Source of the DNA: an uncultured Caldilineaceae bacterium
GTDB taxonomy: Bacteria; Chloroflexota; Anaerolineae; Caldilineales; Caldilineaceae
Reading direction: 5' to 3'
Length of the DNA: 64,000 nucleotides
Assembly: GCA_958295915.1 (NCBI GenBank)
Contig: OY282381.1
Coordinates: forward strand, 3,308,722-3,372,721
The translations under genes and the position numbers were made by a program. Position 1 is the first letter of the stretch; the number at the start of each line of letters is the position of its first letter. The notes under the pieces are model-generated. The model made no database searches, was not told the DNA's origin, and saw only the letters and a program-made list of their open reading frames with translations. Positions 1-64,000 of the stretch are shown here, in pieces.

Positions 1-1071
1 GCTCGGATGGCTGATACGTCTCTCAGTCAGTTCGCTGATGTGAATCAGCCCCTCGATGGTGTCATTTTCCAGACGGGCAAAGGCCCCGAAATGGACCAAT
101 TTTGTAGCCACGCCGCGCACAATCTGACCCACTTCATACCTGTCAGGCACTGTTTCCCACGGCTCCGGCAGCAGCCGGCGTAGGCTCAGGCCAATTCGTT
201 TGCGCTCCTGATCCACGTTCAGCACCATCACCTGGAGCTTCTGACCAATGGAGACCACTTCGCTCGGATGTCTGATTCGACCCCAGCTCAGTTCGCTCAG
301 ATGGATCAGGCCGTCGGCCCCACCCAGATTGACGAACGCGCCAAAGTCGGCCAGACTGCTCACGACGCCTTCGCACACACTGCGCTCCTCCAGCGATTCG
401 AGCAATTTTTCTTTCTGCTCCCGTCGCCATTCCCGTATCGCGACCCGCTCTGAAAGGATGAGCCGGTTACGACGGCGGTCCAGGTCGATCACCTTCATGC
501 GCAGTTCGTTATCCATCAGTTTCATCCAGCGATTGTCAGGCTCGCCTTCCGTGAGCTGCAATGCCTGACTTTCGCTACTCAATTGGCTGGCAGGTACGAA
601 GCCACGAACTTGCCCAATCTTGACAATCACTCCGCCCCGGTTGAAGCCGCTGACAGTGCCAGTGAATGTATCCTGCGATTCCAGTAACTCTTCGGCGTAT
701 TTCCAATCCCCCTCGGCCTTGGCCCTGGAAATACTGAGAAGGAGATTGCCGTCACGGTCTTCCCGCATCACATAGACCGGCACTTCATCGCCTATGGCCA
801 TCTCCCTGAACTCCTCTTCCAAACGATCAACCTCTCGTCCCGTGACAATCCCTTCAGATTTATATCCGATGTCTACCAGCAGCTCACCGGCTCGTTTATC
901 GACAACGATGCCATTACGGATGTCGCCCATCTGTGGCTGGTTTACATACGAATCATCAAACTCCTCCAGGAGCAATGCCATCGGATGGTCGTCCAGACTC
1001 GGTCCGACATCCCTTTCTAACAAAAAATCTGCGCTGGGTCCCATTACTGCTACTGTCTGCTGATTTGACAT
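1..1071 (-). CDS. rpsA: 30S ribosomal protein S1-like RNA-binding protein (C-terminus off the left edge)
   Basis: This is an open frame of 357 codons that runs off the left edge. It holds at least four S1/OB-fold repeats, at about residues 48-118, 129-205, 220-290 and 300-357. Repeats three and four carry the typical [20 protein letters not shown] and [20 protein letters not shown] patterns. The ATG at 1071 was chosen because a GGAGG ribosome site lies 13 bases upstream. Proteins of this type bind mRNA on the 30S subunit and aid initiation. Because the end is missing, a shorter S1-domain regulator cannot be excluded. Confidence 0.88.
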
Positions 1072-1319
1072 GACTGTCTGACTTCCTCCAATTACAATAA
1101 TAGAGTCACGCTATGATAGGTATGATGGTCGCTTTGCGAAACGATCACAACTATGATTTCGATTTGTTACACGCCAATCTGCCCGCTATTGGCGCGTTGA
1201 ATTCAACACTCGTATCCATGCAAGACACAGGCGCGCACTACCTGAACGGTAGAGGGGGGAAAGGAAAACTATGTCTTTTCTGTGGAAAGGTACTACGACT
1301 CGCCCAGCGAGAATGCGTT
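1072..1319. other. Intergenic stretch between the S1 and RidA genes
   Basis: About 250 bases between two minus-strand genes. It includes the S1 leader with its GGAGG site. A 72-codon plus-strand frame here lacks a ribosome site and resembles nothing I know. I see no convincing RNA gene, repeat or terminator. Confidence 0.5.
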
Positions 1320-1700
1320 TCAAGCGCGTAACGCGATCGCCTCAATCTCGATCAGCGCGCCAAGTGGCAGCGCGGCGACCTGCACCGTGCTCCGTGCGGG
1401 GGGATCACCTTGAAATGCTTCTGCGTAAATTTCGTTTACGGTGGAAAATTCTGCAATATCCGTAAGAAATATTGTCGTCTTAACGATATGCCCCATACTG
1501 GATCCGGCCGCGCCAAGGACAGCAGCGAGATTTTCCAGAACCTGACGGGTCTGTTCAACAATACCTGGTCGCAGTTGACCGGTTAGGGGATGAATCCCGA
1601 TCTGGCCAGAGGTAAAGATCAGGTGGTCCGTTGCGACAGCCTGGGAATATGGGCCGACTGCTGCAGGCGCTTTCTCTGTAAGAATGATCGTTTGTTTCAT
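1320..1700 (-). CDS. ridA: RidA family enamine/imine deaminase
   Basis: 126 residues, the usual length for the YjgF/YER057c/UK114 (Rid) family. The family hydrolyses reactive 2-aminoacrylate-type enamines and imines released by PLP enzymes in the cytosol, acting as a trimer. Visible signatures are VGPYSQA near residue 15, the substrate-binding Arg103 in PPARSTVQVAALP, and the acidic residues near 118-120. The next gene upstream on the same strand (1907-3145) encodes a Cys/Met-type PLP enzyme that could make such intermediates, so the pairing is functionally sensible. Whether they are co-transcribed is not shown, because about 200 bases separate them. Confidence 0.93.
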   Translation of the reverse strand: MKQTIILTEKAPAAVGPYSQAVATDHLIFTSGQIGIHPLTGQLRPGIVEQTRQVLENLAAVLGAAGSSMGHIVKTTIFLTDIAEFSTVNEIYAEAFQGDPPARSTVQVAALPLGALIEIEAIALRA

Positions 1701-1747
1701 GCGCAGGATCAGCGAACATACTGCTGAATGGTATCGTTCCTGGGATC

Positions 1748-1764
1748 GTGGGCGTCTCGCCCAC
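1748..1764. repeat. Palindromic repeat, family A copy 1
   Basis: A 6-bp stem GTGGGC/GCCCAC closes on the loop GTCTC. Two other copies, at 5867-5883 and 63863-63879, have the same loop but different, still paired stems. It lies in the gap between the PLP enzyme and RidA genes. Confidence 0.8.
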
Positions 1765-1906
1765 CCCTTGTCACCTCAATCACACAGAAAACCGGGCAAT
1801 ATTCAGTCTATTGCAGGTCTCTCCCATTGTATTCTACCCTATATCATATGTCAAAATCCCATTGCGCTGTTGCCAGTCTCGCCTCCCGCCCTCCCCTACC
1901 TGCCTG

Positions 1907-3145
1907 TCAACTTCCCAATGCCGCGTAGATATCCGCGCAAATATCCTCTGGATCCTCCGCGCCGACGGCCAGACGCACCAATCCATCGGCTATGCCGACC
2001 GCAGCCCGCTGGGCCGGCGACAAGGCCCGGTGGGAGGAATGGCTCGGGTACAGAACCAGCGAATAGACATCGCCGACGGTTGTGGCCGGTTGGACCATCT
2101 GTAACGCCTCGAGAAAGCGAAAGACATCTTCCTGGCCCGCGTCTTTCAGCTCGCAGGCGACGACCGCGCCATACCCAGCATACCCGAACAGCCGACCGGC
2201 CAGTTCGTGCTGGGGATGTTCAGGCAGACCCGGGTAGCGCACCTGCGCGAGGGCCGGATGACGGCTCAACTGCTCGGCGACGACACAGGCGTTGCGGCAT
2301 TGACGCTCCATCCGCAGCGGCAGAGTTTTGATCCCCCGGTGCAGCAGCCAGGCTTCGTGGGGGCCAAGATTGCCACCGGTCTTTTTCAGATACTCCCAAA
2401 AGGCGGAACGCAGATCATTGCGCGCCACAACCACGCCCCCCAGCACATCCCCGTGGCCACCAATATACTTTGTGGCGCTGTGGATAACGACATCGACGCC
2501 ATGGACGAGGGGACGGAAGAGCATGGGGGTGGCAAAGGTATTGTCCACCAGTAGACGGGCGCCGTAGGCGTGGCACAACTCCGCAAGCCGCGGGATATCC
2601 ACAATCTTGAGTAAGGGATTGGATATCGTCTCCACAATCAGAACTGTCGGCGCGTCTTGGGCAAGCATCCGCTCGACTGTGTTCAGATCCGTTGCATCGA
2701 CAAAGACGCCTTTCACACCATATTGGGGCCACAGCCCATCTACCAGGGAGTAGGTCGCGCCGTAGCAATCCTGCGCCGCGGCCACAGTTGCGCCGGCCCG
2801 TACTCCGCAGGCAGCCATTGCCAGGTGGATCGCCGCCATGCCGCTACTGGTGGCAAGCGCGAAGCACTCAGCGGCCCGTTCCGGCATATCGTGACATTCC
2901 AATTCCACCATTGCCTTTTCAAAGGCAGCCACCGTCGGATTGCCGTAGCGCCCGTACACGTATAGATTGGGGTCGCCGCCTAGCGCATCGTCCAGATGGG
3001 CGCTGTCGTCGTAGATGTAGCCGATACTGGGGTCGATCCCACCGACAACCGGCGTCGATCTTATGCGCTTGGCTCGCGGGGCATATCGACGAATTTCGCC
3101 CCCGTGGACGGCCTTGCTAATGAATGATTTGGGAGAAAATGGCAT
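1907..3145 (-). CDS. Trans-sulfuration family PLP-dependent enzyme (cystathionine gamma-synthase / methionine gamma-lyase type)
   Basis: 412 residues, normal for the Cys/Met metabolism PLP family. Lys226 in HSATKYIGGHGDVLGG is the expected internal aldimine lysine, and Asp201 in DNTFATP is the residue that contacts the PLP ring nitrogen. The YGRYGNPT motif near residue 64 is the family's N-terminal active-site loop. Members catalyse gamma- or beta-replacement or elimination on cystathionine, homocysteine, O-acylhomoserine or methionine. The sequence alone does not settle which reaction. The start ATG matches the ordered N-terminus. RidA nearby may detoxify its enamine products. Confidence 0.9.
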   Translation of the reverse strand: MPFSPKSFISKAVHGGEIRRYAPRAKRIRSTPVVGGIDPSIGYIYDDSAHLDDALGGDPNLYVYGRYGNPTVAAFEKAMVELECHDMPERAAECFALATSSGMAAIHLAMAACGVRAGATVAAAQDCYGATYSLVDGLWPQYGVKGVFVDATDLNTVERMLAQDAPTVLIVETISNPLLKIVDIPRLAELCHAYGARLLVDNTFATPMLFRPLVHGVDVVIHSATKYIGGHGDVLGGVVVARNDLRSAFWEYLKKTGGNLGPHEAWLLHRGIKTLPLRMERQCRNACVVAEQLSRHPALAQVRYPGLPEHPQHELAGRLFGYAGYGAVVACELKDAGQEDVFRFLEALQMVQPATTVGDVYSLVLYPSHSSHRALSPAQRAAVGIADGLVRLAVGAEDPEDICADIYAALGS

Positions 3146-3196
3146 AGTTGGGCGAAGAATGGAATACAGTGGCGGCGCGTATAACGTACAATCCGG

Positions 3197-4210
3197 TCAT
3201 GATGAGTAGATCATCGGCAGACTGCGGCGCATAATTTCGTAGTTTTCCAGCGCCCGGCCTGCGCCCAATGCCACACAGGCCATTGGGTTCTCGGCAACAT
3301 AGGCAGGCACGCCGGTTTCCTGCGTGAAAAGCGAGGCGATCATACGCAGCTGCGCGCCGCCGCCGGTGATTACCATGCCCCGGTCGATAATATCGGCGGC
3401 GAGCTCCGGCGGAGCCTTTTCCAAGGTCGCCCGCACAGTGCTGACGATCGCCTGGAGAGGCTCCATCATCGCTTCTGTGGCCTCGCTGTTTGTGATTTCG
3501 ATGGTTTTCGGCAGACCGTTAATCTGATCCCGCCCCCGCACTTCGATCCCGCGGTCTTCCTCCGCGGGCAGGGCAGAGCCGATGGCGATTTTGATCTCCT
3601 CAGCGGTCTGGTCACCGATCAGCAGGTTGTACTTCTTGCGGATGTAGTTGACGATCGACTCATCCAGACGGTTACCGCCCACCCGCACACTGCTCCAAAC
3701 CACGATATCGTACATAGAAACGATAGCGGATTCGGTTGTGCCGCCGCCCATATCCACCACCATATTTCCCGTCGGCGTGCCGATAGGCAGCCCCGCGCCA
3801 TAGGCGGCAGCCAAAGGTTCGGGGATCAGATAGGCCGCGCCGGCCCCAGCCTGCATGGCCGCATCGTGGACGGCGCGCTCTTCAACCGAAGTAACGCCGC
3901 GGGGCGTGCTAATCATGATCTTCGGTTTGAACAGAGGCAACCGACCGGCAATCTTCTGAATGAAGTAGCGCAGCATCGCTTCCGTCACAACGAAATCGGC
4001 GATGACGCCATCGCGCATAGGGCGTGCGACTTCGATACTCTCCGGAGTACGGCCCAACATATCATAGGCCTCATGGCCCACAGCCACCATCTTATTGATC
4101 CGCTCGCGGATGGCGACAACGGATGGCTCATGCAAAACGATCCCCCGACCCCGGACATGCACAAGCACATTGACTGTGCCGAGATCGATCCCGATCTGCT
4201 TTTCAAACAT
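3197..4210 (-). CDS. mreB: MreB-like rod shape-determining actin homologue
   Basis: About 337 residues from the chosen start. The phosphate-1 loop [10 protein letters not shown] is at the very N-terminus, followed by [11 protein letters not shown] (phosphate 2) and [11 protein letters not shown] (adenosine motif). MreB forms membrane-attached filaments that guide cell-wall elongation, or cell shape in general. A GTG at 4255 would add 15 residues. I prefer the ATG at 4210 because a promoter at 4266-4295 would place the transcript start almost on top of the GTG. There is no adjacent mreC/mreD, so this is a solitary MreB. Confidence 0.92.
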
Positions 4211-4265
4211 AGACGTTATCTGTATCTGTTTATGGGCAAAGACATACCGTTCCACTTATCCAAAC

Positions 4266-4295
4266 ATTATAGCTTCACTTGATCAGGCAAGACAA
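4266..4295 (-). promoter_or_regulatory. Sigma-70-type promoter for mreB
   Basis: On the minus strand TTGTCT (4290-4295) and a perfect TATAAT (4266-4271) are separated by 18 bases. The predicted start lies about 50 bases before the mreB ATG. Confidence 0.6.
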
Positions 4296-4300
4296 ATGTG

Positions 4301-4350
4301 ACCACTGATTCGTGTGATTCATGTGATTGCCATGATAACTGCGCCCACTG
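4301..4350. repeat. GATT-rich dispersed repeat, copy 1
   Basis: Nearly identical for about 44 bases to 4592-4635 (shared core TGTGATTCATGTGATTGCC). The copies bracket the small membrane protein gene at 4413-4583. Confidence 0.8.
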
Positions 4351-4412
4351 AATCGTCAAGGTATATTCGCGTTGGTCAGGCCTGATGGCTGTATACCAAC
4401 CCCGCCCACCCA

Positions 4413-4583
4413 CTACCGTCCCCGCTGGACATAGCTAAACGCGCCGAACAGGCCGAGGATCAGCCCGACGAGGGAGGCGCTGTAGGAGACGAAGCCGAGC
4501 AAAAAACTGGCTTCGACCAGTCGAATTACCATCGCAAACGCACTCAGAAAGCCGAACAGGAGCAACAGAAATCCATAGACCAT
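4413..4583 (-). CDS. Small two-helix membrane protein, unknown function
   Basis: A 56-residue frame from the ATG at 4583, with two hydrophobic helices (about residues 2-19 and 27-46) and a basic tail, VQRGR. A longer start at 4613 reads back into a dispersed repeat and was rejected. The ribosome site is weak. The gene is bracketed by direct repeats (4301-4350 and 4592-4680). I do not recognise the family. It could be a genuine small membrane protein or a chance frame, and the hydrophobic pattern favours the former. Confidence 0.45.
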   Translation of the reverse strand: MVYGFLLLLFGFLSAFAMVIRLVEASFLLGFVSYSASLVGLILGLFGAFSYVQRGR

Positions 4584-4591
4584 CAAGTGTA

Positions 4592-4680
4592 ACCACTGAT
4601 TTGTGTGATTCATGTGATTGCCATGATAACTGCGACCACCGATTTGTGTGGTTCATATGACTGTCGTGATAACGGCAGTT
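4592..4680. repeat. GATT-rich dispersed repeat, copies 2 and 3 in tandem
   Basis: 4592-4635 closely matches 4301-4350. 4636-4680 is a diverged tandem copy (ACCACCGATTTGTGTGGTTC). No coding role is evident. Confidence 0.75.
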
Positions 4681-4709
4681 CATCATCTTCAGCATATAAA
4701 TCAAGTGAA

Positions 4710-5792
4710 TCAAGGGTCAGATTTCACAGGCGAATCTTTATACAGCCAACAACCGGCGCGATGGTCCAGTTCCGGCTCGAAATCCGGCGGGATTTCCAAC
4801 TCGCACAAATTCTGCATAAAATGAGTGCAGCGAGGGTGAAAGCGGCAACCGGACGGCGGTTGAACCAGACTGGGCGGCTCGCCGGGCGGCACATCGCGAA
4901 AGACGCGCGCATTGTTCGAGTCCGGGTCAGAAATCGCTGCCAGCAGCGCGCGCGTATACGGATGTAGGGGGTTGCGCAGCAGATCGTCCATCCGGGCCTG
5001 CTCGACGATCTCGCCGGCGTACATGACAAAGATACGTTCAGAGAAATAGCGTACGGTCGACAGGTCGTGGGTGATATAGACAACTGCCAGATTGTGGGAT
5101 CGCTGTAGCCCTTGCAACAGGTGTAAAATCTCCACCCGCACAGACATATCCAACATAGAAACCGGCTCGTCCGCCACAATCATACGCGGGCGCAGCAGCA
5201 TCGCCCGCGCAATTACAACCCGCTGCTGTTGTCCCCCGCTGAGCATATGGGGAAATCTCGGCAAAATGTCCTCGACAGGGCTCAGCCTGACCTCCTCCAT
5301 TACCTCGCGGATACGCTCCTGCCGGACAGTATCCTTCATGCCGCCGTGAATTTTCAGCGGTTCTTCAAGAATGCGGCGAATGTCCATGAACGGCGGCAAG
5401 GCGCCGAACGGGTCCTGTTGCACATAGCCCACCTGGGAGCGGTACCACTGCATCTCTTTGCCGCTCAGCGCACTGAGATCGCGCCCCTCAAACACCACTG
5501 AGCCGTCCGTTGGCCTGTGCAGGCCCAGAATCGTCTTCATCAGCGTGGACTTGCCGCAGCCACTCTCGCCGACGATTGCGATCGCTTCCCCCGCGTGCAG
5601 ATCGAAGCTGACATCATCCACAGCCCGCACAGTGCCGGCGCGGCCAAAGCCCCAGCGCTTCAGTTCAAACCATGTGCGCAGATTGCGGATGGAGAGGAGC
5701 GGTTGAATGCGCCTCTGCTCGAAAGAGGCGCGGAGCGGCTCTGGCGATTCAGCAGAGCGAACGTTCGGATCGGGCGCTAAAGAAGATTTCAT
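4710..5792 (-). CDS. Peptide/oligosaccharide-type ABC transporter ATP-binding protein (DppF/OppF type)
   Basis: About 360 residues. Numbered from the ATG at 5792, Walker [10 protein letters not shown] is near residue 75, signature LSGGQQQRVV near 184 and Walker B with DEP near 208. The C-terminal oligopeptide/dipeptide extension has the CRFHPRCTHFMQNLC cysteine motif. It powers import through a PepT-family permease pair. It is the last gene of the operon that begins with the binding protein at 14372-16132. A palindromic element (5709-5731) lies in frame in the variable N-terminus. A GTG at 5837 would extend it, but without a ribosome site. Confidence 0.93.
   Translation of the reverse strand: MKSSLAPDPNVRSAESPEPLRASFEQRRIQPLLSIRNLRTWFELKRWGFGRAGTVRAVDDVSFDLHAGEAIAIVGESGCGKSTLMKTILGLHRPTDGSVVFEGRDLSALSGKEMQWYRSQVGYVQQDPFGALPPFMDIRRILEEPLKIHGGMKDTVRQERIREVMEEVRLSPVEDILPRFPHMLSGGQQQRVVIARAMLLRPRMIVADEPVSMLDMSVRVEILHLLQGLQRSHNLAVVYITHDLSTVRYFSERIFVMYAGEIVEQARMDDLLRNPLHPYTRALLAAISDPDSNNARVFRDVPPGEPPSLVQPPSGCRFHPRCTHFMQNLCELEIPPDFEPELDHRAGCWLYKDSPVKSDP
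5709..5731. repeat. Intragenic palindrome GCGCCTCT...AGAGGCGC, copy 1
   Basis: A perfect 8-bp stem with a 7-base loop. A 28-base match to this element occurs in inverse orientation at 49809-49831, inside another coding sequence and in a different reading frame. Confidence 0.85.
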
Positions 5793-5866
5793 TGCCAGAC
5801 TTTCTGATCGTAAAGCGGGAGATGCCCTCTGGGCCACTCAGCATCGCGCGCCGCAACCCTGGGAGC

Positions 5867-5883
5867 GCGGGCGTCTCGCCCGC
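5867..5883. repeat. Palindromic repeat, family A copy 2
   Basis: Stem GCGGGC/GCCCGC around the loop GTCTC. It lies in the short gap between two ABC ATPase genes, so it would be in the transcript between the cistrons. Confidence 0.8.
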
Positions 5884-5904
5884 ATCCGCGCAGAAGGCGC
5901 GCGA

Positions 5905-6888
5905 TCATTGGTTGTCTCCGTTTTGATGGAGCCAGCACTTCACCTGTTGTCGATGGCCGGCTTCGAGCAGGGCCGGATCGGTGTCGCAGAGCGCAAAGCG
6001 GTGGGCGCAGCGGGGCGCAAAGCGGCAACCAGGGGGCAGGTCCAGCAGGCTGGGCGGCTGGCCGCTGATAAACTCCGGTTTCTCCACCTGGCGCAGTTTG
6101 GGAACGCTGGCCATCAATTTCTGAGAATAGGGATGTAACGGTTCGACAAAGAAATGTTCGGCGTCGTTCAGTTCCACCAGTTGACCGGCGTACATGACCG
6201 CGGCCCGGTCGGCCAGCTCGCTCGATGCGCCGATGTCGTGCGTGATAAGAATAAAGCTGGTGGATGTTTCCTGTTTGACGCGTTTGAGAACGTTCATAAT
6301 ATTGGCCTGGGTCAGCACATCCAGCGCAGATGTCGGCTCGTCGAGAATGATCAGATCCGGGTTCGTCACCAGCGCCATGGCGATGGCAACCCGCTGGCGC
6401 ATACCGCCGCTGAGTTCAAAGGCATAGCGGTTGAGGAAATCCGCCGGGACGCCCACGTGCCGGAAGGCCTCGACGGTCTGTTCAAGGGCCGCGGCGCGCC
6501 GTATGCCGGAATGGACAAGCAACGGTTCGGCCACCTGATCACCCACCTTCAAGACCGGATTGAGAGAGTTCATGGCCGCTTGCGGCACCAGCGAAATCTT
6601 CACCCAACGCACCTGCTCCCGATACTCTTCGTCGGTCAACTGCATCACATCCTGGCCGTTCAGCAACACTCGGCCGGAGAAGGTGTGGACATTGCGGGGC
6701 AGCAGACGCAGAATGGCTTTGGTCAGAGAAGTCTTCCCACAGCCCGACTCGCCCAGAATCACCATGGCTTCGTTGTGGTGGAGGGTCAGGTCGACGCTAT
6801 CGACAGCGCGCAGAACGCCCTGGAGCGTACGGAAATAGAGACGTAGGTCCTCGATCTGCAGGAGCGCCTGCTCGCTTTGCGCCATCAC
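5905..6888 (-). CDS. Peptide-type ABC transporter ATP-binding protein (DppD/OppD type)
   Basis: 327 residues with Walker [10 protein letters not shown], signature [12 protein letters not shown], Walker B DLIILDEPTSALD and the C-terminal CRFAPRCAHRFALC motif of the oligopeptide/dipeptide subfamily. It pairs with the ATPase at 4710-5792 to energise the operon's permeases. Its start overlaps the stop of the permease gene by four bases (ATGA), which indicates translational coupling. Substrate specificity cannot be read from the ATPase. Confidence 0.94.
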   Translation of the reverse strand: MMAQSEQALLQIEDLRLYFRTLQGVLRAVDSVDLTLHHNEAMVILGESGCGKTSLTKAILRLLPRNVHTFSGRVLLNGQDVMQLTDEEYREQVRWVKISLVPQAAMNSLNPVLKVGDQVAEPLLVHSGIRRAAALEQTVEAFRHVGVPADFLNRYAFELSGGMRQRVAIAMALVTNPDLIILDEPTSALDVLTQANIMNVLKRVKQETSTSFILITHDIGASSELADRAAVMYAGQLVELNDAEHFFVEPLHPYSQKLMASVPKLRQVEKPEFISGQPPSLLDLPPGCRFAPRCAHRFALCDTDPALLEAGHRQQVKCWLHQNGDNQ

Positions 6889-8231
6889 AGCTCTCTCAAT
6901 CTGGGGTTAAAGATTCTGTCCAGCGCGAAGCCCACCATGGCAAAGCCGAGGCCGGAGAGGAGCAACAGCGCGGCGGGTTCCAACACCCAATAGTAATGGC
7001 CCTGATACAGCGCGCCGTTGGTGCGGGCATCGCTCAAAACTTTACCCCATGTAGGCAGCACCGGATCGCCCAGATTCAGCACGGCCAGCGTGGCTTCCAG
7101 GAAGACAAAAGAGGGGATCAGCACCACAAACTGGGGCACCAGAATCGGAATGATGCGGGGGATGAGATACAGGAAAATGATGCGGAAATTGCCGGCCCCG
7201 TACGCCTGCGCCGCTTCGATGTAGGGTGATTCTTTTACCTGCAAGAAGATAGCCCGATAGCTTTTAATGCCTGGGCTGAAGATGCCCAGCAGGATCACGA
7301 CGCCGAGCATCACCCAGATGCTGCGCGAGTAAAAGGCGCCGATCATAATCAGGATCGGCAGCCCCGGCAAGATCATATTGACTTCGGTAACGCGCTGGAT
7401 GACCGCATCAATCAGATTCCCGAACCAAACACCGATGGCGGCAATAATCAGTGTGCTGACGACCGAACCGACTGCGGCCAGCAGGCCAAAGGCCAGCGCG
7501 ACCGGCGTTCCCCACATGAGAGCCAGTGTCAGGTCCCGCCGCCGGTGATCCGTGCCGGCCAGACCATAGACCTGTCCATAGATCACCAGGCGAGCGTCCA
7601 CATCCGATTCATCTTCGAAGGCCAGCCCCGCGGCCACCAGTTGATAGACGCCCTGTAGCGGTTTGGGGTCGTCGCCCGCTTCCGGATCGGCGAACAGACC
7701 GATTTCGGGTTTTAGCCCCTTCAGGCGACGTTCCAGCTTGCTCTCTTGCGAGAAGCGCACCGTCGCCGAGCGTTCTACAGTGACATCCGCCACCCGAATC
7801 TCCCGCCCGTCCGGGGTCAGCCAGGTAAGCGATACCAAGGGCCGTTTCTGGTCGTACTTGGAGGTAAGGAAAAGGGAGATCTCTTGCGGAAACTCGTCGG
7901 CTGTGTAGTCGAAGGTGAATGTGGTGATGATATCCGTCATGCCGTCGGAAACCGCCTGCCGGGTCTTGGTTACCAAGTCGCTTTCCGTGTCCAGAATAAG
8001 CGTATCCGGGAGGTTGACGCCGGGGAAGAGATTCACCCAACTCGGCAAGGCGTTGCGAGGCGTTTCCAGCCATACCCCTTCGCCCCCCCGCCAAAGCCTG
8101 ATCGCTTCGCTATATGGGATGGCGATGACCGTATAGATCGAAAGAAGCACCAGCGCGGCGATAATGAGCAGTCCGGCGATGGCGGAGGGATAGCGGGAGA
8201 GAGCGGAAAGAGTACGTCGCGCAGCGGTCAT
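6885..8231 (-). CDS. ABC transporter permease, DppC type, with a large extracytoplasmic insertion
   Basis: 448 residues from the ATG at 8231, which overlaps the previous stop by four bases. One helix at about 17-37 is followed by an extracytoplasmic segment of roughly 170 residues, absent from typical DppC proteins of about 300 residues. The usual multi-helix permease core then follows, with the EAA-type loop AAQAYGAGNFRIIFLYLIPRI. The upstream 71 residues of the raw open frame are a shadow of the previous gene. The insert may help dock the unusually large binding protein 9491-12061; that is inference. Confidence 0.9.
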   Translation of the reverse strand: MTAARRTLSALSRYPSAIAGLLIIAALVLLSIYTVIAIPYSEAIRLWRGGEGVWLETPRNALPSWVNLFPGVNLPDTLILDTESDLVTKTRQAVSDGMTDIITTFTFDYTADEFPQEISLFLTSKYDQKRPLVSLTWLTPDGREIRVADVTVERSATVRFSQESKLERRLKGLKPEIGLFADPEAGDDPKPLQGVYQLVAAGLAFEDESDVDARLVIYGQVYGLAGTDHRRRDLTLALMWGTPVALAFGLLAAVGSVVSTLIIAAIGVWFGNLIDAVIQRVTEVNMILPGLPILIMIGAFYSRSIWVMLGVVILLGIFSPGIKSYRAIFLQVKESPYIEAAQAYGAGNFRIIFLYLIPRIIPILVPQFVVLIPSFVFLEATLAVLNLGDPVLPTWGKVLSDARTNGALYQGHYYWVLEPAALLLLSGLGFAMVGFALDRIFNPRLREL

Positions 8232-9370
8232 ACTCGGCCCCCTTGGTTGCCGCCCACCCTCACCCGAGGGTCGATCAGCGCGTACACGATATCCAGGAAG
8301 AAGACCGTGATGCCCAGCAGATAGGCATAGATGACGGTGGAGCCGACGATGACAGATGTCTCGAAGATGTTGGTCGCCTGGTAGAAGAGGCGGCCCAGCC
8401 CCGGCCAGTTGAAGACGGCTTCGAGCACGATCGAGCCTGTCCACAGGGTGATAATAGACAGAGCGAAGCCGGTGACGATCGTGGGCAGAGTCGGTCGCAG
8501 AATGTATCGCCGCTCAATGGCGCGGGAAGACAGCCCTTTGGCGCGCGCCATCTCCACATAATCTTCGCTCGAATAGATCAGGAAAAAAGTGCGCCAGGAA
8601 TAGATGCTGAGAAAGACGGCGCTGACGACGATTGCGCTGACAGGCAGAATCAGATGTTTGAGAACGCTCAGGGAATAGTCGATGATCGAGTCCGGCGGGG
8701 GCGCGTCAACCAATCCGCCGAAGGGCAGTAGGCCAAGCATGGCGGCGAAAATCAGAATCAGAAACAGCCCGTAGAACCAACTGGGCGCAGCCGATGTGGG
8801 CGCCAGCGCGATGATGATGCGGTCAAGCAAGCTGCCATAGTTGCGGGAGAGGGCGAGCGCAGCGAAGATCGCCAGAAAAAAGAGCGAAAACTGCGCGGTG
8901 GCAAAAAGCAAGAGAGTAGGCGGCAACCGCTCCAGAATAATCAGACGCACCTGCCGGGAGCCGCTGTCGCTGGCCATATTATCGGCTCGCCCCAGGTTCA
9001 GGGTCAAGGCATCGGAGAGATAGCGGAAGCTGCGAATCAGAAATGGCTGATCCAGTCCCATGCGCTTTTCCTGCAAACTGATCAACTTGTCGATATGGTT
9101 CTGGCGTTCAGCCGAGGTCATCTCCTTCAGGGCCGGATCCAGCCCAACCCCGATCGCCACCTGCTCACGAATGAACCCTTTCCGCATTTCGTCCACGTAA
9201 CCGCCCATATTGGCGATCATGATCGTCAGATAGACGCCGACCACGACCGTTGCGAAGAGCGCGATCAGCCGTACCAATGAGTACTGCGCCACGCGCACGA
9301 GCGCGCTCGGCGCTTTGGTCTTTTCTTCGGTTTTGACGCCCGGCTGCAGGGGCAGAGCAGTTTCTGTCAT
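8228..9370 (-). CDS. ABC transporter permease, DppB type
   Basis: About 380 residues from the ATG at 9370, chosen because GAGG lies nine bases upstream and the residues before it read through a hairpin repeat. It has an N-terminal helix, an extracytoplasmic segment of about 100 residues, and a C-terminal permease domain with the EAA-type loop EMARAKGLSSRAIERRYILR. It forms the heterodimeric channel with the product of 6885-8231, whose start codon overlaps its stop. Confidence 0.92.
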   Translation of the reverse strand: MTETALPLQPGVKTEEKTKAPSALVRVAQYSLVRLIALFATVVVGVYLTIMIANMGGYVDEMRKGFIREQVAIGVGLDPALKEMTSAERQNHIDKLISLQEKRMGLDQPFLIRSFRYLSDALTLNLGRADNMASDSGSRQVRLIILERLPPTLLLFATAQFSLFFLAIFAALALSRNYGSLLDRIIIALAPTSAAPSWFYGLFLILIFAAMLGLLPFGGLVDAPPPDSIIDYSLSVLKHLILPVSAIVVSAVFLSIYSWRTFFLIYSSEDYVEMARAKGLSSRAIERRYILRPTLPTIVTGFALSIITLWTGSIVLEAVFNWPGLGRLFYQATNIFETSVIVGSTVIYAYLLGITVFFLDIVYALIDPRVRVGGNQGGRV

Positions 9371-9437
9371 AGGGCATCCTCGCTGATGACAACACAAGAG
9401 GTTGGGCTGAACGCTACAGGTTCGGCCCAACCATCTC

Positions 9438-9486
9438 ATTGGATGGCTCTGCCTCCCATCCGTCGGGCATCGCAGAGCCATCCAAT
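9438..9486. repeat. Long intercistronic hairpin, family B copy 1
   Basis: A perfect 15-bp stem (9438-9452 with 9472-9486) and a 19-base loop. It sits between the binding-protein stop and the permease start. A second member at 39238-39284 shares the loop and outer stem but has a different, compensated inner stem. Confidence 0.88.
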
Positions 9487-9490
9487 CGAC

Positions 9491-12061
9491 TTAGTTCGTC
9501 GTTACAAACTCCACAGAGGAGAAGGTCGGGATGCTCACCCGCAATGGGGCTACCGCCACCTCCAGCTTGTTGGCGCCGGACTCCAGGCCGGCTGTGTCCT
9601 CAGCGCTGAGAGTGATCTGCCACAGACCGTCTTCCACCGCCTCGGCGTTGCCCGTAAGAGCCAGTTCGCCCAGCGCATCGAAGACCAGATACTTCACCTC
9701 GCCGATGTCGGCCATGGCGTAGGGCTCGCCGGCAAAGTCCACGAAGATATCGAATGTCACATCGGCGCCGGCGGCAATCCGGGTTGCCCCGTCGATCTCG
9801 ACCTCAGCGATCATCGGTGTGTCAAAACCCTGCCATTTGCTGGCTGCGTCCGGGTAGGCGTCGTTGCGCCGCAGCTGAACGGTGCCTTCCACCGGAAAGG
9901 CTTTCTCCAGATACAGCGGCCCAAGACCAACCCAGAAGTGCTCCTTGTCTGCATACCAGGCGTTCAGGTTCTCCCAACGGGCGGCCGCCTCATCCGCAGT
10001 GATATAGTCGCCCAGGGTTGGCGCGTACGGGATGCTCCCGGCGGCGACCGCGTCGGCGAGATGTCCCTCCAGAATCTCCAGACTCGGCCCGGCAATGAAA
10101 CTCGTCCATTCGACTTCAGCGGCGTTAGCCTTGTCCGAAGAGAAGGCGAGATCGCCGGCCGCCTCTGCCAACAGGCCCACGGCCAATGACGACCAGGGGG
10201 CGCTGGGGAAGAAGGTGGTGACGTTCAACTCGGCGTCAAGTGAGAACAGATCGCTGTAGTACTCGATGATCAGTGGATTCTCCTGAACGATGCGGTAGCC
10301 TTTGAAGTGACTCTGGAAGCTTTCAAGGGAGGGTACCTGGGCCACGTCGTACACCGCGCTCTCCTCCTTGGCCAGATCGAACCCCGTAATCATACTCAGG
10401 ACAATATCCCCGAGGCTGAGGTTGCTGCCGTCGTGCCAGGTGAGGTCGTACAGATCGCCCGGATAGTAGACAACGCTCTTCAGATTGGCAGTCAATCCGT
10501 CCGGATGGATCTCGCTGACAGGGATAAATCGCTGTTCCGTGGCGTCCCAATCGATCCAGGCATCCTCCGGAACGTCGATCTGGGCGGCGAATGTCAGATC
10601 AATCCAGTCGAGAGTTTTGGCGACCGGAAGGCCCTCTTTGATTGTGACCTCCGCTTTTGCAATGCGTTGAGGCCACTGCAAGCCGGTGAACGGATCCGGC
10701 ATGACGCCCACATCCTGGGTCGAACGAATCAGCATCGTATCGTAGACCCAGTTGGTGCCGGCCACCGGATTCCAGGGTTCGGGCAGGATGCTGGGCATGG
10801 CGACGGTCAGAGAGCCGCCTTCCTCGCCCATGCGGCGCAGGGTATACGGCCATAGCCGGGCGCCGTTGAGGCCGCCAGCCAGATCTGTGGAAACAGAGAC
10901 ATCATTTCGATAGGGTGAGAAGCTCAGGCGATCCACCAGCCAAACGCGCACGGAGTCCTGCATAGACAGGGCCAGCGCATCAGCGAAGAGCTCGCTCCGT
11001 TCTTCCATCGTTTCGAAGTCACGCTGATAGAGCCGTTCCGACACGGCATCGAACTCTTCCGAGGGGGTGTAGTTCTGCCACAAGGGGAAAGACAGGCCGC
11101 GGTCCGTGTAGAAAAAATCGAAGTTGCCGGCCTGATCGCGGCTGATGGCAGTGGTGACCCAGCCACCGGTGTAAATATGGAACAGTCCTTCGTTGGGGTC
11201 GCTGCGGATCCAGATAGGGGAGGCCTCGGCCGCGGTGCGGTAGTCGCGGTTGACGGCAAAACCAAGGTCCTCCAGCATTGTCGCCACGTAATCGCCGATC
11301 TCCTGGCGCTCATCTTCCGTGCGGATCAGGAAGATAAGCTCAACCGGCTCGCCCTCAAAGTTCCAGACACCCTCTACCATCTCCGCGCCCAGGGCTTCCA
11401 TCTCCTCGCGGATGATTTCGGCCGCCTTGTCCGGGTTGTGGGTGTAGGTCAACTCCAGCTCGCGCACGATGTCAACCAGCCGGGCATAGTCCGGAAAGGC
11501 GCCCGTAATTGCCATATAGCGCGGGGCAGCCAGGCCACCGTAGATCTCCTGGGCGATGAAATCCCGATCGATCAGATAGTTCATGGCCTCGCGAATCTGC
11601 GGCACAGCAAAGGGATTAAGCTTGCCCGTGCCTTCGAAGATCGGGCCAGCCGGGTTGAAGGTCAGCTCCGAATAGGAGCCAAAGGAGTTGGAAGAGGTCA
11701 GACTGTCCATCTCCTGCACGCTGGCGAAGACATCGGCATCGCTGATGGCAAAGGCATAGGCATCGATTTCGCCGACATCCATACGAGTCACAGCCGCGGC
11801 CGCGGACGGCTCTTCCACCGCGACCACTTCATCCACCCAGGCGCCCGTGCGCCCGTTCATCTCTGTGGGCGCCTCCCCGGAAGGGGCCTCTTCAGCCGCT
11901 TTTTCTTCCTCAACGGCAGAGACCTCCTCTTGGGCTGCCTGTTCTTCCTGCGCGGGCGGCGCAGGTTCCTCAGCTACTTCCGCTTGGCCCGATGGGCCAC
12001 ACGCTGCAAAAACCAGCGCGGCAGTCAGCAGAATCGCAAGTCGTGAAAACGTACATTTCAT
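9491..12061 (-). CDS. Large lipoprotein ABC substrate-binding protein, SBP_bac_5 family, apparently permuted
   Basis: 856 residues, against the usual 500-650. A lipoprotein signal ends at LVFAAC near residue 20, followed by an acidic Glu/Ala/Pro linker to about 65. Residues of about 85-400 resemble the usual C-terminal half of the family (PQIREAMNYLIDRDFI, then the late TLRRM end). Residues of about 405 onward restart like a normal N-terminal half (SLTVAMPS, YDTMLIRS, LTWHDGSNLSLGDIVLS). The lobes therefore look permuted or fused. It captures peptides or oligosaccharides outside the membrane for the permeases 8228-9370 and 6885-8231. Confidence 0.88.
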   Translation of the reverse strand: MKCTFSRLAILLTAALVFAACGPSGQAEVAEEPAPPAQEEQAAQEEVSAVEEEKAAEEAPSGEAPTEMNGRTGAWVDEVVAVEEPSAAAAVTRMDVGEIDAYAFAISDADVFASVQEMDSLTSSNSFGSYSELTFNPAGPIFEGTGKLNPFAVPQIREAMNYLIDRDFIAQEIYGGLAAPRYMAITGAFPDYARLVDIVRELELTYTHNPDKAAEIIREEMEALGAEMVEGVWNFEGEPVELIFLIRTEDERQEIGDYVATMLEDLGFAVNRDYRTAAEASPIWIRSDPNEGLFHIYTGGWVTTAISRDQAGNFDFFYTDRGLSFPLWQNYTPSEEFDAVSERLYQRDFETMEERSELFADALALSMQDSVRVWLVDRLSFSPYRNDVSVSTDLAGGLNGARLWPYTLRRMGEEGGSLTVAMPSILPEPWNPVAGTNWVYDTMLIRSTQDVGVMPDPFTGLQWPQRIAKAEVTIKEGLPVAKTLDWIDLTFAAQIDVPEDAWIDWDATEQRFIPVSEIHPDGLTANLKSVVYYPGDLYDLTWHDGSNLSLGDIVLSMITGFDLAKEESAVYDVAQVPSLESFQSHFKGYRIVQENPLIIEYYSDLFSLDAELNVTTFFPSAPWSSLAVGLLAEAAGDLAFSSDKANAAEVEWTSFIAGPSLEILEGHLADAVAAGSIPYAPTLGDYITADEAAARWENLNAWYADKEHFWVGLGPLYLEKAFPVEGTVQLRRNDAYPDAASKWQGFDTPMIAEVEIDGATRIAAGADVTFDIFVDFAGEPYAMADIGEVKYLVFDALGELALTGNAEAVEDGLWQITLSAEDTAGLESGANKLEVAVAPLRVSIPTFSSVEFVTTN

Positions 12062-12089
12062 ACACTTGTCTCCTTTTCATTTTCTCGAG

Positions 12090-12109
12090 GGACAACCCTT
12101 GTGGTTGCC
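12090..12109. repeat. Intercistronic hairpin, family C (imperfect copy)
   Basis: GGACAACC pairs with GGTTGCC with one bulge. It resembles the hairpin at 14272-14294 and lies between a permease gene and the next binding-protein gene. Confidence 0.55.
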
Positions 12110-12119
12110 TTGAAAGACT

Positions 12120-13148
12120 TTACCTTATATTTTTCATCATCGGGTCGAGGGCATCCCGCAGTCCGTCGCCGATGAGATACAAGGCCAATACCGTCAGCGT
12201 GATCAACAGACCGGGGCCGATGAGCAGATGCAGGGCTACGTATGCGCCTGTTTCTGGATCTCGCAAAAAGAGGAAGTTGTTGGCCCTCTTGAGCATACTA
12301 CCCCATGTGGCAGTGGGCGGCTGTACGCCCAATCCCAAAAAGCTGAGCGCGGATTCGACCAAAATGAGCACGCCGATGTCGATAGCGGCGTTCACGATAA
12401 TAATGGGCAGAGCGTTGGGGATCACATGTTGGAGCATAATGCGAATGGTCCGCGCCCCTACCGAGTGGGCCGCCAGCACAAAGTCCAACTCCCGCACTTT
12501 GAACACATTCCCCCGGATCAGCCGAGCCGTGCCAAACCAGCCGAGCAAGCCCAGGAAGAGGGTAAGCGTGACGGGATTTGGCTTGAAGATCGCGGTGACG
12601 ATAATGAGCAGATAGATGCCCGGAATGGAAATAAGGGTATTGATGAACCACATGATGGCGTCATCGACAACCCCGCCAAAGAAGCCGGCAATTGTGCCCA
12701 CACTCACCCCGAAAATCAGCGTCAGGGCGGCGGCGGCAAAAGCGATCCCCAAACTGATCCGACCGCCGTATAAGATCCGCACAAACTGGTCCCGGCCAAG
12801 CTGGTCGGTTCCCAACCAATGGACAACGCCTCCGGATTTGCCCAGCATGTCCGCCGCGGTGATCGGATCCTGGCCCAGGCGCCACTGAATATACGGCCCC
12901 AAATAAGGCTGCTGGAAGGCATTCTCGGGGTTCGTATCATTCGGCCCGACCCCAATGCCCCCGGATACGACCGGAGCCAGTAGAGAAAGTATCGCCATGA
13001 TCAGCAGAAATCCCAGTGCAACTACTGTAACCACATCCCGGCGCAGAGTCTGGAGCGCCATACTCCAGTAGGTGCGGGGTTTACGTTGGAACTGAGCGCC
13101 GGCTGCCAGAGATGCCAGAGCCGGACTGTCTGCTTGCGCTACCGTCAT
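12120..13148 (-). CDS. ABC transporter permease, DppC type
   Basis: 342 residues, close to the family norm. One N-terminal helix (about residues 41-61) is followed by a short extracytoplasmic segment and the BPD_transp_1 core with the loop LAAHSVGARTIRIMLQHVIPNALP. It follows the DppB-type gene 13169-14233 by 20 bases and is probably its channel partner. No ATPase gene sits with this pair; the only ATPases in the operon are the two at its distal end. Confidence 0.93.
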   Translation of the reverse strand: MTVAQADSPALASLAAGAQFQRKPRTYWSMALQTLRRDVVTVVALGFLLIMAILSLLAPVVSGGIGVGPNDTNPENAFQQPYLGPYIQWRLGQDPITAADMLGKSGGVVHWLGTDQLGRDQFVRILYGGRISLGIAFAAAALTLIFGVSVGTIAGFFGGVVDDAIMWFINTLISIPGIYLLIIVTAIFKPNPVTLTLFLGLLGWFGTARLIRGNVFKVRELDFVLAAHSVGARTIRIMLQHVIPNALPIIIVNAAIDIGVLILVESALSFLGLGVQPPTATWGSMLKRANNFLFLRDPETGAYVALHLLIGPGLLITLTVLALYLIGDGLRDALDPMMKNIR

Positions 13149-13168
13149 TGTTTAGCACCCTGTCATGA

Positions 13169-14233
13169 TTACGAGAGCCGCACCCGTGGGTCTCCTATAC
13201 CGTAAAGGATATCCGAAAGCAGGTTGCCGAGAATCGTCAACAGCGCGAAAAACATCACCGCGCCCAGAACCGTCGGGTAGTCCCGTTGCACGGCCGCGCT
13301 GAATGTCATGCGCCCCATACCCGGCCAGGAGAAGATCGTTTCGGTGATCACGGCGCCGGTGAGGACACCCAATATCGCCGGACCGAGGATCGTCATCAGT
13401 GGGATCAGGGCATTGCGTAGCGCGTGGATAAACCAGACGCGGCTGGCGGCAATCCCTTTGGCCTTGGCCGTGCGGATGTAATCCGTGCGGACCACCTCCA
13501 GGGTCTCCGTCCGCATGAAGCGGCTGATGCCGGCGATGCCCCCGAATGCCAGAATAATCGTCGGCAGAATCAAATGCCTGAGCCGATCCACCCAGTCGAA
13601 TTCATTCGTGAGCGAGACCGTCTGTCTGCCGCCTGTTGGCAGCCAGCCTAGTACAACACCGAAAATGAAAATCAGCATCAGGCCAAACCAGAATGCCGGC
13701 AGAGCATTCCCAATGACGGCCATCACCCGCACAAAATTATCGAAAAAGGATCCCTGATAGACGGCACTGAGGACGCCCAACGGCACCCCAAGTAGCAGGG
13801 AGACCAGAAGAGCCGAGACACCCAATTCAAACGTCGCCGGCATCCGCTCCACCAGTCGATCCCAAACCGCCTGATTGGTAGCGATGCTCGTACCCAGATT
13901 CCCACGCAGGATACCGCCGCCGTTATCACAGAATGTGGTGTTCAGACCGGCCACAAACGAACATTTGACCTCACTGCGGGTGAACTCGTCTACAACATCC
14001 CCGCGCCGCAGTGCAATCCCTGTCAACCAACCGATGTATTGCAGAGACCAGTGCTGATCCAGCCCCAATTGGCGTCGCAGAATTTCACGGGTTTCTTGCG
14101 TAATACTGGGATCGAATGTACGGGTAAGGATCGGATCGCCGGGGGAGTTGTATACGAGTACGAAGCTAATGACACTGACACCTAGCAACGTGGGAATTGC
14201 CTGGAGCAGTCGACGAAACACATAACGGCTCAT
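13169..14233 (-). CDS. ABC transporter permease, DppB type
   Basis: 354 residues from the ATG at 14233. It begins MSRYVFRRLLQAIPTLLGVS, the standard DppB N-terminus, so the 30 extra upstream codons, which run into a hairpin, were discarded. The permease core has the loop TAKAKGIAASRVWFIHALRNAL. It forms a channel with the downstream DppC-type protein and is likely served by the binding protein 14372-16132. Confidence 0.94.
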   Translation of the reverse strand: MSRYVFRRLLQAIPTLLGVSVISFVLVYNSPGDPILTRTFDPSITQETREILRRQLGLDQHWSLQYIGWLTGIALRRGDVVDEFTRSEVKCSFVAGLNTTFCDNGGGILRGNLGTSIATNQAVWDRLVERMPATFELGVSALLVSLLLGVPLGVLSAVYQGSFFDNFVRVMAVIGNALPAFWFGLMLIFIFGVVLGWLPTGGRQTVSLTNEFDWVDRLRHLILPTIILAFGGIAGISRFMRTETLEVVRTDYIRTAKAKGIAASRVWFIHALRNALIPLMTILGPAILGVLTGAVITETIFSWPGMGRMTFSAAVQRDYPTVLGAVMFFALLTILGNLLSDILYGIGDPRVRLS

Positions 14234-14271
14234 GTCTGATTCTGTCCTGTAGCCCGCTCTACAGATGGGTA

Positions 14272-14294
14272 TGGGCAACCCTTTGGGTTGCCCA
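14272..14294. repeat. Intercistronic hairpin, family C
   Basis: A perfect 10-bp stem with core GGGCAACCC/GGGTTGCCC and a 3-base loop, located between the binding-protein stop (14372) and the permease start (14233). There is no T-run, so it is more likely an RNA-stability or pausing element than a terminator. Confidence 0.75.
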
Positions 14295-14371
14295 GGATGA
14301 GAACCCCATACATCCTCCTTCACAACCTGCGCGTGAACTCGCCGGATTCCTCCAGCGTTTCATCCTGTTGC

Positions 14372-16132
14372 CTAAGGAGCCAGCGCCCAGGTCTCAATGT
14401 TGTGGTAGAAACTCCACACACCCGGATTGACACCGGCGAACTTCTTCGAGTAGCCAGTATTGCCGATAGAGCCGGTCACGAAGACGTACGGAATATCATC
14501 GTGAATGATCTGCTGAATCTCCGTATAGAACGGCGCTCGATCCGCCGGCGCACAACCGGGAACACTCACACCCTGCTCCAACAGCTCGTCAATGCGCGGA
14601 TTTTGATAGCTCACGAAGTTGAAGCCGCTACCCGGTGTGTCGAACTTCGAATGCCAGAAGGAATCATCATTCGGGTCGGTGCCCAAGCCGGTCCAGCCGA
14701 GGATGACTATATCGAAAGTCTGGCCCAGCAGTTCACCCACCAATGTGCCGAACTCAATCGCCTCGAACTGGATGTCGAAACCGATGCTGTTGAGCTGATC
14801 CTGCACCAGTGCGCCCAGGTCTTCACGGGTTGTGTTGCCAGCATTTGTTTGCAATCGTATCGTCAGGGTAGCGCCCTCTTCGGCAGTGGCGCAGCCGTTG
14901 CACTCCCGGACGCCATCTTCATCGCTGTCGCTCCAGCCGGCATCTTCCAGAATCTGCGCCGCCAGTTCCGTGTCGAAGGCATAGGGTTGAAGCGAAGGGT
15001 CGTGGGCCCATTCAACGGCAGGCAGCACATTCGAAGCGATCTGATAGCCCTGGCCCAGATAGACTTTGCTGATGATCGTATCGTAGTCCAGCGCGTGGGC
15101 AATGGCCTGACGCACGGCCAGGTCACTCAGAATCGGATGGGGATCTTGCGCAATGAGGTTGCCGTCCTCGTCCTGACCGGGCTGTGGATTCTCCGGATTG
15201 GCCTGGTTCAGGCCGATGTAACTGTAGCCATCGTCCTTGAATTTGTGCAGATTCAAATTGGAATCGAGCTGCACGGTCGTCAACTGCTCCGGTTGCACAC
15301 CGATCAGGTCCAACTCGCCAGTCTGCAACTGGGCCAGACGAGCGCCCGGATCGGGAACGATCTTGTAGATCCACCCATCCATATTGGGCGCGCCCTTCCA
15401 GTAGGTGTCATTACGCAGGACTGTTGTGTTATCGTCTCGCATCCATTCGTTAAAAATAAACTCGCCAGCGCTGATGGCCGGCGCCTCATTCAACGGGCTA
15501 TCCATGATATCACTGAAATCTTCGGCATAGAGGTGGCGCGGCAACCAGCCCAGACCGAGATTGTTCAGCGCATCACATTTTACTTCGCTATACGTGACCT
15601 GAATGGTCAGCGAATCCAAAATTTCAATGCTCTCGATATTGTCCAGATTCGACTTGCGTGGGGTCTCGACCAGATCGCTGGCAATGGCATCATACGTAAA
15701 TTTGAAGTCATCGGCTGTGACCTGCTCGCCGTCGCTCCACATGACGCCATCCCGCAGGTGGAATGTCCACACCAGACCGTCATCCGATACGTCCCAACTC
15801 TCGGCCATGGCCGTGGGGACGATCGCCCCGCTGAACGGGTCCTGTCCCAGCAAACTCGGGAAGAACCATGCGAGTACATCAAAGCTGGCGCTGTCTGATG
15901 CCAGGATCGGATTCAGAATTGTGGCATCCGCGCTGGAGCCTTCCACCCAAACGCCGCCCTGCATTGGCGACATAGATGGCGGCGACGCGGCTGCCTCCTC
16001 GTCCGTCTGGGCGACGTCCTGCGGCGCCCCCTCCTGCATCGTCTGTTCAATAGGCGTTGGCTGGGGGCAGGCTGCCAGGACCAGTGCCGTCACCAGAAGC
16101 ACGGCCAGGAGCGAAAATCTCTTATCGACCAT
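14372..16132 (-). CDS. Lipoprotein ABC substrate-binding protein, SBP_bac_5 family
   Basis: 586 residues. The lipobox LVLAAC is near residue 21. The body has normal lobe order: ILNPILASDSASFDVLAWFF, TFHLRDGVMWSDGEQVTADD and, later, DLAVRQAIAHALDYDTI. It binds peptides, oligosaccharides or related solutes at the outer face of the membrane and delivers them to the following permeases. It is the promoter-proximal gene of the operon that ends at 4710, and a hairpin at 14272-14294 separates it from the first permease gene. Confidence 0.93.
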   Translation of the reverse strand: MVDKRFSLLAVLLVTALVLAACPQPTPIEQTMQEGAPQDVAQTDEEAAASPPSMSPMQGGVWVEGSSADATILNPILASDSASFDVLAWFFPSLLGQDPFSGAIVPTAMAESWDVSDDGLVWTFHLRDGVMWSDGEQVTADDFKFTYDAIASDLVETPRKSNLDNIESIEILDSLTIQVTYSEVKCDALNNLGLGWLPRHLYAEDFSDIMDSPLNEAPAISAGEFIFNEWMRDDNTTVLRNDTYWKGAPNMDGWIYKIVPDPGARLAQLQTGELDLIGVQPEQLTTVQLDSNLNLHKFKDDGYSYIGLNQANPENPQPGQDEDGNLIAQDPHPILSDLAVRQAIAHALDYDTIISKVYLGQGYQIASNVLPAVEWAHDPSLQPYAFDTELAAQILEDAGWSDSDEDGVRECNGCATAEEGATLTIRLQTNAGNTTREDLGALVQDQLNSIGFDIQFEAIEFGTLVGELLGQTFDIVILGWTGLGTDPNDDSFWHSKFDTPGSGFNFVSYQNPRIDELLEQGVSVPGCAPADRAPFYTEIQQIIHDDIPYVFVTGSIGNTGYSKKFAGVNPGVWSFYHNIETWALAP

Positions 16133-16461
16133 TCTGTATCCTCCGTAGTGAATGTTTCAGATCCGCACTCGATGTACGGCTCCCGCAGTAAGAAGTTCCT
16201 GTCCTACTGTGTATTGAGTTTTGGGAATTTTTCTCCAGGGGAATATGATTTGCCAATATAGCTCGTAGACAAACTGCTTGCGCAGTATAGCGTAGGAGAA
16301 TAGTAGCATCCCCGTCAGTTGCTGTCAATACGCCCCAAAGTCCATTGTCCGCTGCGGCAGCCTGATTCGACGCCGGAATCTCCATTCGGTATAATGAGTA
16401 TAATCGTTTGCATCTGGGTTCTCATTTGAAAATACCGACGCGACAACGCTAGGGAGCATCC
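16133..16461. other. Divergent promoter region
   Basis: About 330 bases between two divergent genes, rich in A/T compared with the flanks. It should hold the promoter of the minus-strand transporter operon, for which I found no strong hexamer pair, and the plus-strand promoter noted separately. No RNA gene was recognised. Confidence 0.5.
16390..16404 (+). promoter_or_regulatory. Two overlapping -10-like boxes upstream of the DUF255 gene
   Basis: TATAAT occurs at 16390-16395 and again at 16399-16404. The -35 candidates are weak (TTCGAC at 16366-16371, 18 bases before the first box). The coding start follows at 16462. Confidence 0.4.
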
Positions 16462-18531
16462 ATGACCGATTCGGGAATACCGGCTCATACCAACCGCCTG
16501 ACGTATGAAACATCCCCCTATCTTTTGCAGCATGCCCACAATCCGGTGGACTGGTATCCCTGGGGCGAGGAGGGCCTGACCATTGCCCAGGCAGCCGACA
16601 AACCGATCTTTCTCAGCATTGGCTACAGCGCCTGCCATTGGTGCCATGTGATGGAACGCGAAAGCTTCGAGAACGAACAGACCGCGGCGTTGATGAATGA
16701 CCATTTTATCAACATCAAAGTGGACCGGGAGGAACGCCCGGACTTGGACGCCATCTATATGGAAGCGGTGCAGGCAATGACCGGCAGCGGCGGTTGGCCG
16801 ATGAGTGTCTTCCTGACCCCGACTGGACAGCCCTTCTACGGCGGCACCTATTACCCGCCCCAACCTCGCTACGGAATGCCTTCCTTTCCACAGATATTGC
16901 TGGCGGTCTCCGAAGCCTATAAGAGCCGGCGGGACGACATCGAAAACCAGGCCCAACGGCTGACCCAAGCCATTGGGCGTTCTGGCAGTTTGTCCACTGG
17001 GGGCACTGAACTCGGCACAGAGATTCTCAGCGAGGCCACTGACAAGCTCCTGCAATACTTCGATGAACAGTACGGCGGATTCGGCGATCAGCCCAAATTC
17101 CCCCAACCTATGACCATAGAGTTCGCCATGAGCCAGTACCGGCGATCCCGCGCCCCGGACGTTCTGCGCATCGCCGAGCACACCCTGCAGCAGATGGCCG
17201 CAGGGGGAATCTACGACCAGATCGGAGGAGGATTCCACCGATATAGCGTTGACCGGATCTGGTTGGCGCCCCATTTCGAGAAAATGCTGTACGACAACAG
17301 TCAACTGCTGCGGGCGTATCTCCACGCCTGGCAGATCAGCGGACGGACACAGTATCACCGGATAGTTGAAGAAACCGTCGACTACGTTCTGCGGGAGATG
17401 ACCGCGCCAGAAGGGGGCTTCTACAGCACTCAGGACGCGGACAGCGAAGGTGAAGAGGGCAAGTTTTTCGTCTGGACAGCGGACGAAATCAGGATGATTC
17501 TGGGGGAGGAAGACGCGGATCTGCTGGGACGAACCTACGGCGTTACGGCGATGGGCAACTTCGAGGGCAAGACGATTCTGCATGTCACACGTGCCGCCGC
17601 AGACGTGGCGCAGCAGACGAAGCTGCCTGTGGACACCGTCGAGGAACGGCTGGCCGCGGCCCGGCGACAGCTGTTCATAGCACGGGAAAAGCGGGTCAAA
17701 CCGGGGCGGGATGAGAAAATTCTGAGCGAATGGAACGGCCTGATGATCCATGCGCTGGCGGAAGTCGGCGTCGTCCTCGGCCGTCAGGATGCGCTGGAGG
17801 CCGCCAAAAAATCTGCGGCATTCATCCTGGCGGAGATGAGCCAGGACAATGGTTTCCTCTTCCGTAGCTACAAAGATGGCCGCGCGCGTCTCAACGCCTA
17901 TCTGGAAGATTACGCCGCTCTCATCCGTGGCCTCATCGCTCTCTACGAGTCTACATTCGAGCTGCGCTGGCTGGGCGAGGCGATCCGCCTGACCAAAGTG
18001 ATGCAGTCCCAGTTCGAAGATGAACAGCGAGGCGGATTCTACCAGACGGGCATCGCTCACGAACAACTGGTCGTTCGGCGCAAGGATTTCATCGACAACG
18101 CCATCCCCAGCGGCAATTCGATGGCCGCTGAATCGCTTCTGCGGCTGGCCAAGCTGACCGGCAACGATGACTATCGTCATCAAGCCGCGCGCATCTTCCA
18201 ACTTATGGCCGCAGCCATGGCCCAGCAGCCTACCGGTTTCGGACGCATGCTCACTGCGCTGGATGATTTTCTCGCCCCCAGCCAGGAGGTGGCGATCGTC
18301 GGCTCCCTGGACGACCCCCGCACGCAAGCGCTGCTGCAAGAGGCGCGCCGCCACTACCTGCCCCATACCGTTCTGGCCCTGAAGGAACCGGATAGCGAAA
18401 ACCCTCTGCCCCTATTGGAAGGCCGCACCCTCGTAGATGGACAGCCCGCCGCCTATGTCTGTGAGAACTACGCCTGCCAGCTGCCGGTGACAGAAACTGA
18501 TGCGTTCGGACAACTGTTGGCGTCGGCATAG
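16462..18531 (+). CDS. Thioredoxin-fold DUF255 / YyaL-type protein
   Basis: 689 residues, matching the YyaL/SSP411 family. The N-terminal thioredoxin-like domain (about 1-165) contains the family motif [15 protein letters not shown] and the segment [13 protein letters not shown]. The remainder is an (alpha/alpha)6-like region with [15 protein letters not shown] and [13 protein letters not shown]. Family function is poorly defined; it is thought to combine a redox-type domain with a glycan-enzyme-like barrel. The start has AGGGAG five bases upstream. An antisense frame of 683 codons covering the gene is a codon-bias shadow. Confidence 0.93.
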
Positions 18532-18559
18532 CGCTGCGCGGCGGAAATAGGCCAGGGCC

Positions 18560-19450
18560 ATGACAGACAAGCGGTTGCAGTATCAAAAAAGTATCGCGGC
18601 CATCTACCCTGAATTGACAGTGCATGCGGCCACGCTCACTACATCCGGTCAGAACAATGACCTTCTATTGGTCAACGACGAACTGATCTTCCGTTTCCCC
18701 AAATACCCTCAGGGAATTGAGGCACTGCGCCGAGAGAGCGCTGTTCTGCGTGGCGTCCAGTCACAACTTCCACTGGCAACACCGCATTTCATCTATCAGA
18801 ACCTGGACAAAGCGGAAGTGGGCCAGGTGTTCGCAGGCTATCGCAAACTGTCTGGGGAATCGCTGAGGACGGAGACATACGCGCGGCTCGATGATGACAG
18901 AACCATCGACCGCCTGGCTGCGGATTTGGCATCGTTTTTGCAGGCGCTCCATGCGCTCCCGCCGAATATCATCGACCACCCGCTGGCGCCGTCGGAGACA
19001 CAAGCCGGATGGAGCGATATTTTTGCTCGTATCCAGCAGGTCGTCTACCCCCATCTGACCGCAAACGCCCGCAGATGGACCACAGAGCAGTTCGTCCGCT
19101 TTGTGGAGAACGCTGAGTATTTCGCCTTCACGCCCGTTCTGCGCCATGGTGATTTTGGCGCCAGCAACATTTTGTACAGTGCAGAGCGCCAGCGGGTGAC
19201 GGGGGTCGTCGACTTCGGCCACGCCGGCATCGGCGATCCCGCGGTCGATTTTGCCGGGCTGTGCGTCTGTTACGGCGAACCGTTCCTGCAGCGTTGCACG
19301 CGCGCCTATCCTCTGATCGAACGCTGCTGGGAACGCATCCGCTTCTATGCCGGTTGTGCCTTCCTGCTGGAGGACGCGCTGTTTTGCCTTGAGAACGATA
19401 CGGCGGAAGCCGGCGAAGTCATCGCCGAAATCAACCCGAGGCTAGCCTGA
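18560..19450 (+). CDS. Aminoglycoside phosphotransferase-like (APH family) kinase
   Basis: 296 residues. The kinase-like Brenner motif HGDFGASNIL is near residue 196 and is followed by VVDFGHAGIGDPAVDFAG, the APH/choline-kinase metal-binding motif. The N-lobe has NDLLLVNDELIFRFPK with the expected lysine. These enzymes phosphorylate small-molecule hydroxyls, such as aminoglycosides, macrolides, choline or sugars. The true substrate is unknown, and antibiotic resistance should not be assumed. The gene follows the DUF255 gene by 28 bases and is probably co-transcribed. The ribosome site is weak. Confidence 0.88.
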   Translation: MTDKRLQYQKSIAAIYPELTVHAATLTTSGQNNDLLLVNDELIFRFPKYPQGIEALRRESAVLRGVQSQLPLATPHFIYQNLDKAEVGQVFAGYRKLSGESLRTETYARLDDDRTIDRLAADLASFLQALHALPPNIIDHPLAPSETQAGWSDIFARIQQVVYPHLTANARRWTTEQFVRFVENAEYFAFTPVLRHGDFGASNILYSAERQRVTGVVDFGHAGIGDPAVDFAGLCVCYGEPFLQRCTRAYPLIERCWERIRFYAGCAFLLEDALFCLENDTAEAGEVIAEINPRLA

Positions 19451-19675
19451 TACCCGAGCCTCTTATCCACTCGTAGATCTCAACATGTTGGCGCCTCCTC
19501 TGGTATGATTGAGGTATGAGCGCACTCAGCGGACATACCGAATTGTCGTGGAACTGAAAATGAAACGCAAGCCGGCAGGCAAAAGGAATTTGTCTGCATT
19601 GGACAGCTCACCCGATCCAACACGCGCTATACACCGCATGCGTACAATGCGCGTTCCATCTCCGAGGAGGTTAGT

Positions 19676-20569
19676 ATGGCTATCCCTGTGGGCATCAACA
19701 CCTGGTCCCGCCACGTAACCGAAGTCTTCCCCTATCTCGATCAGATCATTCATCCGTTCGATTCCCTCTGGTTTCCAGATCATGTCCAGTACAACGGGCA
19801 CAATGTGGCCGAGGGCTGGACGCTGGCCGTCTACGCGCTGGCCCGCTACCCAGATAAACTGGTGGGCCACGACGTGCTGTGCAACAGTTTTCGCAACCCG
19901 GCGCACCTGGCCAAGATGGCGGCGACAGCCCAGGCTTTCTCCGCAGGGCGGGTGGTGATCGGCATCGGGGCCGGCTGGAATGAGGAGGAGTACCGGGGCT
20001 ATGGCTGGCCGTTTCCCAACGCGCGCGCCCGCATCGAGCAGCTGGCCGAGGCTATCCAGATTCTGAAGGCCATGTGGACGGATACGCCGGTCACCTTTGA
20101 AGGCAAGCATTACCGCTTGCAGAATGCCTACTGCGAGCCGAAACCCGACCCTACCCCGCCCGTGATGGTAGGCGGCGGCGGGGAGAAGTATCTGCTGCGG
20201 GTGGTGGCGGAGCACGCAGACTGGTGGAACTACGTCTACCCAGACCGGGCGACATATGCCCACAAACAGTCTGTGTTGAAGGAACACTGCCGCACGGTTG
20301 GGCGGGACTATGACGAGATTCTACAGGTGATGCATGTCAGCATTCTGATCGCCGAAAACGAACGGGAGCTGCAGCGGCTCAGAGAGGATCCCAATGTGCG
20401 CCCTTCCGGCACGGACGCCATCGAAGGAACGCCGGCGCAGGTGACCGAAGCGCTGCTGCAGATCGTCGAACAAGGCGCGGGGCGCATCACCGTCAACATC
20501 GCCGACGCGCCCCGGGTGGAGGGGACCTATCTGTTCGCAGCCACGGTTTTGCCCCATCTGCTCGAGTAA
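19676..20569 (+). CDS. LLM-class F420-dependent oxidoreductase
   Basis: 297 residues, with the luciferase-like (beta/alpha)8 pattern: FDSLWFPDHV, NPAHLAKMAATAQAFS, GRVVIGIGAGWNEEEY and PPVMVGGGGEKYLLRVVAEHADWWN. The GIGAGW and MVGGGG segments are typical of F420-dependent members. The substrate is unknown. A GAGGAGG-like ribosome site precedes the ATG. It is clearly related to the gene at 62627-63568, so the window carries two paralogues. Confidence 0.92.
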   Translation: MAIPVGINTWSRHVTEVFPYLDQIIHPFDSLWFPDHVQYNGHNVAEGWTLAVYALARYPDKLVGHDVLCNSFRNPAHLAKMAATAQAFSAGRVVIGIGAGWNEEEYRGYGWPFPNARARIEQLAEAIQILKAMWTDTPVTFEGKHYRLQNAYCEPKPDPTPPVMVGGGGEKYLLRVVAEHADWWNYVYPDRATYAHKQSVLKEHCRTVGRDYDEILQVMHVSILIAENERELQRLREDPNVRPSGTDAIEGTPAQVTEALLQIVEQGAGRITVNIADAPRVEGTYLFAATVLPHLLE

Positions 20570-20588
20570 TGGGCCAGGCCCTGAACCG

Positions 20589-20625
20589 CAGTGGTCAGTG
20601 GCTAGTAACTGGCCACTGATTTTTT
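20589..20625 (+). terminator. Heptad-repeat hairpin followed by a T-run
   Basis: TCAGTGGC pairs with GGCCACTGA and is followed by six Ts, just after the LLM stop codon. It is built from the same CAGTGGT/ACTGACC units that recur between genes elsewhere in this window, so the repeat appears to serve as an intrinsic terminator here. Confidence 0.6.
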
Positions 20626-21758
20626 CAATGCGTCGCCACGATAAGCGAACGCAGCCGCTCCTCATCCCACACCGCGCCCCAGCCGGGGCCGTCCGGCGGC
20701 GCGATGTGGCCGTCTTCGATCAGCGGGCCGTTGATCATCCCCCACTCCTCCCCTTCCGTGTGATTGCGCCGGGGATCTGCGCTCGAATGTTCGTAATAGT
20801 CGGTGTTGTCAATGCAGCAGCCCAGATGCGCGTGCACCAGCCCGAAGAGGCCGCCCGGGCCGTTCAGCTCCACATTCGTGCCGTGCAACTCCGCCAGATG
20901 GGCCAGCTTCAGCGCCTGCGTCAGCCCAAAGGTAGCCCGTGCCCGCAGCCGGTCCGACGCGCCCTGGATCAGCCACTGCGCGGTCAGGTCCACGTCGTGC
21001 ATCAGCCGTTCCGTCGCCATCACCGGAATCGTCAACACCCGACACAGCTCCCGATACAGATTCATCTTCTGCTCGTGCATCGGCTCTTCCAACCATACAA
21101 AGTCCAACTCCTCCATCACCCGGCCCACTTCGATGGCCTCGCGCAGATCGTAGGAGCAGACCGGATCGTTGAGCAGGTCGTAGTCGTCACCGACCGCTTT
21201 GCGCACCGCCGTCAGCAGGGGGATGTCCGCCTTGCCGCCCTTATATGTGTGCAGCTTGTAGGCATTGACACCGAAGCTACGTCCAGCCTCAATATGATCC
21301 AGATAGCCGGGCAGATCCATGTCACCGCCGGTGAGATAGACGGAAAAGCGTTCCCGCACCCGGCCGACCAGCGCGTGGACGGGCAGCCCGGCCACCTTCC
21401 CGGCAATGTCCCACAGGCAGTTGTCGAACTCGCCGAACCAACCAGGCTGCTGGTACACCCAGCGCGTGCCTTTGTGCAGAATCTGGTAGAGCCGCTCGCG
21501 GTGGAACGGATCTTCGCCGATGACATGGGCCTTCAAAATCTCCGCCTGCTCCGGTGTGATGGAAGTTGGGGCCACCCGCCCCATAACGCCTTCATCCGTT
21601 TCCACCTCGATGACATGCAACCGCTGCGGCGCGGTCGTCGCCATACTCTGATGGGTATACTGAATGCGCCGCAGGCCCGGCGCCTGCACCAACCGATGGC
21701 GGCTTTGGGTCCAACTCGGATGTTCGAGAATGTGAAGTTTGATGTCTGTAATTTTCAT
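20625..21758 (-). CDS. Enolase-superfamily (mandelate racemase / muconate lactonizing) enzyme
   Basis: 377 residues. The capping domain (1-120) is followed by the barrel. The KxH version of the base motif is seen in AYKLHTYKG, with metal ligands Asp in LLNDPVCSYD, Glu in VWLEEPM and Glu in MATERL. Members dehydrate or racemise sugar acids. The start codon overlaps the stop of the restriction gene by four bases (ATGA), so a metabolic gene appears coupled to the end of the defence operon. Whether this is real regulation or an accident of insertion is unclear. Confidence 0.9.
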   Translation of the reverse strand: MKITDIKLHILEHPSWTQSRHRLVQAPGLRRIQYTHQSMATTAPQRLHVIEVETDEGVMGRVAPTSITPEQAEILKAHVIGEDPFHRERLYQILHKGTRWVYQQPGWFGEFDNCLWDIAGKVAGLPVHALVGRVRERFSVYLTGGDMDLPGYLDHIEAGRSFGVNAYKLHTYKGGKADIPLLTAVRKAVGDDYDLLNDPVCSYDLREAIEVGRVMEELDFVWLEEPMHEQKMNLYRELCRVLTIPVMATERLMHDVDLTAQWLIQGASDRLRARATFGLTQALKLAHLAELHGTNVELNGPGGLFGLVHAHLGCCIDNTDYYEHSSADPRRNHTEGEEWGMINGPLIEDGHIAPPDGPGWGAVWDEERLRSLIVATH

Positions 21759-24487
21759 ATCAGTTCCTTGTTCAGGGTACGCGGATGCGATGCAGAGCCT
21801 TGTCGCGCTTCTTTGTATGATCTGAATCCGTCAAGCAGTTGCCGAAATGTGCTCGGTCGATAGGTCTGGAAGTTCTCTTCGTCAACATAGACAAAATCAT
21901 AGGCGACATCGGGCTGGGCTTTGTTGATATCCTGGCGCCATTGCCGCAGTCGGCGCATCTTCGGTGGTACATCCAAATCTTCCTGCCCTTTGGTCTCGAC
22001 GACAAGCACCCGCTCATCGGTCAGCTTTACCAGAAAATCCGGGTAGTAGTTGGCGATGTCTCCATCGGCATTGACATAATCGAGTTTGAAATGCACTGCC
22101 AGGTAGTTTTTGGCATAGGCGACGACATCGGGGCAGGCTTCCAGAAAGGCGGCAAATTCCAGTTCAAATTGACTATCGCCAATGATCTTGTTGAACACAG
22201 ATTTTTGGGGCAACAGATAGGCCTGGTCTTTGACCACAAAAGGCCGCGTATGCCGCAACTTGATGGTGTCCCTGATTTGCGCATCACCCTTGTCCTGTAC
22301 CGTAAGGTCATTGATGGCTCGCTTGAAGGTTTCGATGACGGTCTTGGTGGCGGCAGGTTCCGCCAGATTTCTCAATGTATTCGGTGATTCCAATCTGACC
22401 GTTTTGCCAAACAGATCATCCTGCATGAACCCTTTCACCTTGCCGTACAGCACATCATACCCGCTGACCAATCGCAGCTCTTGTATGATGGCCCTGGCAA
22501 AATAGCCGACCGCGCTGCGATAATCTGGGATATGGTCGCTATCTAGCACGGTGGTGTGTGTGATCTCGTCCGTGGTCATGCGTTTGAAAACGATCTCCCG
22601 TTGTTCTTCTGCACTAAACTGCTGATACGTCGCGGGCGTAAAACCCTGCCTGGTAACGTCCAGATCAGCCAGATTCCTGTATTCCCGATACACGCGCCGC
22701 GTCAGTACCGGAATGGCGATATCCAGGGCGTCGATGTCCTTGTTGGGGTTCTCTGTGTCCACTTCAACCACGAGCGGCGTTTTGGGCCTGGCGCCTTCAC
22801 CCATGGCCTGGCGTTCCAATTCCACGCCTTCCGCTTGAATCGACTCGACAAATTCCATAAAGGCATTGGTGCCGATGACGCTCACAGACTCTTTCACTCC
22901 GTTGAGGTACATTTTGCGTAGCCCGCGTCCCAAGGTCTGTTCCGGCAGAATATTGCTCTTGGCGGAATAGGCGCGCAGCCCCACAAGGGTGGTCACATTG
23001 CGCACATCCCAGCCTTCTTTGAGCACCAGCACCGAAACAATCGCCCGGTAAGGGCTGCTCATATCGTCAATCTCATTGGCTTGCGCGCGCAGCTTCTCCA
23101 GTTCCTCTTTTTTCTTGCCGGAGCGCGCCTCGGAAATCTCGCCATTGTTCTTGGTGTGAATGACCAGTAAGGCATTTTTCAGCTCTGGATAATGGCTTTC
23201 CAGGTATTCCGCTACATCATCGCAGTTACGGGTGTCATCGGTCATCACAAACAGAATGGCCTTTTTGCCCAGCTTTTCATGTTCTGCATACGCTTTACGC
23301 CACTCGATGACACCGAGTTCAAGGTAGTCAGCATATTTCTCAGTGTACTTCGCGCTTTGTCGCTCAACGAGTTTCGCCCGGCTGGGCGCGTCGGGGAGTA
23401 CCGGATGCTTGACCACATTTTGCGAGATCGCCTCCACGAGGGGGTAATCCGCTACAGTCTGCGCAAAAATCGCGCCGTTGTTGTGCTTGGGCGTGGCGGT
23501 TACATCCACTTGCAGCGCCAGCGCGCTCCCTTTCTGCAACAGACGGTTGTGAATGTCCTCAATAGACTTGAACCAAGCCAGCTTCCTGTCGTGAATATGA
23601 TGCGCTTCGTCGTTGAGCACCATCAACTCGTCAATGTCGCGCACGATCATCCCCAGGTCCACTCTGGAGTCGGTGGTTCCGCCCGTGGGCCGCTTGCCGA
23701 GAAAATAATCCATCGAGTTCTCATCATCGGGCGTGGGCGGGATGTCATCGCCCGAATAGACGCGGTGAATATTGGTCAGAAAAAGATTGCCTTTAGGCCG
23801 CGTGACCCGCACATCGTCCTGCACATGCAGGGTGAGCTGAAAATCAGCCTGCCAGGCGCGGCCATCAAAGCCGTTATCGGGAATGACCGGATCGGCAAAG
23901 AAGATGCGCAAGCCCTGAAAGTCCCTGTAGATGCGGTCCAGCACAATGATATTGGGGGCGATGACCAGAAAGTTGCGCGCCAGGTTGGAATCGGATTCAT
24001 ACAGTCTGTGAAAGAAGCTCCAGGCAATCGCCAGGCTCATCACTTTGGTTTTGCCACTGCCCGTTGCCATCTTTACTACAAATCGCTGCCAGCTTTCGTC
24101 AAACATAGCGGGCGAAACAGTGCCGGAGCTGTCAAAGCGCATCAGGTCGAATTTGTCCTGCACCCCCGCTACGTCATACAGATAGATGATGGTTTCCAAC
24201 GCTTCGCGCTGGGCAAAGTAATACTGAAACTCCGCCATGCCGCCATCAGCCTGCGGCAGCAGATGCGGTTCCTGGAACCACCAATGCAACAGGCTTTTGC
24301 TGGTATCGCTTGCGCCTACATAGCCTCTGTCGCGGAACTCCTTCACATTGCGCCGAAGCTGGGCCACCAGCGGCGGCATCAGCTTCTCCATCCTGGTATT
24401 GCGCAGCGCCTCTTCGGCTGGAAACCAGCGGATATCCGGGTCGAGAATCTCGTGGGGAGAATCGGGGAAATTGGGATGGAGCGCCAT
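21755..24487 (-). CDS. res: Type III-like restriction enzyme Res subunit (helicase-nuclease)
   Basis: 910 residues. Walker A ATGSGKT is at 141-147, the DEAH-type motif LNDEAHHIHD near 292, motif VI-like LPEQTLGRGLRK near 510, and a C-terminal PD-(D/E)XK nuclease segment YYPDFLV...VVETKG near 815-835. Res translocates along DNA and cleaves when partnered with Mod, here 28297-30441. Its ATG overlaps the stop of the small gene 24487-25089 by one base (TGATG). Separation from mod by five intervening genes is unusual, since mod and res are normally adjacent. Confidence 0.92.
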   Translation of the reverse strand: MALHPNFPDSPHEILDPDIRWFPAEEALRNTRMEKLMPPLVAQLRRNVKEFRDRGYVGASDTSKSLLHWWFQEPHLLPQADGGMAEFQYYFAQREALETIIYLYDVAGVQDKFDLMRFDSSGTVSPAMFDESWQRFVVKMATGSGKTKVMSLAIAWSFFHRLYESDSNLARNFLVIAPNIIVLDRIYRDFQGLRIFFADPVIPDNGFDGRAWQADFQLTLHVQDDVRVTRPKGNLFLTNIHRVYSGDDIPPTPDDENSMDYFLGKRPTGGTTDSRVDLGMIVRDIDELMVLNDEAHHIHDRKLAWFKSIEDIHNRLLQKGSALALQVDVTATPKHNNGAIFAQTVADYPLVEAISQNVVKHPVLPDAPSRAKLVERQSAKYTEKYADYLELGVIEWRKAYAEHEKLGKKAILFVMTDDTRNCDDVAEYLESHYPELKNALLVIHTKNNGEISEARSGKKKEELEKLRAQANEIDDMSSPYRAIVSVLVLKEGWDVRNVTTLVGLRAYSAKSNILPEQTLGRGLRKMYLNGVKESVSVIGTNAFMEFVESIQAEGVELERQAMGEGARPKTPLVVEVDTENPNKDIDALDIAIPVLTRRVYREYRNLADLDVTRQGFTPATYQQFSAEEQREIVFKRMTTDEITHTTVLDSDHIPDYRSAVGYFARAIIQELRLVSGYDVLYGKVKGFMQDDLFGKTVRLESPNTLRNLAEPAATKTVIETFKRAINDLTVQDKGDAQIRDTIKLRHTRPFVVKDQAYLLPQKSVFNKIIGDSQFELEFAAFLEACPDVVAYAKNYLAVHFKLDYVNADGDIANYYPDFLVKLTDERVLVVETKGQEDLDVPPKMRRLRQWRQDINKAQPDVAYDFVYVDEENFQTYRPSTFRQLLDGFRSYKEARQGSASHPRTLNKELI

Positions 24488-25089
24488 CAGGATGCCTTAT
24501 GAACCAATCTATTAAAATGGTGAGAAATACCTCTGGAAATCTTCAAAAAATTCTCAGGGCAGTTGTGCAATGACCCGCTAGCTGTATGACGTGTAGGGCG
24601 CTTGTTAATATGGATGTTTGCCATGCTTATAAATCGGTACTCATAGTCATCAAGAAATTCTTTTTCTAGCCAGAATTCCTTGCCTATACATTTGCAGTAA
24701 CGCATAAAGCATTGTGCTCCTTTTAGCTGTTTTACGACGCACTTTGCCGTTTTACTGTTCCCTGCCTGCATTTCTATACAGATAATCCACTTGCTCGTAT
24801 CCTTGTTGGATACAATCACGAAATCAGCCCTCTTGTTTTCGCCCTTTGAACCTTCAAATATACTCTTGCCTTGTGAACCATTGATATCAGCACGAGGGAC
24901 AAAAACTTCCGCTCTAATCACAATGGAGTCATGAGGTAGCCCTTTTATTTCTACTGTTGTCCCGGCCTGCCTGTCCGTTAGTTTGACAGAAGGCTTGCCT
25001 TGCCCTTGTTGCAACGGAACTCGGGCGCCAGAGATGATCATTGCCTGCAATATTTCAACATCATTCAAGAGCCTTACTCTGCCCCCCAC
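24487..25089 (-). CDS. Putative small nuclease-like partner of the AAA ATPase, unknown family
   Basis: 200 residues that I cannot assign to a named family. The segment RADFVIV...WIICIEMQAGNSKTAKCVVKQL resembles the core of a PD-(D/E)XK fold (Asp, then Glu-x-Gln instead of Glu-x-Lys, followed by a basic helix). That reading is tentative. Five cysteines occur in all. The gene overlaps the AAA ATPase gene upstream by 16 bases and the res start by one base, so all three should be made together. ATPase-plus-small-effector pairs are a common layout in phage defence. Confidence 0.6.
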   Translation of the reverse strand: MGGRVRLLNDVEILQAMIISGARVPLQQGQGKPSVKLTDRQAGTTVEIKGLPHDSIVIRAEVFVPRADINGSQGKSIFEGSKGENKRADFVIVSNKDTSKWIICIEMQAGNSKTAKCVVKQLKGAQCFMRYCKCIGKEFWLEKEFLDDYEYRFISMANIHINKRPTRHTASGSLHNCPENFLKISRGISHHFNRLVHKAS

Positions 25090-26486
25090 ACGATGTCTTC
25101 CTGAATTCTGTTCATGTCATCAATGGTTGTGTCAAAACTGGGGGCTCCAATGCCAAATTTCGGATCAATATCAGCCGCCACGAGTGTGTGACCTCTTCTG
25201 CGTCTCTTTTGCCCTTCTTCTAATGGCATCAAATCTTCTTGAGCCATATATACTTTGACTTGATCTGACTTGATCAACTCGGCCTCCCGATAACCGTTGT
25301 CTTTGGCAATTCTTTTCAGGTGTGGCCTATCGTGATTCAGCATGATGAGGGTATTCAGCTCTTTGACGATGTAATCGCTGTGGGTGGTTACAAAGACTTT
25401 AATGCCCACATTCACCAGACGCGCAAAAAGCCTGGCAATGCGGCGTTGGTTTTCTGGATGAAGGTTTAATTCCGGCTCATCCACCATCAACAGGTGTCCG
25501 GGGGCTGCGACATGACGCAAATAAAAACCTATATCAAGCAAAGAACGCACCGCGCTGGAGCTCTCGTCCATTGTCAACTTCAGCTGTTGTCGTCCTGCGC
25601 GCTTTGCGGGTTTGAAGTAAATCGTGTCATTACTCTCTGCGATATATTCGCCGCCGATGATGTCGGCGAAATCATTCAGTATGCGCGGATGTTCTTTGAC
25701 AAGAAAGCTGTCTTCTTTGGCAATGTCCTCAATGCGCCGGATAAAATCTACGTTGATTCTGACCGGCAAAGGGTAGTCCCGGTAGGTCTTGAACAACAAA
25801 TCCATCGGGTCAATGTCTCTGTCCGCTCGACTCATTTCTTCCAGCAAGCGGTTCCGGGCAAAATTCAATTCCTTGCGAAAAATTGCCGCGCCGGTGCGCT
25901 CCGTGTTGGCGATAAAAGGGCGGGGGAGAAATTTGCCGAAGAGTAATTCAATAATATGGCCTGAGATCATATCCTTAACGATTTCAGCAGGCAGTTCCGT
26001 TTCCCCCTTACCCATCAGCAGCGATATCACCAGCTCCTCTTCACCTTCAGCTTTGGACAGAGAGAGAAGATCGTCTTCGGCAGAGCGTATTCTGCCCTCA
26101 AAAGCGCGGCCTACCACTGCCGATATCGTTTCCGATTCAATTTCCGCTTGAAAAGTCGTGTCTTTGAAGCGACCCGCTGTTGAGGCAAAGATTCTGTGGA
26201 GTTGCCGGGTATAATCCTGGCAACCCTGTCTCAGGATATTGTCCGCTCTCATGGCATAGGGCGTAACGTCAATCCGCGTTACGCCGTCCTTCAATAAGGC
26301 ATCAATCGTCTGATCGGGAACTTCGACTTCCAGGGAAGCTTCCCAGCCCCATAAAAAACCGAACAGAGCGTAGGTCGCATAGGTTTTGCCGGTGTTATTT
26401 GCGCCACAGATGATGGTCAGATCTCCTAGCGAAAATTCTGCCTTCTTTAAGATTCCAAGGTTTTGCAAGCGTATTTTCATGCTCAC
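25074..26486 (-). CDS. AAA/ABC-type ATPase of the OLD/RloA-like group
   Basis: 470 residues. Walker A GANNTGKT is at 28-35. The ABC-like signature region lies around residue 320, and Walker B with D-loop LLMVDEPELNLHP is near 340, followed by VFVTTHSDYIVKEL. There is no C-terminal TOPRIM domain, unlike full-length OLD nucleases, so the effector is probably the next gene. The start is GTG (then AGC ATG), overlapping the TGA of a 35-bp copy of the mod tail and using its GGAGG seven bases upstream. Confidence 0.88.
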   Translation of the reverse strand: MSMKIRLQNLGILKKAEFSLGDLTIICGANNTGKTYATYALFGFLWGWEASLEVEVPDQTIDALLKDGVTRIDVTPYAMRADNILRQGCQDYTRQLHRIFASTAGRFKDTTFQAEIESETISAVVGRAFEGRIRSAEDDLLSLSKAEGEEELVISLLMGKGETELPAEIVKDMISGHIIELLFGKFLPRPFIANTERTGAAIFRKELNFARNRLLEEMSRADRDIDPMDLLFKTYRDYPLPVRINVDFIRRIEDIAKEDSFLVKEHPRILNDFADIIGGEYIAESNDTIYFKPAKRAGRQQLKLTMDESSSAVRSLLDIGFYLRHVAAPGHLLMVDEPELNLHPENQRRIARLFARLVNVGIKVFVTTHSDYIVKELNTLIMLNHDRPHLKRIAKDNGYREAELIKSDQVKVYMAQEDLMPLEEGQKRRRRGHTLVAADIDPKFGIGAPSFDTTIDDMNRIQEDIVWGAE

Positions 26487-26517
26487 ACCATCACCTCCAC
26501 AATCGTCATCGTATCAT
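26483..26517 (-). repeat. mod-tail copy B (35 bp) acting as leader of the AAA gene
   Basis: Identical to the last 35 bases of mod (28297-30441), including a mini-frame that encodes MTIVEVMV and the stop. It contains GGAGGTGAT, a strong anti-16S match. The PIN gene ends at its distal edge and the AAA gene starts at its stop codon. Confidence 0.92.
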
Positions 26518-27062
26518 AAACGTAAGCCCAGCAAACGTCGATTCGCCGTCAGAACGGATATTCCCTGACCTTTGAAATCACCATCATTCGTAATCAGCGT
26601 CAGCCCCTCTCTTTTGCATACCTCCGTAATAACCTGGTCATTAAAATCGGAGTCACCTGCAGCATACTCATCAAGCAAGACATCTGTTTTCAATGTTTCA
26701 AACCCACTGTTTATGCGTGAACAATGCTTCAGAATACGCTTGACATCAGCGGCAATATCTTGAGCAACCGGTTTGAAATGCGGGCGATTGCGGAAATTTT
26801 TGAATTGTTTGATGTTGGGCGCAACAAGCCTCCATTGCAACCTGGCATAACGGTTAATAAATTCTGAAACGATAAGAACATCGATATGAATTCGGCTTTT
26901 TGCGCTGAGAATGCGCTTAAAAGCCTGCGAATAAATCTTCACATGGCGAGGAGCTTGTGGTTGTTGTGGACCATATACATAGAACCAGATATTGGTATCC
27001 AGAAACAGTTTGTCTTTGGAAGTAAAGTTGTACTGATTCAACGATATTGCCTTATGTGTCAT
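26514..27062 (-). CDS. PIN-domain RNase (VapC-like)
   Basis: 182 residues from the ATG at 27062. The PIN acidic residues are visible: Asp22 in FLDTNIW, Glu in IVSEFINRY, Asp residues in SDFNDQVI and Asp in ITNDGDFKG. PIN proteins are Mg-dependent ribonucleases, often toxins. The upstream partner is not a typical VapB but a STAS-like protein whose gene overlaps it by 11 bases, with a GHKL ATPase before that. The stop codon lies inside mod-tail copy B. The longer start at 27140 was discarded because it reads back through the STAS-like gene. Confidence 0.86.
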   Translation of the reverse strand: MTHKAISLNQYNFTSKDKLFLDTNIWFYVYGPQQPQAPRHVKIYSQAFKRILSAKSRIHIDVLIVSEFINRYARLQWRLVAPNIKQFKNFRNRPHFKPVAQDIAADVKRILKHCSRINSGFETLKTDVLLDEYAAGDSDFNDQVITEVCKREGLTLITNDGDFKGQGISVLTANRRLLGLRL

Positions 27063-27423
27063 CGTTCTCATCCTCCAGCGTCTCTCGAACCGCTTGGTCG
27101 AATCTCTGCGGATCTTTGAAGTACAGCTTGGCCGTGTCAACGACGCGCTTCAACAGCGGCAGATCATCTGGCTCCACGTCCTCTACCTTCAACAGGGAAC
27201 GAATCTGTTCTTCGCTGAAGGTCCCATACAACTGACCAATCGCGGCATTCAGGAAAGCCGAGGTCAGGATAGTGGCATTGTGAAATGAGAGTGCGACGCG
27301 CCGACCCGCATGAAAAGCGGTGGCAAGGCGCTCATACACCTTCTGCCCATCATTTGAGGCGACGCACAAGGGACTGCCCACCACCTCAAATACGGATATT
27401 TTCATGTCTTTCTGCATGATCAT
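27052..27423 (-). CDS. STAS-like DUF4325 protein
   Basis: 123 residues. The pattern VALSFHNATILTSAFLNAAIGQLYG near residues 43-67 is typical of DUF4325, a STAS-like fold related to anti-anti-sigma factors. Such proteins are commonly paired with GHKL ATPases, as here (27428-28300, five bases upstream). The gene overlaps the PIN gene by 11 bases. By analogy with SpoIIAA/SpoIIAB partner switching it could relay the ATPase's state to the PIN nuclease. That is inference. Confidence 0.82.
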   Translation of the reverse strand: MIMQKDMKISVFEVVGSPLCVASNDGQKVYERLATAFHAGRRVALSFHNATILTSAFLNAAIGQLYGTFSEEQIRSLLKVEDVEPDDLPLLKRVVDTAKLYFKDPQRFDQAVRETLEDENDDT

Positions 27424-27427
27424 CCCC

Positions 27428-28300
27428 TCAAAAAATGTCCTCGGCGTTCAGTTCGGAAGTAAGGCTGTAGGAATTCGTGTCTGCCGTATTGATTTCTATG
27501 TTTATCACTGTGCCAGGAAACGGGTGGCTTAAGCGTACGGTACAGATTCCTTTGTTCTCACGATGCCAATAGCCGGCATCTGAAACAATCTGAAGGCAGC
27601 CGTTATTCAAGTCAATGAACTCACCAAGCAACTTCAATCCCAATCCACCTGGAACATTGCCACGCTTGGTTGTGCTGTTGCCCGTGGTGGCCCAGACAAT
27701 CGCTTCCTCCGGTGAAAGATCAAGCCCTATATGATCTCTTATATTCTGACGTATGCCAACTCCCAGGTCAGCCACCGTAAACTCAATCCTGTTCCGTGTA
27801 GGGAAGAACTGCCCGCAACTAAAAATCCCCATTTCAGTACGTGAGTGCCACACGGCATTGCTGAATATTTCAAAAATGCTCTCGCGGAATTTTTTCAACA
27901 ATCCCGGCGACATTTCAGGCATCTCGGAACGATGTATAAGCTCATCCTCAATATAGCTGGAGAAATAGCGGTCGTCTTTAACATCAAACCGCTGATAGGA
28001 AATAGTCGTTCTCCAACGATCGGAAATTCTCACGCGCCCATAGTGACTGAGAAAGCCGTTTCTTGATAGAATATCCCCAACTTTGGGCGGGATATTCGTC
28101 AATGCGACGGTGTTCAGGTTTTTCCCCAAACTGTAAAGTATTGCGCCAAATGCCGCGCACATATCGGCTTCAAACCAGGTAGTTGCTCCCATGTCAATCT
28201 CAACATCATCAAACCAACATTTTTTGGTCTGCGCATGGAGACGCGCCAGTGCCTCAAAACTTGTTTGGTCGTGACGAATCGCTGGCAGAGCGAATCTCAC
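27428..28300 (-). CDS. STAS-like plus GHKL (histidine-kinase-like) ATPase protein
   Basis: 290 residues. The N-terminal third (about 28-75, IDMGATTWFEADMCAAFGAI) looks STAS-like. The C-terminal part is a GHKL ATPase with N-box FEIFSNAVWHS (Asn148), G1 ADLGVGI (177-183) and G2 GGLGLKLLGEF (218-228). No phospho-acceptor histidine domain is evident, so it is an anti-sigma-type ATPase or kinase rather than a sensor kinase. It starts with GTG, overlapping the mod stop by four bases and using mod's GGAGG. Confidence 0.85.
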   Translation of the reverse strand: MRFALPAIRHDQTSFEALARLHAQTKKCWFDDVEIDMGATTWFEADMCAAFGAILYSLGKNLNTVALTNIPPKVGDILSRNGFLSHYGRVRISDRWRTTISYQRFDVKDDRYFSSYIEDELIHRSEMPEMSPGLLKKFRESIFEIFSNAVWHSRTEMGIFSCGQFFPTRNRIEFTVADLGVGIRQNIRDHIGLDLSPEEAIVWATTGNSTTKRGNVPGGLGLKLLGEFIDLNNGCLQIVSDAGYWHRENKGICTVRLSHPFPGTVINIEINTADTNSYSLTSELNAEDIF

Positions 28301-30441
28301 ACCATCACCTCCACAATCGTCATCGTATCATTGCCGAAAATATCCACCACCTTGACCGCGATCTTGCGCCGGCCGGGCGCGCATTCGTGGGCGCCGCTGG
28401 TCAATTCCAGCGAGCGACCCCTTTTGGCGCGGAAGCTCTGCCACTCGTTCTCGAAGATATACTCGCCCGTCCACTGTTCTTCCCACTCGCCGGTTTCTTC
28501 ATTTTGCACGCGGATAATCTCACGTTTGCTCTCGAAGTCGAAATCCACCGACCAGTAGTCGATCCAGTCGGTCCAGTGTTGGGTGAGCTGTGCGCGGCTG
28601 ACGATACCGCTCCTGTCTTTTGACAGCTTCACAATCTGACCCTTCTCTACCACGATTTTGCCGCCTGCCTTACTGGTAGCTGACAGCGCCGCCTCGGCAT
28701 TGGCAATCGAATCCTGCGAGTAGAACACCGAAAAATCCATCAACGCCACCTCTACGCTAGATGGCGTGCCTTTCTTGCCACTCCTGACCAGCGGCTTGAC
28801 CTCAATAAACGCCGCGTCGTGGAATACCACCTGGTTTCTATCCACCGCGCGCCTGTCGAAGACCTCGGCGGGGATATACTTGGGCGCCAGGTCGATGCCC
28901 TTGGCGCGCGCCTCGTCCAGCACGTTGGGAAACAGCCCCATCTCGAACTCGAAACCGAGAATGTCCACCCTGGTGATGTGATTCTTGCGGCACGCAAGAA
29001 TGATCTCCTCCACGAATAGCCGCGTGACCGGCAGATTGACCGGTCCCACCGCCACCAGCCGCCCGGCCTTCTTGCCGTGAAAACCGGCGAAATGCTCTAC
29101 CTTCTCCGCCCGGTACGCAGCCAGAATCAGATCGAGGAAGGCGGCCTCCTTCCTCGCCATCCGCTTGCTCGACTCCGCTGCGCGCAAGTTGGGGTTGACG
29201 CCGATGTAATGCTGGCGCTCGTACTTGCCGAGGTTGAGGATTTCAAAGGCGCGGTAGTCCTTGCCGTCCGCCTTGAGCTGCCGCTGCACGCCGATCATGC
29301 GCTTGCGCGTAGTGTGGATGGCGAACTTGCCCAGATCTGTGGCGATCCACTTGCGGCCCAGCTTTTCGGCAACCGCGGCCGTAGTGCCGGAGCCGCAGAA
29401 GAAATCAGCGACGAGGTCGTCTGCGTTGGAGGAGGCTTTGATGATGCGTTCAAGCAGGGCTTCCGGTTTTTGGGTGGGGTAGTCAGTTGCCTGCAAATCA
29501 TTGCGAAAGATCGATGCAATGTCGTCCCAGACATCTCGCGCAATAACCATCCTATACTTCTCGCCAGGCTTACCATTTTTGCAAAGCTCGCAAATTTCAT
29601 CGCGCATTACACCAAGCCGTTTACCAGAATTCGTATGTGGTTCAGGCAGCGTTGGAACGTACGATCTCTGGTGAAACAGATTGAAAATTGGTTTGTCCCC
29701 TTTTGAATAGAACAAAATGTGGTCATGTTTCTTTGAGAAACCAACTTTTTCTGGAATGCCCCCTGTTTTGTATCCCCACTCAATTTGATTGATAAAGCTA
29801 CTGTGTCCGAATATTTCATCCATTGCGAGACGAATTAAACCGTTCATCCTATAATCACAATGCACATAGATACTGCCATCCTCCGCCAGCAGATCCCGCA
29901 TCAGCGCCAGCCGCTCGTAAATCATAGCGATATATGAATCCGCGACCTTGCCCCAGGTGTCGCGGTAGGCGATCTCTTCCAGGATGTTGGGCTTCTTGGT
30001 AAAGGTGTCGCCGCCGATCTCGATATTCATGGAAAAATCCGCGCCCACGTCAAAGGGCGGGTCGATGTAGATCAGCTTGAGTCCGCCCTGCGCTTCGATC
30101 TCCTCGCGCAGCGGCCCGTTCTTGAGCGACGACAGAATCAGCTTGTTGTCGCCCCAGATCAGCTTGTTCGTCCAGCCCTTGCGCTGGCGGCCGCGCTCGT
30201 CCAGGTCGAACAGCGCCATCCGCATGTCGGCGTCGGATGGCTTTTCGGCGCGCGGTTCGTCTACCTGCTCAATAATCTGAAAGGGCAGCACGATGTTGCA
30301 GACTTCGTTGGTCTTGCCGTTCCAGACCAGCTCCACCTCGCGCTTGTCCTCAAACAACAGAAAGCGGTATCTGTCCGGCAGAGGTCTGTCCGCCTCGATA
30401 CAGCGGATGATCTCCTGTTGTTCCTGTTCCGTTAAGCGTGC
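28297..30441 (-). CDS. mod: Type III-like DNA methyltransferase (Mod)
   Basis: About 714 residues from the GTG at 30441. That start has AGGAG ten bases upstream and aligns with the ATG of the broken second copy at 36390. The TTG-initiated extension to 30486 is less likely. The catalytic motif IDPPF near residue 127 precedes the AdoMet motif FFCGSGTT near 348, the beta-class order of type III Mod proteins. Mod recognises the target and methylates adenine, and directs Res. Its 3' end is the source of the tail repeats that precede other genes in the island. Confidence 0.94.
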   Translation of the reverse strand, partial: ARLTEQEQQEIIRCIEADRPLPDRYRFLLFEDKREVELVWNGKTNEVCNIVLPFQIIEQVDEPRAEKPSDADMRMALFDLDERGRQRKGWTNKLIWGDNKLILSSLKNGPLREEIEAQGGLKLIYIDPPFDVGADFSMNIEIGGDTFTKKPNILEEIAYRDTWGKVADSYIAMIYERLALMRDLLAEDGSIYVHCDYRMNGLIRLAMDEIFGHSSFINQIEWGYKTGGIPEKVGFSKKHDHILFYSKGDKPIFNLFHQRSYVPTLPEPHTNSGKRLGVMRDEICELCKNGKPGEKYRMVIARDVWDDIASIFRNDLQATDYPTQKPEALLERIIKASSNADDLVADFFCGSGTTAAVAEKLGRKWIATDLGKFAIHTTRKRMIGVQRQLKADGKDYRAFEILNLGKYERQHYIGVNPNLRAAESSKRMARKEAAFLDLILAAYRAEKVEHFAGFHGKKAGRLVAVGPVNLPVTRLFVEEIILACRKNHITRVDILGFEFEMGLFPNVLDEARAKGIDLAPKYIPAEVFDRRAVDRNQVVFHDAAFIEVKPLVRSGKKGTPSSVEVALMDFSVFYSQDSIANAEAALSATSKAGGKIVVEKGQIVKLSKDRSGIVSRAQLTQHWTDWIDYWSVDFDFESKREIIRVQNEETGEWEEQWTGEYIFENEWQSFRAKRGRSLELTSGAHECAPGRRKIAVKVVDIFGNDTMTIVEVMV

Positions 30442-30448
30442 CACGAAC

Positions 30449-31669
30449 TTACGACTCCTGACCTTGTTGCAAGGATCTTGCGGCAAAAATTGTCAAGTGC
30501 AACTCTTCGGCAACCAATTCATAGACAGGAGTTTTACCGCTCAGTCTCTCGCTTTCGTTCAAAATGATACCGACCCCCTCGCCTCGCCGCTCCAAAAAGT
30601 GTCGCCTTCTTACCTGTTGGCCTATATCATCGTCTAGTGTAATTTCCGAAAGTAAGCGGGCCAGCAGTTCATTACGGGTTGCCTGGACATAACGCAAATT
30701 TTCCACCGTCAAGGTATTTGCCAGCGCACCTGGCGAGCAAAGTTCCAGTCTGTCCGCAAACATGAACAAACGAATTTTCGAGCCGGTTTTTGAATAATCC
30801 CTATGCACAACTGCATTCACCAATGCCTCAAAAACCGCTCTCATGCTGTATTGTGGTTGGTCGGTTCTGCCAATTTCCTTGCGAGCCGATACCTGGTTGT
30901 ACTTTTCAACAAATTTGAAAGCGTCTATGATCTGTCGGTCCAGCGGCCCCTTAAAATCCTTGGCATCAATCTGGTAGTTCGCATCCTTTTCCTCACCACG
31001 ATAATAGACAGCCTGAATGAAACTGTTATAGAGATACTCATCGGGCCTGTCATGACACATCAACACCCCGGCGACCGAAGCCCGGCGCTCCCGCCCTGCC
31101 TTGACCAGCAGACGCCTTTTAAGCAGCAGATCTTCTACCTCATTCTCAGTGACTCCTTCTGTGATAAATCGCTGATAGAGTTCTTTCCTGACCGTGCCTT
31201 TATGGGTGTCCGGCACGAACTGTTTATCAAAAGAAATAATACGCGCTTGTGAACGGCTTTGTAACAACCGCGCCAACTGTTCGGTGGACATCTCTCTTTT
31301 GCTGCTTCCCTGGCGGATGAAATAACCGTTAGATGTTTTGTGCACAAACAAGCTGTGAGGCGCCTCTATTTTTAACAGGTTCTTATCATCAATCCGCAGT
31401 TTTTCTGTAACAATGAGAACCTGGGGTTCAATGCTGTCCTGGCATATTTCAACCACTGTCTTTTCAGCCTGATTCAGATTTTGCCGGTCAATACCGACAA
31501 TTTCTCCATAATCGTCAACACCGATCAATATCACCCCACCTCTGGCGTTGGCAAAAGCGGCTATCTCGTCGGCAAGGCTGCTTCTGTGCGGCAACTCTCT
31601 TTTCAACTCAATGGTTGAGTCTTCTCCCAGATATATTTTTCCAAGGAGTTCGGTCACACTGTCAAACAC
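30449..31669 (-). CDS. AlbA_2 (Schlafen-like) domain ATP-binding regulator-type protein
   Basis: 406 residues from the GTG at 31669, chosen because GGAG (part of the previous gene's last codons) lies eight bases upstream. The N-terminal AlbA_2 domain has STIELKRELPHRSSLADEIA and NARGGVILIGVDDYGEIVGI. A C-terminal GHKL-like module follows, with MRAVFEALVNAVVHRDY and ERRGEGVGIILNESE. Such proteins are often annotated as putative transcriptional regulators or ATP-dependent helicases, and they occur in defence islands. It sits seven bases before mod and three bases after the PHP-ATPase. Confidence 0.85.
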   Translation of the reverse strand: MFDSVTELLGKIYLGEDSTIELKRELPHRSSLADEIAAFANARGGVILIGVDDYGEIVGIDRQNLNQAEKTVVEICQDSIEPQVLIVTEKLRIDDKNLLKIEAPHSLFVHKTSNGYFIRQGSSKREMSTEQLARLLQSRSQARIISFDKQFVPDTHKGTVRKELYQRFITEGVTENEVEDLLLKRRLLVKAGRERRASVAGVLMCHDRPDEYLYNSFIQAVYYRGEEKDANYQIDAKDFKGPLDRQIIDAFKFVEKYNQVSARKEIGRTDQPQYSMRAVFEALVNAVVHRDYSKTGSKIRLFMFADRLELCSPGALANTLTVENLRYVQATRNELLARLLSEITLDDDIGQQVRRRHFLERRGEGVGIILNESERLSGKTPVYELVAEELHLTIFAARSLQQGQES

Positions 31670-31671
31670 CG

Positions 31672-34326
31672 CTAACTCTCCAAATGAATACGCCTGTAAC
31701 GCTGTTCGAATGCCTGTTGTCCGCCCTCCAGAATATCGCATATCGCCTGCCGGACTTGTTCTTCCTGGATACTGGCAGGCTGTTGCACTTGGGTTTCACC
31801 GCCCGCCACCTTGAGCGACAAAACCATTTCCGCATCGCCGTTGACCACAATATTGGCATTGTGCGTGACAACGATAACCTGCCGTCTGCTTTTTGTTTCT
31901 CGCAACTGCCGGACAATCAAACTGTAAATTAATTCGTTGTCTAAATCGTCTTCAGGTTGATCCAGCAATAGTGGCTCACTTCCGTAAGATAGAATAAACG
32001 CCAGTAGGGCGGCGGTCTTTTGCCCAGGAGAACCTTGCTCTATCGGTTGATTATTGGAACCAAAGGTGATTTTCAAATCATCTCCGGGAAACCATAAAAT
32101 GAAATCGCTCACAGACTCCTGCGGCAACGATTGCAGATGATGGGCGAACCGGACATCTCTGGGTCTCTCCTCTCCACTGCGAATCCTGTCAATCCTCCTT
32201 TTGAGATTTTCAATCTTCTGATCGCCACCGCTGTGATAAACTTTTTTTACCTGTTCAATGTCCCTGTCAAAGCGATCAGAGCATTGTAGTATACGCCGAA
32301 TATCTTGCTCTATGCCATCCCAATCTTCGCCAAAGGGCTTGACTTCAATCCTGACCGATGGATTGTCTTGTAAAATACAGGACAGGAAATCTTGTCTCTT
32401 GTCTGACAGCGCTTTCCTGTTTTCTGCAATTTTCTTAAACACCTTTTGTTTTTCAGCTTCTAATTCTCCCTTGCGTGACTGATACTCGCCAATTTGTTGC
32501 AACTCCCTTTGCAGAATTTTTTGTTGCGCTAAGAGAAAGGGATATCTGTTTGGGTCTATATCTTGCTGCGCGAGCTGGGTGCGCAACTGCTCATACTGCT
32601 CCATGTCTGCTTTGAGCGCCCGCATCCAATCCGCCGCGTTTTTTTCAGCTTGCCAGCCGGCGACAACTGACTGCGCTTCTTGCGCCAAATCGCTTACTTT
32701 GTCGCTGATAGCCCGCCATTTCTCGTTCCGTGCTCTTAAAACCGACAGCATATCGGGGCGCCCCGTAAAATGCTGCTCAGTAAAACGAGCCGGGGCAATC
32801 GCATCCCGCATCTCCCCAATCTGCTGGCTCATGTACTGCCAGTCGCTTTCCAGGCTTTCGATCTCGTTTAACTGTTGCTGCCGCTTGCGGTAATTTTGCA
32901 GAACTTCTGTATGCCCGGATTTTTCTATCTGCTCAATCTGTCTTGCCAGATCGTTGGACTCCCCGCGCAGCCGGTCTTCCTGAGCGATTTTTTCATTCAA
33001 CTCCCGCATCTTTTGTTCAATTTGCTTATAGCGATTCACCAACTCTCTTTTCTGCGTATCAATCGTCGCGTAACCAACATCAGGCGCCTCATCGATAATA
33101 TTGAGCAGCGCGCGTGGATTCTTGGCCAATTCAAAGATCTGCTTCTGGCTATAGATATATGCCGGGAAAAGCGATTTGATCTCCCCTACATCGGGCTTCC
33201 ACTTGCCATCTTTTTCCACTTCCAAAGAAGACATGTCCGATCGGGCCGACCAGTTCAAACGATAGCGCGTATCGCTTTTGCGATAGATCAGTGAGACTCT
33301 GCTGTTCCCGGTGAGTAAATTTTCAGCCCCCACAGCAAAATATTTGCTGCTCTCCTCTTGCAGCGTCTCCGGAATCTCTTTATCGCGCCGCAGGGCCAAG
33401 CGCATGAACTCCAGTAATGTGGACTTGCCGCTGCCGCGCCCGCCAATAATCGTGTTCAGGAAGGGACTGAACCGGCAATTCAGTGGTTCGGAGCGTCCGA
33501 TGTATTGCGCCTGGCAGATCTGTAGTTCTTCTATAAGAAACTCTGCATACCGGTTCGGCTTGTCGCTCATGTTGCGATTTACAGAAGCAGCGCCGTCTAT
33601 GAGCGAAAGTTTCAATCCCTCGATGGATGGCTCATCCATCTTGATCCAGGTAAACGCGCCAAATTCTTCTCTTCTGAAGTTATGGGTATCAGAACCTCTG
33701 ACTTCGGTCCATTGCAACTTCTTCTCTCTATACAATTGTGGTTTTTGGTACTCACTGTCACACAACTCCATGGCGTAAATGTTTGTTTTACCCAACGCCT
33801 GCTTCAGCGGTGACCCCTGACGTCGAAACAGCCCCTTTTTTTTATCGACATGCGCGGGAATGGCAATGCCATCCCGCTTTGTAATTTCATCAACGACCTC
33901 GGTAATGCTTTTCGTAATTACTTCATCGCTCTTGCCGTCCGCGCCCCGATAGCCAACCGCGCCGAGCAACAGATCAATATCACTCTTGTTTTTATCCTGC
34001 CCAAATATCGCCAAGATATGCACGTCGTCTGCTGAAATCTCTACGCCCGGAAACAAATACAGAGGTCGGTACCAATCGGGTTTATTTTCGGCTGAGGCTA
34101 ATTCATGTAACTTCTGCTGCAACGTATCTATCCAGCCACCGCTGTTGTGGTCCGTAATCGCCACACACTCGATTCCCTTTTGCATAAATTTTTGCAGCCA
34201 ATACTCGGGTGTAACCTTGGCTTTGTCCTGTTGGTTACGACCCTGCATAAAGTCATCTGAGGCAGGCGTGTGGGTATGAAAATCAAATTTCCACCACCGG
34301 GCGCCCGGAAATTGCCACTGAGTCAC
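31672..34326 (-). CDS. TrlF-type PHP phosphoesterase fused to an SMC/ABC-like ATPase
   Basis: 884 residues. The N-terminal PHP domain has metal-ligand motifs FDFHTH (His17, His19), ITDHN (Asp59, His60), FPGVEIS (Glu96), AHVDKK and GSDTHN. Walker A GGRGSGKST is at 295-303. A long coiled-coil region spans about 420-700. The ABC signature SPGQKTAAL and Walker B PLLLDQPEDDLDN close the ATPase. This fits a nuclease or phosphoesterase gated by an SMC-like ATPase. The GTG start overlaps the stop of mod-tail copy C by four bases. Confidence 0.87.
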   Translation of the reverse strand: MTQWQFPGARWWKFDFHTHTPASDDFMQGRNQQDKAKVTPEYWLQKFMQKGIECVAITDHNSGGWIDTLQQKLHELASAENKPDWYRPLYLFPGVEISADDVHILAIFGQDKNKSDIDLLLGAVGYRGADGKSDEVITKSITEVVDEITKRDGIAIPAHVDKKKGLFRRQGSPLKQALGKTNIYAMELCDSEYQKPQLYREKKLQWTEVRGSDTHNFRREEFGAFTWIKMDEPSIEGLKLSLIDGAASVNRNMSDKPNRYAEFLIEELQICQAQYIGRSEPLNCRFSPFLNTIIGGRGSGKSTLLEFMRLALRRDKEIPETLQEESSKYFAVGAENLLTGNSRVSLIYRKSDTRYRLNWSARSDMSSLEVEKDGKWKPDVGEIKSLFPAYIYSQKQIFELAKNPRALLNIIDEAPDVGYATIDTQKRELVNRYKQIEQKMRELNEKIAQEDRLRGESNDLARQIEQIEKSGHTEVLQNYRKRQQQLNEIESLESDWQYMSQQIGEMRDAIAPARFTEQHFTGRPDMLSVLRARNEKWRAISDKVSDLAQEAQSVVAGWQAEKNAADWMRALKADMEQYEQLRTQLAQQDIDPNRYPFLLAQQKILQRELQQIGEYQSRKGELEAEKQKVFKKIAENRKALSDKRQDFLSCILQDNPSVRIEVKPFGEDWDGIEQDIRRILQCSDRFDRDIEQVKKVYHSGGDQKIENLKRRIDRIRSGEERPRDVRFAHHLQSLPQESVSDFILWFPGDDLKITFGSNNQPIEQGSPGQKTAALLAFILSYGSEPLLLDQPEDDLDNELIYSLIVRQLRETKSRRQVIVVTHNANIVVNGDAEMVLSLKVAGGETQVQQPASIQEEQVRQAICDILEGGQQAFEQRYRRIHLES

Positions 34327-34394
34327 ACCATCACCTCCACAATCGTCATCGTATCATTGCCGAAAATGTCCATCACCTTGACCGCGATCTTGCG
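34323..34394 (-). repeat. mod-tail copy C (72 bp) acting as leader of the PHP-ATPase gene
   Basis: Matches the last 72 bases of mod with two visible differences, and ends abruptly at its upstream edge. It contains GGAGGTGAT and the TGA that overlaps the next gene's GTG. No open frame of useful length enters it from upstream. Confidence 0.92.
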
Positions 34395-34453
34395 TAATGC
34401 TGATCAGGAATTGCGTTAGGGAAATCAGGATGAAGCATCATACATCATAGCCC

Positions 34454-34957
34454 TTAAAAACGCCATTTCTCACGCTCCATAAATCCTTTGAGATCAGTGC
34501 AATCCACCTCGAAGTATGCACAAACATTTGGAATTTTCGCCGCGTTGGGTGTATATTTTTCGGTCGTTACGACACAACCATTTTCCAGGCATTTGGCTCG
34601 TGCAATAATAAATGGGTCGGCAACCGGCCTTCCTTCTAAACGCTCCTTTTTTCAGATCATCGCCTGGAAGTGATAGACACCGAATATCTCCCTGACAACC
34701 GCTAGTTCTGCCGCGGTGGGCGTTACGAATACTTTTCCCCGATTCGCCTTGCACCAATTCGTCAATTCATCCTCGTGCCCCGCCAATTCGTTAAAGACTT
34801 CTCGCGTCGAAGTGATCCGACTGTCTTCAATCATTCTGTCAAAGTGTTTCCATAGAGAGGGAAACCGTTCGCGATAATAGTGACGGAAAAGGTCAATCAG
34901 CGGACCGCTATCGAACACATAGACTATCACATCATCGCCCCCTACTTGAGCAGCCAT
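34454..34957 (-). pseudogene. DUF4411 (PIN-like toxin) gene interrupted by an in-frame TGA
   Basis: 168 codons, the family's usual size, read continuously in one frame except for a single TGA at 34652-34654. The N-terminal half has YVFDSGPLIDLFRHYYRERF and the C-terminal half RPVADPFIIARAK and NAAKIPNVCAYF, both typical of DUF4411. The stop interrupts ...YHFQAMI before KKERLEGRP. It overlaps the XRE-ImmA gene by 16 bases, the standard partner layout. Most likely this is a nonsense-inactivated toxin. Readthrough or a sequencing error is possible, because only one base needs to differ. Confidence 0.82.
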
Positions 34958-36117
34958 TCTTCCATTCGGGGCACGTTCTTCGTTCTTGCATCCAGATAGT
35001 CAGCGGCTTGCTCCACCGAAATGTGCCCCTTGTAGTAATGACTGAAGACAGCTTCAATATACCTCTCACCAAGATAGGCCCCTTTGCTCCGATAGTAATT
35101 ACCGCCAGAATCACCGCTTTCCCCTCGCTCCTCTGACCATTGCTGCGTCTTCTCTTCGTAATCCTGCTGGCTCACTTGTCCCCAATCGAGCAGGCGTCGC
35201 AAAATAGTCTCTCGACTCACGCAATACAACTCAGCCCAATCTCTAATCGTACTATCATGAATGGGCTTTCCCGCTGAACGCATTTTGAAATCCCAAGAGG
35301 GCGCCAAAAATTCGGCGGCAAATTGATTGCAAAGCACTTCTATGCGCTTGTTGTCGCCGGTCAAACGATTGATATAGTCGTCCTGCCGAGTATCCACCCC
35401 GCCGGTGTGCATCAGCAAATGCGCCAACTCATGGCACAAGGTAAAAATCTGCCGGGTCTTGGCCTTGTTGTTGTTGACATAGATTACTGGAAAATTCTTG
35501 TCATACAGGCAGAAGCCGGAAAAAGAACTGTCGCCAGCATCCACGTTCCTGTTTCCCGGTGGTTTGAAGGTATCCTTGAATACAAAAATACCGTGATCCT
35601 CCAGAGACGCCCGCCAATGTTTGAAGGCGTCATCCGTGTTGTGCCAGGCCTGTTGTTGAGTAAGCTCTATGCCCAGATAGGCCCGGACTCGCTCTGCCAT
35701 ATCGGTAGCGGCGACAGAGGGTGCAAAATCAAGATCGTGCAATATCTTGCGATCCGCTGGATTCACACCGTCATACAGTTCGGCGAGATTCAGTTGTAAC
35801 ACCCTAGCCTTGCGTAGTAGATAACGTACCCGTGGTGGGATACGCTGCAACGCATGCTCCGGCAAGGTGCGAAACGATTGCTCTATGCTTTCCTCCTCTG
35901 GCACATTGGGGAAGAAGAACAGCGCGACCGGACGTTCATAGATCTTGTATGCCAGAGTTTCCAACTGGACATAGGTTGGAGATGCCTCGCCACGCTCCCA
36001 GGCCTCGATCTCCGACACTTTCTTCTGTATGCGCTGAGCCACTTCTTCCAGCGAGAGACCCAGGCTGACACGCGCCCAGCGCAGCACCTCGGGATTGACG
36101 GGAATCGGCTCGCTCAC
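34942..36117 (-). CDS. XRE-type HTH regulator with ImmA/IrrE metallopeptidase domain
   Basis: 391 residues. The helix-turn-helix (about 10-65) includes LSLEEVAQRIQKKVSEIEAW. The zinc peptidase motif is CHELAHLLMH near residue 228, with a downstream Glu-bearing helix IEVLCNQFAAEFL. This is the usual partner of DUF4411 toxins, thought to act as antitoxin or regulator. The GTG start (GTGAGCGAG) overlaps the stop of the broken second mod gene by four bases and uses its GGAGG. Confidence 0.92.
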   Translation of the reverse strand: MSEPIPVNPEVLRWARVSLGLSLEEVAQRIQKKVSEIEAWERGEASPTYVQLETLAYKIYERPVALFFFPNVPEEESIEQSFRTLPEHALQRIPPRVRYLLRKARVLQLNLAELYDGVNPADRKILHDLDFAPSVAATDMAERVRAYLGIELTQQQAWHNTDDAFKHWRASLEDHGIFVFKDTFKPPGNRNVDAGDSSFSGFCLYDKNFPVIYVNNNKAKTRQIFTLCHELAHLLMHTGGVDTRQDDYINRLTGDNKRIEVLCNQFAAEFLAPSWDFKMRSAGKPIHDSTIRDWAELYCVSRETILRRLLDWGQVSQQDYEEKTQQWSEERGESGDSGGNYYRSKGAYLGERYIEAVFSHYYKGHISVEQAADYLDARTKNVPRMEEWLLK

Positions 36118-36390
36118 ACCATCACCTCCACAATCGTCATCGTATCATTGCCGAAAATATCCACCACCTTGACCGCGATCTTGCGCCGGCCGGGCGCGCA
36201 TTCGTGGGCGACGCTGGTCAATTCCAGCGAGCGACCCTTTTTGACGCGGAAGCTCTGCCACTCGTTCTCGAAGATATACTCGCCCGTCCACTGTTCTTCC
36301 CACTCGCCCGTCGCCGGACATTGCACGCGGATAATTTGCCTCGATACAGCGGATGATCTCCTGTTGTTCCTGTTCCGTTAAGCGTGGCAT
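36114..36390 (-). pseudogene. Internally deleted second mod gene
   Basis: The first 16 or so codons match the start of mod (LTEQEQQEIIRCIEA) and the last 222 bases match its 3' end almost exactly. The junction is near 36335-36338. About 1.87 kb of the equivalent mod sequence is missing, and the two parts are in different frames, so no methyltransferase is made. The 3' end is preserved to the stop and still supplies the ribosome site for the XRE-ImmA gene. Confidence 0.93.
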
Positions 36391-36512
36391 GGGTTTCTCT
36401 TATATCGAAATTCAGGGGCGGCGAAGGTCCCGTATAAGCGGTGGTTAGCTGTTCGCATTTTCCCGCTCTACATCGTTCTTTTCAAGTGTATCAAAACGAT
36501 ATGTTGTCAGCC

Positions 36513-36633
36513 ACCGAAAAAGTTCAATTATGGAGGGGGTACAGGACACTCGCCCACCCCCCAAACCCATCATTCGTTGATCGATATTGTAAAACGAACA
36601 TCCGCCGCCATCATCTGCAACCGCCGGGTTCGG
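36513..36633. repeat. 120-bp direct repeat, copy downstream of hicBA
   Basis: Matches 37141-37258 with a few changes (shared core TTGATCGATATTGTAAAACG). The two copies flank the hicB-hicA pair in direct orientation. Confidence 0.9.
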
Positions 36634-36649
36634 TAATAGATCTAACTGT

Positions 36650-36892
36650 TCACGTCTGTTTGTAAGCCTCCAAAAAATCGGCTCTGGAAATCCCTGCCTG
36701 AGTACAGATTCGGCGTAAAGTTGAGCCGTTGATACGACGATGATTCGGCATAGTCAACGGGGTTCGGCTTCCATCCGGATTTTCCTGTACCATGGAAATA
36801 TGATTCCCTTCCCGAACCATACGAAAGCCCAATCTTTCTAACGTTCTGATCACTTCGGTTTTGGGCGCATCGACTGGAAAGCGGCGCGTCAA
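36650..36892 (-). CDS. hicA: HicA family mRNA interferase toxin
   Basis: 80 residues with the HicA dsRBD-like pattern: LERLGFRMVREGNHISMVQ including the catalytic His, TPLTMPNHRRINGSTLRRI and CTQAGISRADFLEAY. HicA cleaves mRNA independently of ribosomes and is neutralised by HicB. The start overlaps the hicB stop by four bases. The order hicB then hicA is the reverse of E. coli but common elsewhere. Confidence 0.93.
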   Translation of the reverse strand: MTRRFPVDAPKTEVIRTLERLGFRMVREGNHISMVQENPDGSRTPLTMPNHRRINGSTLRRICTQAGISRADFLEAYKQT

Positions 36893-37113
36893 ACAGCAAC
36901 TCCCGCTTCGGCTATGAATACCTCTAAGACGGGTTCTTCAGTCTCAAGCGCTTCTGCCCCAAATGTCTCAATGTGAAATTCAATCGCAGAGGTCATGTCA
37001 GCTACGGCTTGCTCGTAGGTATCCCCCTCACCCACAATAACGCCTTTCAGACCCAGTGGATAAGCCACATACCCATCCGCGTGCTTTTCAACGATACTCT
37101 TGAACAGTTGCAT
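36889..37113 (-). CDS. hicB: HicB family antitoxin
   Basis: 74 residues from the ATG at 37113, which has AAGGAGG ten bases upstream; the longer frame from 37200 runs into the flanking repeat. The partial RNase H-like HicB fold is seen in YVAYPLGLKGVIVGEGDTYEQAVADMTSAIEFHIE. No C-terminal DNA-binding domain is present, so autoregulation may need another factor. It is the first gene of the toxin-antitoxin pair. Confidence 0.92.
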   Translation of the reverse strand: MQLFKSIVEKHADGYVAYPLGLKGVIVGEGDTYEQAVADMTSAIEFHIETFGAEALETEEPVLEVFIAEAGVAV

Positions 37114-37140
37114 TCGAGCTTGCCCTCCTTTTTGCCACGT

Positions 37141-37258
37141 ACCGAAACAGTTCAATTGCGGAGGGGGTACAGGACACTCGCCCGCCCCCCAACCCATCAT
37201 TTGTTGATCGATATTGTAAAACGAACATCCGCCGCCGTCACCTGCAACCGCCGGGTTT
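37141..37258. repeat. 120-bp direct repeat, copy upstream of hicBA
   Basis: Direct repeat of 36513-36633. It ends about 30 bases before the hicB start and probably includes or displaces the hicB promoter. Confidence 0.9.
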
Positions 37259-37300
37259 CAGTGAATCAAACTGATACAACGTCCGTGGTTTGCATCCATT

Positions 37301-38551
37301 TCAGACAACCTCCTTCCTACCTTTCACAATCCATACCGTCCACAGCATCAGCGGAATCACGCTCAACCCCGCCATCCACCAGATGATAGCCGCGATACTG
37401 AGATTGGTATCAAGCCCGGCCCCGACCACGCTGGAGGCCAGCGCGCTGGCCAGGTAAAAAAACATAAAATCGGCGGCAAATATCCGACCTCGCACCCAAC
37501 CGGGCACCGATTGCAACAGCAGTTGCGTGGAGAAGACCCAGATGATCCCTCCACCGATGGCCCGCAAACCGGTACCCAGTAGCACCATCGGCAGGCTGAC
37601 GAGCGGCGCCGTCACCACCAGACCGAGCCCACCGATGAGATAGGCCACAGAGATCGCCTTCTTCAGCGCCGGGCCTTTGTCCCCGGTGATCTTGCGAGCC
37701 AACAGCGGACCAATGCCCGATCCGACCCCGGCCAGGCCAAACATCAGACCCATACCGATACCGCCGCCCTCGCCGACAACAAACACCCGCTGGGCGATAG
37801 CCACCTGAATGACCTGAAAACCGGTCACAAGGAAAAAGGCAAGGAACGCCTTTTGCAAGGTGATGAAGAGGATGTCCAGATGTTGCTGCAGATAGCGCAG
37901 GCTATCGATGTACTGGCCTGCCGCCGCAGCAACGGTTTTGTCAGATGTGCCGAGAGCGGGCACAGCGCGCATGCGAATCTGCGTCAGAAGGGCAGCGGAG
38001 AGCAGAAATGTCAGGGCGTCAATGACAAACGCCGGATATATACCCCATGTGCCGGAGATCAGACCACCCAACGCCGCGCCCAGGGCCAACATCACCGACC
38101 AAGTGGTGGAGCTGAGCATGTTCACCGCGCCCAACTCCCGCTTTTGTGAAATATCTGGCAAGAGGGCAGTCCAGGCAGGGTCGAAGAAGCCACTCAGGGC
38201 CAACTGCACTGCCGTCAGTGTATACAGCAGCCAGATGTCCCCGGCATCCCGCACGAGCAGAAAAGCGCAGACCACCGCCGCCCGAATCAGGTCAGCGCCG
38301 ATCAGAATGCGTTTGCGGTTGTAACGATCTGCCACAACGCCGGCGATAGGGCTGACCACAAAAGGCGCCAGCATGCGCACAACGAAAAGCGAGCCGACCG
38401 CCAGTCCCGATTGGGTCAGCACGCCCACCAGCGCTGCCGAGGCGATCAGATTGAACCAATCGCCCAACAGGCTGACGATCTGACCGAACCAGAGATAGCG
38501 AAAGTTACGGTTATCTCGGAGCAGTTCAGCATAGCCGACGGCGGATTGCAT
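37301..38551 (-). CDS. MFS transporter
   Basis: 416 residues from the ATG at 38551, with about 12 hydrophobic helices. The loop 2-3 motif GVVADRYNRKRILIGAD is the MFS motif A, and LLRDNRNFRYLWFGQIVSLLGDWF is typical of the MFS_3/enterobactin-exporter-like group. It probably exports a small molecule. It is the last gene of the sugar-acid and transport cluster and follows the TIM-barrel gene by 32 bases. The substrate is unknown. Confidence 0.9.
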   Translation of the reverse strand: MQSAVGYAELLRDNRNFRYLWFGQIVSLLGDWFNLIASAALVGVLTQSGLAVGSLFVVRMLAPFVVSPIAGVVADRYNRKRILIGADLIRAAVVCAFLLVRDAGDIWLLYTLTAVQLALSGFFDPAWTALLPDISQKRELGAVNMLSSTTWSVMLALGAALGGLISGTWGIYPAFVIDALTFLLSAALLTQIRMRAVPALGTSDKTVAAAAGQYIDSLRYLQQHLDILFITLQKAFLAFFLVTGFQVIQVAIAQRVFVVGEGGGIGMGLMFGLAGVGSGIGPLLARKITGDKGPALKKAISVAYLIGGLGLVVTAPLVSLPMVLLGTGLRAIGGGIIWVFSTQLLLQSVPGWVRGRIFAADFMFFYLASALASSVVGAGLDTNLSIAAIIWWMAGLSVIPLMLWTVWIVKGRKEVV

Positions 38552-38583
38552 GGTAGGGCCGTAGTTCCCTTTTACGCCGCCCT

Positions 38584-39408
38584 CTATTTCCCCATGTTCC
38601 GCAGCGCGCGCCAGCAACGCGCGACCGCCTCCAGAGGCGGATAGGCGCTGCTCTCGTACTCGACGATATACCACTCGGTACCACCGACAGTCTCGCAGGC
38701 ATCGAATACCGCTGGCCAGTCGGTGTCATCCTCGCCGATGACCGGCTCGAAGGCCGCGTGCGGACCGACACCCTCCGACACATAGCGCTTTGTATAGGGC
38801 TTCAGGTGGACCGTCACTGCCCGCCCCGGGTAGGCGCGGATGATGCGCGCCGGCTCCGCGCCGCCGAAGATGCCATTGCCAGTGTCGAGCTGCATTATCA
38901 CCGACGAATCGGTGTTGCTGAAAAACGTATCCCAGGGTGTCTCGCCGTCCATCGGCGTGAACTCGTGGTGGTGATTGTGGTACCCTATCCGCATACCTTC
39001 CGGGGCCAGGCGCTCGGCGAGGCGATTGGTAAAGTCGGCCAGCTTCAGCCAGTCGTCCCGGCTCTGGCGCAGTTCCGCCGGGATGCCGGGGATGATCAGT
39101 TTGTCATTGCCCAACGCATAGTGGAAGGCGATCGTCTCGTCCACCGCCTCATCCTGAACAAGGGCGAAGGGCACATGCCAGCCGCAGCAGACCAAGCCGA
39201 GATCGTCCAGCCGGGCCTTGAGCGTGAGAGCGGTGTGTTGGATGGCGCAACCTCCCAGCGGTCGGGCATCGTTGCGCCATTCAATTTGAGGGGCGCCGGC
39301 GAACTCGACGCCAGTATAGCCTATCTGCGCAACCGCGGCGAGTGTGCCGGGCATATCCGCGGACAGTTCATTGCGAACGGAATAGAGTTGCAGCGCGATA
39401 GCGGGCAT
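38584..39408 (-). CDS. Sugar phosphate isomerase/epimerase-like TIM-barrel protein with a hairpin-encoded insertion
   Basis: 274 residues of the xylose isomerase-like/AP endonuclease 2 family: GYTGVEFAG, LGLVCCGWHV, IGYHNHHHEF, IMQLDTGNG and WYIVEYES supply the metal-binding Glu, His and Asp. Residues about 41-56 (RNDARPLGGCAIQ) are encoded by a palindromic repeat (39238-39284) and appear as an in-frame insertion in the second barrel unit. It sits with the enolase-superfamily gene, suggesting a sugar or inositol-type catabolic step. The exact reaction is unknown. Confidence 0.87.
   Translation of the reverse strand: MPAIALQLYSVRNELSADMPGTLAAVAQIGYTGVEFAGAPQIEWRNDARPLGGCAIQHTALTLKARLDDLGLVCCGWHVPFALVQDEAVDETIAFHYALGNDKLIIPGIPAELRQSRDDWLKLADFTNRLAERLAPEGMRIGYHNHHHEFTPMDGETPWDTFFSNTDSSVIMQLDTGNGIFGGAEPARIIRAYPGRAVTVHLKPYTKRYVSEGVGPHAAFEPVIGEDDTDWPAVFDACETVGGTEWYIVEYESSAYPPLEAVARCWRALRNMGK
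39238..39284. repeat. Long hairpin, family B copy 2, inside a coding sequence
   Basis: A 14-bp stem with one G-T wobble. The loop matches 17 of 19 bases in the loop of 9438-9486. The inner stem differs (GCAAC/GTTGC against TCTGC/GCAGA) but remains paired. Confidence 0.85.
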
Positions 39409-39465
39409 GGGAGCGGATTCCTTTCAACGCTGAAAATGGAACGGAGTATGCAGGTTGAAGCGGAT

Positions 39466-40623
39466 TCAGGCGCCTGTTTTTCTTGTATCCACACTCAGCC
39501 GCCGCACTGCCGCCTCGTCGATCGTCACCCCCAGGCCCGGCCCGGTGGGCACGTCGATAAAGCCGCCAGTCTGATCGAACGGCTCGGCAATGCCCTCGCG
39601 GATGGGGCTGGGCGTGCGGTCGAACTCCATTACCGGCTCCTGCTGGTATGGACGTGGCGTCCGGGCCGGCGGACATGCCGGGATGGCCGCGGCCACGTGC
39701 AGGCTGGCGGCGATCATCACCGGGGACCCCCACACATGGGGATTACACAGAATCCCAAAGGCATTGGCCATAGACGCCACCCGCTGCATTTCACCGATGC
39801 CGCCAACGTTCACCACATCCGGCTGGACGATATCCACCGCCCGCCGTCCGATATAATCCTTGAACTCGTAGCGGGTGCGCAGGTTTTCGCCTCCGGCAAT
39901 CGCCATCGGCAGGGCAGCCTTCACCTGCAGATACCCTTCCACATCTTTGGCGTTGACCGGCTCCTCGAACCAGAAGATATCGAGCGCAGCCAACGCCCGG
40001 CCGATGCGCATCGCGGTGGAGGCGTTGTAGGCCTGATTGGCGTCCACCATCAGGAAGATATCCGGGCCAATGGCCTCGCGGATAGCCGCCACTCGTCTCA
40101 CATCTTCCGCCAGAGAAAGCCCGCCCACTTTCGTTTTCATACCCGCGAAGCCCAACTCCACATACAGCCGCGCCTCGTCCAGCAACCGCTGCGGGAACTC
40201 ACCTTGCGTATAGTAGAGACCGGTAGCGTAGACAGCGATGCGCTCCCGTACCCGTCCGCCCAGGAGTGCGGAGACCGGCAGACCGCTCGCTTTGCCGGCG
40301 ATGTCCCACAAGGCCGTATCCACCGCGCTGATGGCGCTGCCGCCGATCCCACCGGCCAGGTTGCCATTGTAGAGCGTGTGGAACATGTTCTGCCACAACC
40401 CGTTGCGCTGCATCGGGTCCGCGCCCAGCAGCAGGGGAGCGAATCCGTCATGGACCAGCCGCGCGGACGGGCCGTCCAGCCCCTCCCCCCAGCCGACAAC
40501 GCCGTCGTCAGTGATCAGCTTCACCAGTCCCACATACCGTCTGTCCGTCCAGCCCTGGGACCAGCCAAAGGACGGTTCGATAGGCGCTTCGAGGAGAAAA
40601 GATTCAATAGAGGAGATACGCAT
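39466..40623 (-). CDS. Mandelate racemase / muconate lactonizing enzyme family sugar-acid dehydratase-like
   Basis: 385 residues. Catalytic features of the mandelate racemase subgroup are visible: MKTKVGG (KxK base), VDANQAY, WFEEPV and AGGENL metal ligands, and CNPHVWG with the catalytic His. These enzymes typically dehydrate or racemise aldonic or uronic acids. It lies in a cluster with a peptide-type importer that may carry oligosaccharides, and with an isomerase-like gene, so a role in sugar-acid breakdown is reasonable. Confidence 0.92.
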   Translation of the reverse strand: MRISSIESFLLEAPIEPSFGWSQGWTDRRYVGLVKLITDDGVVGWGEGLDGPSARLVHDGFAPLLLGADPMQRNGLWQNMFHTLYNGNLAGGIGGSAISAVDTALWDIAGKASGLPVSALLGGRVRERIAVYATGLYYTQGEFPQRLLDEARLYVELGFAGMKTKVGGLSLAEDVRRVAAIREAIGPDIFLMVDANQAYNASTAMRIGRALAALDIFWFEEPVNAKDVEGYLQVKAALPMAIAGGENLRTRYEFKDYIGRRAVDIVQPDVVNVGGIGEMQRVASMANAFGILCNPHVWGSPVMIAASLHVAAAIPACPPARTPRPYQQEPVMEFDRTPSPIREGIAEPFDQTGGFIDVPTGPGLGVTIDEAAVRRLSVDTRKTGA

Positions 40624-40708
40624 AACTGCGCTCCCTTATTTAGTAGGAGAGAATGCAGAGGAGTGAGAAGAGAGAACACCCTCTCACTTCTCAACGAGCC
40701 ACTGACCA

Positions 40709-41047
40709 CTAGCCCAGCCGGGGAAGCAGATATCCGACAACCACCAACATGATCTGTCCACCCGTTACCCAACCGAATGCGCTCAGCAACCTGCCTATGC
40801 CGACCTTTGACGCCTTCCGATAGATTGCCTCGCTCCAGAAGAAAAAGATAACCAGAATGACAGCCAGACCCAATATGGAAAATCGATGCACAGCCGGCAG
40901 CGTCCATTGATCTGCCCCAGCGACAATGGCGAGATAGCGCAAGGCGTTGAGCGCGACGACAAAATTCAGGAAAGCCAGCGCGCAAGAGGCGAACCAGAAT
41001 AGATAGAGCAGCGTAACCTGTAAGGCGACGTTCCCTGTTTGCTTCAT
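40709..41047 (-). CDS. Small multi-helix membrane protein, unknown
   Basis: 112 residues from the ATG at 41047, with three clear hydrophobic helices at about 6-31, 52-68 and 89-108. I do not recognise the family. It lies between the ABC ATPase and the enolase-superfamily gene in the same direction with short gaps, so it is probably in the operon. The stop codon falls in a heptad repeat unit. Longer starts read into the ATPase gene. Confidence 0.65.
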   Translation of the reverse strand: MKQTGNVALQVTLLYLFWFASCALAFLNFVVALNALRYLAIVAGADQWTLPAVHRFSILGLAVILVIFFFWSEAIYRKASKVGIGRLLSAFGWVTGGQIMLVVVGYLLPRLG

Positions 41048-41069
41048 AAGGGGGATTCCTGGATGTCTG

Positions 41070-42107
41070 TCAAGCCACAACGCCAGCAAGATTCAGATCA
41101 TGGGCAAAGTGGCATTTCGCATAGTGTCCCGGCGCGACTTCATCCCAGACAGGCTCTCGCTCCTGACAGATATCCTGCGCATACGCGCAGCGTGGGTGAA
41201 AATAGCAACCTGACGGTGGATTGGCTGGATTGGCGACTTCGCCTTCCAGGAGGATGCGCGCCGTGCCCTTGCGTCGGGGATCCGGTTTGGGGATAGCCGA
41301 CAGGAGCGCTTCCGTATAGGGGTGTTTGGGATTGGTAAACAAGGCAACCGTCGGCGCCAGCTCAACCAGCTTGCCGACATACATCACGGCCACACGGTCG
41401 GAAATATAGGCGACGACGCTCAGGTCGTGCGCCACAAAAACATAGGTCAGCCCCATCTGTTCCTGTAACGCCTGCAGCAAATTGAGGATCTGCGCCTGCA
41501 CAGAGACATCTAGGGCCGAGACAGGCTCGTCGGCCACAACCAGATTGGGGCGGCAGACGAGCGCGCGCGCAATGCCGATGCGCTGGCGTTGCCCGCCGCT
41601 AAAAGCATGGGGGTAGCGTCGCATAACCTCCGGCGCAAGGCCGACCAGACGCAGGGCCTCGGCCACGCGCGCCTCCAGATCCGCCCCCCGCGCCAACTCC
41701 ATGGCGCGCAACGGCGCGCCGATCAACTCCAGGATCGTCATGCGCGGATTCAGAGACGCATGCGGATCCTGAAAAATCATGCGCATATTGCGGCGCACCT
41801 GCTTCAACTGCCGATCATCTAACGCCGTCACATTGACGCGCCCCAGGTTCGGGTCGCGAAAATATACATCACCCTCTGTGGAGGGAATGGCGCGCAGGAT
41901 CATGCGTCCGGTCGTCGTTTTGCCGCAACCGCTTTCCCCCACCAGCCCCAGTGTTTCGCCTTCCTGGACCTGTAAACTCACATCATCGACGGCCTTGACA
42001 TAGCCCACCGTCCGTTTGAAGAAGCCGCGCCGTATGGGAAAATACTTTTTGAGATTCCTGATCTCCAGCAGCGGTGTGGGCCCCGCGCTTCCGTTTTCGC
42101 TTGACAT
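41070..42107 (-). CDS. Peptide/oligosaccharide-type ABC transporter ATP-binding protein (DppF type)
   Basis: 345 residues from the ATG at 42107, with GGAGAG six bases upstream. Walker [10 protein letters not shown], signature [12 protein letters not shown], Walker [14 protein letters not shown] and the C-terminal [14 protein letters not shown] motif are present. With the adjacent DppD-type protein it powers the permeases 44542-45543 and 43352-44533. A heptad repeat lies in the gap between the two ATPase genes. Confidence 0.94.
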
Positions 42108-42120
42108 ATCGCGCTCTCCG

Positions 42121-42160
42121 TGATCACGAACCACTAGCCACTGACCACTAATCACTGCCG
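42121..42160. repeat. Heptad repeat cluster (CAGTGGT/ACTGACC type)
   Basis: Successive units ACCACTAGCC, ACTGACC and ACTAATC overlap the 3' end of the DppD-type gene and the gap before the DppF-type gene. Confidence 0.75.
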
Positions 42161-43203
42161 TTAAAAAGGTGACAGCGTACCGAATGTCCTGGCTCGAGCT
42201 GAATCAGTTCTGGCTCAGTCTGATCACAGATACCGGGCATAAAGTCTGGGCAGCGGGGATGAAATGCGCATCCTCGTAGCCGTTGATAGGGGCCGGGCAC
42301 CATGCCTTCGATGGCATTGAGTTTCTCTTTCTTATCCTGCACGACCGTTTCCAGGCGCGGGATCGAATTCAGCAACCCACGCGTATACGGATGCTTGGGA
42401 TCGTAGAAAATCGAGTCGACATCGCTGCGCTCCACAACTTTGCCCAGATACATAACGACAACTTCCTCGGCCATCTCCGCCACTACGCCCAAATTGTGGG
42501 TGATATACAGGATCGCCATGCCGGATTCAGCCTGCAGGGCGCGCAGTAAATCCAGGATTTGGGCTTCGGTGGTGACATCCAAGGCCGTGGTCGGTTCGTC
42601 GGCAATCAACAGCTGCGGCCGGCAGGCAAGGGCCATGGCAATGACCGCGCGCTGCCGCATGCCGCCGCTGAGTTGAAACGGGTAGTCGTCAATCCGTTGC
42701 GCCGGATTGGGCATCTTTACCCGCGCCAGCGTTTCGATTGCTATGTCACGCGCTTCGGCTTTGCTTACATTCTGGTGCAGGCGGATCGCTTCTGTAATCT
42801 GTTTGCCTACTGTGCGCACCGGACTCAAAGCCGTCATCGGTTCCTGGAAGACCATGGAAATCTGGTTGCCGCGGATGTCGCGGACCGGGCGGCTGTTCGG
42901 CTCGAATTGCGCCAGATCGATGATATCGGCCGCGCCGGCGCGGCCATTGAACTGACGATGGAAGCGTATCGCACCTTCCACGATGCGACCCGGCGGCGGA
43001 ATCAGACGCATAACCGACATGGCTGTCATGCTCTTGCCGCAGCCGCTCTCGCCCACGACGCCAACCACCTGCCCCCGGCCGATCTCCAGATCGACGCCAT
43101 CGACCGCGCGCACTGTGCCTTCGTCCAGAGCGAAATGCGTTTTCAGATTCCTGATTTCCAACAGGGTTTCCCGCGGCTCGGCCGCGTTTTCGTCTGACGC
43201 CAT
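42148..43203 (-). CDS. Peptide/oligosaccharide-type ABC transporter ATP-binding protein (DppD type)
   Basis: 351 residues from the ATG at 43203. Walker [10 protein letters not shown], signature [12 protein letters not shown], Walker [13 protein letters not shown] and a C-terminal [15 protein letters not shown] motif are present. It partners the DppF-type ATPase downstream. The last codons lie within a heptad repeat, so the repeat has been accommodated at the gene's end. The upstream 16 codons of the raw frame were dropped in favour of the conserved-looking N-terminus. Confidence 0.93.
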
Positions 43204-43264
43204 AGATGATAAGCCTGTCTTGCCTGATGCATGTAAGGTGATGATACGCAATGAAATGAATTGA

Positions 43265-43350
43265 ACGCCAAGGCGCTATGACCCAGAGACGCCAGGAACT
43301 CCCAGGTTTTCCCTCGCGTCATCGCGTCCTGGCGACACCGCGTTCCTTTG
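43265..43350. repeat. ~85-bp imperfect palindrome, family D copy 1
   Basis: Nested inverted pairs GAACGC/GCGTTC and CGCCAGGA/TCCTGGCG. Related copies are at 50811-50890 and 51019-51092. It lies between a permease gene and an ATPase gene. Confidence 0.8.
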
Positions 43351-43351
43351 C

Positions 43352-44533
43352 TCAATGGTACGGATCGGCCGCGTCCCGCATGCCGTCGCCCAGAAAATTG
43401 AACATGAGGACAGCGATCACCACAAAGGCGACCGGCCACAGCGTCCAGGGAATCTGAGCGACGGACATGATGTCCTGCGCGTCCTGGAGCATGACGCCCC
43501 AGCTGATGGTGGGCGGCTGCAAGCCGATCCCCAGAAAACTCAACGCGGTTTCGCCCAGAATCATAAAGGGGATGGCAATGGTCAATTCAACGATGATATA
43601 GCTGGCAAAGCCGGGCAGCAAATAGCGGGTGATAATAGCCCACTGATTCTCCCCATCCAGCCGCGCGGCCATCACAAAATCATCTTCGCGCAGACTGAGG
43701 ATCTTGCCGCGCACCACGCGCGCAAGCCGCGTCCAGTTGAGAATTGAGAGTATGATCGTGATCGCAAAATAGATGCGCAGATTGGGCCAGTCTTGCGGCA
43801 ACGCAGCCGCTAACGACATCCACAGGGGAATTGACGGCAAGGCATAAAGCAGATCGATAAGACGCTGAATGACTTCATCGACCGCGCCCCCGAAGTATCC
43901 GGAGATTCCGCCCAGCAGCACGCCAATAATGGCCGTAAGCGCGACACCAATCAGACCAATTGTCAACGAAATGCGGCCCCCATAGATGATGCGCGAGAAG
44001 ATGTCCCGTCCGATGCGGTCCGTGCCCAAGATGAAGAGGGGCATTGAGCCTTGTTCCGTGCCGAAGAGATGCAGGTCCGATTTAATAAACCCCCACATCT
44101 TGTACGCATCACCGCGCGCAAACAGCCGGATCGGGCTCACTTCGGCCGCGTTCGCTTTGTAAATGGGACGCGCCGTAACCGGATCGCGCGTGCGCACGAT
44201 GGCGTACACAAAGGGACTGCGATAGCTGTTGCTGACAACTTCGTAGAGTCGAATCTTGGTGGGCGGCGCCGACGCCAGATCTTTATAGCGCGTCAAGGGC
44301 GCATGGGGCGCCATAAATTCAGCAAACAGTGTCACAATATAGAAGAAAGCGAGCACCCACATCGCGAGCTGAGCCAGACGATGCCGCCGGAATTTCCACC
44401 AGACCAGCTGCCACTGCCCGGCTTGATAGAAATCTTCCGACTCGGCAAAGGCGTCGGCAGCAGCCGGCGTCGTCAGTATTGGTCGTTTGCGTGGGTTAAT
44501 CTGCCTTAAAAGATTGCTGACGATCGAGAACAT
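43352..44533 (-). CDS. ABC transporter permease, DppC type
   Basis: 393 residues with a cytoplasmic N-terminus of about 55 residues, one helix, an extracytoplasmic insert of about 90 residues, and the permease core with loop MAARLDGENQWAIITRYLLPG. It pairs with the DppB-type protein whose gene ends eight bases upstream. The C-terminus FLGDGMRDAADP is typical. Confidence 0.93.
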   Translation of the reverse strand: MFSIVSNLLRQINPRKRPILTTPAAADAFAESEDFYQAGQWQLVWWKFRRHRLAQLAMWVLAFFYIVTLFAEFMAPHAPLTRYKDLASAPPTKIRLYEVVSNSYRSPFVYAIVRTRDPVTARPIYKANAAEVSPIRLFARGDAYKMWGFIKSDLHLFGTEQGSMPLFILGTDRIGRDIFSRIIYGGRISLTIGLIGVALTAIIGVLLGGISGYFGGAVDEVIQRLIDLLYALPSIPLWMSLAAALPQDWPNLRIYFAITIILSILNWTRLARVVRGKILSLREDDFVMAARLDGENQWAIITRYLLPGFASYIIVELTIAIPFMILGETALSFLGIGLQPPTISWGVMLQDAQDIMSVAQIPWTLWPVAFVVIAVLMFNFLGDGMRDAADPYH

Positions 44534-44541
44534 GGTTCAGG

Positions 44542-45543
44542 CTAAAACTCCTCTGCGCTGCCAAATCGAATCCGCGGGTCCACCACAGCCAGCGCAATAT
44601 CGGCAAGCAGGCTCCCAGTCAAGGCCAGGGTGCCGACCAGGAGAATGAAGCTGCCAGCGAGAAACATATCTTGCGAGAGCAGGGCACGGTAGAGAACCAC
44701 CGCCGCCGTGGGCAAGTTGAGAACGATCTCCACAACGGTCCCCCCGGAGATAACCCACGGCAGCAGAAAGCTGAGAGTGCTGATCAGTGGATTGATGGCG
44801 ATGCGCACCGGATAGTGCATGAGTACAGCAAACTCGGACAACCCTTTGGCGCGGGCCACCGTCACATACTGTTTGCGCAGCTCATCCAGCATGGTGGCCC
44901 GCATGACGCGAATAATATGGGCCGTCCCCCCAATCCCCAATATGACGACCGGCACCCAGATGCGGGTGAGCATATCGCGGAACTTGGCCATACTCCAGGG
45001 TTCAAGCTCGAACTCGGGCGCGAAGAGACCGCCCACCTTAACGCCAAACCAGGTGAAGGAAAAGTACATAACCACCATAGCCAGCAAAAAGCCGGGAACG
45101 GCCAAACCGATGAAACCGATGAGTGTAACCAAGTAGTCGGTAAATGTATATTGACGCACCGATACATAGATACCAATAGGAACCGAGACGATCCAGACGA
45201 AAAAGGTTGTAAGGAAGGCAAGCAGAAAGGTGAGCGCTATTTTGTCTCCGATCACCTCATTGACCGGTCTGCCCCACTGGAAGGACTGCCCGAACGAGCC
45301 TTTTGTGAGTATGTTTTGGATCCATGTCAGATACTGAATGTGCATCGGCCGATCCAGCGCATACTGATTCATCAGGCGTTCGACCTCAGCTTCATCCACG
45401 TCGCGCCCCGATGCCCGCAGCCTGCTGATATGCTCTGTCAGGTAGTCGCCCGGGGGAAGCTGAATGATCAGAAACGCGACCAGTGAGAGCAGAAACAATA
45501 AGGGAATCATGCGCAGTATGCGCTGAATGATAAAAACGAGCAT
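44542..45543 (-). CDS. ABC transporter permease, DppB type
   Basis: 333 residues starting MLVFIIQRILRMIPLLFLLS, the standard DppB N-terminus, then LPPGDY and the core loop VARAKGLSEFAVLMHYPVRI. It forms the import channel with the product of 43352-44533. The binding-protein gene lies about 770 bases upstream, separated by repeats and one or two possible small genes. Confidence 0.94.
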   Translation of the reverse strand: MLVFIIQRILRMIPLLFLLSLVAFLIIQLPPGDYLTEHISRLRASGRDVDEAEVERLMNQYALDRPMHIQYLTWIQNILTKGSFGQSFQWGRPVNEVIGDKIALTFLLAFLTTFFVWIVSVPIGIYVSVRQYTFTDYLVTLIGFIGLAVPGFLLAMVVMYFSFTWFGVKVGGLFAPEFELEPWSMAKFRDMLTRIWVPVVILGIGGTAHIIRVMRATMLDELRKQYVTVARAKGLSEFAVLMHYPVRIAINPLISTLSFLLPWVISGGTVVEIVLNLPTAAVVLYRALLSQDMFLAGSFILLVGTLALTGSLLADIALAVVDPRIRFGSAEEF

Positions 45544-45591
45544 ACGGGCGCGTCTCCTTTCGACAAATAGCGGCCATCACACCGCAGTAAC

Positions 45592-45638
45592 CAGTGGTCA
45601 GTGACCAGAAACTGCAGTCACTGACCACTGACCACTGG
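45592..45638. repeat. Heptad-repeat hairpin upstream of the DppB-type gene
   Basis: A perfect 14-bp stem (45592-45605 with 45617-45630) and an 11-base loop; a further ACCACTGG unit allows register shifts. It is in the transcript leader of the permease genes. Confidence 0.85.
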
Positions 45639-45686
45639 AGCACAGGGTGAAACTGCCTTGTGAAACTGCCTTCTCACCGAACATTT

Positions 45687-45713
45687 TTGTTGACTGAAAT
45701 GAACTGTCAACAA
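45687..45713. promoter_or_regulatory. Operator-like palindrome containing a -35-like TTGACA
   Basis: TTGTTGAC and GTCAACAA are separated by 11 bases. On the minus strand this includes TTGACA, but no good -10 box follows at the right distance. It could be a regulator site ahead of the permease genes. Confidence 0.35.
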
Positions 45714-45869
45714 CGCACGCTTGAAGCGCGGGTGTATCTCCCAAACACGCGGGAATATCCTGCGTGCGCCTATTGTTTTTGTCATGTTCGCAGCTGGTTC
45801 CATCCATACGTATCCTGATGTCCATACCGATGTTGTTTCCGGTAGCGGGTCAGATCGCCTGACATCTCT

Positions 45870-46025
45870 CTATACAATCATCCTCTGGATGCAGAGCAGG
45901 AGTTTCATTTGAACGTGGCGATGGCCTGGTCTGCGGTCAATATCAGTGCCCCTACACGCGCCCCTTGGCTCTCGGGAAGTCACTATCGGTTTGGCTTGGC
46001 ACTGCCACTGACTTTTTCTAGGCAT
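45870..46025 (-). CDS. Possible 51-residue protein with a strong ribosome site
   Basis: An open frame MPRKSQWQCQ... with AAAGGAGG six bases before the ATG, one of the strongest Shine-Dalgarno sequences in the window. The product has no recognisable domain, is Arg/Cys-rich, and may be a leader peptide or a decayed gene. It lies between the 45-residue gene and the DppB-type gene. Confidence 0.3.
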   Translation of the reverse strand: MPRKSQWQCQAKPIVTSREPRGACRGTDIDRRPGHRHVQMKLLLCIQRMIV

Positions 46026-46083
46026 TCACACCTCCTTTCATTTTATTGCCTTGAGTCAGATTTCTGACTAGCTGCAGTTCGCC

Positions 46084-46221
46084 TCACAATCTCCGCAACC
46101 ACCGCGCAAGCCCGCGATGCGCCGCCCGTCTCACCCGCCTCCTGGCATACGAGCCCGGGCCGCGGCTCATGGCCTCCACATCCCGATAGAGACCCAACAT
46201 CCGAAAGAACCACCGCAACAT
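46084..46221 (-). CDS. Small basic protein of 45 residues, unknown
   Basis: The ATG at 46221 has a strong AAAGGAGG ribosome site. The product (MLRWFFRMLGLYRDVEAMSR at its start) is strongly basic, with an amphipathic N-terminus and many Arg residues at the C-terminus. I cannot name a family. Position in the transporter operon between the binding protein and the permeases, together with the ribosome site, argues that it is translated. Longer frames run into repeat sequence. Confidence 0.55.
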   Translation of the reverse strand: MLRWFFRMLGLYRDVEAMSRGPGSYARRRVRRAAHRGLARWLRRL

Positions 46222-46242
46222 TGCGCCCTCCTTTGGGTGAAA

Positions 46243-46314
46243 CCGCAGAACTGCGGCAGCCAGTAGCCAGTAACTGCAGGCGCCGACCACTGGCCACCGG
46301 TCACTGGCCACTGG
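46243..46314. repeat. Heptad-repeat cluster after the binding-protein gene
   Basis: CCGCAG/CTGCGG forms a small hairpin (46243-46256), followed by units CCAGTAGCCAGTAACT and ACCACTGGCCAC that can pair over a longer range. It begins just beyond the SBP stop codon. Confidence 0.75.
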
Positions 46315-46316
46315 GA

Positions 46317-48362
46317 TTACGCGCCGTCCTCATAGTAGAAGGCCTCGGGATGGTAGGTTGAAATGCCATAGGTGTCCCAGCCCACCGGCACACCTGCCTG
46401 CGGCAGATTGCGCATGGTCTTGGGGAAGATCAGCGGAGCCGGACTCTCGGAAACGGAGCCGACGGCCAGCGGATTCTCAGCCAGCCAGTCGAAAATCTTC
46501 TGACCGGCAGCCACGCGTTCAGCCTCATCCAATACCGTGTTCATGGTATTGTAATGATCGTACAGGGTCTGAATCTCAGCCGGCGGCTCCTCGCCCTCCT
46601 GGCCAGCGCTGCGGAACCACTGCCCCCACAGCGGAGCGGCCCCGCCCTGGCCAATGTTGGTCGGGATAAACCAGCGCATCTCCACCGGAAGCAGCAGATC
46701 GGTGCAACGATCGGCATGCCAGCAGCCGCAGTGGATAAGGCCCTGACTCCAGCGTTCGTCGTAGAGCGAAATCTGAACCTCCTTGGTCGAGGCGTCGATG
46801 CCAATCTCGCGCCAGAAGGTGACCACGATTTCGGTGAACTCGTGGGTGGCGACCCCGACGCGCGGCCCTGAATGCTCGATGTTGAACTTCAACACTTCGC
46901 CATCCGGGCGCAGGCGGAACCCATCACTGTTGCGCTCGGTGAGTCCCATGTCATCCAGCAGCTGGTTGGCCATGTCGGCATCGTACTGGGCGTAGGCTTC
47001 GACATAGGCCGGCTTGTAATACTGGGAGTTGGGCATCGGCGCCAACTGCCCCATCTTGGCAAGACCAAAGAAGAGATTCTGATTGATCTCCTCGCGGTCG
47101 ATAGCGACGTTCAGCGCCTTGACGAAGTTGGGATGGCGCACAATCTCCTGCAGGACCGCATCTTCGGCCAAAGTGTGGTTGGGATAGAGCGTGTAGCGGT
47201 CCGTCATACAGCTCGTATAGTCCATGACCTGATAATGCTGGTTGGGCTCGTTCTCCTTATAGAGCGGGAAACGGGCAATGGAGACATCGTGCGGGCCTAC
47301 GTAGTCCAGTTCGCCCTGGATGGTCTTCTGCGTCGCAATCTCATGGTTGGCCACGAAGTCCATGCGCAGATCCTCTACATAGGGCAACTGCTGGCCGGCC
47401 GTATCCACTTTCCAATAGTATGGATTGCGCTTCATCAGCACCAGCCCCTGCTGCGGCTCTTTGTCTACAATCCAGGCCGACAACATCGGATACTCGGGCG
47501 AATTGGGCCGCGTCCCCCAGATGCTGCGCCCGCTGCGCGTGTTGCTCAGCAGCTGCACCCAGGTCTCATACTCTGCTTCCTCAAGCATGGCGCTGAGATC
47601 GGACGCATCGGCAAAGTCAGCGTGGAACTGTTGGAGATAGTGGCTGGGCAGCAGGAAGTCCCCCTGAATGCGGCGCGTAAGGTAGGCGGGGAAATTGCCG
47701 AACGGCGCGGCAAAGGTGACCGAGAAGGTATAGTTGTCATGAATCTCCAGCTTCATATTCTCCCCGCCGTGCCGGTAGACCCACCACACACTGGATGATA
47801 TCTCCGGATGGGTGGCGATGGAGTTCCACCAGAAGTCGACGTCGTCCGTGGTGACGAGCTCGCCGTCGGACCATCTCATGCCTTCGTGCAGATGGAAGGT
47901 ATAGTGGGTGGCATCGTCGCTGACTTCCCAGCTTGCAAAGAGATTGGGGACAATTGTCTTGAGATCCAGGTCGGAATAGGTCAACATGCGTTCGGCAAAC
48001 CAGCCATATTGGCTGACGAAGCTGGACGGATCCAGATGGATCATGCGCACCAGGCCGCCATACTCACCGATCTCTGCACGGGGCAATACCAGTGGCGATA
48101 CGGGCAGCCGCTCGGCAACCGGGGGCAGTTCGCCATTGGCGACCATCTCGGCCAGGCGCGGCGACTCCGAGTATTGGGACGGCGCTTCGACCTCTTCGAC
48201 CATGACCTCTTTGGGCGCTTCTTTGGGCGCTTCTTCCACGACCGCTTCTTCCGTGATAATCTCTGGTTCGGGGCCGCCACAGGCAGCCAATACAATGGCG
48301 GCGGTCGTTGTCCCCGACAGTTGCAGGAAGCGCCGGCGATGGAGCGTGCGATGTGTCGACAT
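46317..48362 (-). CDS. ABC substrate-binding protein, SBP_bac_5 family, with a Tat-like lipoprotein signal
   Basis: 681 residues. The N-terminus [21 protein letters not shown] combines a twin-arginine-like start with a lipobox, followed by a Glu-rich linker to about residue 62. The body has normal SBP_bac_5 order, with YTFHLHEGMRWSDGELVTTDD and NFVKALNVAIDREEINQNLF. It feeds the permeases at 44542-45543 and 43352-44533. Neighbouring sugar-acid genes suggest oligosaccharides or sugar-acid conjugates as well as peptides. A heptad hairpin follows its stop codon. Confidence 0.92.
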   Translation of the reverse strand: MSTHRTLHRRRFLQLSGTTTAAIVLAACGGPEPEIITEEAVVEEAPKEAPKEVMVEEVEAPSQYSESPRLAEMVANGELPPVAERLPVSPLVLPRAEIGEYGGLVRMIHLDPSSFVSQYGWFAERMLTYSDLDLKTIVPNLFASWEVSDDATHYTFHLHEGMRWSDGELVTTDDVDFWWNSIATHPEISSSVWWVYRHGGENMKLEIHDNYTFSVTFAAPFGNFPAYLTRRIQGDFLLPSHYLQQFHADFADASDLSAMLEEAEYETWVQLLSNTRSGRSIWGTRPNSPEYPMLSAWIVDKEPQQGLVLMKRNPYYWKVDTAGQQLPYVEDLRMDFVANHEIATQKTIQGELDYVGPHDVSIARFPLYKENEPNQHYQVMDYTSCMTDRYTLYPNHTLAEDAVLQEIVRHPNFVKALNVAIDREEINQNLFFGLAKMGQLAPMPNSQYYKPAYVEAYAQYDADMANQLLDDMGLTERNSDGFRLRPDGEVLKFNIEHSGPRVGVATHEFTEIVVTFWREIGIDASTKEVQISLYDERWSQGLIHCGCWHADRCTDLLLPVEMRWFIPTNIGQGGAAPLWGQWFRSAGQEGEEPPAEIQTLYDHYNTMNTVLDEAERVAAGQKIFDWLAENPLAVGSVSESPAPLIFPKTMRNLPQAGVPVGWDTYGISTYHPEAFYYEDGA

Positions 48363-48407
48363 GTTTTCCTCCTAATGTGTAACGTCTGATAAGGTGTAAC
48401 GAAAAGG

Positions 48408-48450
48408 GCAGTGACCAGAAACGGCAGTTACTGACCACTGATCACTGGTG
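48408..48450. repeat. Heptad-repeat cluster between the unknown protein and SBP genes
   Basis: Units CAGTGACC, CAGTTACTGACC and ACTGATCACTGG lie directly before the stop of 48451-50751 and about 50 bases before the SBP start. Confidence 0.75.
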
Positions 48451-50751
48451 TTAATCGAAATCGAGCCGTAAGGCCTGCTCGTCATATACAATCACCATCT
48501 GTGAGGCCGGCCACCTATCCGTCACGCAGTGAGGCCCGTCATAATGTTTGTCGCTCTGCAAAGGTTGGGCTTCGTTATTGACGCAAAGCGCCTCATCCCA
48601 GCCAAATGTAACGCTGTCGCCCTGCAATGGCCGATAGAATACAGAAAGCCCCTCACAGGCAAAACGCGCTGCCAGCGCCCGTTTGCGAAAACTGGCGAAT
48701 GAACCATAGTCGGCTTTGCGGCCCATCTGGCAAAGCCAGACGACTTCATGCCCATACGCCCGCAGCTCCCGATAGGCATGCGCGCCCTGTTGCGCCAAGG
48801 CCAGCGGCTGTGAACAGGCCAGGGCTATGTACGCATCCCCCTTGGCGGCAAAGGCCCACGTCTTGCCCACCTGGCGCTCGTCAAAGGCGGATATCGGGAA
48901 GTAGGCGTGGGTGAAGCCAAACGGATCATCTGGCGGCAGGCGGTAGAGCGCGATCAGGATATCCCGCTGCTGGGCGACACGCGGCAGCAGCCCGCTGCGC
49001 CAATAGTCCGCTTCATCCGCGCCGGGATGATTGACAAACACAATCGCGTCTGGCCCCAAAGTGGCCTGCCAGCTCTGCCCGCCCTGGCCGCGTTGACCAG
49101 GTTGAAAATCCTGCGCGCAACAGAGCAGAAAGTCTGGCGTCTTGTAGATAGCCTTGTTCAGCGCCCTCTCGCGCTCGTCCATGGCCGGCCCATTCGGCTC
49201 GGCGATTTGGACGCCTCGACCTCCGAGCTTTCCGGCATCGTCGAGGCGTTCAATAGCGTGCCGTTCGCTCGCCCACATGCCGGCCGGCCGGTCCGCGGCC
49301 AGCGCCGCGATCAAGGCTGGCTGCTCATACTCCTGGCAACAGGCCAGACTGACTGGGGCGGCCAGATGCTGATTCCAGACGCCAATGCCCCACAACAGAC
49401 GTCCAACGCCAGCCAGAGGCGATAAGTACCCGCTGCGGACAGTGGCATCGCCATCAGCGACGATCTGGCTGGCGCCGTAGAAACCCTGGAAGGAATCCAG
49501 CGCCAATGTCACCAGCGCCTTATCCAGTATAACCGCCGCCAGATCCCAGATCTGCGCCGAATCAGCCAGATCGATCAGATGCGACAGAGCGACCAGCAGC
49601 TGCGCCAGGCTGTGGCTCGATGTATCTGAAAAACCATAGGTCGCCGCGCGCTGCAGCCAGCGCCGCGCGGCCTCCTCGCCGTGGCCCTGATGCCACTGCC
49701 CTGTCTGGTTGCTGCCTGAGAACAGGCGCTCAGGATAGCGTTGACCGGCCAGGATCTCACACGCGTAGAGCAGGAGCCGGTCTGTGTCGCTCAGAGTTTC
49801 ACCTGTACGCGCCTCTTTCGAGCAGAGGCGCATTCGACTTTTCTCTGCATACTCCCGCTCCTGGTACACAAACCCGCAAATGCAGTCGTCGATTGGCCGG
49901 CGAATCGCTGCCGGGAACTCCTGGTTTTCGCCATAGCGGTTGACCATCCCCAACAGCCCAAGCAGGCGCGCCAGAGGGCGCTTTTCCCAGCGCTCGATCG
50001 CATCGATATCGGCAACGACACGCGCCGGGTTGAGACTGCCCCACCAGCCCATAGCCATCTTGGCGATCTCGGAAAACAGCCCGGCATCCAGGGTAACGGC
50101 GTGACGCAGAAGCTCAATCTGGCGTTCCGTATACGTGCCATACGAAACTGTTCGATAGTCCGAGCGCACGACCGACAGCGGGATCCTGCGCTGCACGCGA
50201 ACGCCCTGGCGATAATATTCGTTCGCTTCCGGCATCAAGATAACTTCATAATCACCGTCGGGAATCGAAAGCGCCTGCGTAAACGTGCGGTCGCCGCTAT
50301 CCCCTTCCTGGCCCGTCGCCTCCGCATAGATACGCCCATCCGTCCGTTGCAGCCGCGCGCTGTAGTCGGCCGGCGCCTGTAGCTTGCGCGGCCAGCGCAA
50401 CACGATCCTGTCCTCAAAGGCGTAGACCTCTTTCTCCAGGTAGAGCTGATCGAAGAACGAGGCAAAAAGCTGGTAGCGGTCGGTCAACTCCGCAGGGGGG
50501 ATGGGAGATGCAGAGGCAGTGACGTCGGATTCAGAATCGGAAATAGGCAAATGAGCGTCATTGCTCCGTGTCTTGATTGGCAACAGAACTTCGTCCTGTC
50601 TGGATGAGAGCGCGAACTGAGGCACGATGTCCCGACCCGCAGAGTCTATGCGAGCGCGCCAGCGGACCGGTGTTTCCAAAAATTCGCGGCGTATTTGATT
50701 TATGAACGTGGATAACAAACCGTACTGCCGATGAGGGGGGAGACTCAACAT
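48451..50751 (-). CDS. Large conserved-looking protein of unknown function, possibly an alpha-helical barrel glycan enzyme
   Basis: About 766 residues if it starts at the ATG at 50751. The longer frame to 50895 reads through a palindromic repeat and was rejected. I do not recognise the family. The N-terminal part is beta-rich, the middle (about 250-480) is alpha-helical and reminiscent of (alpha/alpha) barrels of heparinase or unsaturated glucuronyl hydrolase type, and the C-terminal part is beta-rich. It is the first gene ahead of the transporter and sugar-acid operon, which supports a glycan role. A palindromic element is embedded in frame at 49809-49831. Confidence 0.6.
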   Translation of the reverse strand: MLSLPPHRQYGLLSTFINQIRREFLETPVRWRARIDSAGRDIVPQFALSSRQDEVLLPIKTRSNDAHLPISDSESDVTASASPIPPAELTDRYQLFASFFDQLYLEKEVYAFEDRIVLRWPRKLQAPADYSARLQRTDGRIYAEATGQEGDSGDRTFTQALSIPDGDYEVILMPEANEYYRQGVRVQRRIPLSVVRSDYRTVSYGTYTERQIELLRHAVTLDAGLFSEIAKMAMGWWGSLNPARVVADIDAIERWEKRPLARLLGLLGMVNRYGENQEFPAAIRRPIDDCICGFVYQEREYAEKSRMRLCSKEARTGETLSDTDRLLLYACEILAGQRYPERLFSGSNQTGQWHQGHGEEAARRWLQRAATYGFSDTSSHSLAQLLVALSHLIDLADSAQIWDLAAVILDKALVTLALDSFQGFYGASQIVADGDATVRSGYLSPLAGVGRLLWGIGVWNQHLAAPVSLACCQEYEQPALIAALAADRPAGMWASERHAIERLDDAGKLGGRGVQIAEPNGPAMDERERALNKAIYKTPDFLLCCAQDFQPGQRGQGGQSWQATLGPDAIVFVNHPGADEADYWRSGLLPRVAQQRDILIALYRLPPDDPFGFTHAYFPISAFDERQVGKTWAFAAKGDAYIALACSQPLALAQQGAHAYRELRAYGHEVVWLCQMGRKADYGSFASFRKRALAARFACEGLSVFYRPLQGDSVTFGWDEALCVNNEAQPLQSDKHYDGPHCVTDRWPASQMVIVYDEQALRLDFD
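49809..49831. repeat. Intragenic palindrome GCGCCTCT...AGAGGCGC, copy 2
   Basis: Inverted copy of 5709-5731, read here as RMRLCSKEAR. The match extends to 28 bases including flanks. Confidence 0.85.
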
Positions 50752-50810
50752 CAATACCAGGAGACAGTATACGATGTGACTCCACGATTGCGCAAATCGC
50801 GGATCATAGA

Positions 50811-50890
50811 ACAACGCAAAGACGTAGGGACGCGATGAGATTCCCTGGGTTTTCCTTGCGTCTCCGCGCCCTGGCGACACGGCGTTTCTT
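50811..50890. repeat. ~80-bp imperfect palindrome, family D copy 2
   Basis: AACGCAAAGACG at one end pairs loosely with CGACACGGCGTT at the other. The CTGGGTTTTCC and CCCTGGCGACAC segments are shared with 43265-43350. Confidence 0.8.
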
Positions 50891-51018
50891 TTCAAATCGA
50901 CATCGGCGCTGCGTCTTGCCAGCCGTAACCATGATTCGCGTGATTATCCAGGAGAGACCATGATTTCATCCTGCCCATCATATCGATCAGAAAAATCACA
51001 GTTCAGCCGTTGAAATCA

Positions 51019-51092
51019 ACGCCATGACGCGAAAGCGCAGAGGCGCAAGGGAAAAATCAAGATATTCTTTGCGCCTCCGCGTTGTTTTCGGG
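51019..51092. repeat. ~75-bp imperfect palindrome, family D copy 3
   Basis: AACGC...GCAGAGGCGCAAG pairs with CTTTGCGCCTCCGCGTT. The 200 bases around it carry no gene. Confidence 0.75.
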
Positions 51093-51182
51093 TGCGTCCC
51101 AAAATTAGGAGTGCGTTTCCGGCCTACCTCTGGACAGCTACACCGGATTCCCGCTGGTTACGCAATACGCACTGCATGTCGG

Positions 51183-51878
51183 CTAATTGCGTATCTCGAG
51201 GACATGGCTGAAGGGGCACGTTCCCCCCACCCAGTCGAAATGCCGGATTGGCTCGCAACTGTGCGGATCCGACACGCTAGGCCCGCCCCCTTCGCCAGCA
51301 GCCCCACAATTGTACTTGCACGCCCACTGCCGACCTTCCGATGTCCACAGATCCGACGCGACCACTTGGGGTTGGATTGGCTCCACCGGCGTGGCTGGCA
51401 AGGGCTCAGGCGCAAGGGTCACAGGGCCGCCAGTCCCAAATAGCGATGGGTCTGGATCTACCTCCATCCCGTCGCGTATTTCCAATGCGCGGCTCAAGGG
51501 ACACATTTCCGCTGCCCAGTCGAAATACCGGATTGGCTCGCAAATGTGCGGATTCGGCACACTAGGCCCGCCCCCTTCGCCATGCGCACAGGCGTACTTG
51601 CATGACCAACTCCTCGGTAGAGGGACTGGCTCGGCGCGTATTTCCAATGCGCGGCTGAAGGGACACGTTTCCCCTGCCCAGGAGACATAATACATTGGCT
51701 TGCAACTGTGCGGATCCGACACACTAGGCCCGCTCCCTTCACCATACGCACAGGCGTACTTGCATGACCAACTCCTCGGTGGAGGGTCTGATTCCTGCGC
51801 CATGGATGGAGCACTGAAAATCAAAAGCATGCTGCCCATAAGGGCGAGAGCAATCAAAACTTGCAAATGTTTCCCCAT
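51183..51878 (-). CDS. Secreted Cys-rich protein with three tandem ~48-residue repeats
   Basis: 231 residues from the ATG at 51878, with AAGGAG nine bases upstream. The signal peptide ends near APSMAQ (residue 28). Three repeats follow, two adjacent and one after a Pro-rich linker. Each has the pattern W-x-C-K-Y-x-C, then GEGGGPSV-x-x-PH-x-C, then a second half ending CPFSRALEIR. Each repeat has four cysteines in fixed spacing, suggesting two disulfides or a metal site. I do not recognise the family. The repeats are alike at the DNA level too, so the expansion is recent. Confidence 0.75.
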   Translation of the reverse strand: MGKHLQVLIALALMGSMLLIFSAPSMAQESDPPPRSWSCKYACAYGEGSGPSVSDPHSCKPMYYVSWAGETCPFSRALEIRAEPVPLPRSWSCKYACAHGEGGGPSVPNPHICEPIRYFDWAAEMCPLSRALEIRDGMEVDPDPSLFGTGGPVTLAPEPLPATPVEPIQPQVVASDLWTSEGRQWACKYNCGAAGEGGGPSVSDPHSCEPIRHFDWVGGTCPFSHVLEIRN

Positions 51879-52154
51879 CTCGACTTTCTCCTTAAGATTG
51901 TTACTGAACGGTTGATGGGAATCGGACAACAGAGTATTCTGTTCAGAATTGTTCCATAATTCATCTCCCGTTCCTGTCTTTCTACCATCTCCCATTCATA
52001 GATGCGCCTGCGAGCGCCTTTACCACTATAAAATAATATACTTTATTGTGGCGGAGGGAAGATACCCACTCCCTCCAGAGGCGCCGGAAGGGAGCAGCTT
52101 GTATTTTACAGATTGATGCACTTTCCACCGGGAGAGAGCATCAGACTTCAGTCT

Positions 52155-52589
52155 TCACTGGATCATTGTCTGAAGCATATCACCTATGGGGGACGATTGC
52201 AAAGAGAGCGAAAATCTGAAATATTTCGTCAACGCCTGCGTAACGTGAGATCCTGATTCAGACGGCGCCACAGTCAAGGTGATCTGCACGCTATCTGCTC
52301 CATCGGGGAACGCGAGCCGCTGACCGTCACCACGACGATACACACCGAGCCATAGCTGATATGCGCCTGCAGGGAGATCGGGTGGCAGATACAACCCCAT
52401 CCGTGTATGTTGCAGTTGCCCTGTGTGGTCATCTGTGACGTACGGATCATGCTGCGCGCATGGTATCCCCTGTCCATCTATCAGCTGAACGGAAAAATTG
52501 AACTGGTCATCTCCTGAATCCCGAAAATCCTGCGAATCCTGGTCATATTTGCGCCATGCTTTGAGATCCCGATTATATCTCAAGGCCAT
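52155..52589 (-). pseudogene. Fragment of a beta-sandwich domain protein, 5' end replaced by repeat sequence
   Basis: 144 codons. From about residue 30 the sequence (FSVQLIDGQGIPCAQHD, then YLPPDLPAGAYQLWLGVY) resembles the C-terminal extracytoplasmic domain found on large membrane glycosyltransferase-like proteins. The first 28 residues are mostly translated CAGGATT-type repeat. A stand-alone small protein is possible, but a truncated remnant is more likely. Confidence 0.45.
52501..52550. repeat. CAGGATT-type dispersed repeat
   Basis: On the minus strand, units of the form CAGGATT occur in near-tandem (CCAGGATTCGCAGGATTTTC). Related sequence is seen near 50930-50975. It forms the apparent N-terminus of the 144-codon frame. 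Confidence 0.6.
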
Positions 52590-52634
52590 TGGTCATACTT
52601 TCGATGAGCTTCAAATCCTGAAAGCTGTGTAACA

Positions 52635-53210
52635 TCAGTAAGATAAGAGGCTCAATTGATTCATAACAGGAGGATAGAAGACTCCAATTATCATGAATGG
52701 ATTGCGCGCTTGGATGTGATTAGCTAGAGTAGTGCCTACGAACAGATATAAGTCTTTTTCAAAGAATTCATCTTCGTACTTTTGCCTCACAAGCTTATTG
52801 GCTGCGTATTCATCTCCTTCGGTTTGAGCTAGGCAGTTCCAGTACAATGCTCCTATCTCCCAATCTCCTATCATCATTCTCCTCGGTTTCTGATCTCCTT
52901 CAGTTAGAAAGTGATAGTAGTATTTGTAGGGTAATTTGCGTATGATTTGATGATTCTGGTCGGAAGACCGGCTTGTGTTGTCGAACAGACTGAGCTGTCG
53001 CAATTCAGCACGATACTTTGGAGGCCATTCCCGCTCATCCTCCTTAATCTCTAAGCGGATAAGTTCTTTGGGCTTTACTGTTGCCAGAGATTTCCATACA
53101 TGAGGAGTTTTCGCCAACTTAATCAACTCATCCATCGAGCCAAACATTTCTTGTAGCGCGTAGCTCTTCCGTTTTGCCCAAGAACGGTCTTTTTCCCCTT
53201 CGCTCCTCAA
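52635..53210 (-). CDS. Unknown protein translationally coupled to a DUF488 gene
   Basis: 191 residues, starting with TTG that overlaps the previous stop by four bases (TTGA); internal ATGs at codons 22 and 26 are alternatives. I do not recognise a domain. It is mixed alpha/beta, rich in charged and aromatic residues, with KLPYKYYYHFLTEGDQKPRRM and DWEIGALYWNCL as notable segments. Base composition is AT-richer than the metabolic genes around it, suggesting transfer. It likely works with the DUF488 protein. Confidence 0.65.
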   Translation of the reverse strand: MRSEGEKDRSWAKRKSYALQEMFGSMDELIKLAKTPHVWKSLATVKPKELIRLEIKEDEREWPPKYRAELRQLSLFDNTSRSSDQNHQIIRKLPYKYYYHFLTEGDQKPRRMMIGDWEIGALYWNCLAQTEGDEYAANKLVRQKYEDEFFEKDLYLFVGTTLANHIQARNPFMIIGVFYPPVMNQLSLLSY

Positions 53211-54088
53211 ATGTGAGAGATTCGGACAGTATTGGATGACAAAGCATCAATCGCCTCAGTAATTTTATGCCTATGACACATTCGTGGGTCTGCTTCAAAG
53301 CATGTAAGCGCTACACGTCTGTATTTCCTCGTTGCCTCAATAATCTTGTCAATCACAAACTTGTTGTCAGGCAAAATTACCTGCGCATACTGTTCAAATA
53401 GTTTAGAGTAGTCCTGTGGACTATGAACTGACTGACGCAAATGCGAAGCCACGCCCACATCAGGTTCATGCGTATAATAAATTCCGACCTTTGCCAGACA
53501 TTCCTCTAGTCGTCTTTTGGAAAAGCCATACTTACGAGAAACAGGATTTTTTCTGACATCAATTACTAACTGTATATCTCTTTCGAGTAGCCGATTTAGA
53601 TATTCGTCAATCGAGATACCTTCATATCCAATTGTGAACAGTTCCTCTGCCTGCGTGTCGACTCGCTCCGACTGAATCCTTCTTAGCTGGTCATCAGATA
53701 GCAATTGGGCAGAGATTTCACTTCTCGTAGCGTATTCGGGATACTCTAAGTACGTCTTGCGAATCAGCTCTTGGCCACGAATGTCGCCAACTGTTTCCGC
53801 AAATTTGCGCAAGGCAATTTGATCGTCAATTCGCAGACCTATGATGAAAGATTTTGAAGAGCGGATTCTAAAGCTGTCGGTATCAGCAAGTAAATTTCTT
53901 TGTGTCAATTTCCTTTTGTCATAATAGGACATAAAACTGAAAGCGCCATATTTATAGGGGAAGAATTCATAGTGATCGACCTCTTTATATTTACAAAAAA
54001 GAAATAACAGTTTCTGGAGGTCGGTCTTATTTAAGACGCCACCGAACACTTCGATTAGAGCTAACAGAACTTTCTGTCGATATATCAT
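53207..54088 (-). CDS. DUF488 protein with a Panacea/SocA-like N-terminal domain
   Basis: 293 residues. The N-terminal part (about 1-130; KTDLQKLLFLFCKY, FFPYKYGAFSF) resembles the DUF4065/Panacea antitoxin fold. The C-terminal part is DUF488: FTIGYEGISIDEYLNRL, LVIDVRKNPVSRKYGFSKRRL and ALTCFEADPRMCHRHKI, including the conserved Cys-His-Arg segment. DUF488 function is unknown. The fusion and the coupled partner gene resemble a toxin-antitoxin or defence unit. AT-rich codon use suggests horizontal transfer. Confidence 0.82.
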   Translation of the reverse strand: MIYRQKVLLALIEVFGGVLNKTDLQKLLFLFCKYKEVDHYEFFPYKYGAFSFMSYYDKRKLTQRNLLADTDSFRIRSSKSFIIGLRIDDQIALRKFAETVGDIRGQELIRKTYLEYPEYATRSEISAQLLSDDQLRRIQSERVDTQAEELFTIGYEGISIDEYLNRLLERDIQLVIDVRKNPVSRKYGFSKRRLEECLAKVGIYYTHEPDVGVASHLRQSVHSPQDYSKLFEQYAQVILPDNKFVIDKIIEATRKYRRVALTCFEADPRMCHRHKITEAIDALSSNTVRISHI

Positions 54089-54431
54089 AGTTGCCTTCGG
54101 CTGTGGATGGATGAAGATTCATCATTTCTAGGGTATTATAAGCTAAATTGACAAAGAACGCATGTTCTTACAGTTTACCGGGTATACCCCAAAAAAGGAA
54201 ATTGCCAGCCGCCTGAGAGTCCAGAAGCGGGACAACAGCTGTCGCCGCGCAGCGGCTTAACAGACACATCGTCGGCTTCGAGATCATACCAGAGTTCCAT
54301 CAGAGAGCGCTTCAGAGGCTGGACTCCGATTGCGGAGCGGGATATGTGGAAGCGCCCCAAGCTGTTCCAGCAAAAGCTGTTAGAGAAAGTAGAAGATGAA
54401 TACGGGAGGTAGCAGGTCGTTACCTTGTTCG
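54089..54431. other. Intergenic region with a possible gene remnant
   Basis: About 340 bases. The minus-strand promoter of the DUF488 pair is probably near its left end. On the plus strand near 54305-54412 there is a coding-looking tail (ERDMWKRPKLFQQKLLEK) that ends in a stop but has no intact start. It may be the relic of a decayed gene. No RNA gene was recognised. Confidence 0.35.
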
Positions 54432-55433
54432 TTAGCGATCCGGTTCAAAGATCGATCCGTCAAGGACCGTCTGCAGACCGCTTGAAACAACATCAAGCCG
54501 TCTGATCTCCGCGGCCGGTAGGTTCAAATCCACAGCCCCGGCGGTATCCTCGATGTGGGCGGCGACGTCCGCGCCGGAGATAATGCACGTCACCTCCGGG
54601 TGGGAAAGAATCCACGCCTGGGCGACCTGGCCGGGCGTAGCCTCGAGCCGGCCGGCCACGGCCATGACTTCCGCCACCACGTCGGCGACCCGATCTCGCA
54701 CCACATCCTGAAATGCGTGTCTGCGCCGCCCGCCCCACAGGCTGTTCTCCTCCGGCAGAGAATCGGGCCGATAGACGCCGCTGAGCAGACCAACGGCCAA
54801 TGGGCTGTACACCATTACCCCCAGACCCATCTCCGCAACCATCGGAAACATCTCCCGCTCCAGGGTGCGATTGAGCAGATTGTAGGGATTTTGCACAGTG
54901 ATCAGCGGCGCAGCGCTGATCCGCTCCTGCACCCGCAGAGCCTGCGCCACCTGCCACGCCTGATGATTGCAGATGCCCACATAGCGGATTTTACCCTGCC
55001 GCACGAGGCTATCCAGCGCCTGGAACGTCTCGTCCAACGGCGTGGATGTATCCCGGCCGTGAATCAGGTAGACATCGATCCGGTCTGTGTCCAGGCGCTG
55101 CAGCGAGCGCTCCACCTCGCGCAGAATGTGGTAACGGGAGAGACCGCTGTCGTTGGGGCCGGCATCGACGCTCCCGTGCACCTTGGATGTAATGACGACG
55201 TCGTCGCGTCGCCCCTTCAGCGCCTTGCCTAACAACATTTCCGATGTGCCACGTTGACGCCGATCGTCCATCAGGCCATAGATATTGGCGCAGTCGAACA
55301 GATTGACCCCCTGATCCAGCGCGGCGGCAACCAGATTGCGCGCCTCTTTTTCATCGCCCTGTCCGCGCAGTCCCAGCCCCAGCGCCACGCGCGATACCTT
55401 TACGCCCGCGCTTCCGAAATTCACATATTGCAT
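54432..55433 (-). CDS. Aldo/keto reductase
   Basis: 333 residues. The catalytic tetrad pattern is visible: Asp and Tyr in FDCANIYG, Lys in VITSKVHG and His in YLIHGRD. NAD(P)-binding features include GICNHQAW and the late IISGADVAAHIEDTAGA segment. It reduces aldehydes or ketones, probably of sugars, with NADPH in the cytosol. It is divergent from the sugar ABC transporter genes that follow and may share their regulation. Confidence 0.93.
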   Translation of the reverse strand: MQYVNFGSAGVKVSRVALGLGLRGQGDEKEARNLVAAALDQGVNLFDCANIYGLMDDRRQRGTSEMLLGKALKGRRDDVVITSKVHGSVDAGPNDSGLSRYHILREVERSLQRLDTDRIDVYLIHGRDTSTPLDETFQALDSLVRQGKIRYVGICNHQAWQVAQALRVQERISAAPLITVQNPYNLLNRTLEREMFPMVAEMGLGVMVYSPLAVGLLSGVYRPDSLPEENSLWGGRRRHAFQDVVRDRVADVVAEVMAVAGRLEATPGQVAQAWILSHPEVTCIISGADVAAHIEDTAGAVDLNLPAAEIRRLDVVSSGLQTVLDGSIFEPDR

Positions 55434-55459
55434 CGCCCTCTCCTTGTGTTGGAAAGTGA

Positions 55460-55520
55460 GAATTGCGGCGGCCAGTGACCCGTGACCTGTGGCCAGTGAG
55501 ATTTCCTGACCACTGGTTTA
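55460..55520. repeat. Heptad-repeat cluster upstream of the aldo/keto reductase
   Basis: Units GGCCAGTGACCCGTGACC, TGGCCAGTGAG and CTGACCACTGG. It lies in the leader of the minus-strand reductase gene. Confidence 0.75.
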
Positions 55521-55612
55521 TACGGCAGGCCGTCCTCCGCTCTGATTCGCAGTATACAGGTTCAATGCGCAAGATTCAACTGGCGTCTTCAGGAAATGAG
55601 AGCCTCCACATT

Positions 55613-55641
55613 TTGACAGTCCGATTCCCTTCCGTTAGACT
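55613..55641 (+). promoter_or_regulatory. Sigma-70-type promoter for the sugar ABC operon
   Basis: A consensus TTGACA (55613-55618) is separated by 17 bases from TAGACT (55636-55641). The SBP start codon follows 148 bases later, leaving a long leader that contains a 20-base repeat. Confidence 0.6.
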
Positions 55642-55732
55642 ATTTACTCGCCATGTATGCGGGTGTGCCTTACAATCTGTTGGCAAAATCCTGGATGCCG
55701 CTCCCAAAAGAGCGCATCTATATTCTATCTAT

Positions 55733-55752
55733 CGCGCCCTACAGTAGCGCGC
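55733..55752. repeat. 20-bp element flanking the sugar ABC operon (left copy)
   Basis: Inverted relative to 59262-59281 with one mismatch in 20. The element is itself an imperfect palindrome around CTAC/GTAG. Confidence 0.75.
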
Positions 55753-55789
55753 AATACAAACTTGTTTACTTGTTCAAGGAGACAAAACA

Positions 55790-57310
55790 ATGGAAAGCAA
55801 TTTGAGTCGACGACAATTTCTACGTTTGGTCGGTGGCGCGGCCGGTGTCGCCGCACTGGCCGCCTGCGCGCCGCAGACCGCGCCGCAGGCCGGTGGAGAG
55901 ACGGCCATGTCACAGGAGAAGATCGTCATCCGCTACGCCGGCCTGGACGGAATGGGCGCCCGGGTAGAGCAGTTCATGTTGCCGTGGGTGGAAGAAAACG
56001 GCTACGAATTGGAGCGGGGCGCGTTCGGCCAACAAGAGCTGACGGACAAAATTATGCAGTCTGTCGCCACCGACACCTACCTGGCGGATATCTTCCAGTT
56101 CCCCAGCAACGCTCGCGCCGATGTCATTAGCGCCGGCGCACTGCAACAGATCCCGGATTTAGTCTTGGAAGCCATTGATTTCGATGATGTGCTGCCAGGT
56201 ATCGTCAATACCCTTTCCTGGGAAGGAAACGTTTATGCCCTGCCCTACGACGGCGACATCCACTATTCCTCTTTCCGCAAAGACCTGTTCGCTGACGAGG
56301 ATATCAACAGCCGCTTTAAGGACACCTACGGCTATGATCTATCGCCAGAAAACGGGGCGGAGACCTGGGAGCAATGGCGCAATATCTGCGAGTTCTTTAC
56401 AGGCTGGGATTGGAACGGCAACGGCGAGGAGGATGACTTCGGCGCCGCCTGCATGACCAAACGGGGCGATACCCTCTGGTGGGGCTTCAACTCCCGCGCG
56501 ACCGCCTACGCCAAGCATCCCGAGGATCCAGCCTACTTCATCGATCTGGACAGCGGCGAGGCCCGGGTCAACAATCCCGGATTTGTACGCGCCTTAACCG
56601 AATGGACCGAAGAGATGCAGAACTGGACGCCGCCCGGCGGTACCAACTTTACCTATGGGGATTCACTCAACGCTATGAATGGCGGGCGCGTGGTCCAAAC
56701 CTACAACTGGGATGCGGTCACGAGCGCGACTGCTCCGGAGACTTCCATCATTCAGGGCAAACAGGGCTACAACATTCTGCCCGGCTCCCATGAAGTTTGG
56801 AACTCCAAGACCGGCGAATGGGATTACTTTGAGGCGCCCAGCCACGCGCCCTTCCACGCTTTCGGCGGCTGGGTGATCGCCGTCTCTTCCCAAGTGGACG
56901 ATCTGGCCTACGATGCGGTGTGGGGCTTTGTCACCCATCTTACCAAGCCGGAGAGCGGACTGAAGTTCGTTACCGATCTGACGGGCGCCAGCCCCTATCG
57001 CTTCAGCCAGATGGAAGCAGTGGACGAGTTCGCCAACGGCCCGCTGCAACTGGGCGAGGAAGTGGCGACGGATTATCTGAACGCTGCCAGGGAGACACTG
57101 GATCATGCCAACGCGGTCACCGATCAGGCCTTCGGTGGTTGGGTACAGTATCGCGACGCATTGGAACTGGGCGTCTCGCAGGCCCTGGCCAACGAACTGT
57201 CTCCTCAGGATGCCCTGGACGAAGTCGCGGCCGCCTTCAATGAGGTCAGTGAGCGTATGGGCGGCTTGCAGCGCCAGGCGGAACTGTACGCCCGCACCTT
57301 GGGGATGTAA
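55790..57310 (+). CDS. Sugar ABC transporter substrate-binding lipoprotein (SBP family 1, CUT1 type)
   Basis: 506 residues. The N-terminus SRRQFLRLVGGAAGVAALAAC combines a twin-arginine motif with a lipobox. The body is an extracellular solute-binding protein of the maltose-binding type, with EGNVYALPYDGDI and HAFGGWVIAVSS segments. It should bind a sugar, oligosaccharide or polyol outside the membrane. The permeases 57459-58382 and 58382-59236 follow after a strong hairpin. No ATPase gene is nearby, so a shared MsmX/UgpC-type ATPase elsewhere is expected. Confidence 0.92.
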   Translation: MESNLSRRQFLRLVGGAAGVAALAACAPQTAPQAGGETAMSQEKIVIRYAGLDGMGARVEQFMLPWVEENGYELERGAFGQQELTDKIMQSVATDTYLADIFQFPSNARADVISAGALQQIPDLVLEAIDFDDVLPGIVNTLSWEGNVYALPYDGDIHYSSFRKDLFADEDINSRFKDTYGYDLSPENGAETWEQWRNICEFFTGWDWNGNGEEDDFGAACMTKRGDTLWWGFNSRATAYAKHPEDPAYFIDLDSGEARVNNPGFVRALTEWTEEMQNWTPPGGTNFTYGDSLNAMNGGRVVQTYNWDAVTSATAPETSIIQGKQGYNILPGSHEVWNSKTGEWDYFEAPSHAPFHAFGGWVIAVSSQVDDLAYDAVWGFVTHLTKPESGLKFVTDLTGASPYRFSQMEAVDEFANGPLQLGEEVATDYLNAARETLDHANAVTDQAFGGWVQYRDALELGVSQALANELSPQDALDEVAAAFNEVSERMGGLQRQAELYARTLGM

Positions 57311-57356
57311 CGTAGATACTGGGAAGTGAGGGGTGAGAACTGCTAGTGGCCAGTGA

Positions 57357-57407
57357 CCCGTGGCCAGGAAATCCTACTGGCCACGGGCAACCGACCACTG
57401 GTTTTTT
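57357..57407 (+). terminator. Intercistronic hairpin with T-run (attenuator) between SBP and permease
   Basis: A perfect 11-bp stem (57357-57367 with 57377-57387) and a 9-base loop lie within a heptad repeat; further ACCACTGG sequence and six Ts follow (57402-57407). Because the stem-to-T distance is 14 bases it may be a partial terminator or an mRNA 3' end stabiliser. Confidence 0.6.
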
Positions 57408-57458
57408 CTCTCTCCTCGTCCCTCTCTCCTCCCTGTTTGTGGAGCATAATGCGTACTC

Positions 57459-58382
57459 ATGGCAACTGAAACCCGAATAGATTCTCCGAAACGCTCCCGC
57501 TTCGAAATCCGGGACAACATCTGGAAGTGGATTTTTCTGCTGCCGGCCGTCGCCATCATTGTTATTCTGCTGGCGATTCCTGTGCTGTGGACGCTCTACG
57601 CTGCGTTTACGGATCTGCACCTGTACCGCATCGGCATCGACACAAAATTCGTCGGTCTGGCGAATTTCGAGAAGCTGTTGAGCAATCGTTCGTTCTGGCG
57701 CACAGCGCGCAATACGGTCGTCTTTATGCTTGGGGTTGTCCCCACCCAGCTGTTTATCGGTCTGACGATCGCGCTGGCGCTGAATAACATCACCCGCGGC
57801 CAAAAGTTGTTCCGCACCTGGTTTCTGATGCCTCTGATGGTCAGTCCGGTCGTCGTATCGTTTATCGTCGGGCGGATGCTGTTTCAGGAGGACATCGGTC
57901 CCATCAATGAAATCCTGCGCGACCTGGGCTTTCAGGGCATCCCCTGGCTGACCAGTCCCACTTGGGCGATGGTTGCGCTGATGGTTATTGACGTTTGGCA
58001 GTGGAGCTCCTTTATGATCTTAATGCTATTGGCGGCATTGCAGGGTGTGCCACCGGATCTGCACGAGGCGGCTCGGGTGGATGGAGCCAATCAGTTGCAG
58101 GCGTTCTGGAGCATCACCGTGCCCCTGATCATGCCGATCACCATGACGGCGTTGTTGATCCGCATTATCGATGCTTTCAAAGTCGTGGATATCATTATGG
58201 TTCTTACCGGTGGGGGGCCAGGCCAGGCCACCGAATCGGTGACGCTCGCCATCTACCGTACCGGTGTCAAGGGCGGAGATCTGGCCTTCGGTAGCAGCCA
58301 GGCCTACTTTCTGCTACTGGTGCTGATGATCTTCGGCGGCGCATATCTGGTCTTGACGAGAAGAGCGATGGGAAAAGACTAA
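57459..58382 (+). CDS. Sugar ABC transporter permease (MalF/UgpA type)
   Basis: 307 residues with six or so helices and the EAA loop LHEAARVDGANQLQAFWSITVPLI, the CUT1 hallmark. The N-terminus is a short basic segment followed by the first helix WIFLLPAVAIIVILLAIPV. It forms the channel with the next gene's product, whose ATG overlaps its TAA by one base. Confidence 0.94.
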   Translation: MATETRIDSPKRSRFEIRDNIWKWIFLLPAVAIIVILLAIPVLWTLYAAFTDLHLYRIGIDTKFVGLANFEKLLSNRSFWRTARNTVVFMLGVVPTQLFIGLTIALALNNITRGQKLFRTWFLMPLMVSPVVVSFIVGRMLFQEDIGPINEILRDLGFQGIPWLTSPTWAMVALMVIDVWQWSSFMILMLLAALQGVPPDLHEAARVDGANQLQAFWSITVPLIMPITMTALLIRIIDAFKVVDIIMVLTGGGPGQATESVTLAIYRTGVKGGDLAFGSSQAYFLLLVLMIFGGAYLVLTRRAMGKD

Positions 58383-59236
58383 TGGGACTCAGCGCACAGA
58401 AACGGCTTCGCAGTATCGTCTCGTATAGTATTTTGATTCTTTGGTCGTTCGTTCTGCTTTTCCCCATGTATTGGGTGGTGATCACCTCCTTCAAGAATGC
58501 CATCGATATGTCGATCAAGGCGACCTACCTGCCGTTTGTCGATTTTCAGCCAGGGCTGCACGCCTGGCGCTACCTGTTTGTGGACCGACTCACCTGGTTT
58601 CTCGATCCGTTTATGAACAGTGTGGTCATCGCTTTCATCTCTTCGACGATTGCGCTGGCTATTGGTTCCAGCGCCGGCTATGCCTTGGCCCGTTTTGATT
58701 ACGGCGGCCGCAACAACTCCATCGTCCTGGGCTTCATGTCCCAACGGATGTTTCCCGGCGCGCTCTTCATCCTCGCCTTTCTGGTGATGTTCCGCGAGTT
58801 GGGTCTCCTCGACACCCGCGCGGCCCTGATTATCGTCTACAGCAGTGGCGCGATTCCGTTTATCGTCTGGGTTATGCGCGATTTCTTCGAAGGACTGCCG
58901 GTAGAGATTGAGGAAAGCGCCATGATCGACGGAGCCAACCGCCTGGGGGTGCTTTTCCGCATCGCTATGCCCTTGGCCGCGCCGGGTCTGGTGGCTGTGT
59001 TTGTCCTCTCTCTCATCGGCGCCTGGAATGAATATCTTGTCGCCCTCACGTTGACCTTCCGCGAAGCGATTACCATTCCGCTGTTCATGACCATGCAGGT
59101 CAGCCAGACCGGCTACACCGAATGGTGGAATATGAGCGCCATCTCCCTCATCAGCGTCATCCCGGTGGTCGCTGCCGGCATGGCCCTGGAAAAATATATC
59201 ACCAGCGGGTTGACGTTCGGAGCGTTGAAAGGCTGA
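58382..59236 (+). CDS. Sugar ABC transporter permease (MalG/UgpE type)
   Basis: 284 residues with six helices and the loop IEESAMIDGANRLGVLFRIAMPL. It ends ALEKYITSGLTFGALKG, the standard C-terminus of this subfamily. The start overlaps the previous stop (TAATG), showing translational coupling. No ATPase or glycosidase gene follows. Confidence 0.95.
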   Translation: MGLSAQKRLRSIVSYSILILWSFVLLFPMYWVVITSFKNAIDMSIKATYLPFVDFQPGLHAWRYLFVDRLTWFLDPFMNSVVIAFISSTIALAIGSSAGYALARFDYGGRNNSIVLGFMSQRMFPGALFILAFLVMFRELGLLDTRAALIIVYSSGAIPFIVWVMRDFFEGLPVEIEESAMIDGANRLGVLFRIAMPLAAPGLVAVFVLSLIGAWNEYLVALTLTFREAITIPLFMTMQVSQTGYTEWWNMSAISLISVIPVVAAGMALEKYITSGLTFGALKG

Positions 59237-59261
59237 GCCGGCTTGACGCGGGAAGTGTATA

Positions 59262-59281
59262 GCGCGCTACCGTAGGGCGCG
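59262..59281. repeat. 20-bp element flanking the sugar ABC operon (right copy)
   Basis: GCGCGCTACCGTAGGGCGCG, an inverted copy of 55733-55752 with one change. A partial second unit (TATAGGGCGCG) follows directly. Confidence 0.75.
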
Positions 59282-59315
59282 GAAGGTGTATAGGGCGCGA
59301 CAAGAGTGAATGCGC

Positions 59316-60212
59316 TCACTTCCCATTCTGTACCCGCCGGCGGCGCAACCACAATCGCGCCAGCCAGATCACAACCGCCAGTGGAATCAGAAGCAGAAGC
59401 AGTAGCGGCGTTACGTATACGAGCACCCAAATCAATGCCGTCAGCAACCCCTGAAGCGTCAGTACCAACGCTCGCAATGCGCTACGCGTGGGACCGGTCG
59501 CGCTCCAAGGTTGCTCGACAATCGGCCGATTGATGCTATCGGGGATCAACTCCACCCGAATCGTGGAAAAGCCGATCTGATTGTCCAGCAGATTTTTGCG
59601 CCCCTGCAAGGTTTCGATTTCCCCCCGAATCGCCGTCAGGCTGCGGTGGACAGCCAGAATATCCTCTGCAGTGGCGTTGGGCTTTTGGCGCACTTCCGCC
59701 AGCAGGGCCAGCAACTCTTTCTCCGTGGCCCGCAGATTGCGCAGCTGCGCCTCGATATCACTGTGCTCGTCGGTCACGTCCCGGCGGCTGACATTCAGAT
59801 TGCGCACATCCGTGGCCAGGGCCTGCAATTGGGCCAACGCGTCATCCAGGCTCTCGGCCGGCACGCGTAGCGTTAGCGACCCGCGTAGCGCTTCCGTCTC
59901 GCCATACGTGTTTTTGGAGAGATCGACATCGGCCAGATATCCGCCCAGTTCCGAAATGATCATGTCTATGCGCGCCACCGCCGCCTCTGTCTCCGCTACA
60001 ACCAGCGAGATATGCGCATTGGCGATGAGCTTGCGCATGTCCACCGGGCTGCGGGACAACTCTGCCCCCGCGCCGTTCGCAGATTCATCCGCTGCGAACG
60101 TATCTGCCTCCATCATCGCGGGCGCGTCCGCAGGGGCAGCGGCAGAACAAGCTAGGCAAAAGAGTCCGATGAAGAGCAGAAGCGTCAAGGTGGATATGCG
60201 ACGCCATGTCAT
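59316..60212 (-). CDS. DUF4349 lipoprotein
   Basis: 298 residues from the ATG at 60212, with GGAG seven bases upstream. The lipobox LFCLAC is near residue 22. The DUF4349 region (about 60-230) includes ANAHISLVVAETEAAVARI, a coiled coil around EAQLRNLRATEKELLALLAEV and FSTIRVELIP. A C-terminal helix and a basic tail RLWLRRRRVQ anchor it. The function of DUF4349 is unknown; an envelope role is likely. Confidence 0.9.
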   Translation of the reverse strand: MTWRRISTLTLLLFIGLFCLACSAAAPADAPAMMEADTFAADESANGAGAELSRSPVDMRKLIANAHISLVVAETEAAVARIDMIISELGGYLADVDLSKNTYGETEALRGSLTLRVPAESLDDALAQLQALATDVRNLNVSRRDVTDEHSDIEAQLRNLRATEKELLALLAEVRQKPNATAEDILAVHRSLTAIRGEIETLQGRKNLLDNQIGFSTIRVELIPDSINRPIVEQPWSATGPTRSALRALVLTLQGLLTALIWVLVYVTPLLLLLLIPLAVVIWLARLWLRRRRVQNGK

Positions 60213-60312
60213 GGGGAATCTCCAGCGTGTTTGAGTCGGATTCACTGCTTTTTCCTCTATGACAACGCAGGCGGACGCGTTGTTCCCTACGACAGACAGT
60301 ACGCGTTACTCC

Positions 60313-61197
60313 TCACATCCCACCCCCAAATTTGTCCGCCGGAATCCCTCGCGCCCCTGGCTCCGCCACAAACAGCCCGCCCGCGTGAGGCTCCTGCGCC
60401 TTCTCCTCGTCGCTCAGCCGATACGAGGCGCTGGTAATGTATAATGTGTCCAGATTGGGGCCGCCGAACGCGCATGCGGTTACACCGGAGGTGGGCAGTT
60501 CGATTTCCGCCAGCACTGCGGCTGTGTCGGGATTCCAGCGTCGCACGCGCCGGCCTTGGAAATGGGCCACCCACAGCATTCCTTCTTCGTCGATGGTAAA
60601 GCCGTCGGCAAAGCCCATCTCTTCGGGGATGTCGATGATGATTCGTTCATTGACAATGTCGCCCGTCTCCACATCGTAGTCGTAGGCCCGAATGGCGAAA
60701 TCGAGGGAGTCAGTGTAGTACATGGTCGTGGCATCCAGGCTCCAGATGATACCGTTGGAGATGCCGATGTTTTCGATCATCTTGTGGACGCTATGATCTG
60801 TGTCCAGGCGGTAGACACTGCCCTGATCGGACTGGTCCTCGTAGGCCATTGTGCCCGCCCACAAGCGACCGGCAGGATCGCATTTGCCGTCGTTGAAGCG
60901 GTTACCCGGCAGATGCGCCTCCGGATCGACAAGCATCTCCAGCGCGCCGCTGGCCGGGTCATAGGCGGCGAAGCCATCCCGCAGGGCCAGCATCAGCCCA
61001 CCGGACGCCCGCTGCACGACCGTTCCCACGTGCTGACCCACGTCCCATTCCCGGTTCTCGCCCGTCTCTGGATCGTAGGCGTACAGTTTGCTGCCCATGA
61101 TATCCACCCACCACAGCACATTGGCATCGGCGTCCCAAATGGGACCTTCGCCGACCAGAGCGTGGGCATCGATGAGAAGTTCAGCTTTTTGGGGCAT
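60313..61197 (-). CDS. SMP-30/gluconolactonase family protein
   Basis: 294 residues forming a six-bladed propeller: ALVGEGPIWDADANVLWWVD (with the metal-binding Glu), RFNDGKCDPAGRLWAGTM, ISNGIIWSLDATTMYYTDS and FADGFTIDEEGMLWVAHF contain the metal-ligand Asn and Asp residues. It probably hydrolyses a sugar lactone to the acid, fitting the sugar-acid theme of the region. Confidence 0.93.
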   Translation of the reverse strand: MPQKAELLIDAHALVGEGPIWDADANVLWWVDIMGSKLYAYDPETGENREWDVGQHVGTVVQRASGGLMLALRDGFAAYDPASGALEMLVDPEAHLPGNRFNDGKCDPAGRLWAGTMAYEDQSDQGSVYRLDTDHSVHKMIENIGISNGIIWSLDATTMYYTDSLDFAIRAYDYDVETGDIVNERIIIDIPEEMGFADGFTIDEEGMLWVAHFQGRRVRRWNPDTAAVLAEIELPTSGVTACAFGGPNLDTLYITSASYRLSDEEKAQEPHAGGLFVAEPGARGIPADKFGGGM

Positions 61198-61298
61198 GTG
61201 ATTCCTCCAGTGCGGACTCCGTGGTTTCTATTACCGAAATCTCTCAACTACAATTGGAATTCCCTATCTCGGGAGATCCATCGACAAATGCAGCCAGT

Positions 61299-62558
61299 TC
61301 AGGCTTCCCTGATCACGTTTCCGGCATCATTGTCCCCATACGCCGTAAACGCCTCTGCCACCTCCGCTACCCGTACTGGCCTACCTTCTTGGGCCGAGCG
61401 TATGGTTGCCAGGGTGCAACGCACCGCGCGAACGCCGTCGGCGCCGCTGTAGCGGACGAGTCGGTTATGACGGATCGCTTCGATCAGGTGATGCACCTGA
61501 TTGATATGGCCCTGCCCATAGTAGCTGATCTCCGACGCCCACACGTGGTCGCCACCTTCATCGAAGCGGAAGCAGGCCGCTTCCTGTTCCGCGCGGTGCA
61601 GAATCAGGTGCTGCTGCCCACCGTTCCAGAGCAGATTGTGACCGCCCTCTCCCAGCACCTCGATCATACCCGTCTCGCCGATAATCGTCGTGCTGAAGCC
61701 GCGCATATAATCATACTTGCCGTTGAGTCGTTCCGCCCGCATCCACACGCCCTGCCGATCCGGGTCGGCGTAGCGCCAGGTGATAATGGGAATGTCGACC
61801 TCTGCCGTCCGGTACGGATCATGGGCCGCGCCGGCGCGGCTATGCCCGTCGCCTCTGGTTGCTGCCACCGCGTAGACTTCGTCGATCATCGCATCCCCCA
61901 TCAGATACTCGGCCGTGGCAAAGAAATGCACTGCGTGATCGAAGATCCACGGGTAGCGCCCGCCGCCGGATTGCGTGCCGTCCAGCCGCCAGGCGCGCGC
62001 CGCCGCATCAATGTGCAAGGTATGCTGCGCGCGCCGCTGCCAGGCGCCGTGGCGTTGGCGAATCTGCAAAGGCCGACCGATGGCGCCACTCTCGATGAGG
62101 GAACGGGCCTTTATATGGGAGGAGAGAAAGACATACGTTTCACCCACCAACAGTTTGACGCCGGCGCTCTCCACCGCCCGCACAGCGGCCATCCCCTCGG
62201 CCACGTTGCGGCAGAAGGGCTTCTCGCAGTGGATGTGCTTGCCAGCCTGCGCGGCCTGACGAGTCATCTCCGCGTGCAGAAAGGTCGGTGTGGCGATATC
62301 GATGAGGTTCACGTCGCGGTCGGCCAACAGCTCGTTGTAGGATCTGTATATCCGAATCGGACGGGTGAACCTCGCAGGTTTTGCGCATCGTTTGCCCGTC
62401 CGATTGACGCTGTACTGCTCGCCAAACGCCATCGCCCGCTGGGGATCGGCGTCACACACCGCCACTACCTGCGCCGCAGGATGGCTGAAATATCCCCGAA
62501 TATGTGCCGTCGCCGCCAGCCCCAGGCCGACAATCCCAACGCGTATTTCGTCGCTCAT
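61299..62558 (-). CDS. Gfo/Idh/MocA family oxidoreductase with a palindrome-encoded insertion
   Basis: 419 residues from the ATG at 62558. The Rossmann motif VGIVGLGLAATAHIRGY is at the N-terminus. DIATPTFLHAEMTRQAAQAGKHIHCEKPF includes the catalytic EKP motif. After EQYSV there is an extra segment NRTGKRCAKPARFTRP, coded by a palindromic element (62355-62405), before the normal RSYNELLADRDV. It oxidises or reduces a sugar or polyol with NAD(P). The insertion is near the cofactor domain, so activity may be altered or unaffected. Confidence 0.9.
   Translation of the reverse strand: MSDEIRVGIVGLGLAATAHIRGYFSHPAAQVVAVCDADPQRAMAFGEQYSVNRTGKRCAKPARFTRPIRIYRSYNELLADRDVNLIDIATPTFLHAEMTRQAAQAGKHIHCEKPFCRNVAEGMAAVRAVESAGVKLLVGETYVFLSSHIKARSLIESGAIGRPLQIRQRHGAWQRRAQHTLHIDAAARAWRLDGTQSGGGRYPWIFDHAVHFFATAEYLMGDAMIDEVYAVAATRGDGHSRAGAAHDPYRTAEVDIPIITWRYADPDRQGVWMRAERLNGKYDYMRGFSTTIIGETGMIEVLGEGGHNLLWNGGQQHLILHRAEQEAACFRFDEGGDHVWASEISYYGQGHINQVHHLIEAIRHNRLVRYSGADGVRAVRCTLATIRSAQEGRPVRVAEVAEAFTAYGDNDAGNVIREA
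62355..62405. repeat. Intragenic palindromic element in the Gfo/Idh gene
   Basis: A perfect 11-bp stem AATCGGACGGG/CCCGTCCGATT with an internal ACCTCGCAGGT mini-palindrome. A 19-base segment (ACGATGCGCAAAACCTGCG, reverse strand) recurs near 63628-63646. Confidence 0.8.
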
Positions 62559-62626
62559 ATGGTGTTTTCCCAAGAAAAAGGCGCAGAGCCATGCCGAGAG
62601 AGAAAAGTTAGCGGATCTGGGTTCTC

Positions 62627-63568
62627 TCAACCCGAAAATCGCGCTAGAACCTCCTGGATGAACAACTCCATGCCGGCGGTTTGCGGGAAGTCGGCCACAC
62701 GGACCTGAAACAGATCAACGCCGAGATCGATGTATTCCTGCAAGCGGGCCGCCACCTGATCCGGTGTGCCGATGAGGGCGTCTTTGTTGCGGGCTAGGGG
62801 CGTAGCTTCCGCCTGCTGCCGGGCTGTGGTTTCCGAATAGTGGATGGCGATTGTCGGCAGGGAGATCGTTTTGCGAATATCGTCGAAATTGCGCCCAACC
62901 GCTGCGCAGTGCTCCTGCAACGCGCGCAACTTGTGAGCATAGACGCGCGGGGAGCCGCCGGGCATATTCCACCAGTCGGCGTGCTTAGCCACTACCCGCA
63001 ATGTCAATTGCTCGCCACCGCCGCCGATCATCACCGGTGGCAGCGGCTCCGGCTGCGGATGGCAGTAGGCGTTTTCAATGCAATAGTAACGCCCCTCGTA
63101 CCGAGCCGGCGACTCTGTCCACATGAGTTTGACAATTTCTATCGTCTCTTCCAACTGACGGATGCGGGCAGCCGGTTTGGGGAACGGCCAATTGTAGGCC
63201 TCGTACTCCTCCACAAGCCAGCCGGCCCCAATGCCAAAGATATAGCGCCCGCCCGTCAGCCACTGAAGACAGGCAGCCATCTTTGCCGTCAGCGCCGGGT
63301 TGCGGTAGGACTGGCACAAAACGAGACTGCCCCAGTCGAAATGCGGATAGCGGGCGGCGAAATAGGCCAGAGTCGTCATCACTTCGGTTGCCGGCGTCTC
63401 CCGCGGCACAAATGCGCCCCAGGGGTGCACGTGATCGTCCACCCATACGGACGTTAAATGGCCGTCCATCACCTGAAGGTGCGTATGCATCTGTTCCAGA
63501 AAGGAGCCGGCATCACTGCCATCTACGGGGAAGGAAGGCGCGTGCCAGCCAAAGTCAATTGAGGGCAT
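62627..63568 (-). CDS. LLM-class F420-dependent oxidoreductase
   Basis: 313 residues from the ATG at 63568, with AGGAG six bases upstream. Signatures are VWVDDHVHPWG, NPALTAKMAACLQWLTGGR, FGIGAGWLVEEY and PPVMIGGGGEQLTLRVVAKHADWWN. It is a paralogue of 19676-20569. The substrate is unknown. It follows, in transcription order, an AT-richer gap with repeats on the right edge of the window. Confidence 0.92.
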   Translation of the reverse strand: MPSIDFGWHAPSFPVDGSDAGSFLEQMHTHLQVMDGHLTSVWVDDHVHPWGAFVPRETPATEVMTTLAYFAARYPHFDWGSLVLCQSYRNPALTAKMAACLQWLTGGRYIFGIGAGWLVEEYEAYNWPFPKPAARIRQLEETIEIVKLMWTESPARYEGRYYCIENAYCHPQPEPLPPVMIGGGGEQLTLRVVAKHADWWNMPGGSPRVYAHKLRALQEHCAAVGRNFDDIRKTISLPTIAIHYSETTARQQAEATPLARNKDALIGTPDQVAARLQEYIDLGVDLFQVRVADFPQTAGMELFIQEVLARFSG

Positions 63569-63862
63569 CGTTGGCTCCTGTTTTCGTGTGGAATCGTCAG
63601 AGCTATACACAGCGTTCGGACTTCGCACGATGCGCAAAACCTGCGGTGCGCTCAGCCCTCAGTCAGGAATGCTGGGCAGACCTGCTGACGCCAGGTGGGC
63701 ATGACCTGCGTTTGGCTTCTGATGAATCAGGACGATGGAAGAACTCTATGGCTGGAAGTATAGCTTTCCCGATGAGCAGTCGCAACTATCAAGGCCTCAT
63801 TGAAGTATGAGCGCAATCATATGAAATCAATAATCAGATTTGAGGACATCATCTCTGGGAAC

Positions 63863-63879
63863 GCAGGCGTCTCGCCTGC
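63863..63879. repeat. Palindromic repeat, family A copy 3
   Basis: Stem GCAGGC/GCCTGC around the loop GTCTC, preceded by TGGGAAC as in the other two copies. Confidence 0.8.
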
Positions 63880-63949
63880 AGATCGTGTAGCTGCCCAGAG
63901 ATGAGCCAGAAACTCGCCCCATCTTGAGACGCACCCGATGGAGCCTCTG

Positions 63950-63979
63950 TTGATACCACAAAATAAGACGTGTTATACT
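63950..63979 (+). promoter_or_regulatory. Sigma-70-type promoter reading off the right edge
   Basis: TTGATA (63950-63955) and TATACT (63974-63979) are 18 bases apart. The gene it would serve lies outside the window. Confidence 0.5.
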
Positions 63980-64000
63980 GATGCTGTAAGGTTATAGTGC

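Follow-up and report, generated by a model that had tools for sequence, protein, structure and literature searches.

Genes of the island and their products

The window analysed here, 64,000 nucleotides of DNA from an uncultured Caldilineaceae bacterium, contains an island whose order along the minus strand is MFS, hicB-hicA, a mod remnant, xre/immA, a broken DUF4411 gene, trlF and albA2, followed by mod, GHKL, DUF4325, PIN, AAA and partner genes, res and a racemase gene. The parts from the mod remnant to res all lie on this strand. The gene trlF (31672-34326) has a GTG start and encodes 884 amino acids. Its TAG stop codon is followed by CG and then by the GTG of albA2 (30449-31669) at position 31669, which is residue 1 in the alignment to ten congeneric homologues, and a GGAG within the last trlF codons forms the albA2 ribosome site. 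The two-base spacing and the location of this site in the end of the first gene are as given in a preliminary description of this DNA, whose coordinates are exact for trlF but cover that gene only, the pair extending over 30449-34326.

The surrounding operon is that of a type III restriction-modification (R-M) system, as judged from the profiles matched by mod and res and from their adjacency in relatives. The intact mod (28297-30486; PF01555, 153 bits; PADLOC MTase_III, 1.5e-110) probably starts at a GTG near 30444, 4 nt past the albA2 stop, and res (21755-24487; PF04851, 53.5 bits; RE_endonuc, 23.0 bits at a cut-off of 23.4) is the gene placed directly behind mod in relatives. Between the two lie the GHKL ATPase, DUF4325 and PIN genes (26514-28300), which start on the stop codon of the intact mod, and an AAA ATPase gene with its partner (24487-26486), which match PDC-M47A and PDC-M47B (PD-T4-4-like) in PADLOC at 3.6e-214 and 5.8e-59. 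The genes for GHKL, DUF4325 (STAS-like) and PIN form an unnamed three-gene set with no PADLOC match, which is kept at the locus in congeners (L014, L056, L057, L062), there without mod.

On the other side of the pair, a gene encoding an XRE-HTH and ImmA/IrrE peptidase protein (34942-36117; PF06114, PF01381) starts on the tail of the mod remnant (36114-36389), in which 52 nt of the mod 5' end (95%) are joined to 223 nt of the 3' end (98%), the interior being deleted. Its PIN-type DUF4411 partner (34494-34957) matches positions 1-84 of the 159 of PF14367 in the intact frame, with the remainder in another frame; the gene may be a true pseudogene, or the frameshift may stem from an error of assembly. 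Direct repeats, each about 127 bp long (36504-36630 and 37132-37257, 86-95%), lie on either side of the hicB-hicA genes (36650-37200), which look as though they entered or left by recombination between the repeats. A stretch of 72 nt (34323-34394) repeats the mod 3' end; it is 97% identical to the mod tail, includes an exact 33-mer and carries the ribosome site of trlF and, at its end, the GTG start. The mod tail upstream of the pair and the intact mod downstream of it, both reported earlier, are thus present. A further tail copy of 33 nt (26483-26515) starts the AAA gene.

The first product had been read as a PHP phosphoesterase fused to an SMC-like ATPase, which is borne out by its full-length match to the NCBIfam TrlF family NF045780 (575.6 bits, cut-off 350; residues 8-881, 874 residues). 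In the AF2 model (pLDDT 89) the PHP part (residues ~10-256) resembles EndoQ (Z 19.2) and the ATPase part (residues ~262-870), with its coiled coils, resembles the Rad50/SMC head (Z 19-20). Among 31 TrlFs the PHP ligands H17, H19, D59, H60, E96, H103, H159 and D213 are invariant and H215 nearly so; the Walker A (GGRGSGKS), signature region (S766xGQ) and Walker B (LLLDQPEDDLD) motifs are conserved, and together with the head fold they identify a Rad50/SMC-like ABC ATPase. The architecture of a nuclease with a Rad50-like ATPase is shared with Mre11-Rad50 and SbcCD, although in TrlF the nuclease is an EndoQ-like PHP domain, is fused in one chain and is found in defence loci. Over its whole length the protein is also of the same PHP and SMC-like ATPase type as the single-gene anti-phage system Ppl (PADLOC Ppl, E 1.4e-139). 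Its score against the Ppl anti-phage equivalog NF042955 (566.4 bits) lies below the curated cut-off of 1000, so the window TrlF is not classed here as Ppl, although it may function in the same way. The single-gene definition of Ppl does not include the conserved AlbA_2 partner described below.

The albA2 product has the AlbA_2/GHKL identity assigned to it previously. It consists of a Schlafen/AlbA_2 domain (residues 1-141; PF04326 SLFN_AlbA_2, 83 bits, cut-off 25.3), a probable wHTH (residues ~160-200) and a GHKL ATPase domain (residues 214-403; PF13749 HATPase_c_4, 63 bits, cut-off 26). In its AF2 model (pLDDT 86.9) the N-terminal domain resembles the Schlafen catalytic C-lobe and the SAMD9 tRNase (Z ~10), and the C-terminal domain resembles SpoIIAB and histidine kinases (Z ~9; 9.5 for the SpoIIAB-like match), with N285, G314, G363 and G365 of the N box and G boxes invariant. 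The AlbA_2 profile matches the structures of SLFN14, SLFN13, SLFN11, SLFN5 and SLFN12 (E 9e-11 to 2e-5), and E16, E21 and D53 align with E205, E210 and D248 of SLFN13, the three carboxylates whose mutation diminishes tRNA cleavage (PMC5862951). These residues are kept in 49, 48 and 48, respectively, of the 49 linked AlbA_2 proteins. The product is related to the antiviral Schlafen RNases of animals and is a putative tRNase. As it corresponds to one Schlafen lobe whereas SLFN13 is a pseudo-dimer, AlbA_2 would have to dimerise; a SLFN-like second lobe for residues 142-213 was absent from the list of structure matches, which barely probes that part. No NCBIfam model matched the albA2 product, and in PADLOC only the pAgo-type and SIR2-type Aga models did.

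Pairing across genomes

For the survey one genome per species was searched with a profile of seven TrlFs, and albA2 was sought by profile HMM. In 52 (65%) of the 80 loci kept, trlF is followed directly by a homologue of albA2, and in three it is directly preceded by one. The loci kept are the best-scoring ones, closest to the window TrlF, so that this proportion is no unbiased frequency or census. The gaps between the two genes are mostly -8 to +7 nt. The carriers belong to about 15 phyla, comprising Desulfobacterota, Proteobacteria, Poribacteria, Acidobacteriota, Bacteroidota, Nitrospirota, Planctomycetota, Gemmatimonadota, Actinomycetota, Elusimicrobiota, Spirochaetota, Cyanobacteriota, Verrucomicrobiota, Chloroflexota and a methanogen. 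The preliminary description had taken the pair for a probable module, had asked for such a co-occurrence survey and had held that the idea would fail if the two were never found together elsewhere. The survey supports the module, and in addition four distant TrlFs of the window's own phylum (G142, G161, G265 and G424, 24-28% identity) also have albA2 directly downstream.

Moreover the linked state clusters on the TrlF tree, with 11 changes for the linked group against 27 with shuffled labels, and the pairwise distances of TrlF and AlbA_2 are correlated (Mantel r 0.81, none of 2000 permutations being as high). The pair is conserved across many phyla, its genes lie close together and its proteins co-diverge. 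A chance adjacency of the two genes within a defence island could appeal to the fact that they are adjacent in no other genome of the genus; the adjacency across phyla and the co-divergence refute this explanation, which we regard as extremely improbable. A fortuitous pair, made of a resident albA2 and a trlF from elsewhere, was the conclusion first drawn from 16 congeners and was overturned by the 80-locus survey.

These 16 congeneric genomes have the same chromosomal site between the MFS and racemase genes. An albA2 homologue (69-77%) is present at the site in ten of them, directly before the racemase gene in the nine with this flank present. None of the 16 has trlF beside albA2, the only other trlF of the genus (G005, 53%) being on another contig. 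The ten orphan albA2 genes are intact and the catalytic triad is kept in their proteins; albA2 can persist without trlF. The orphans form a separate, fully supported clade. The nearest relative of the window TrlF is that of a Poribacteria locus (L069, 64%), followed by L066, L067 and L068, and the nearest relative of the window albA2 is likewise from L069 (82%), with the same three loci also close. Because the nearest relative is shared and the orphans stand apart, the window pair most likely arrived as a unit, distinct from the resident albA2. The orphan albA2 leaders were also considered as fossils of the trlF 3' end, and for nearly all of them the local alignment scores are within those of shuffles. 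A separate observation at the same locus is a conserved pair of genes encoding 155-163 and 144-145 amino acids, found in five congeners (L053:13811-14733, L014:15657-16558).

The mod tail and the mod-res junction

The exact last 33 nt of mod occur in four identical copies in the window (26483-26515, 28297-28329, 34323-34355 and 36114-36146), each starting a different module, compared with none in 100 shuffles. A 25-nt core of this tail, with up to two mismatches allowed, is found four times in the whole 5.06-Mb genome, always within this island. Within the tail are GGAGGTGAT and a GTG that overlaps the stop codon, which together offer a ready translation start. The earlier view of the pair as an inserted unit bounded by mod stands in so far as the agreeing trees and the shared nearest relative fit transfer as a unit, but the mod tail is no one-off insertion scar, as it starts three other modules too.

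Similar arrangements are found elsewhere. Two loci (L068 and G424) have a mod-trlF-albA2-res operon in which the trlF ATG overlaps the mod stop, L066 has mod tail-trlF-albA2-mod as in the window, L090 has trlF-albA2-mod and L078 has res-YhcG-mod-trlF-albA2. In typical type III R-M relatives mod is followed directly by res (G430, G563, G663, two plasmids and several viral contigs), whereas here cargo lies between the two. Other cargo in this position includes SIR2-HerA (G438), PDC-M19A/B (L160), a KilA-N PDC-S22 gene (L163) and, behind mod, GHKL-DUF4325-PIN (G015). At L150:8662-11408 a SIR2-HerA defence pair separates mod from res and overlaps the mod stop with its start.

The operons with trlF-albA2 next to mod could suggest that the pair serves the type III R-M enzyme as an accessory, modulating restriction, for example by processing cut ends, and is not autonomous. 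Most linked pairs, however, adjoin other kinds of systems (DUF1156/DUF499/Hma, MTase, HaeII and GmrSD being among the neighbours) or none, and the ten congeneric albA2 genes persist without trlF, nine of them at loci that have no intact mod or res. This dependent role is therefore considered improbable.

In congeners that lost mod, decayed copies of its tail stand in front of the GHKL or AAA genes, clearly in three and more weakly in others. Their similarity is significant beyond the ribosome site in G014, G006 and G008, borderline in G012, G009 and G004, and not significant in G016. The controls (leaders of albA2, mod and res, and that of the G005 trlF) were mostly negative, and there is no mod tail upstream of the G005 trlF. 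Mod remnants in two congeners (L064 of G006 and L061 of G008) keep an N-terminal piece and have the interior deleted, as in the window remnant, and that of G006 also keeps C-terminal pieces. No integrase was found at the mod-tail seam.

Defence cargo appears to have docked repeatedly at the mod-res junction. The simplest reading would be that cargo repeatedly recombined at the mod end, where the tail was kept because it starts translation. In its fuller form, to which we give an even chance, the stop/start overlap and the strong ribosome site of the mod 3' end would allow recombination to bring in, stack and exchange complete defence modules (TrlF-AlbA_2, SIR2-HerA, PDC-M19, PDC-M47, XRE-ImmA/DUF4411 and GHKL-DUF4325-PIN), each new one being translated at once, and the tail copies and fossils would mark past exchanges. 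The seam would be a concrete sequence-level trace of defence islands adding modules one by one.

Proposed function and alternatives

The pair is conserved, catalytic and nucleotide-binding residues are kept in both proteins, and pairs occur in mod-res operons or beside other methylase and defence genes. The explanation we propose goes further, and its mechanism is judged about equally likely to be right or wrong as a whole: trlF and albA2 would together form a defence module of two genes that rides as cargo at the mod-res junction of a type III R-M operon, and in which TrlF senses and AlbA_2 is the tRNase effector. TrlF may act as a one-chain machine of the Mre11-Rad50 type, with the SMC-like ATPase clamping DNA and the EndoQ-like PHP domain as nuclease, triggered by phage DNA, free ends or a blocked or failed restriction system. 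Its ATP-bound state would release or activate AlbA_2, a Schlafen/SAMD9-type RNase presumably gated by its own GHKL ATPase. Cleavage of tRNA would then stop translation and the infected cell would yield no phage, so that the module would be an abortive, second line of defence behind restriction. It is the retention of E16, E21 and D53 that leads to the proposal that TrlF licenses a tRNA-cleaving abortive effector.

Precedents for this mechanism are PARIS (PMC12409363), compared with the pair below, and the Schlafen RNase-minimal kinase-wHTH proteins of BREX and BREX-related systems, proposed as backup effectors in BREX (PMC12839542). The latter have the same domain set as the AlbA_2 protein, and the idea of a backup behind DNA modification is the same. 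Here the partner is TrlF; the main text of that paper does not mention TrlF, PHP, AlbA or Ppl. The literature search found no paper naming the TrlF-AlbA_2 pair, some likely sources being outside its reach.

Solo trlF loci without an AlbA_2 partner occur in plasmids of Enterobacteria, in Vibrio and in viral contigs, where albA2 is present at one of 21 TrlF loci. Direct searches for albA2 in viral contigs and plasmids found none, and no albA2 is annotated beside the two enterobacterial plasmid trlFs inspected. These solo loci count against the two-gene module, as TrlF may be an effector alone. In the main alternative TrlF is the effector, a DNA nuclease destroying phage DNA, which AlbA_2 represses or targets as a regulator or adaptor that binds nucleic acid. 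In favour of this, TrlF/Ppl genes often occur solo, and Ppl is a single-protein model in PADLOC and would, when solo, have to destroy phage DNA itself; DNA binding is another function under which AlbA_2 domains are filed, and the probable wHTH lies between the two domains. DNA binding alone, however, would not require the Schlafen carboxylates, which are almost invariant across more than 40 diverse homologues. We consider this assignment possible although rather unlikely.

The ten congeners with albA2 and no adjacent trlF likewise count against the module with TrlF as sensor. They bear in addition on a toxin-antitoxin-like pair, in which TrlF would hold the AlbA_2 RNase in check and the toxin would be freed once TrlF is lost or inhibited, as in a PARIS-like guard. 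An ABC-type ATPase with a tRNA-cleaving partner resembles AriA-AriB (PMC12409363), and AriA is matched by the TrlF ATPase profile at 4e-5. Nevertheless intact albA2 without trlF indicates that AlbA_2 is not toxic alone in these congeners. This objection is qualified by E389, invariant in linked AlbA_2 proteins and lost in all ten orphans, and by the RSQAR..F.EQ segment (residues 139-150), altered in six of the ten; such changes would be the expected look of release from contact with TrlF. On balance a guard of this type seems quite improbable. The PARIS system itself (AriA ABC ATPase and AriB Toprim tRNase) also combines in two genes a sensing ABC-type ATPase with a tRNA-cleaving partner, the latter being proposed here, but in the pair a PHP nuclease is fused to the ATPase, the predicted RNase is of Schlafen and not Toprim type, and the ATPase belongs to a different family.

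With this pair the widespread and mechanistically unexplained TrlF/Ppl proteins gain a conserved partner in which an RNase site of the Schlafen type can be recognised, and the effector question reduces to a few point mutations. A human antiviral RNase fold would also be linked to a putative DNA-sensing bacterial machine. At one of the other loci (L128:7543-8781) a trlF without albA2 is followed directly by a gene for an SbcD-like metallophosphatase, an echo of Mre11-Rad50.
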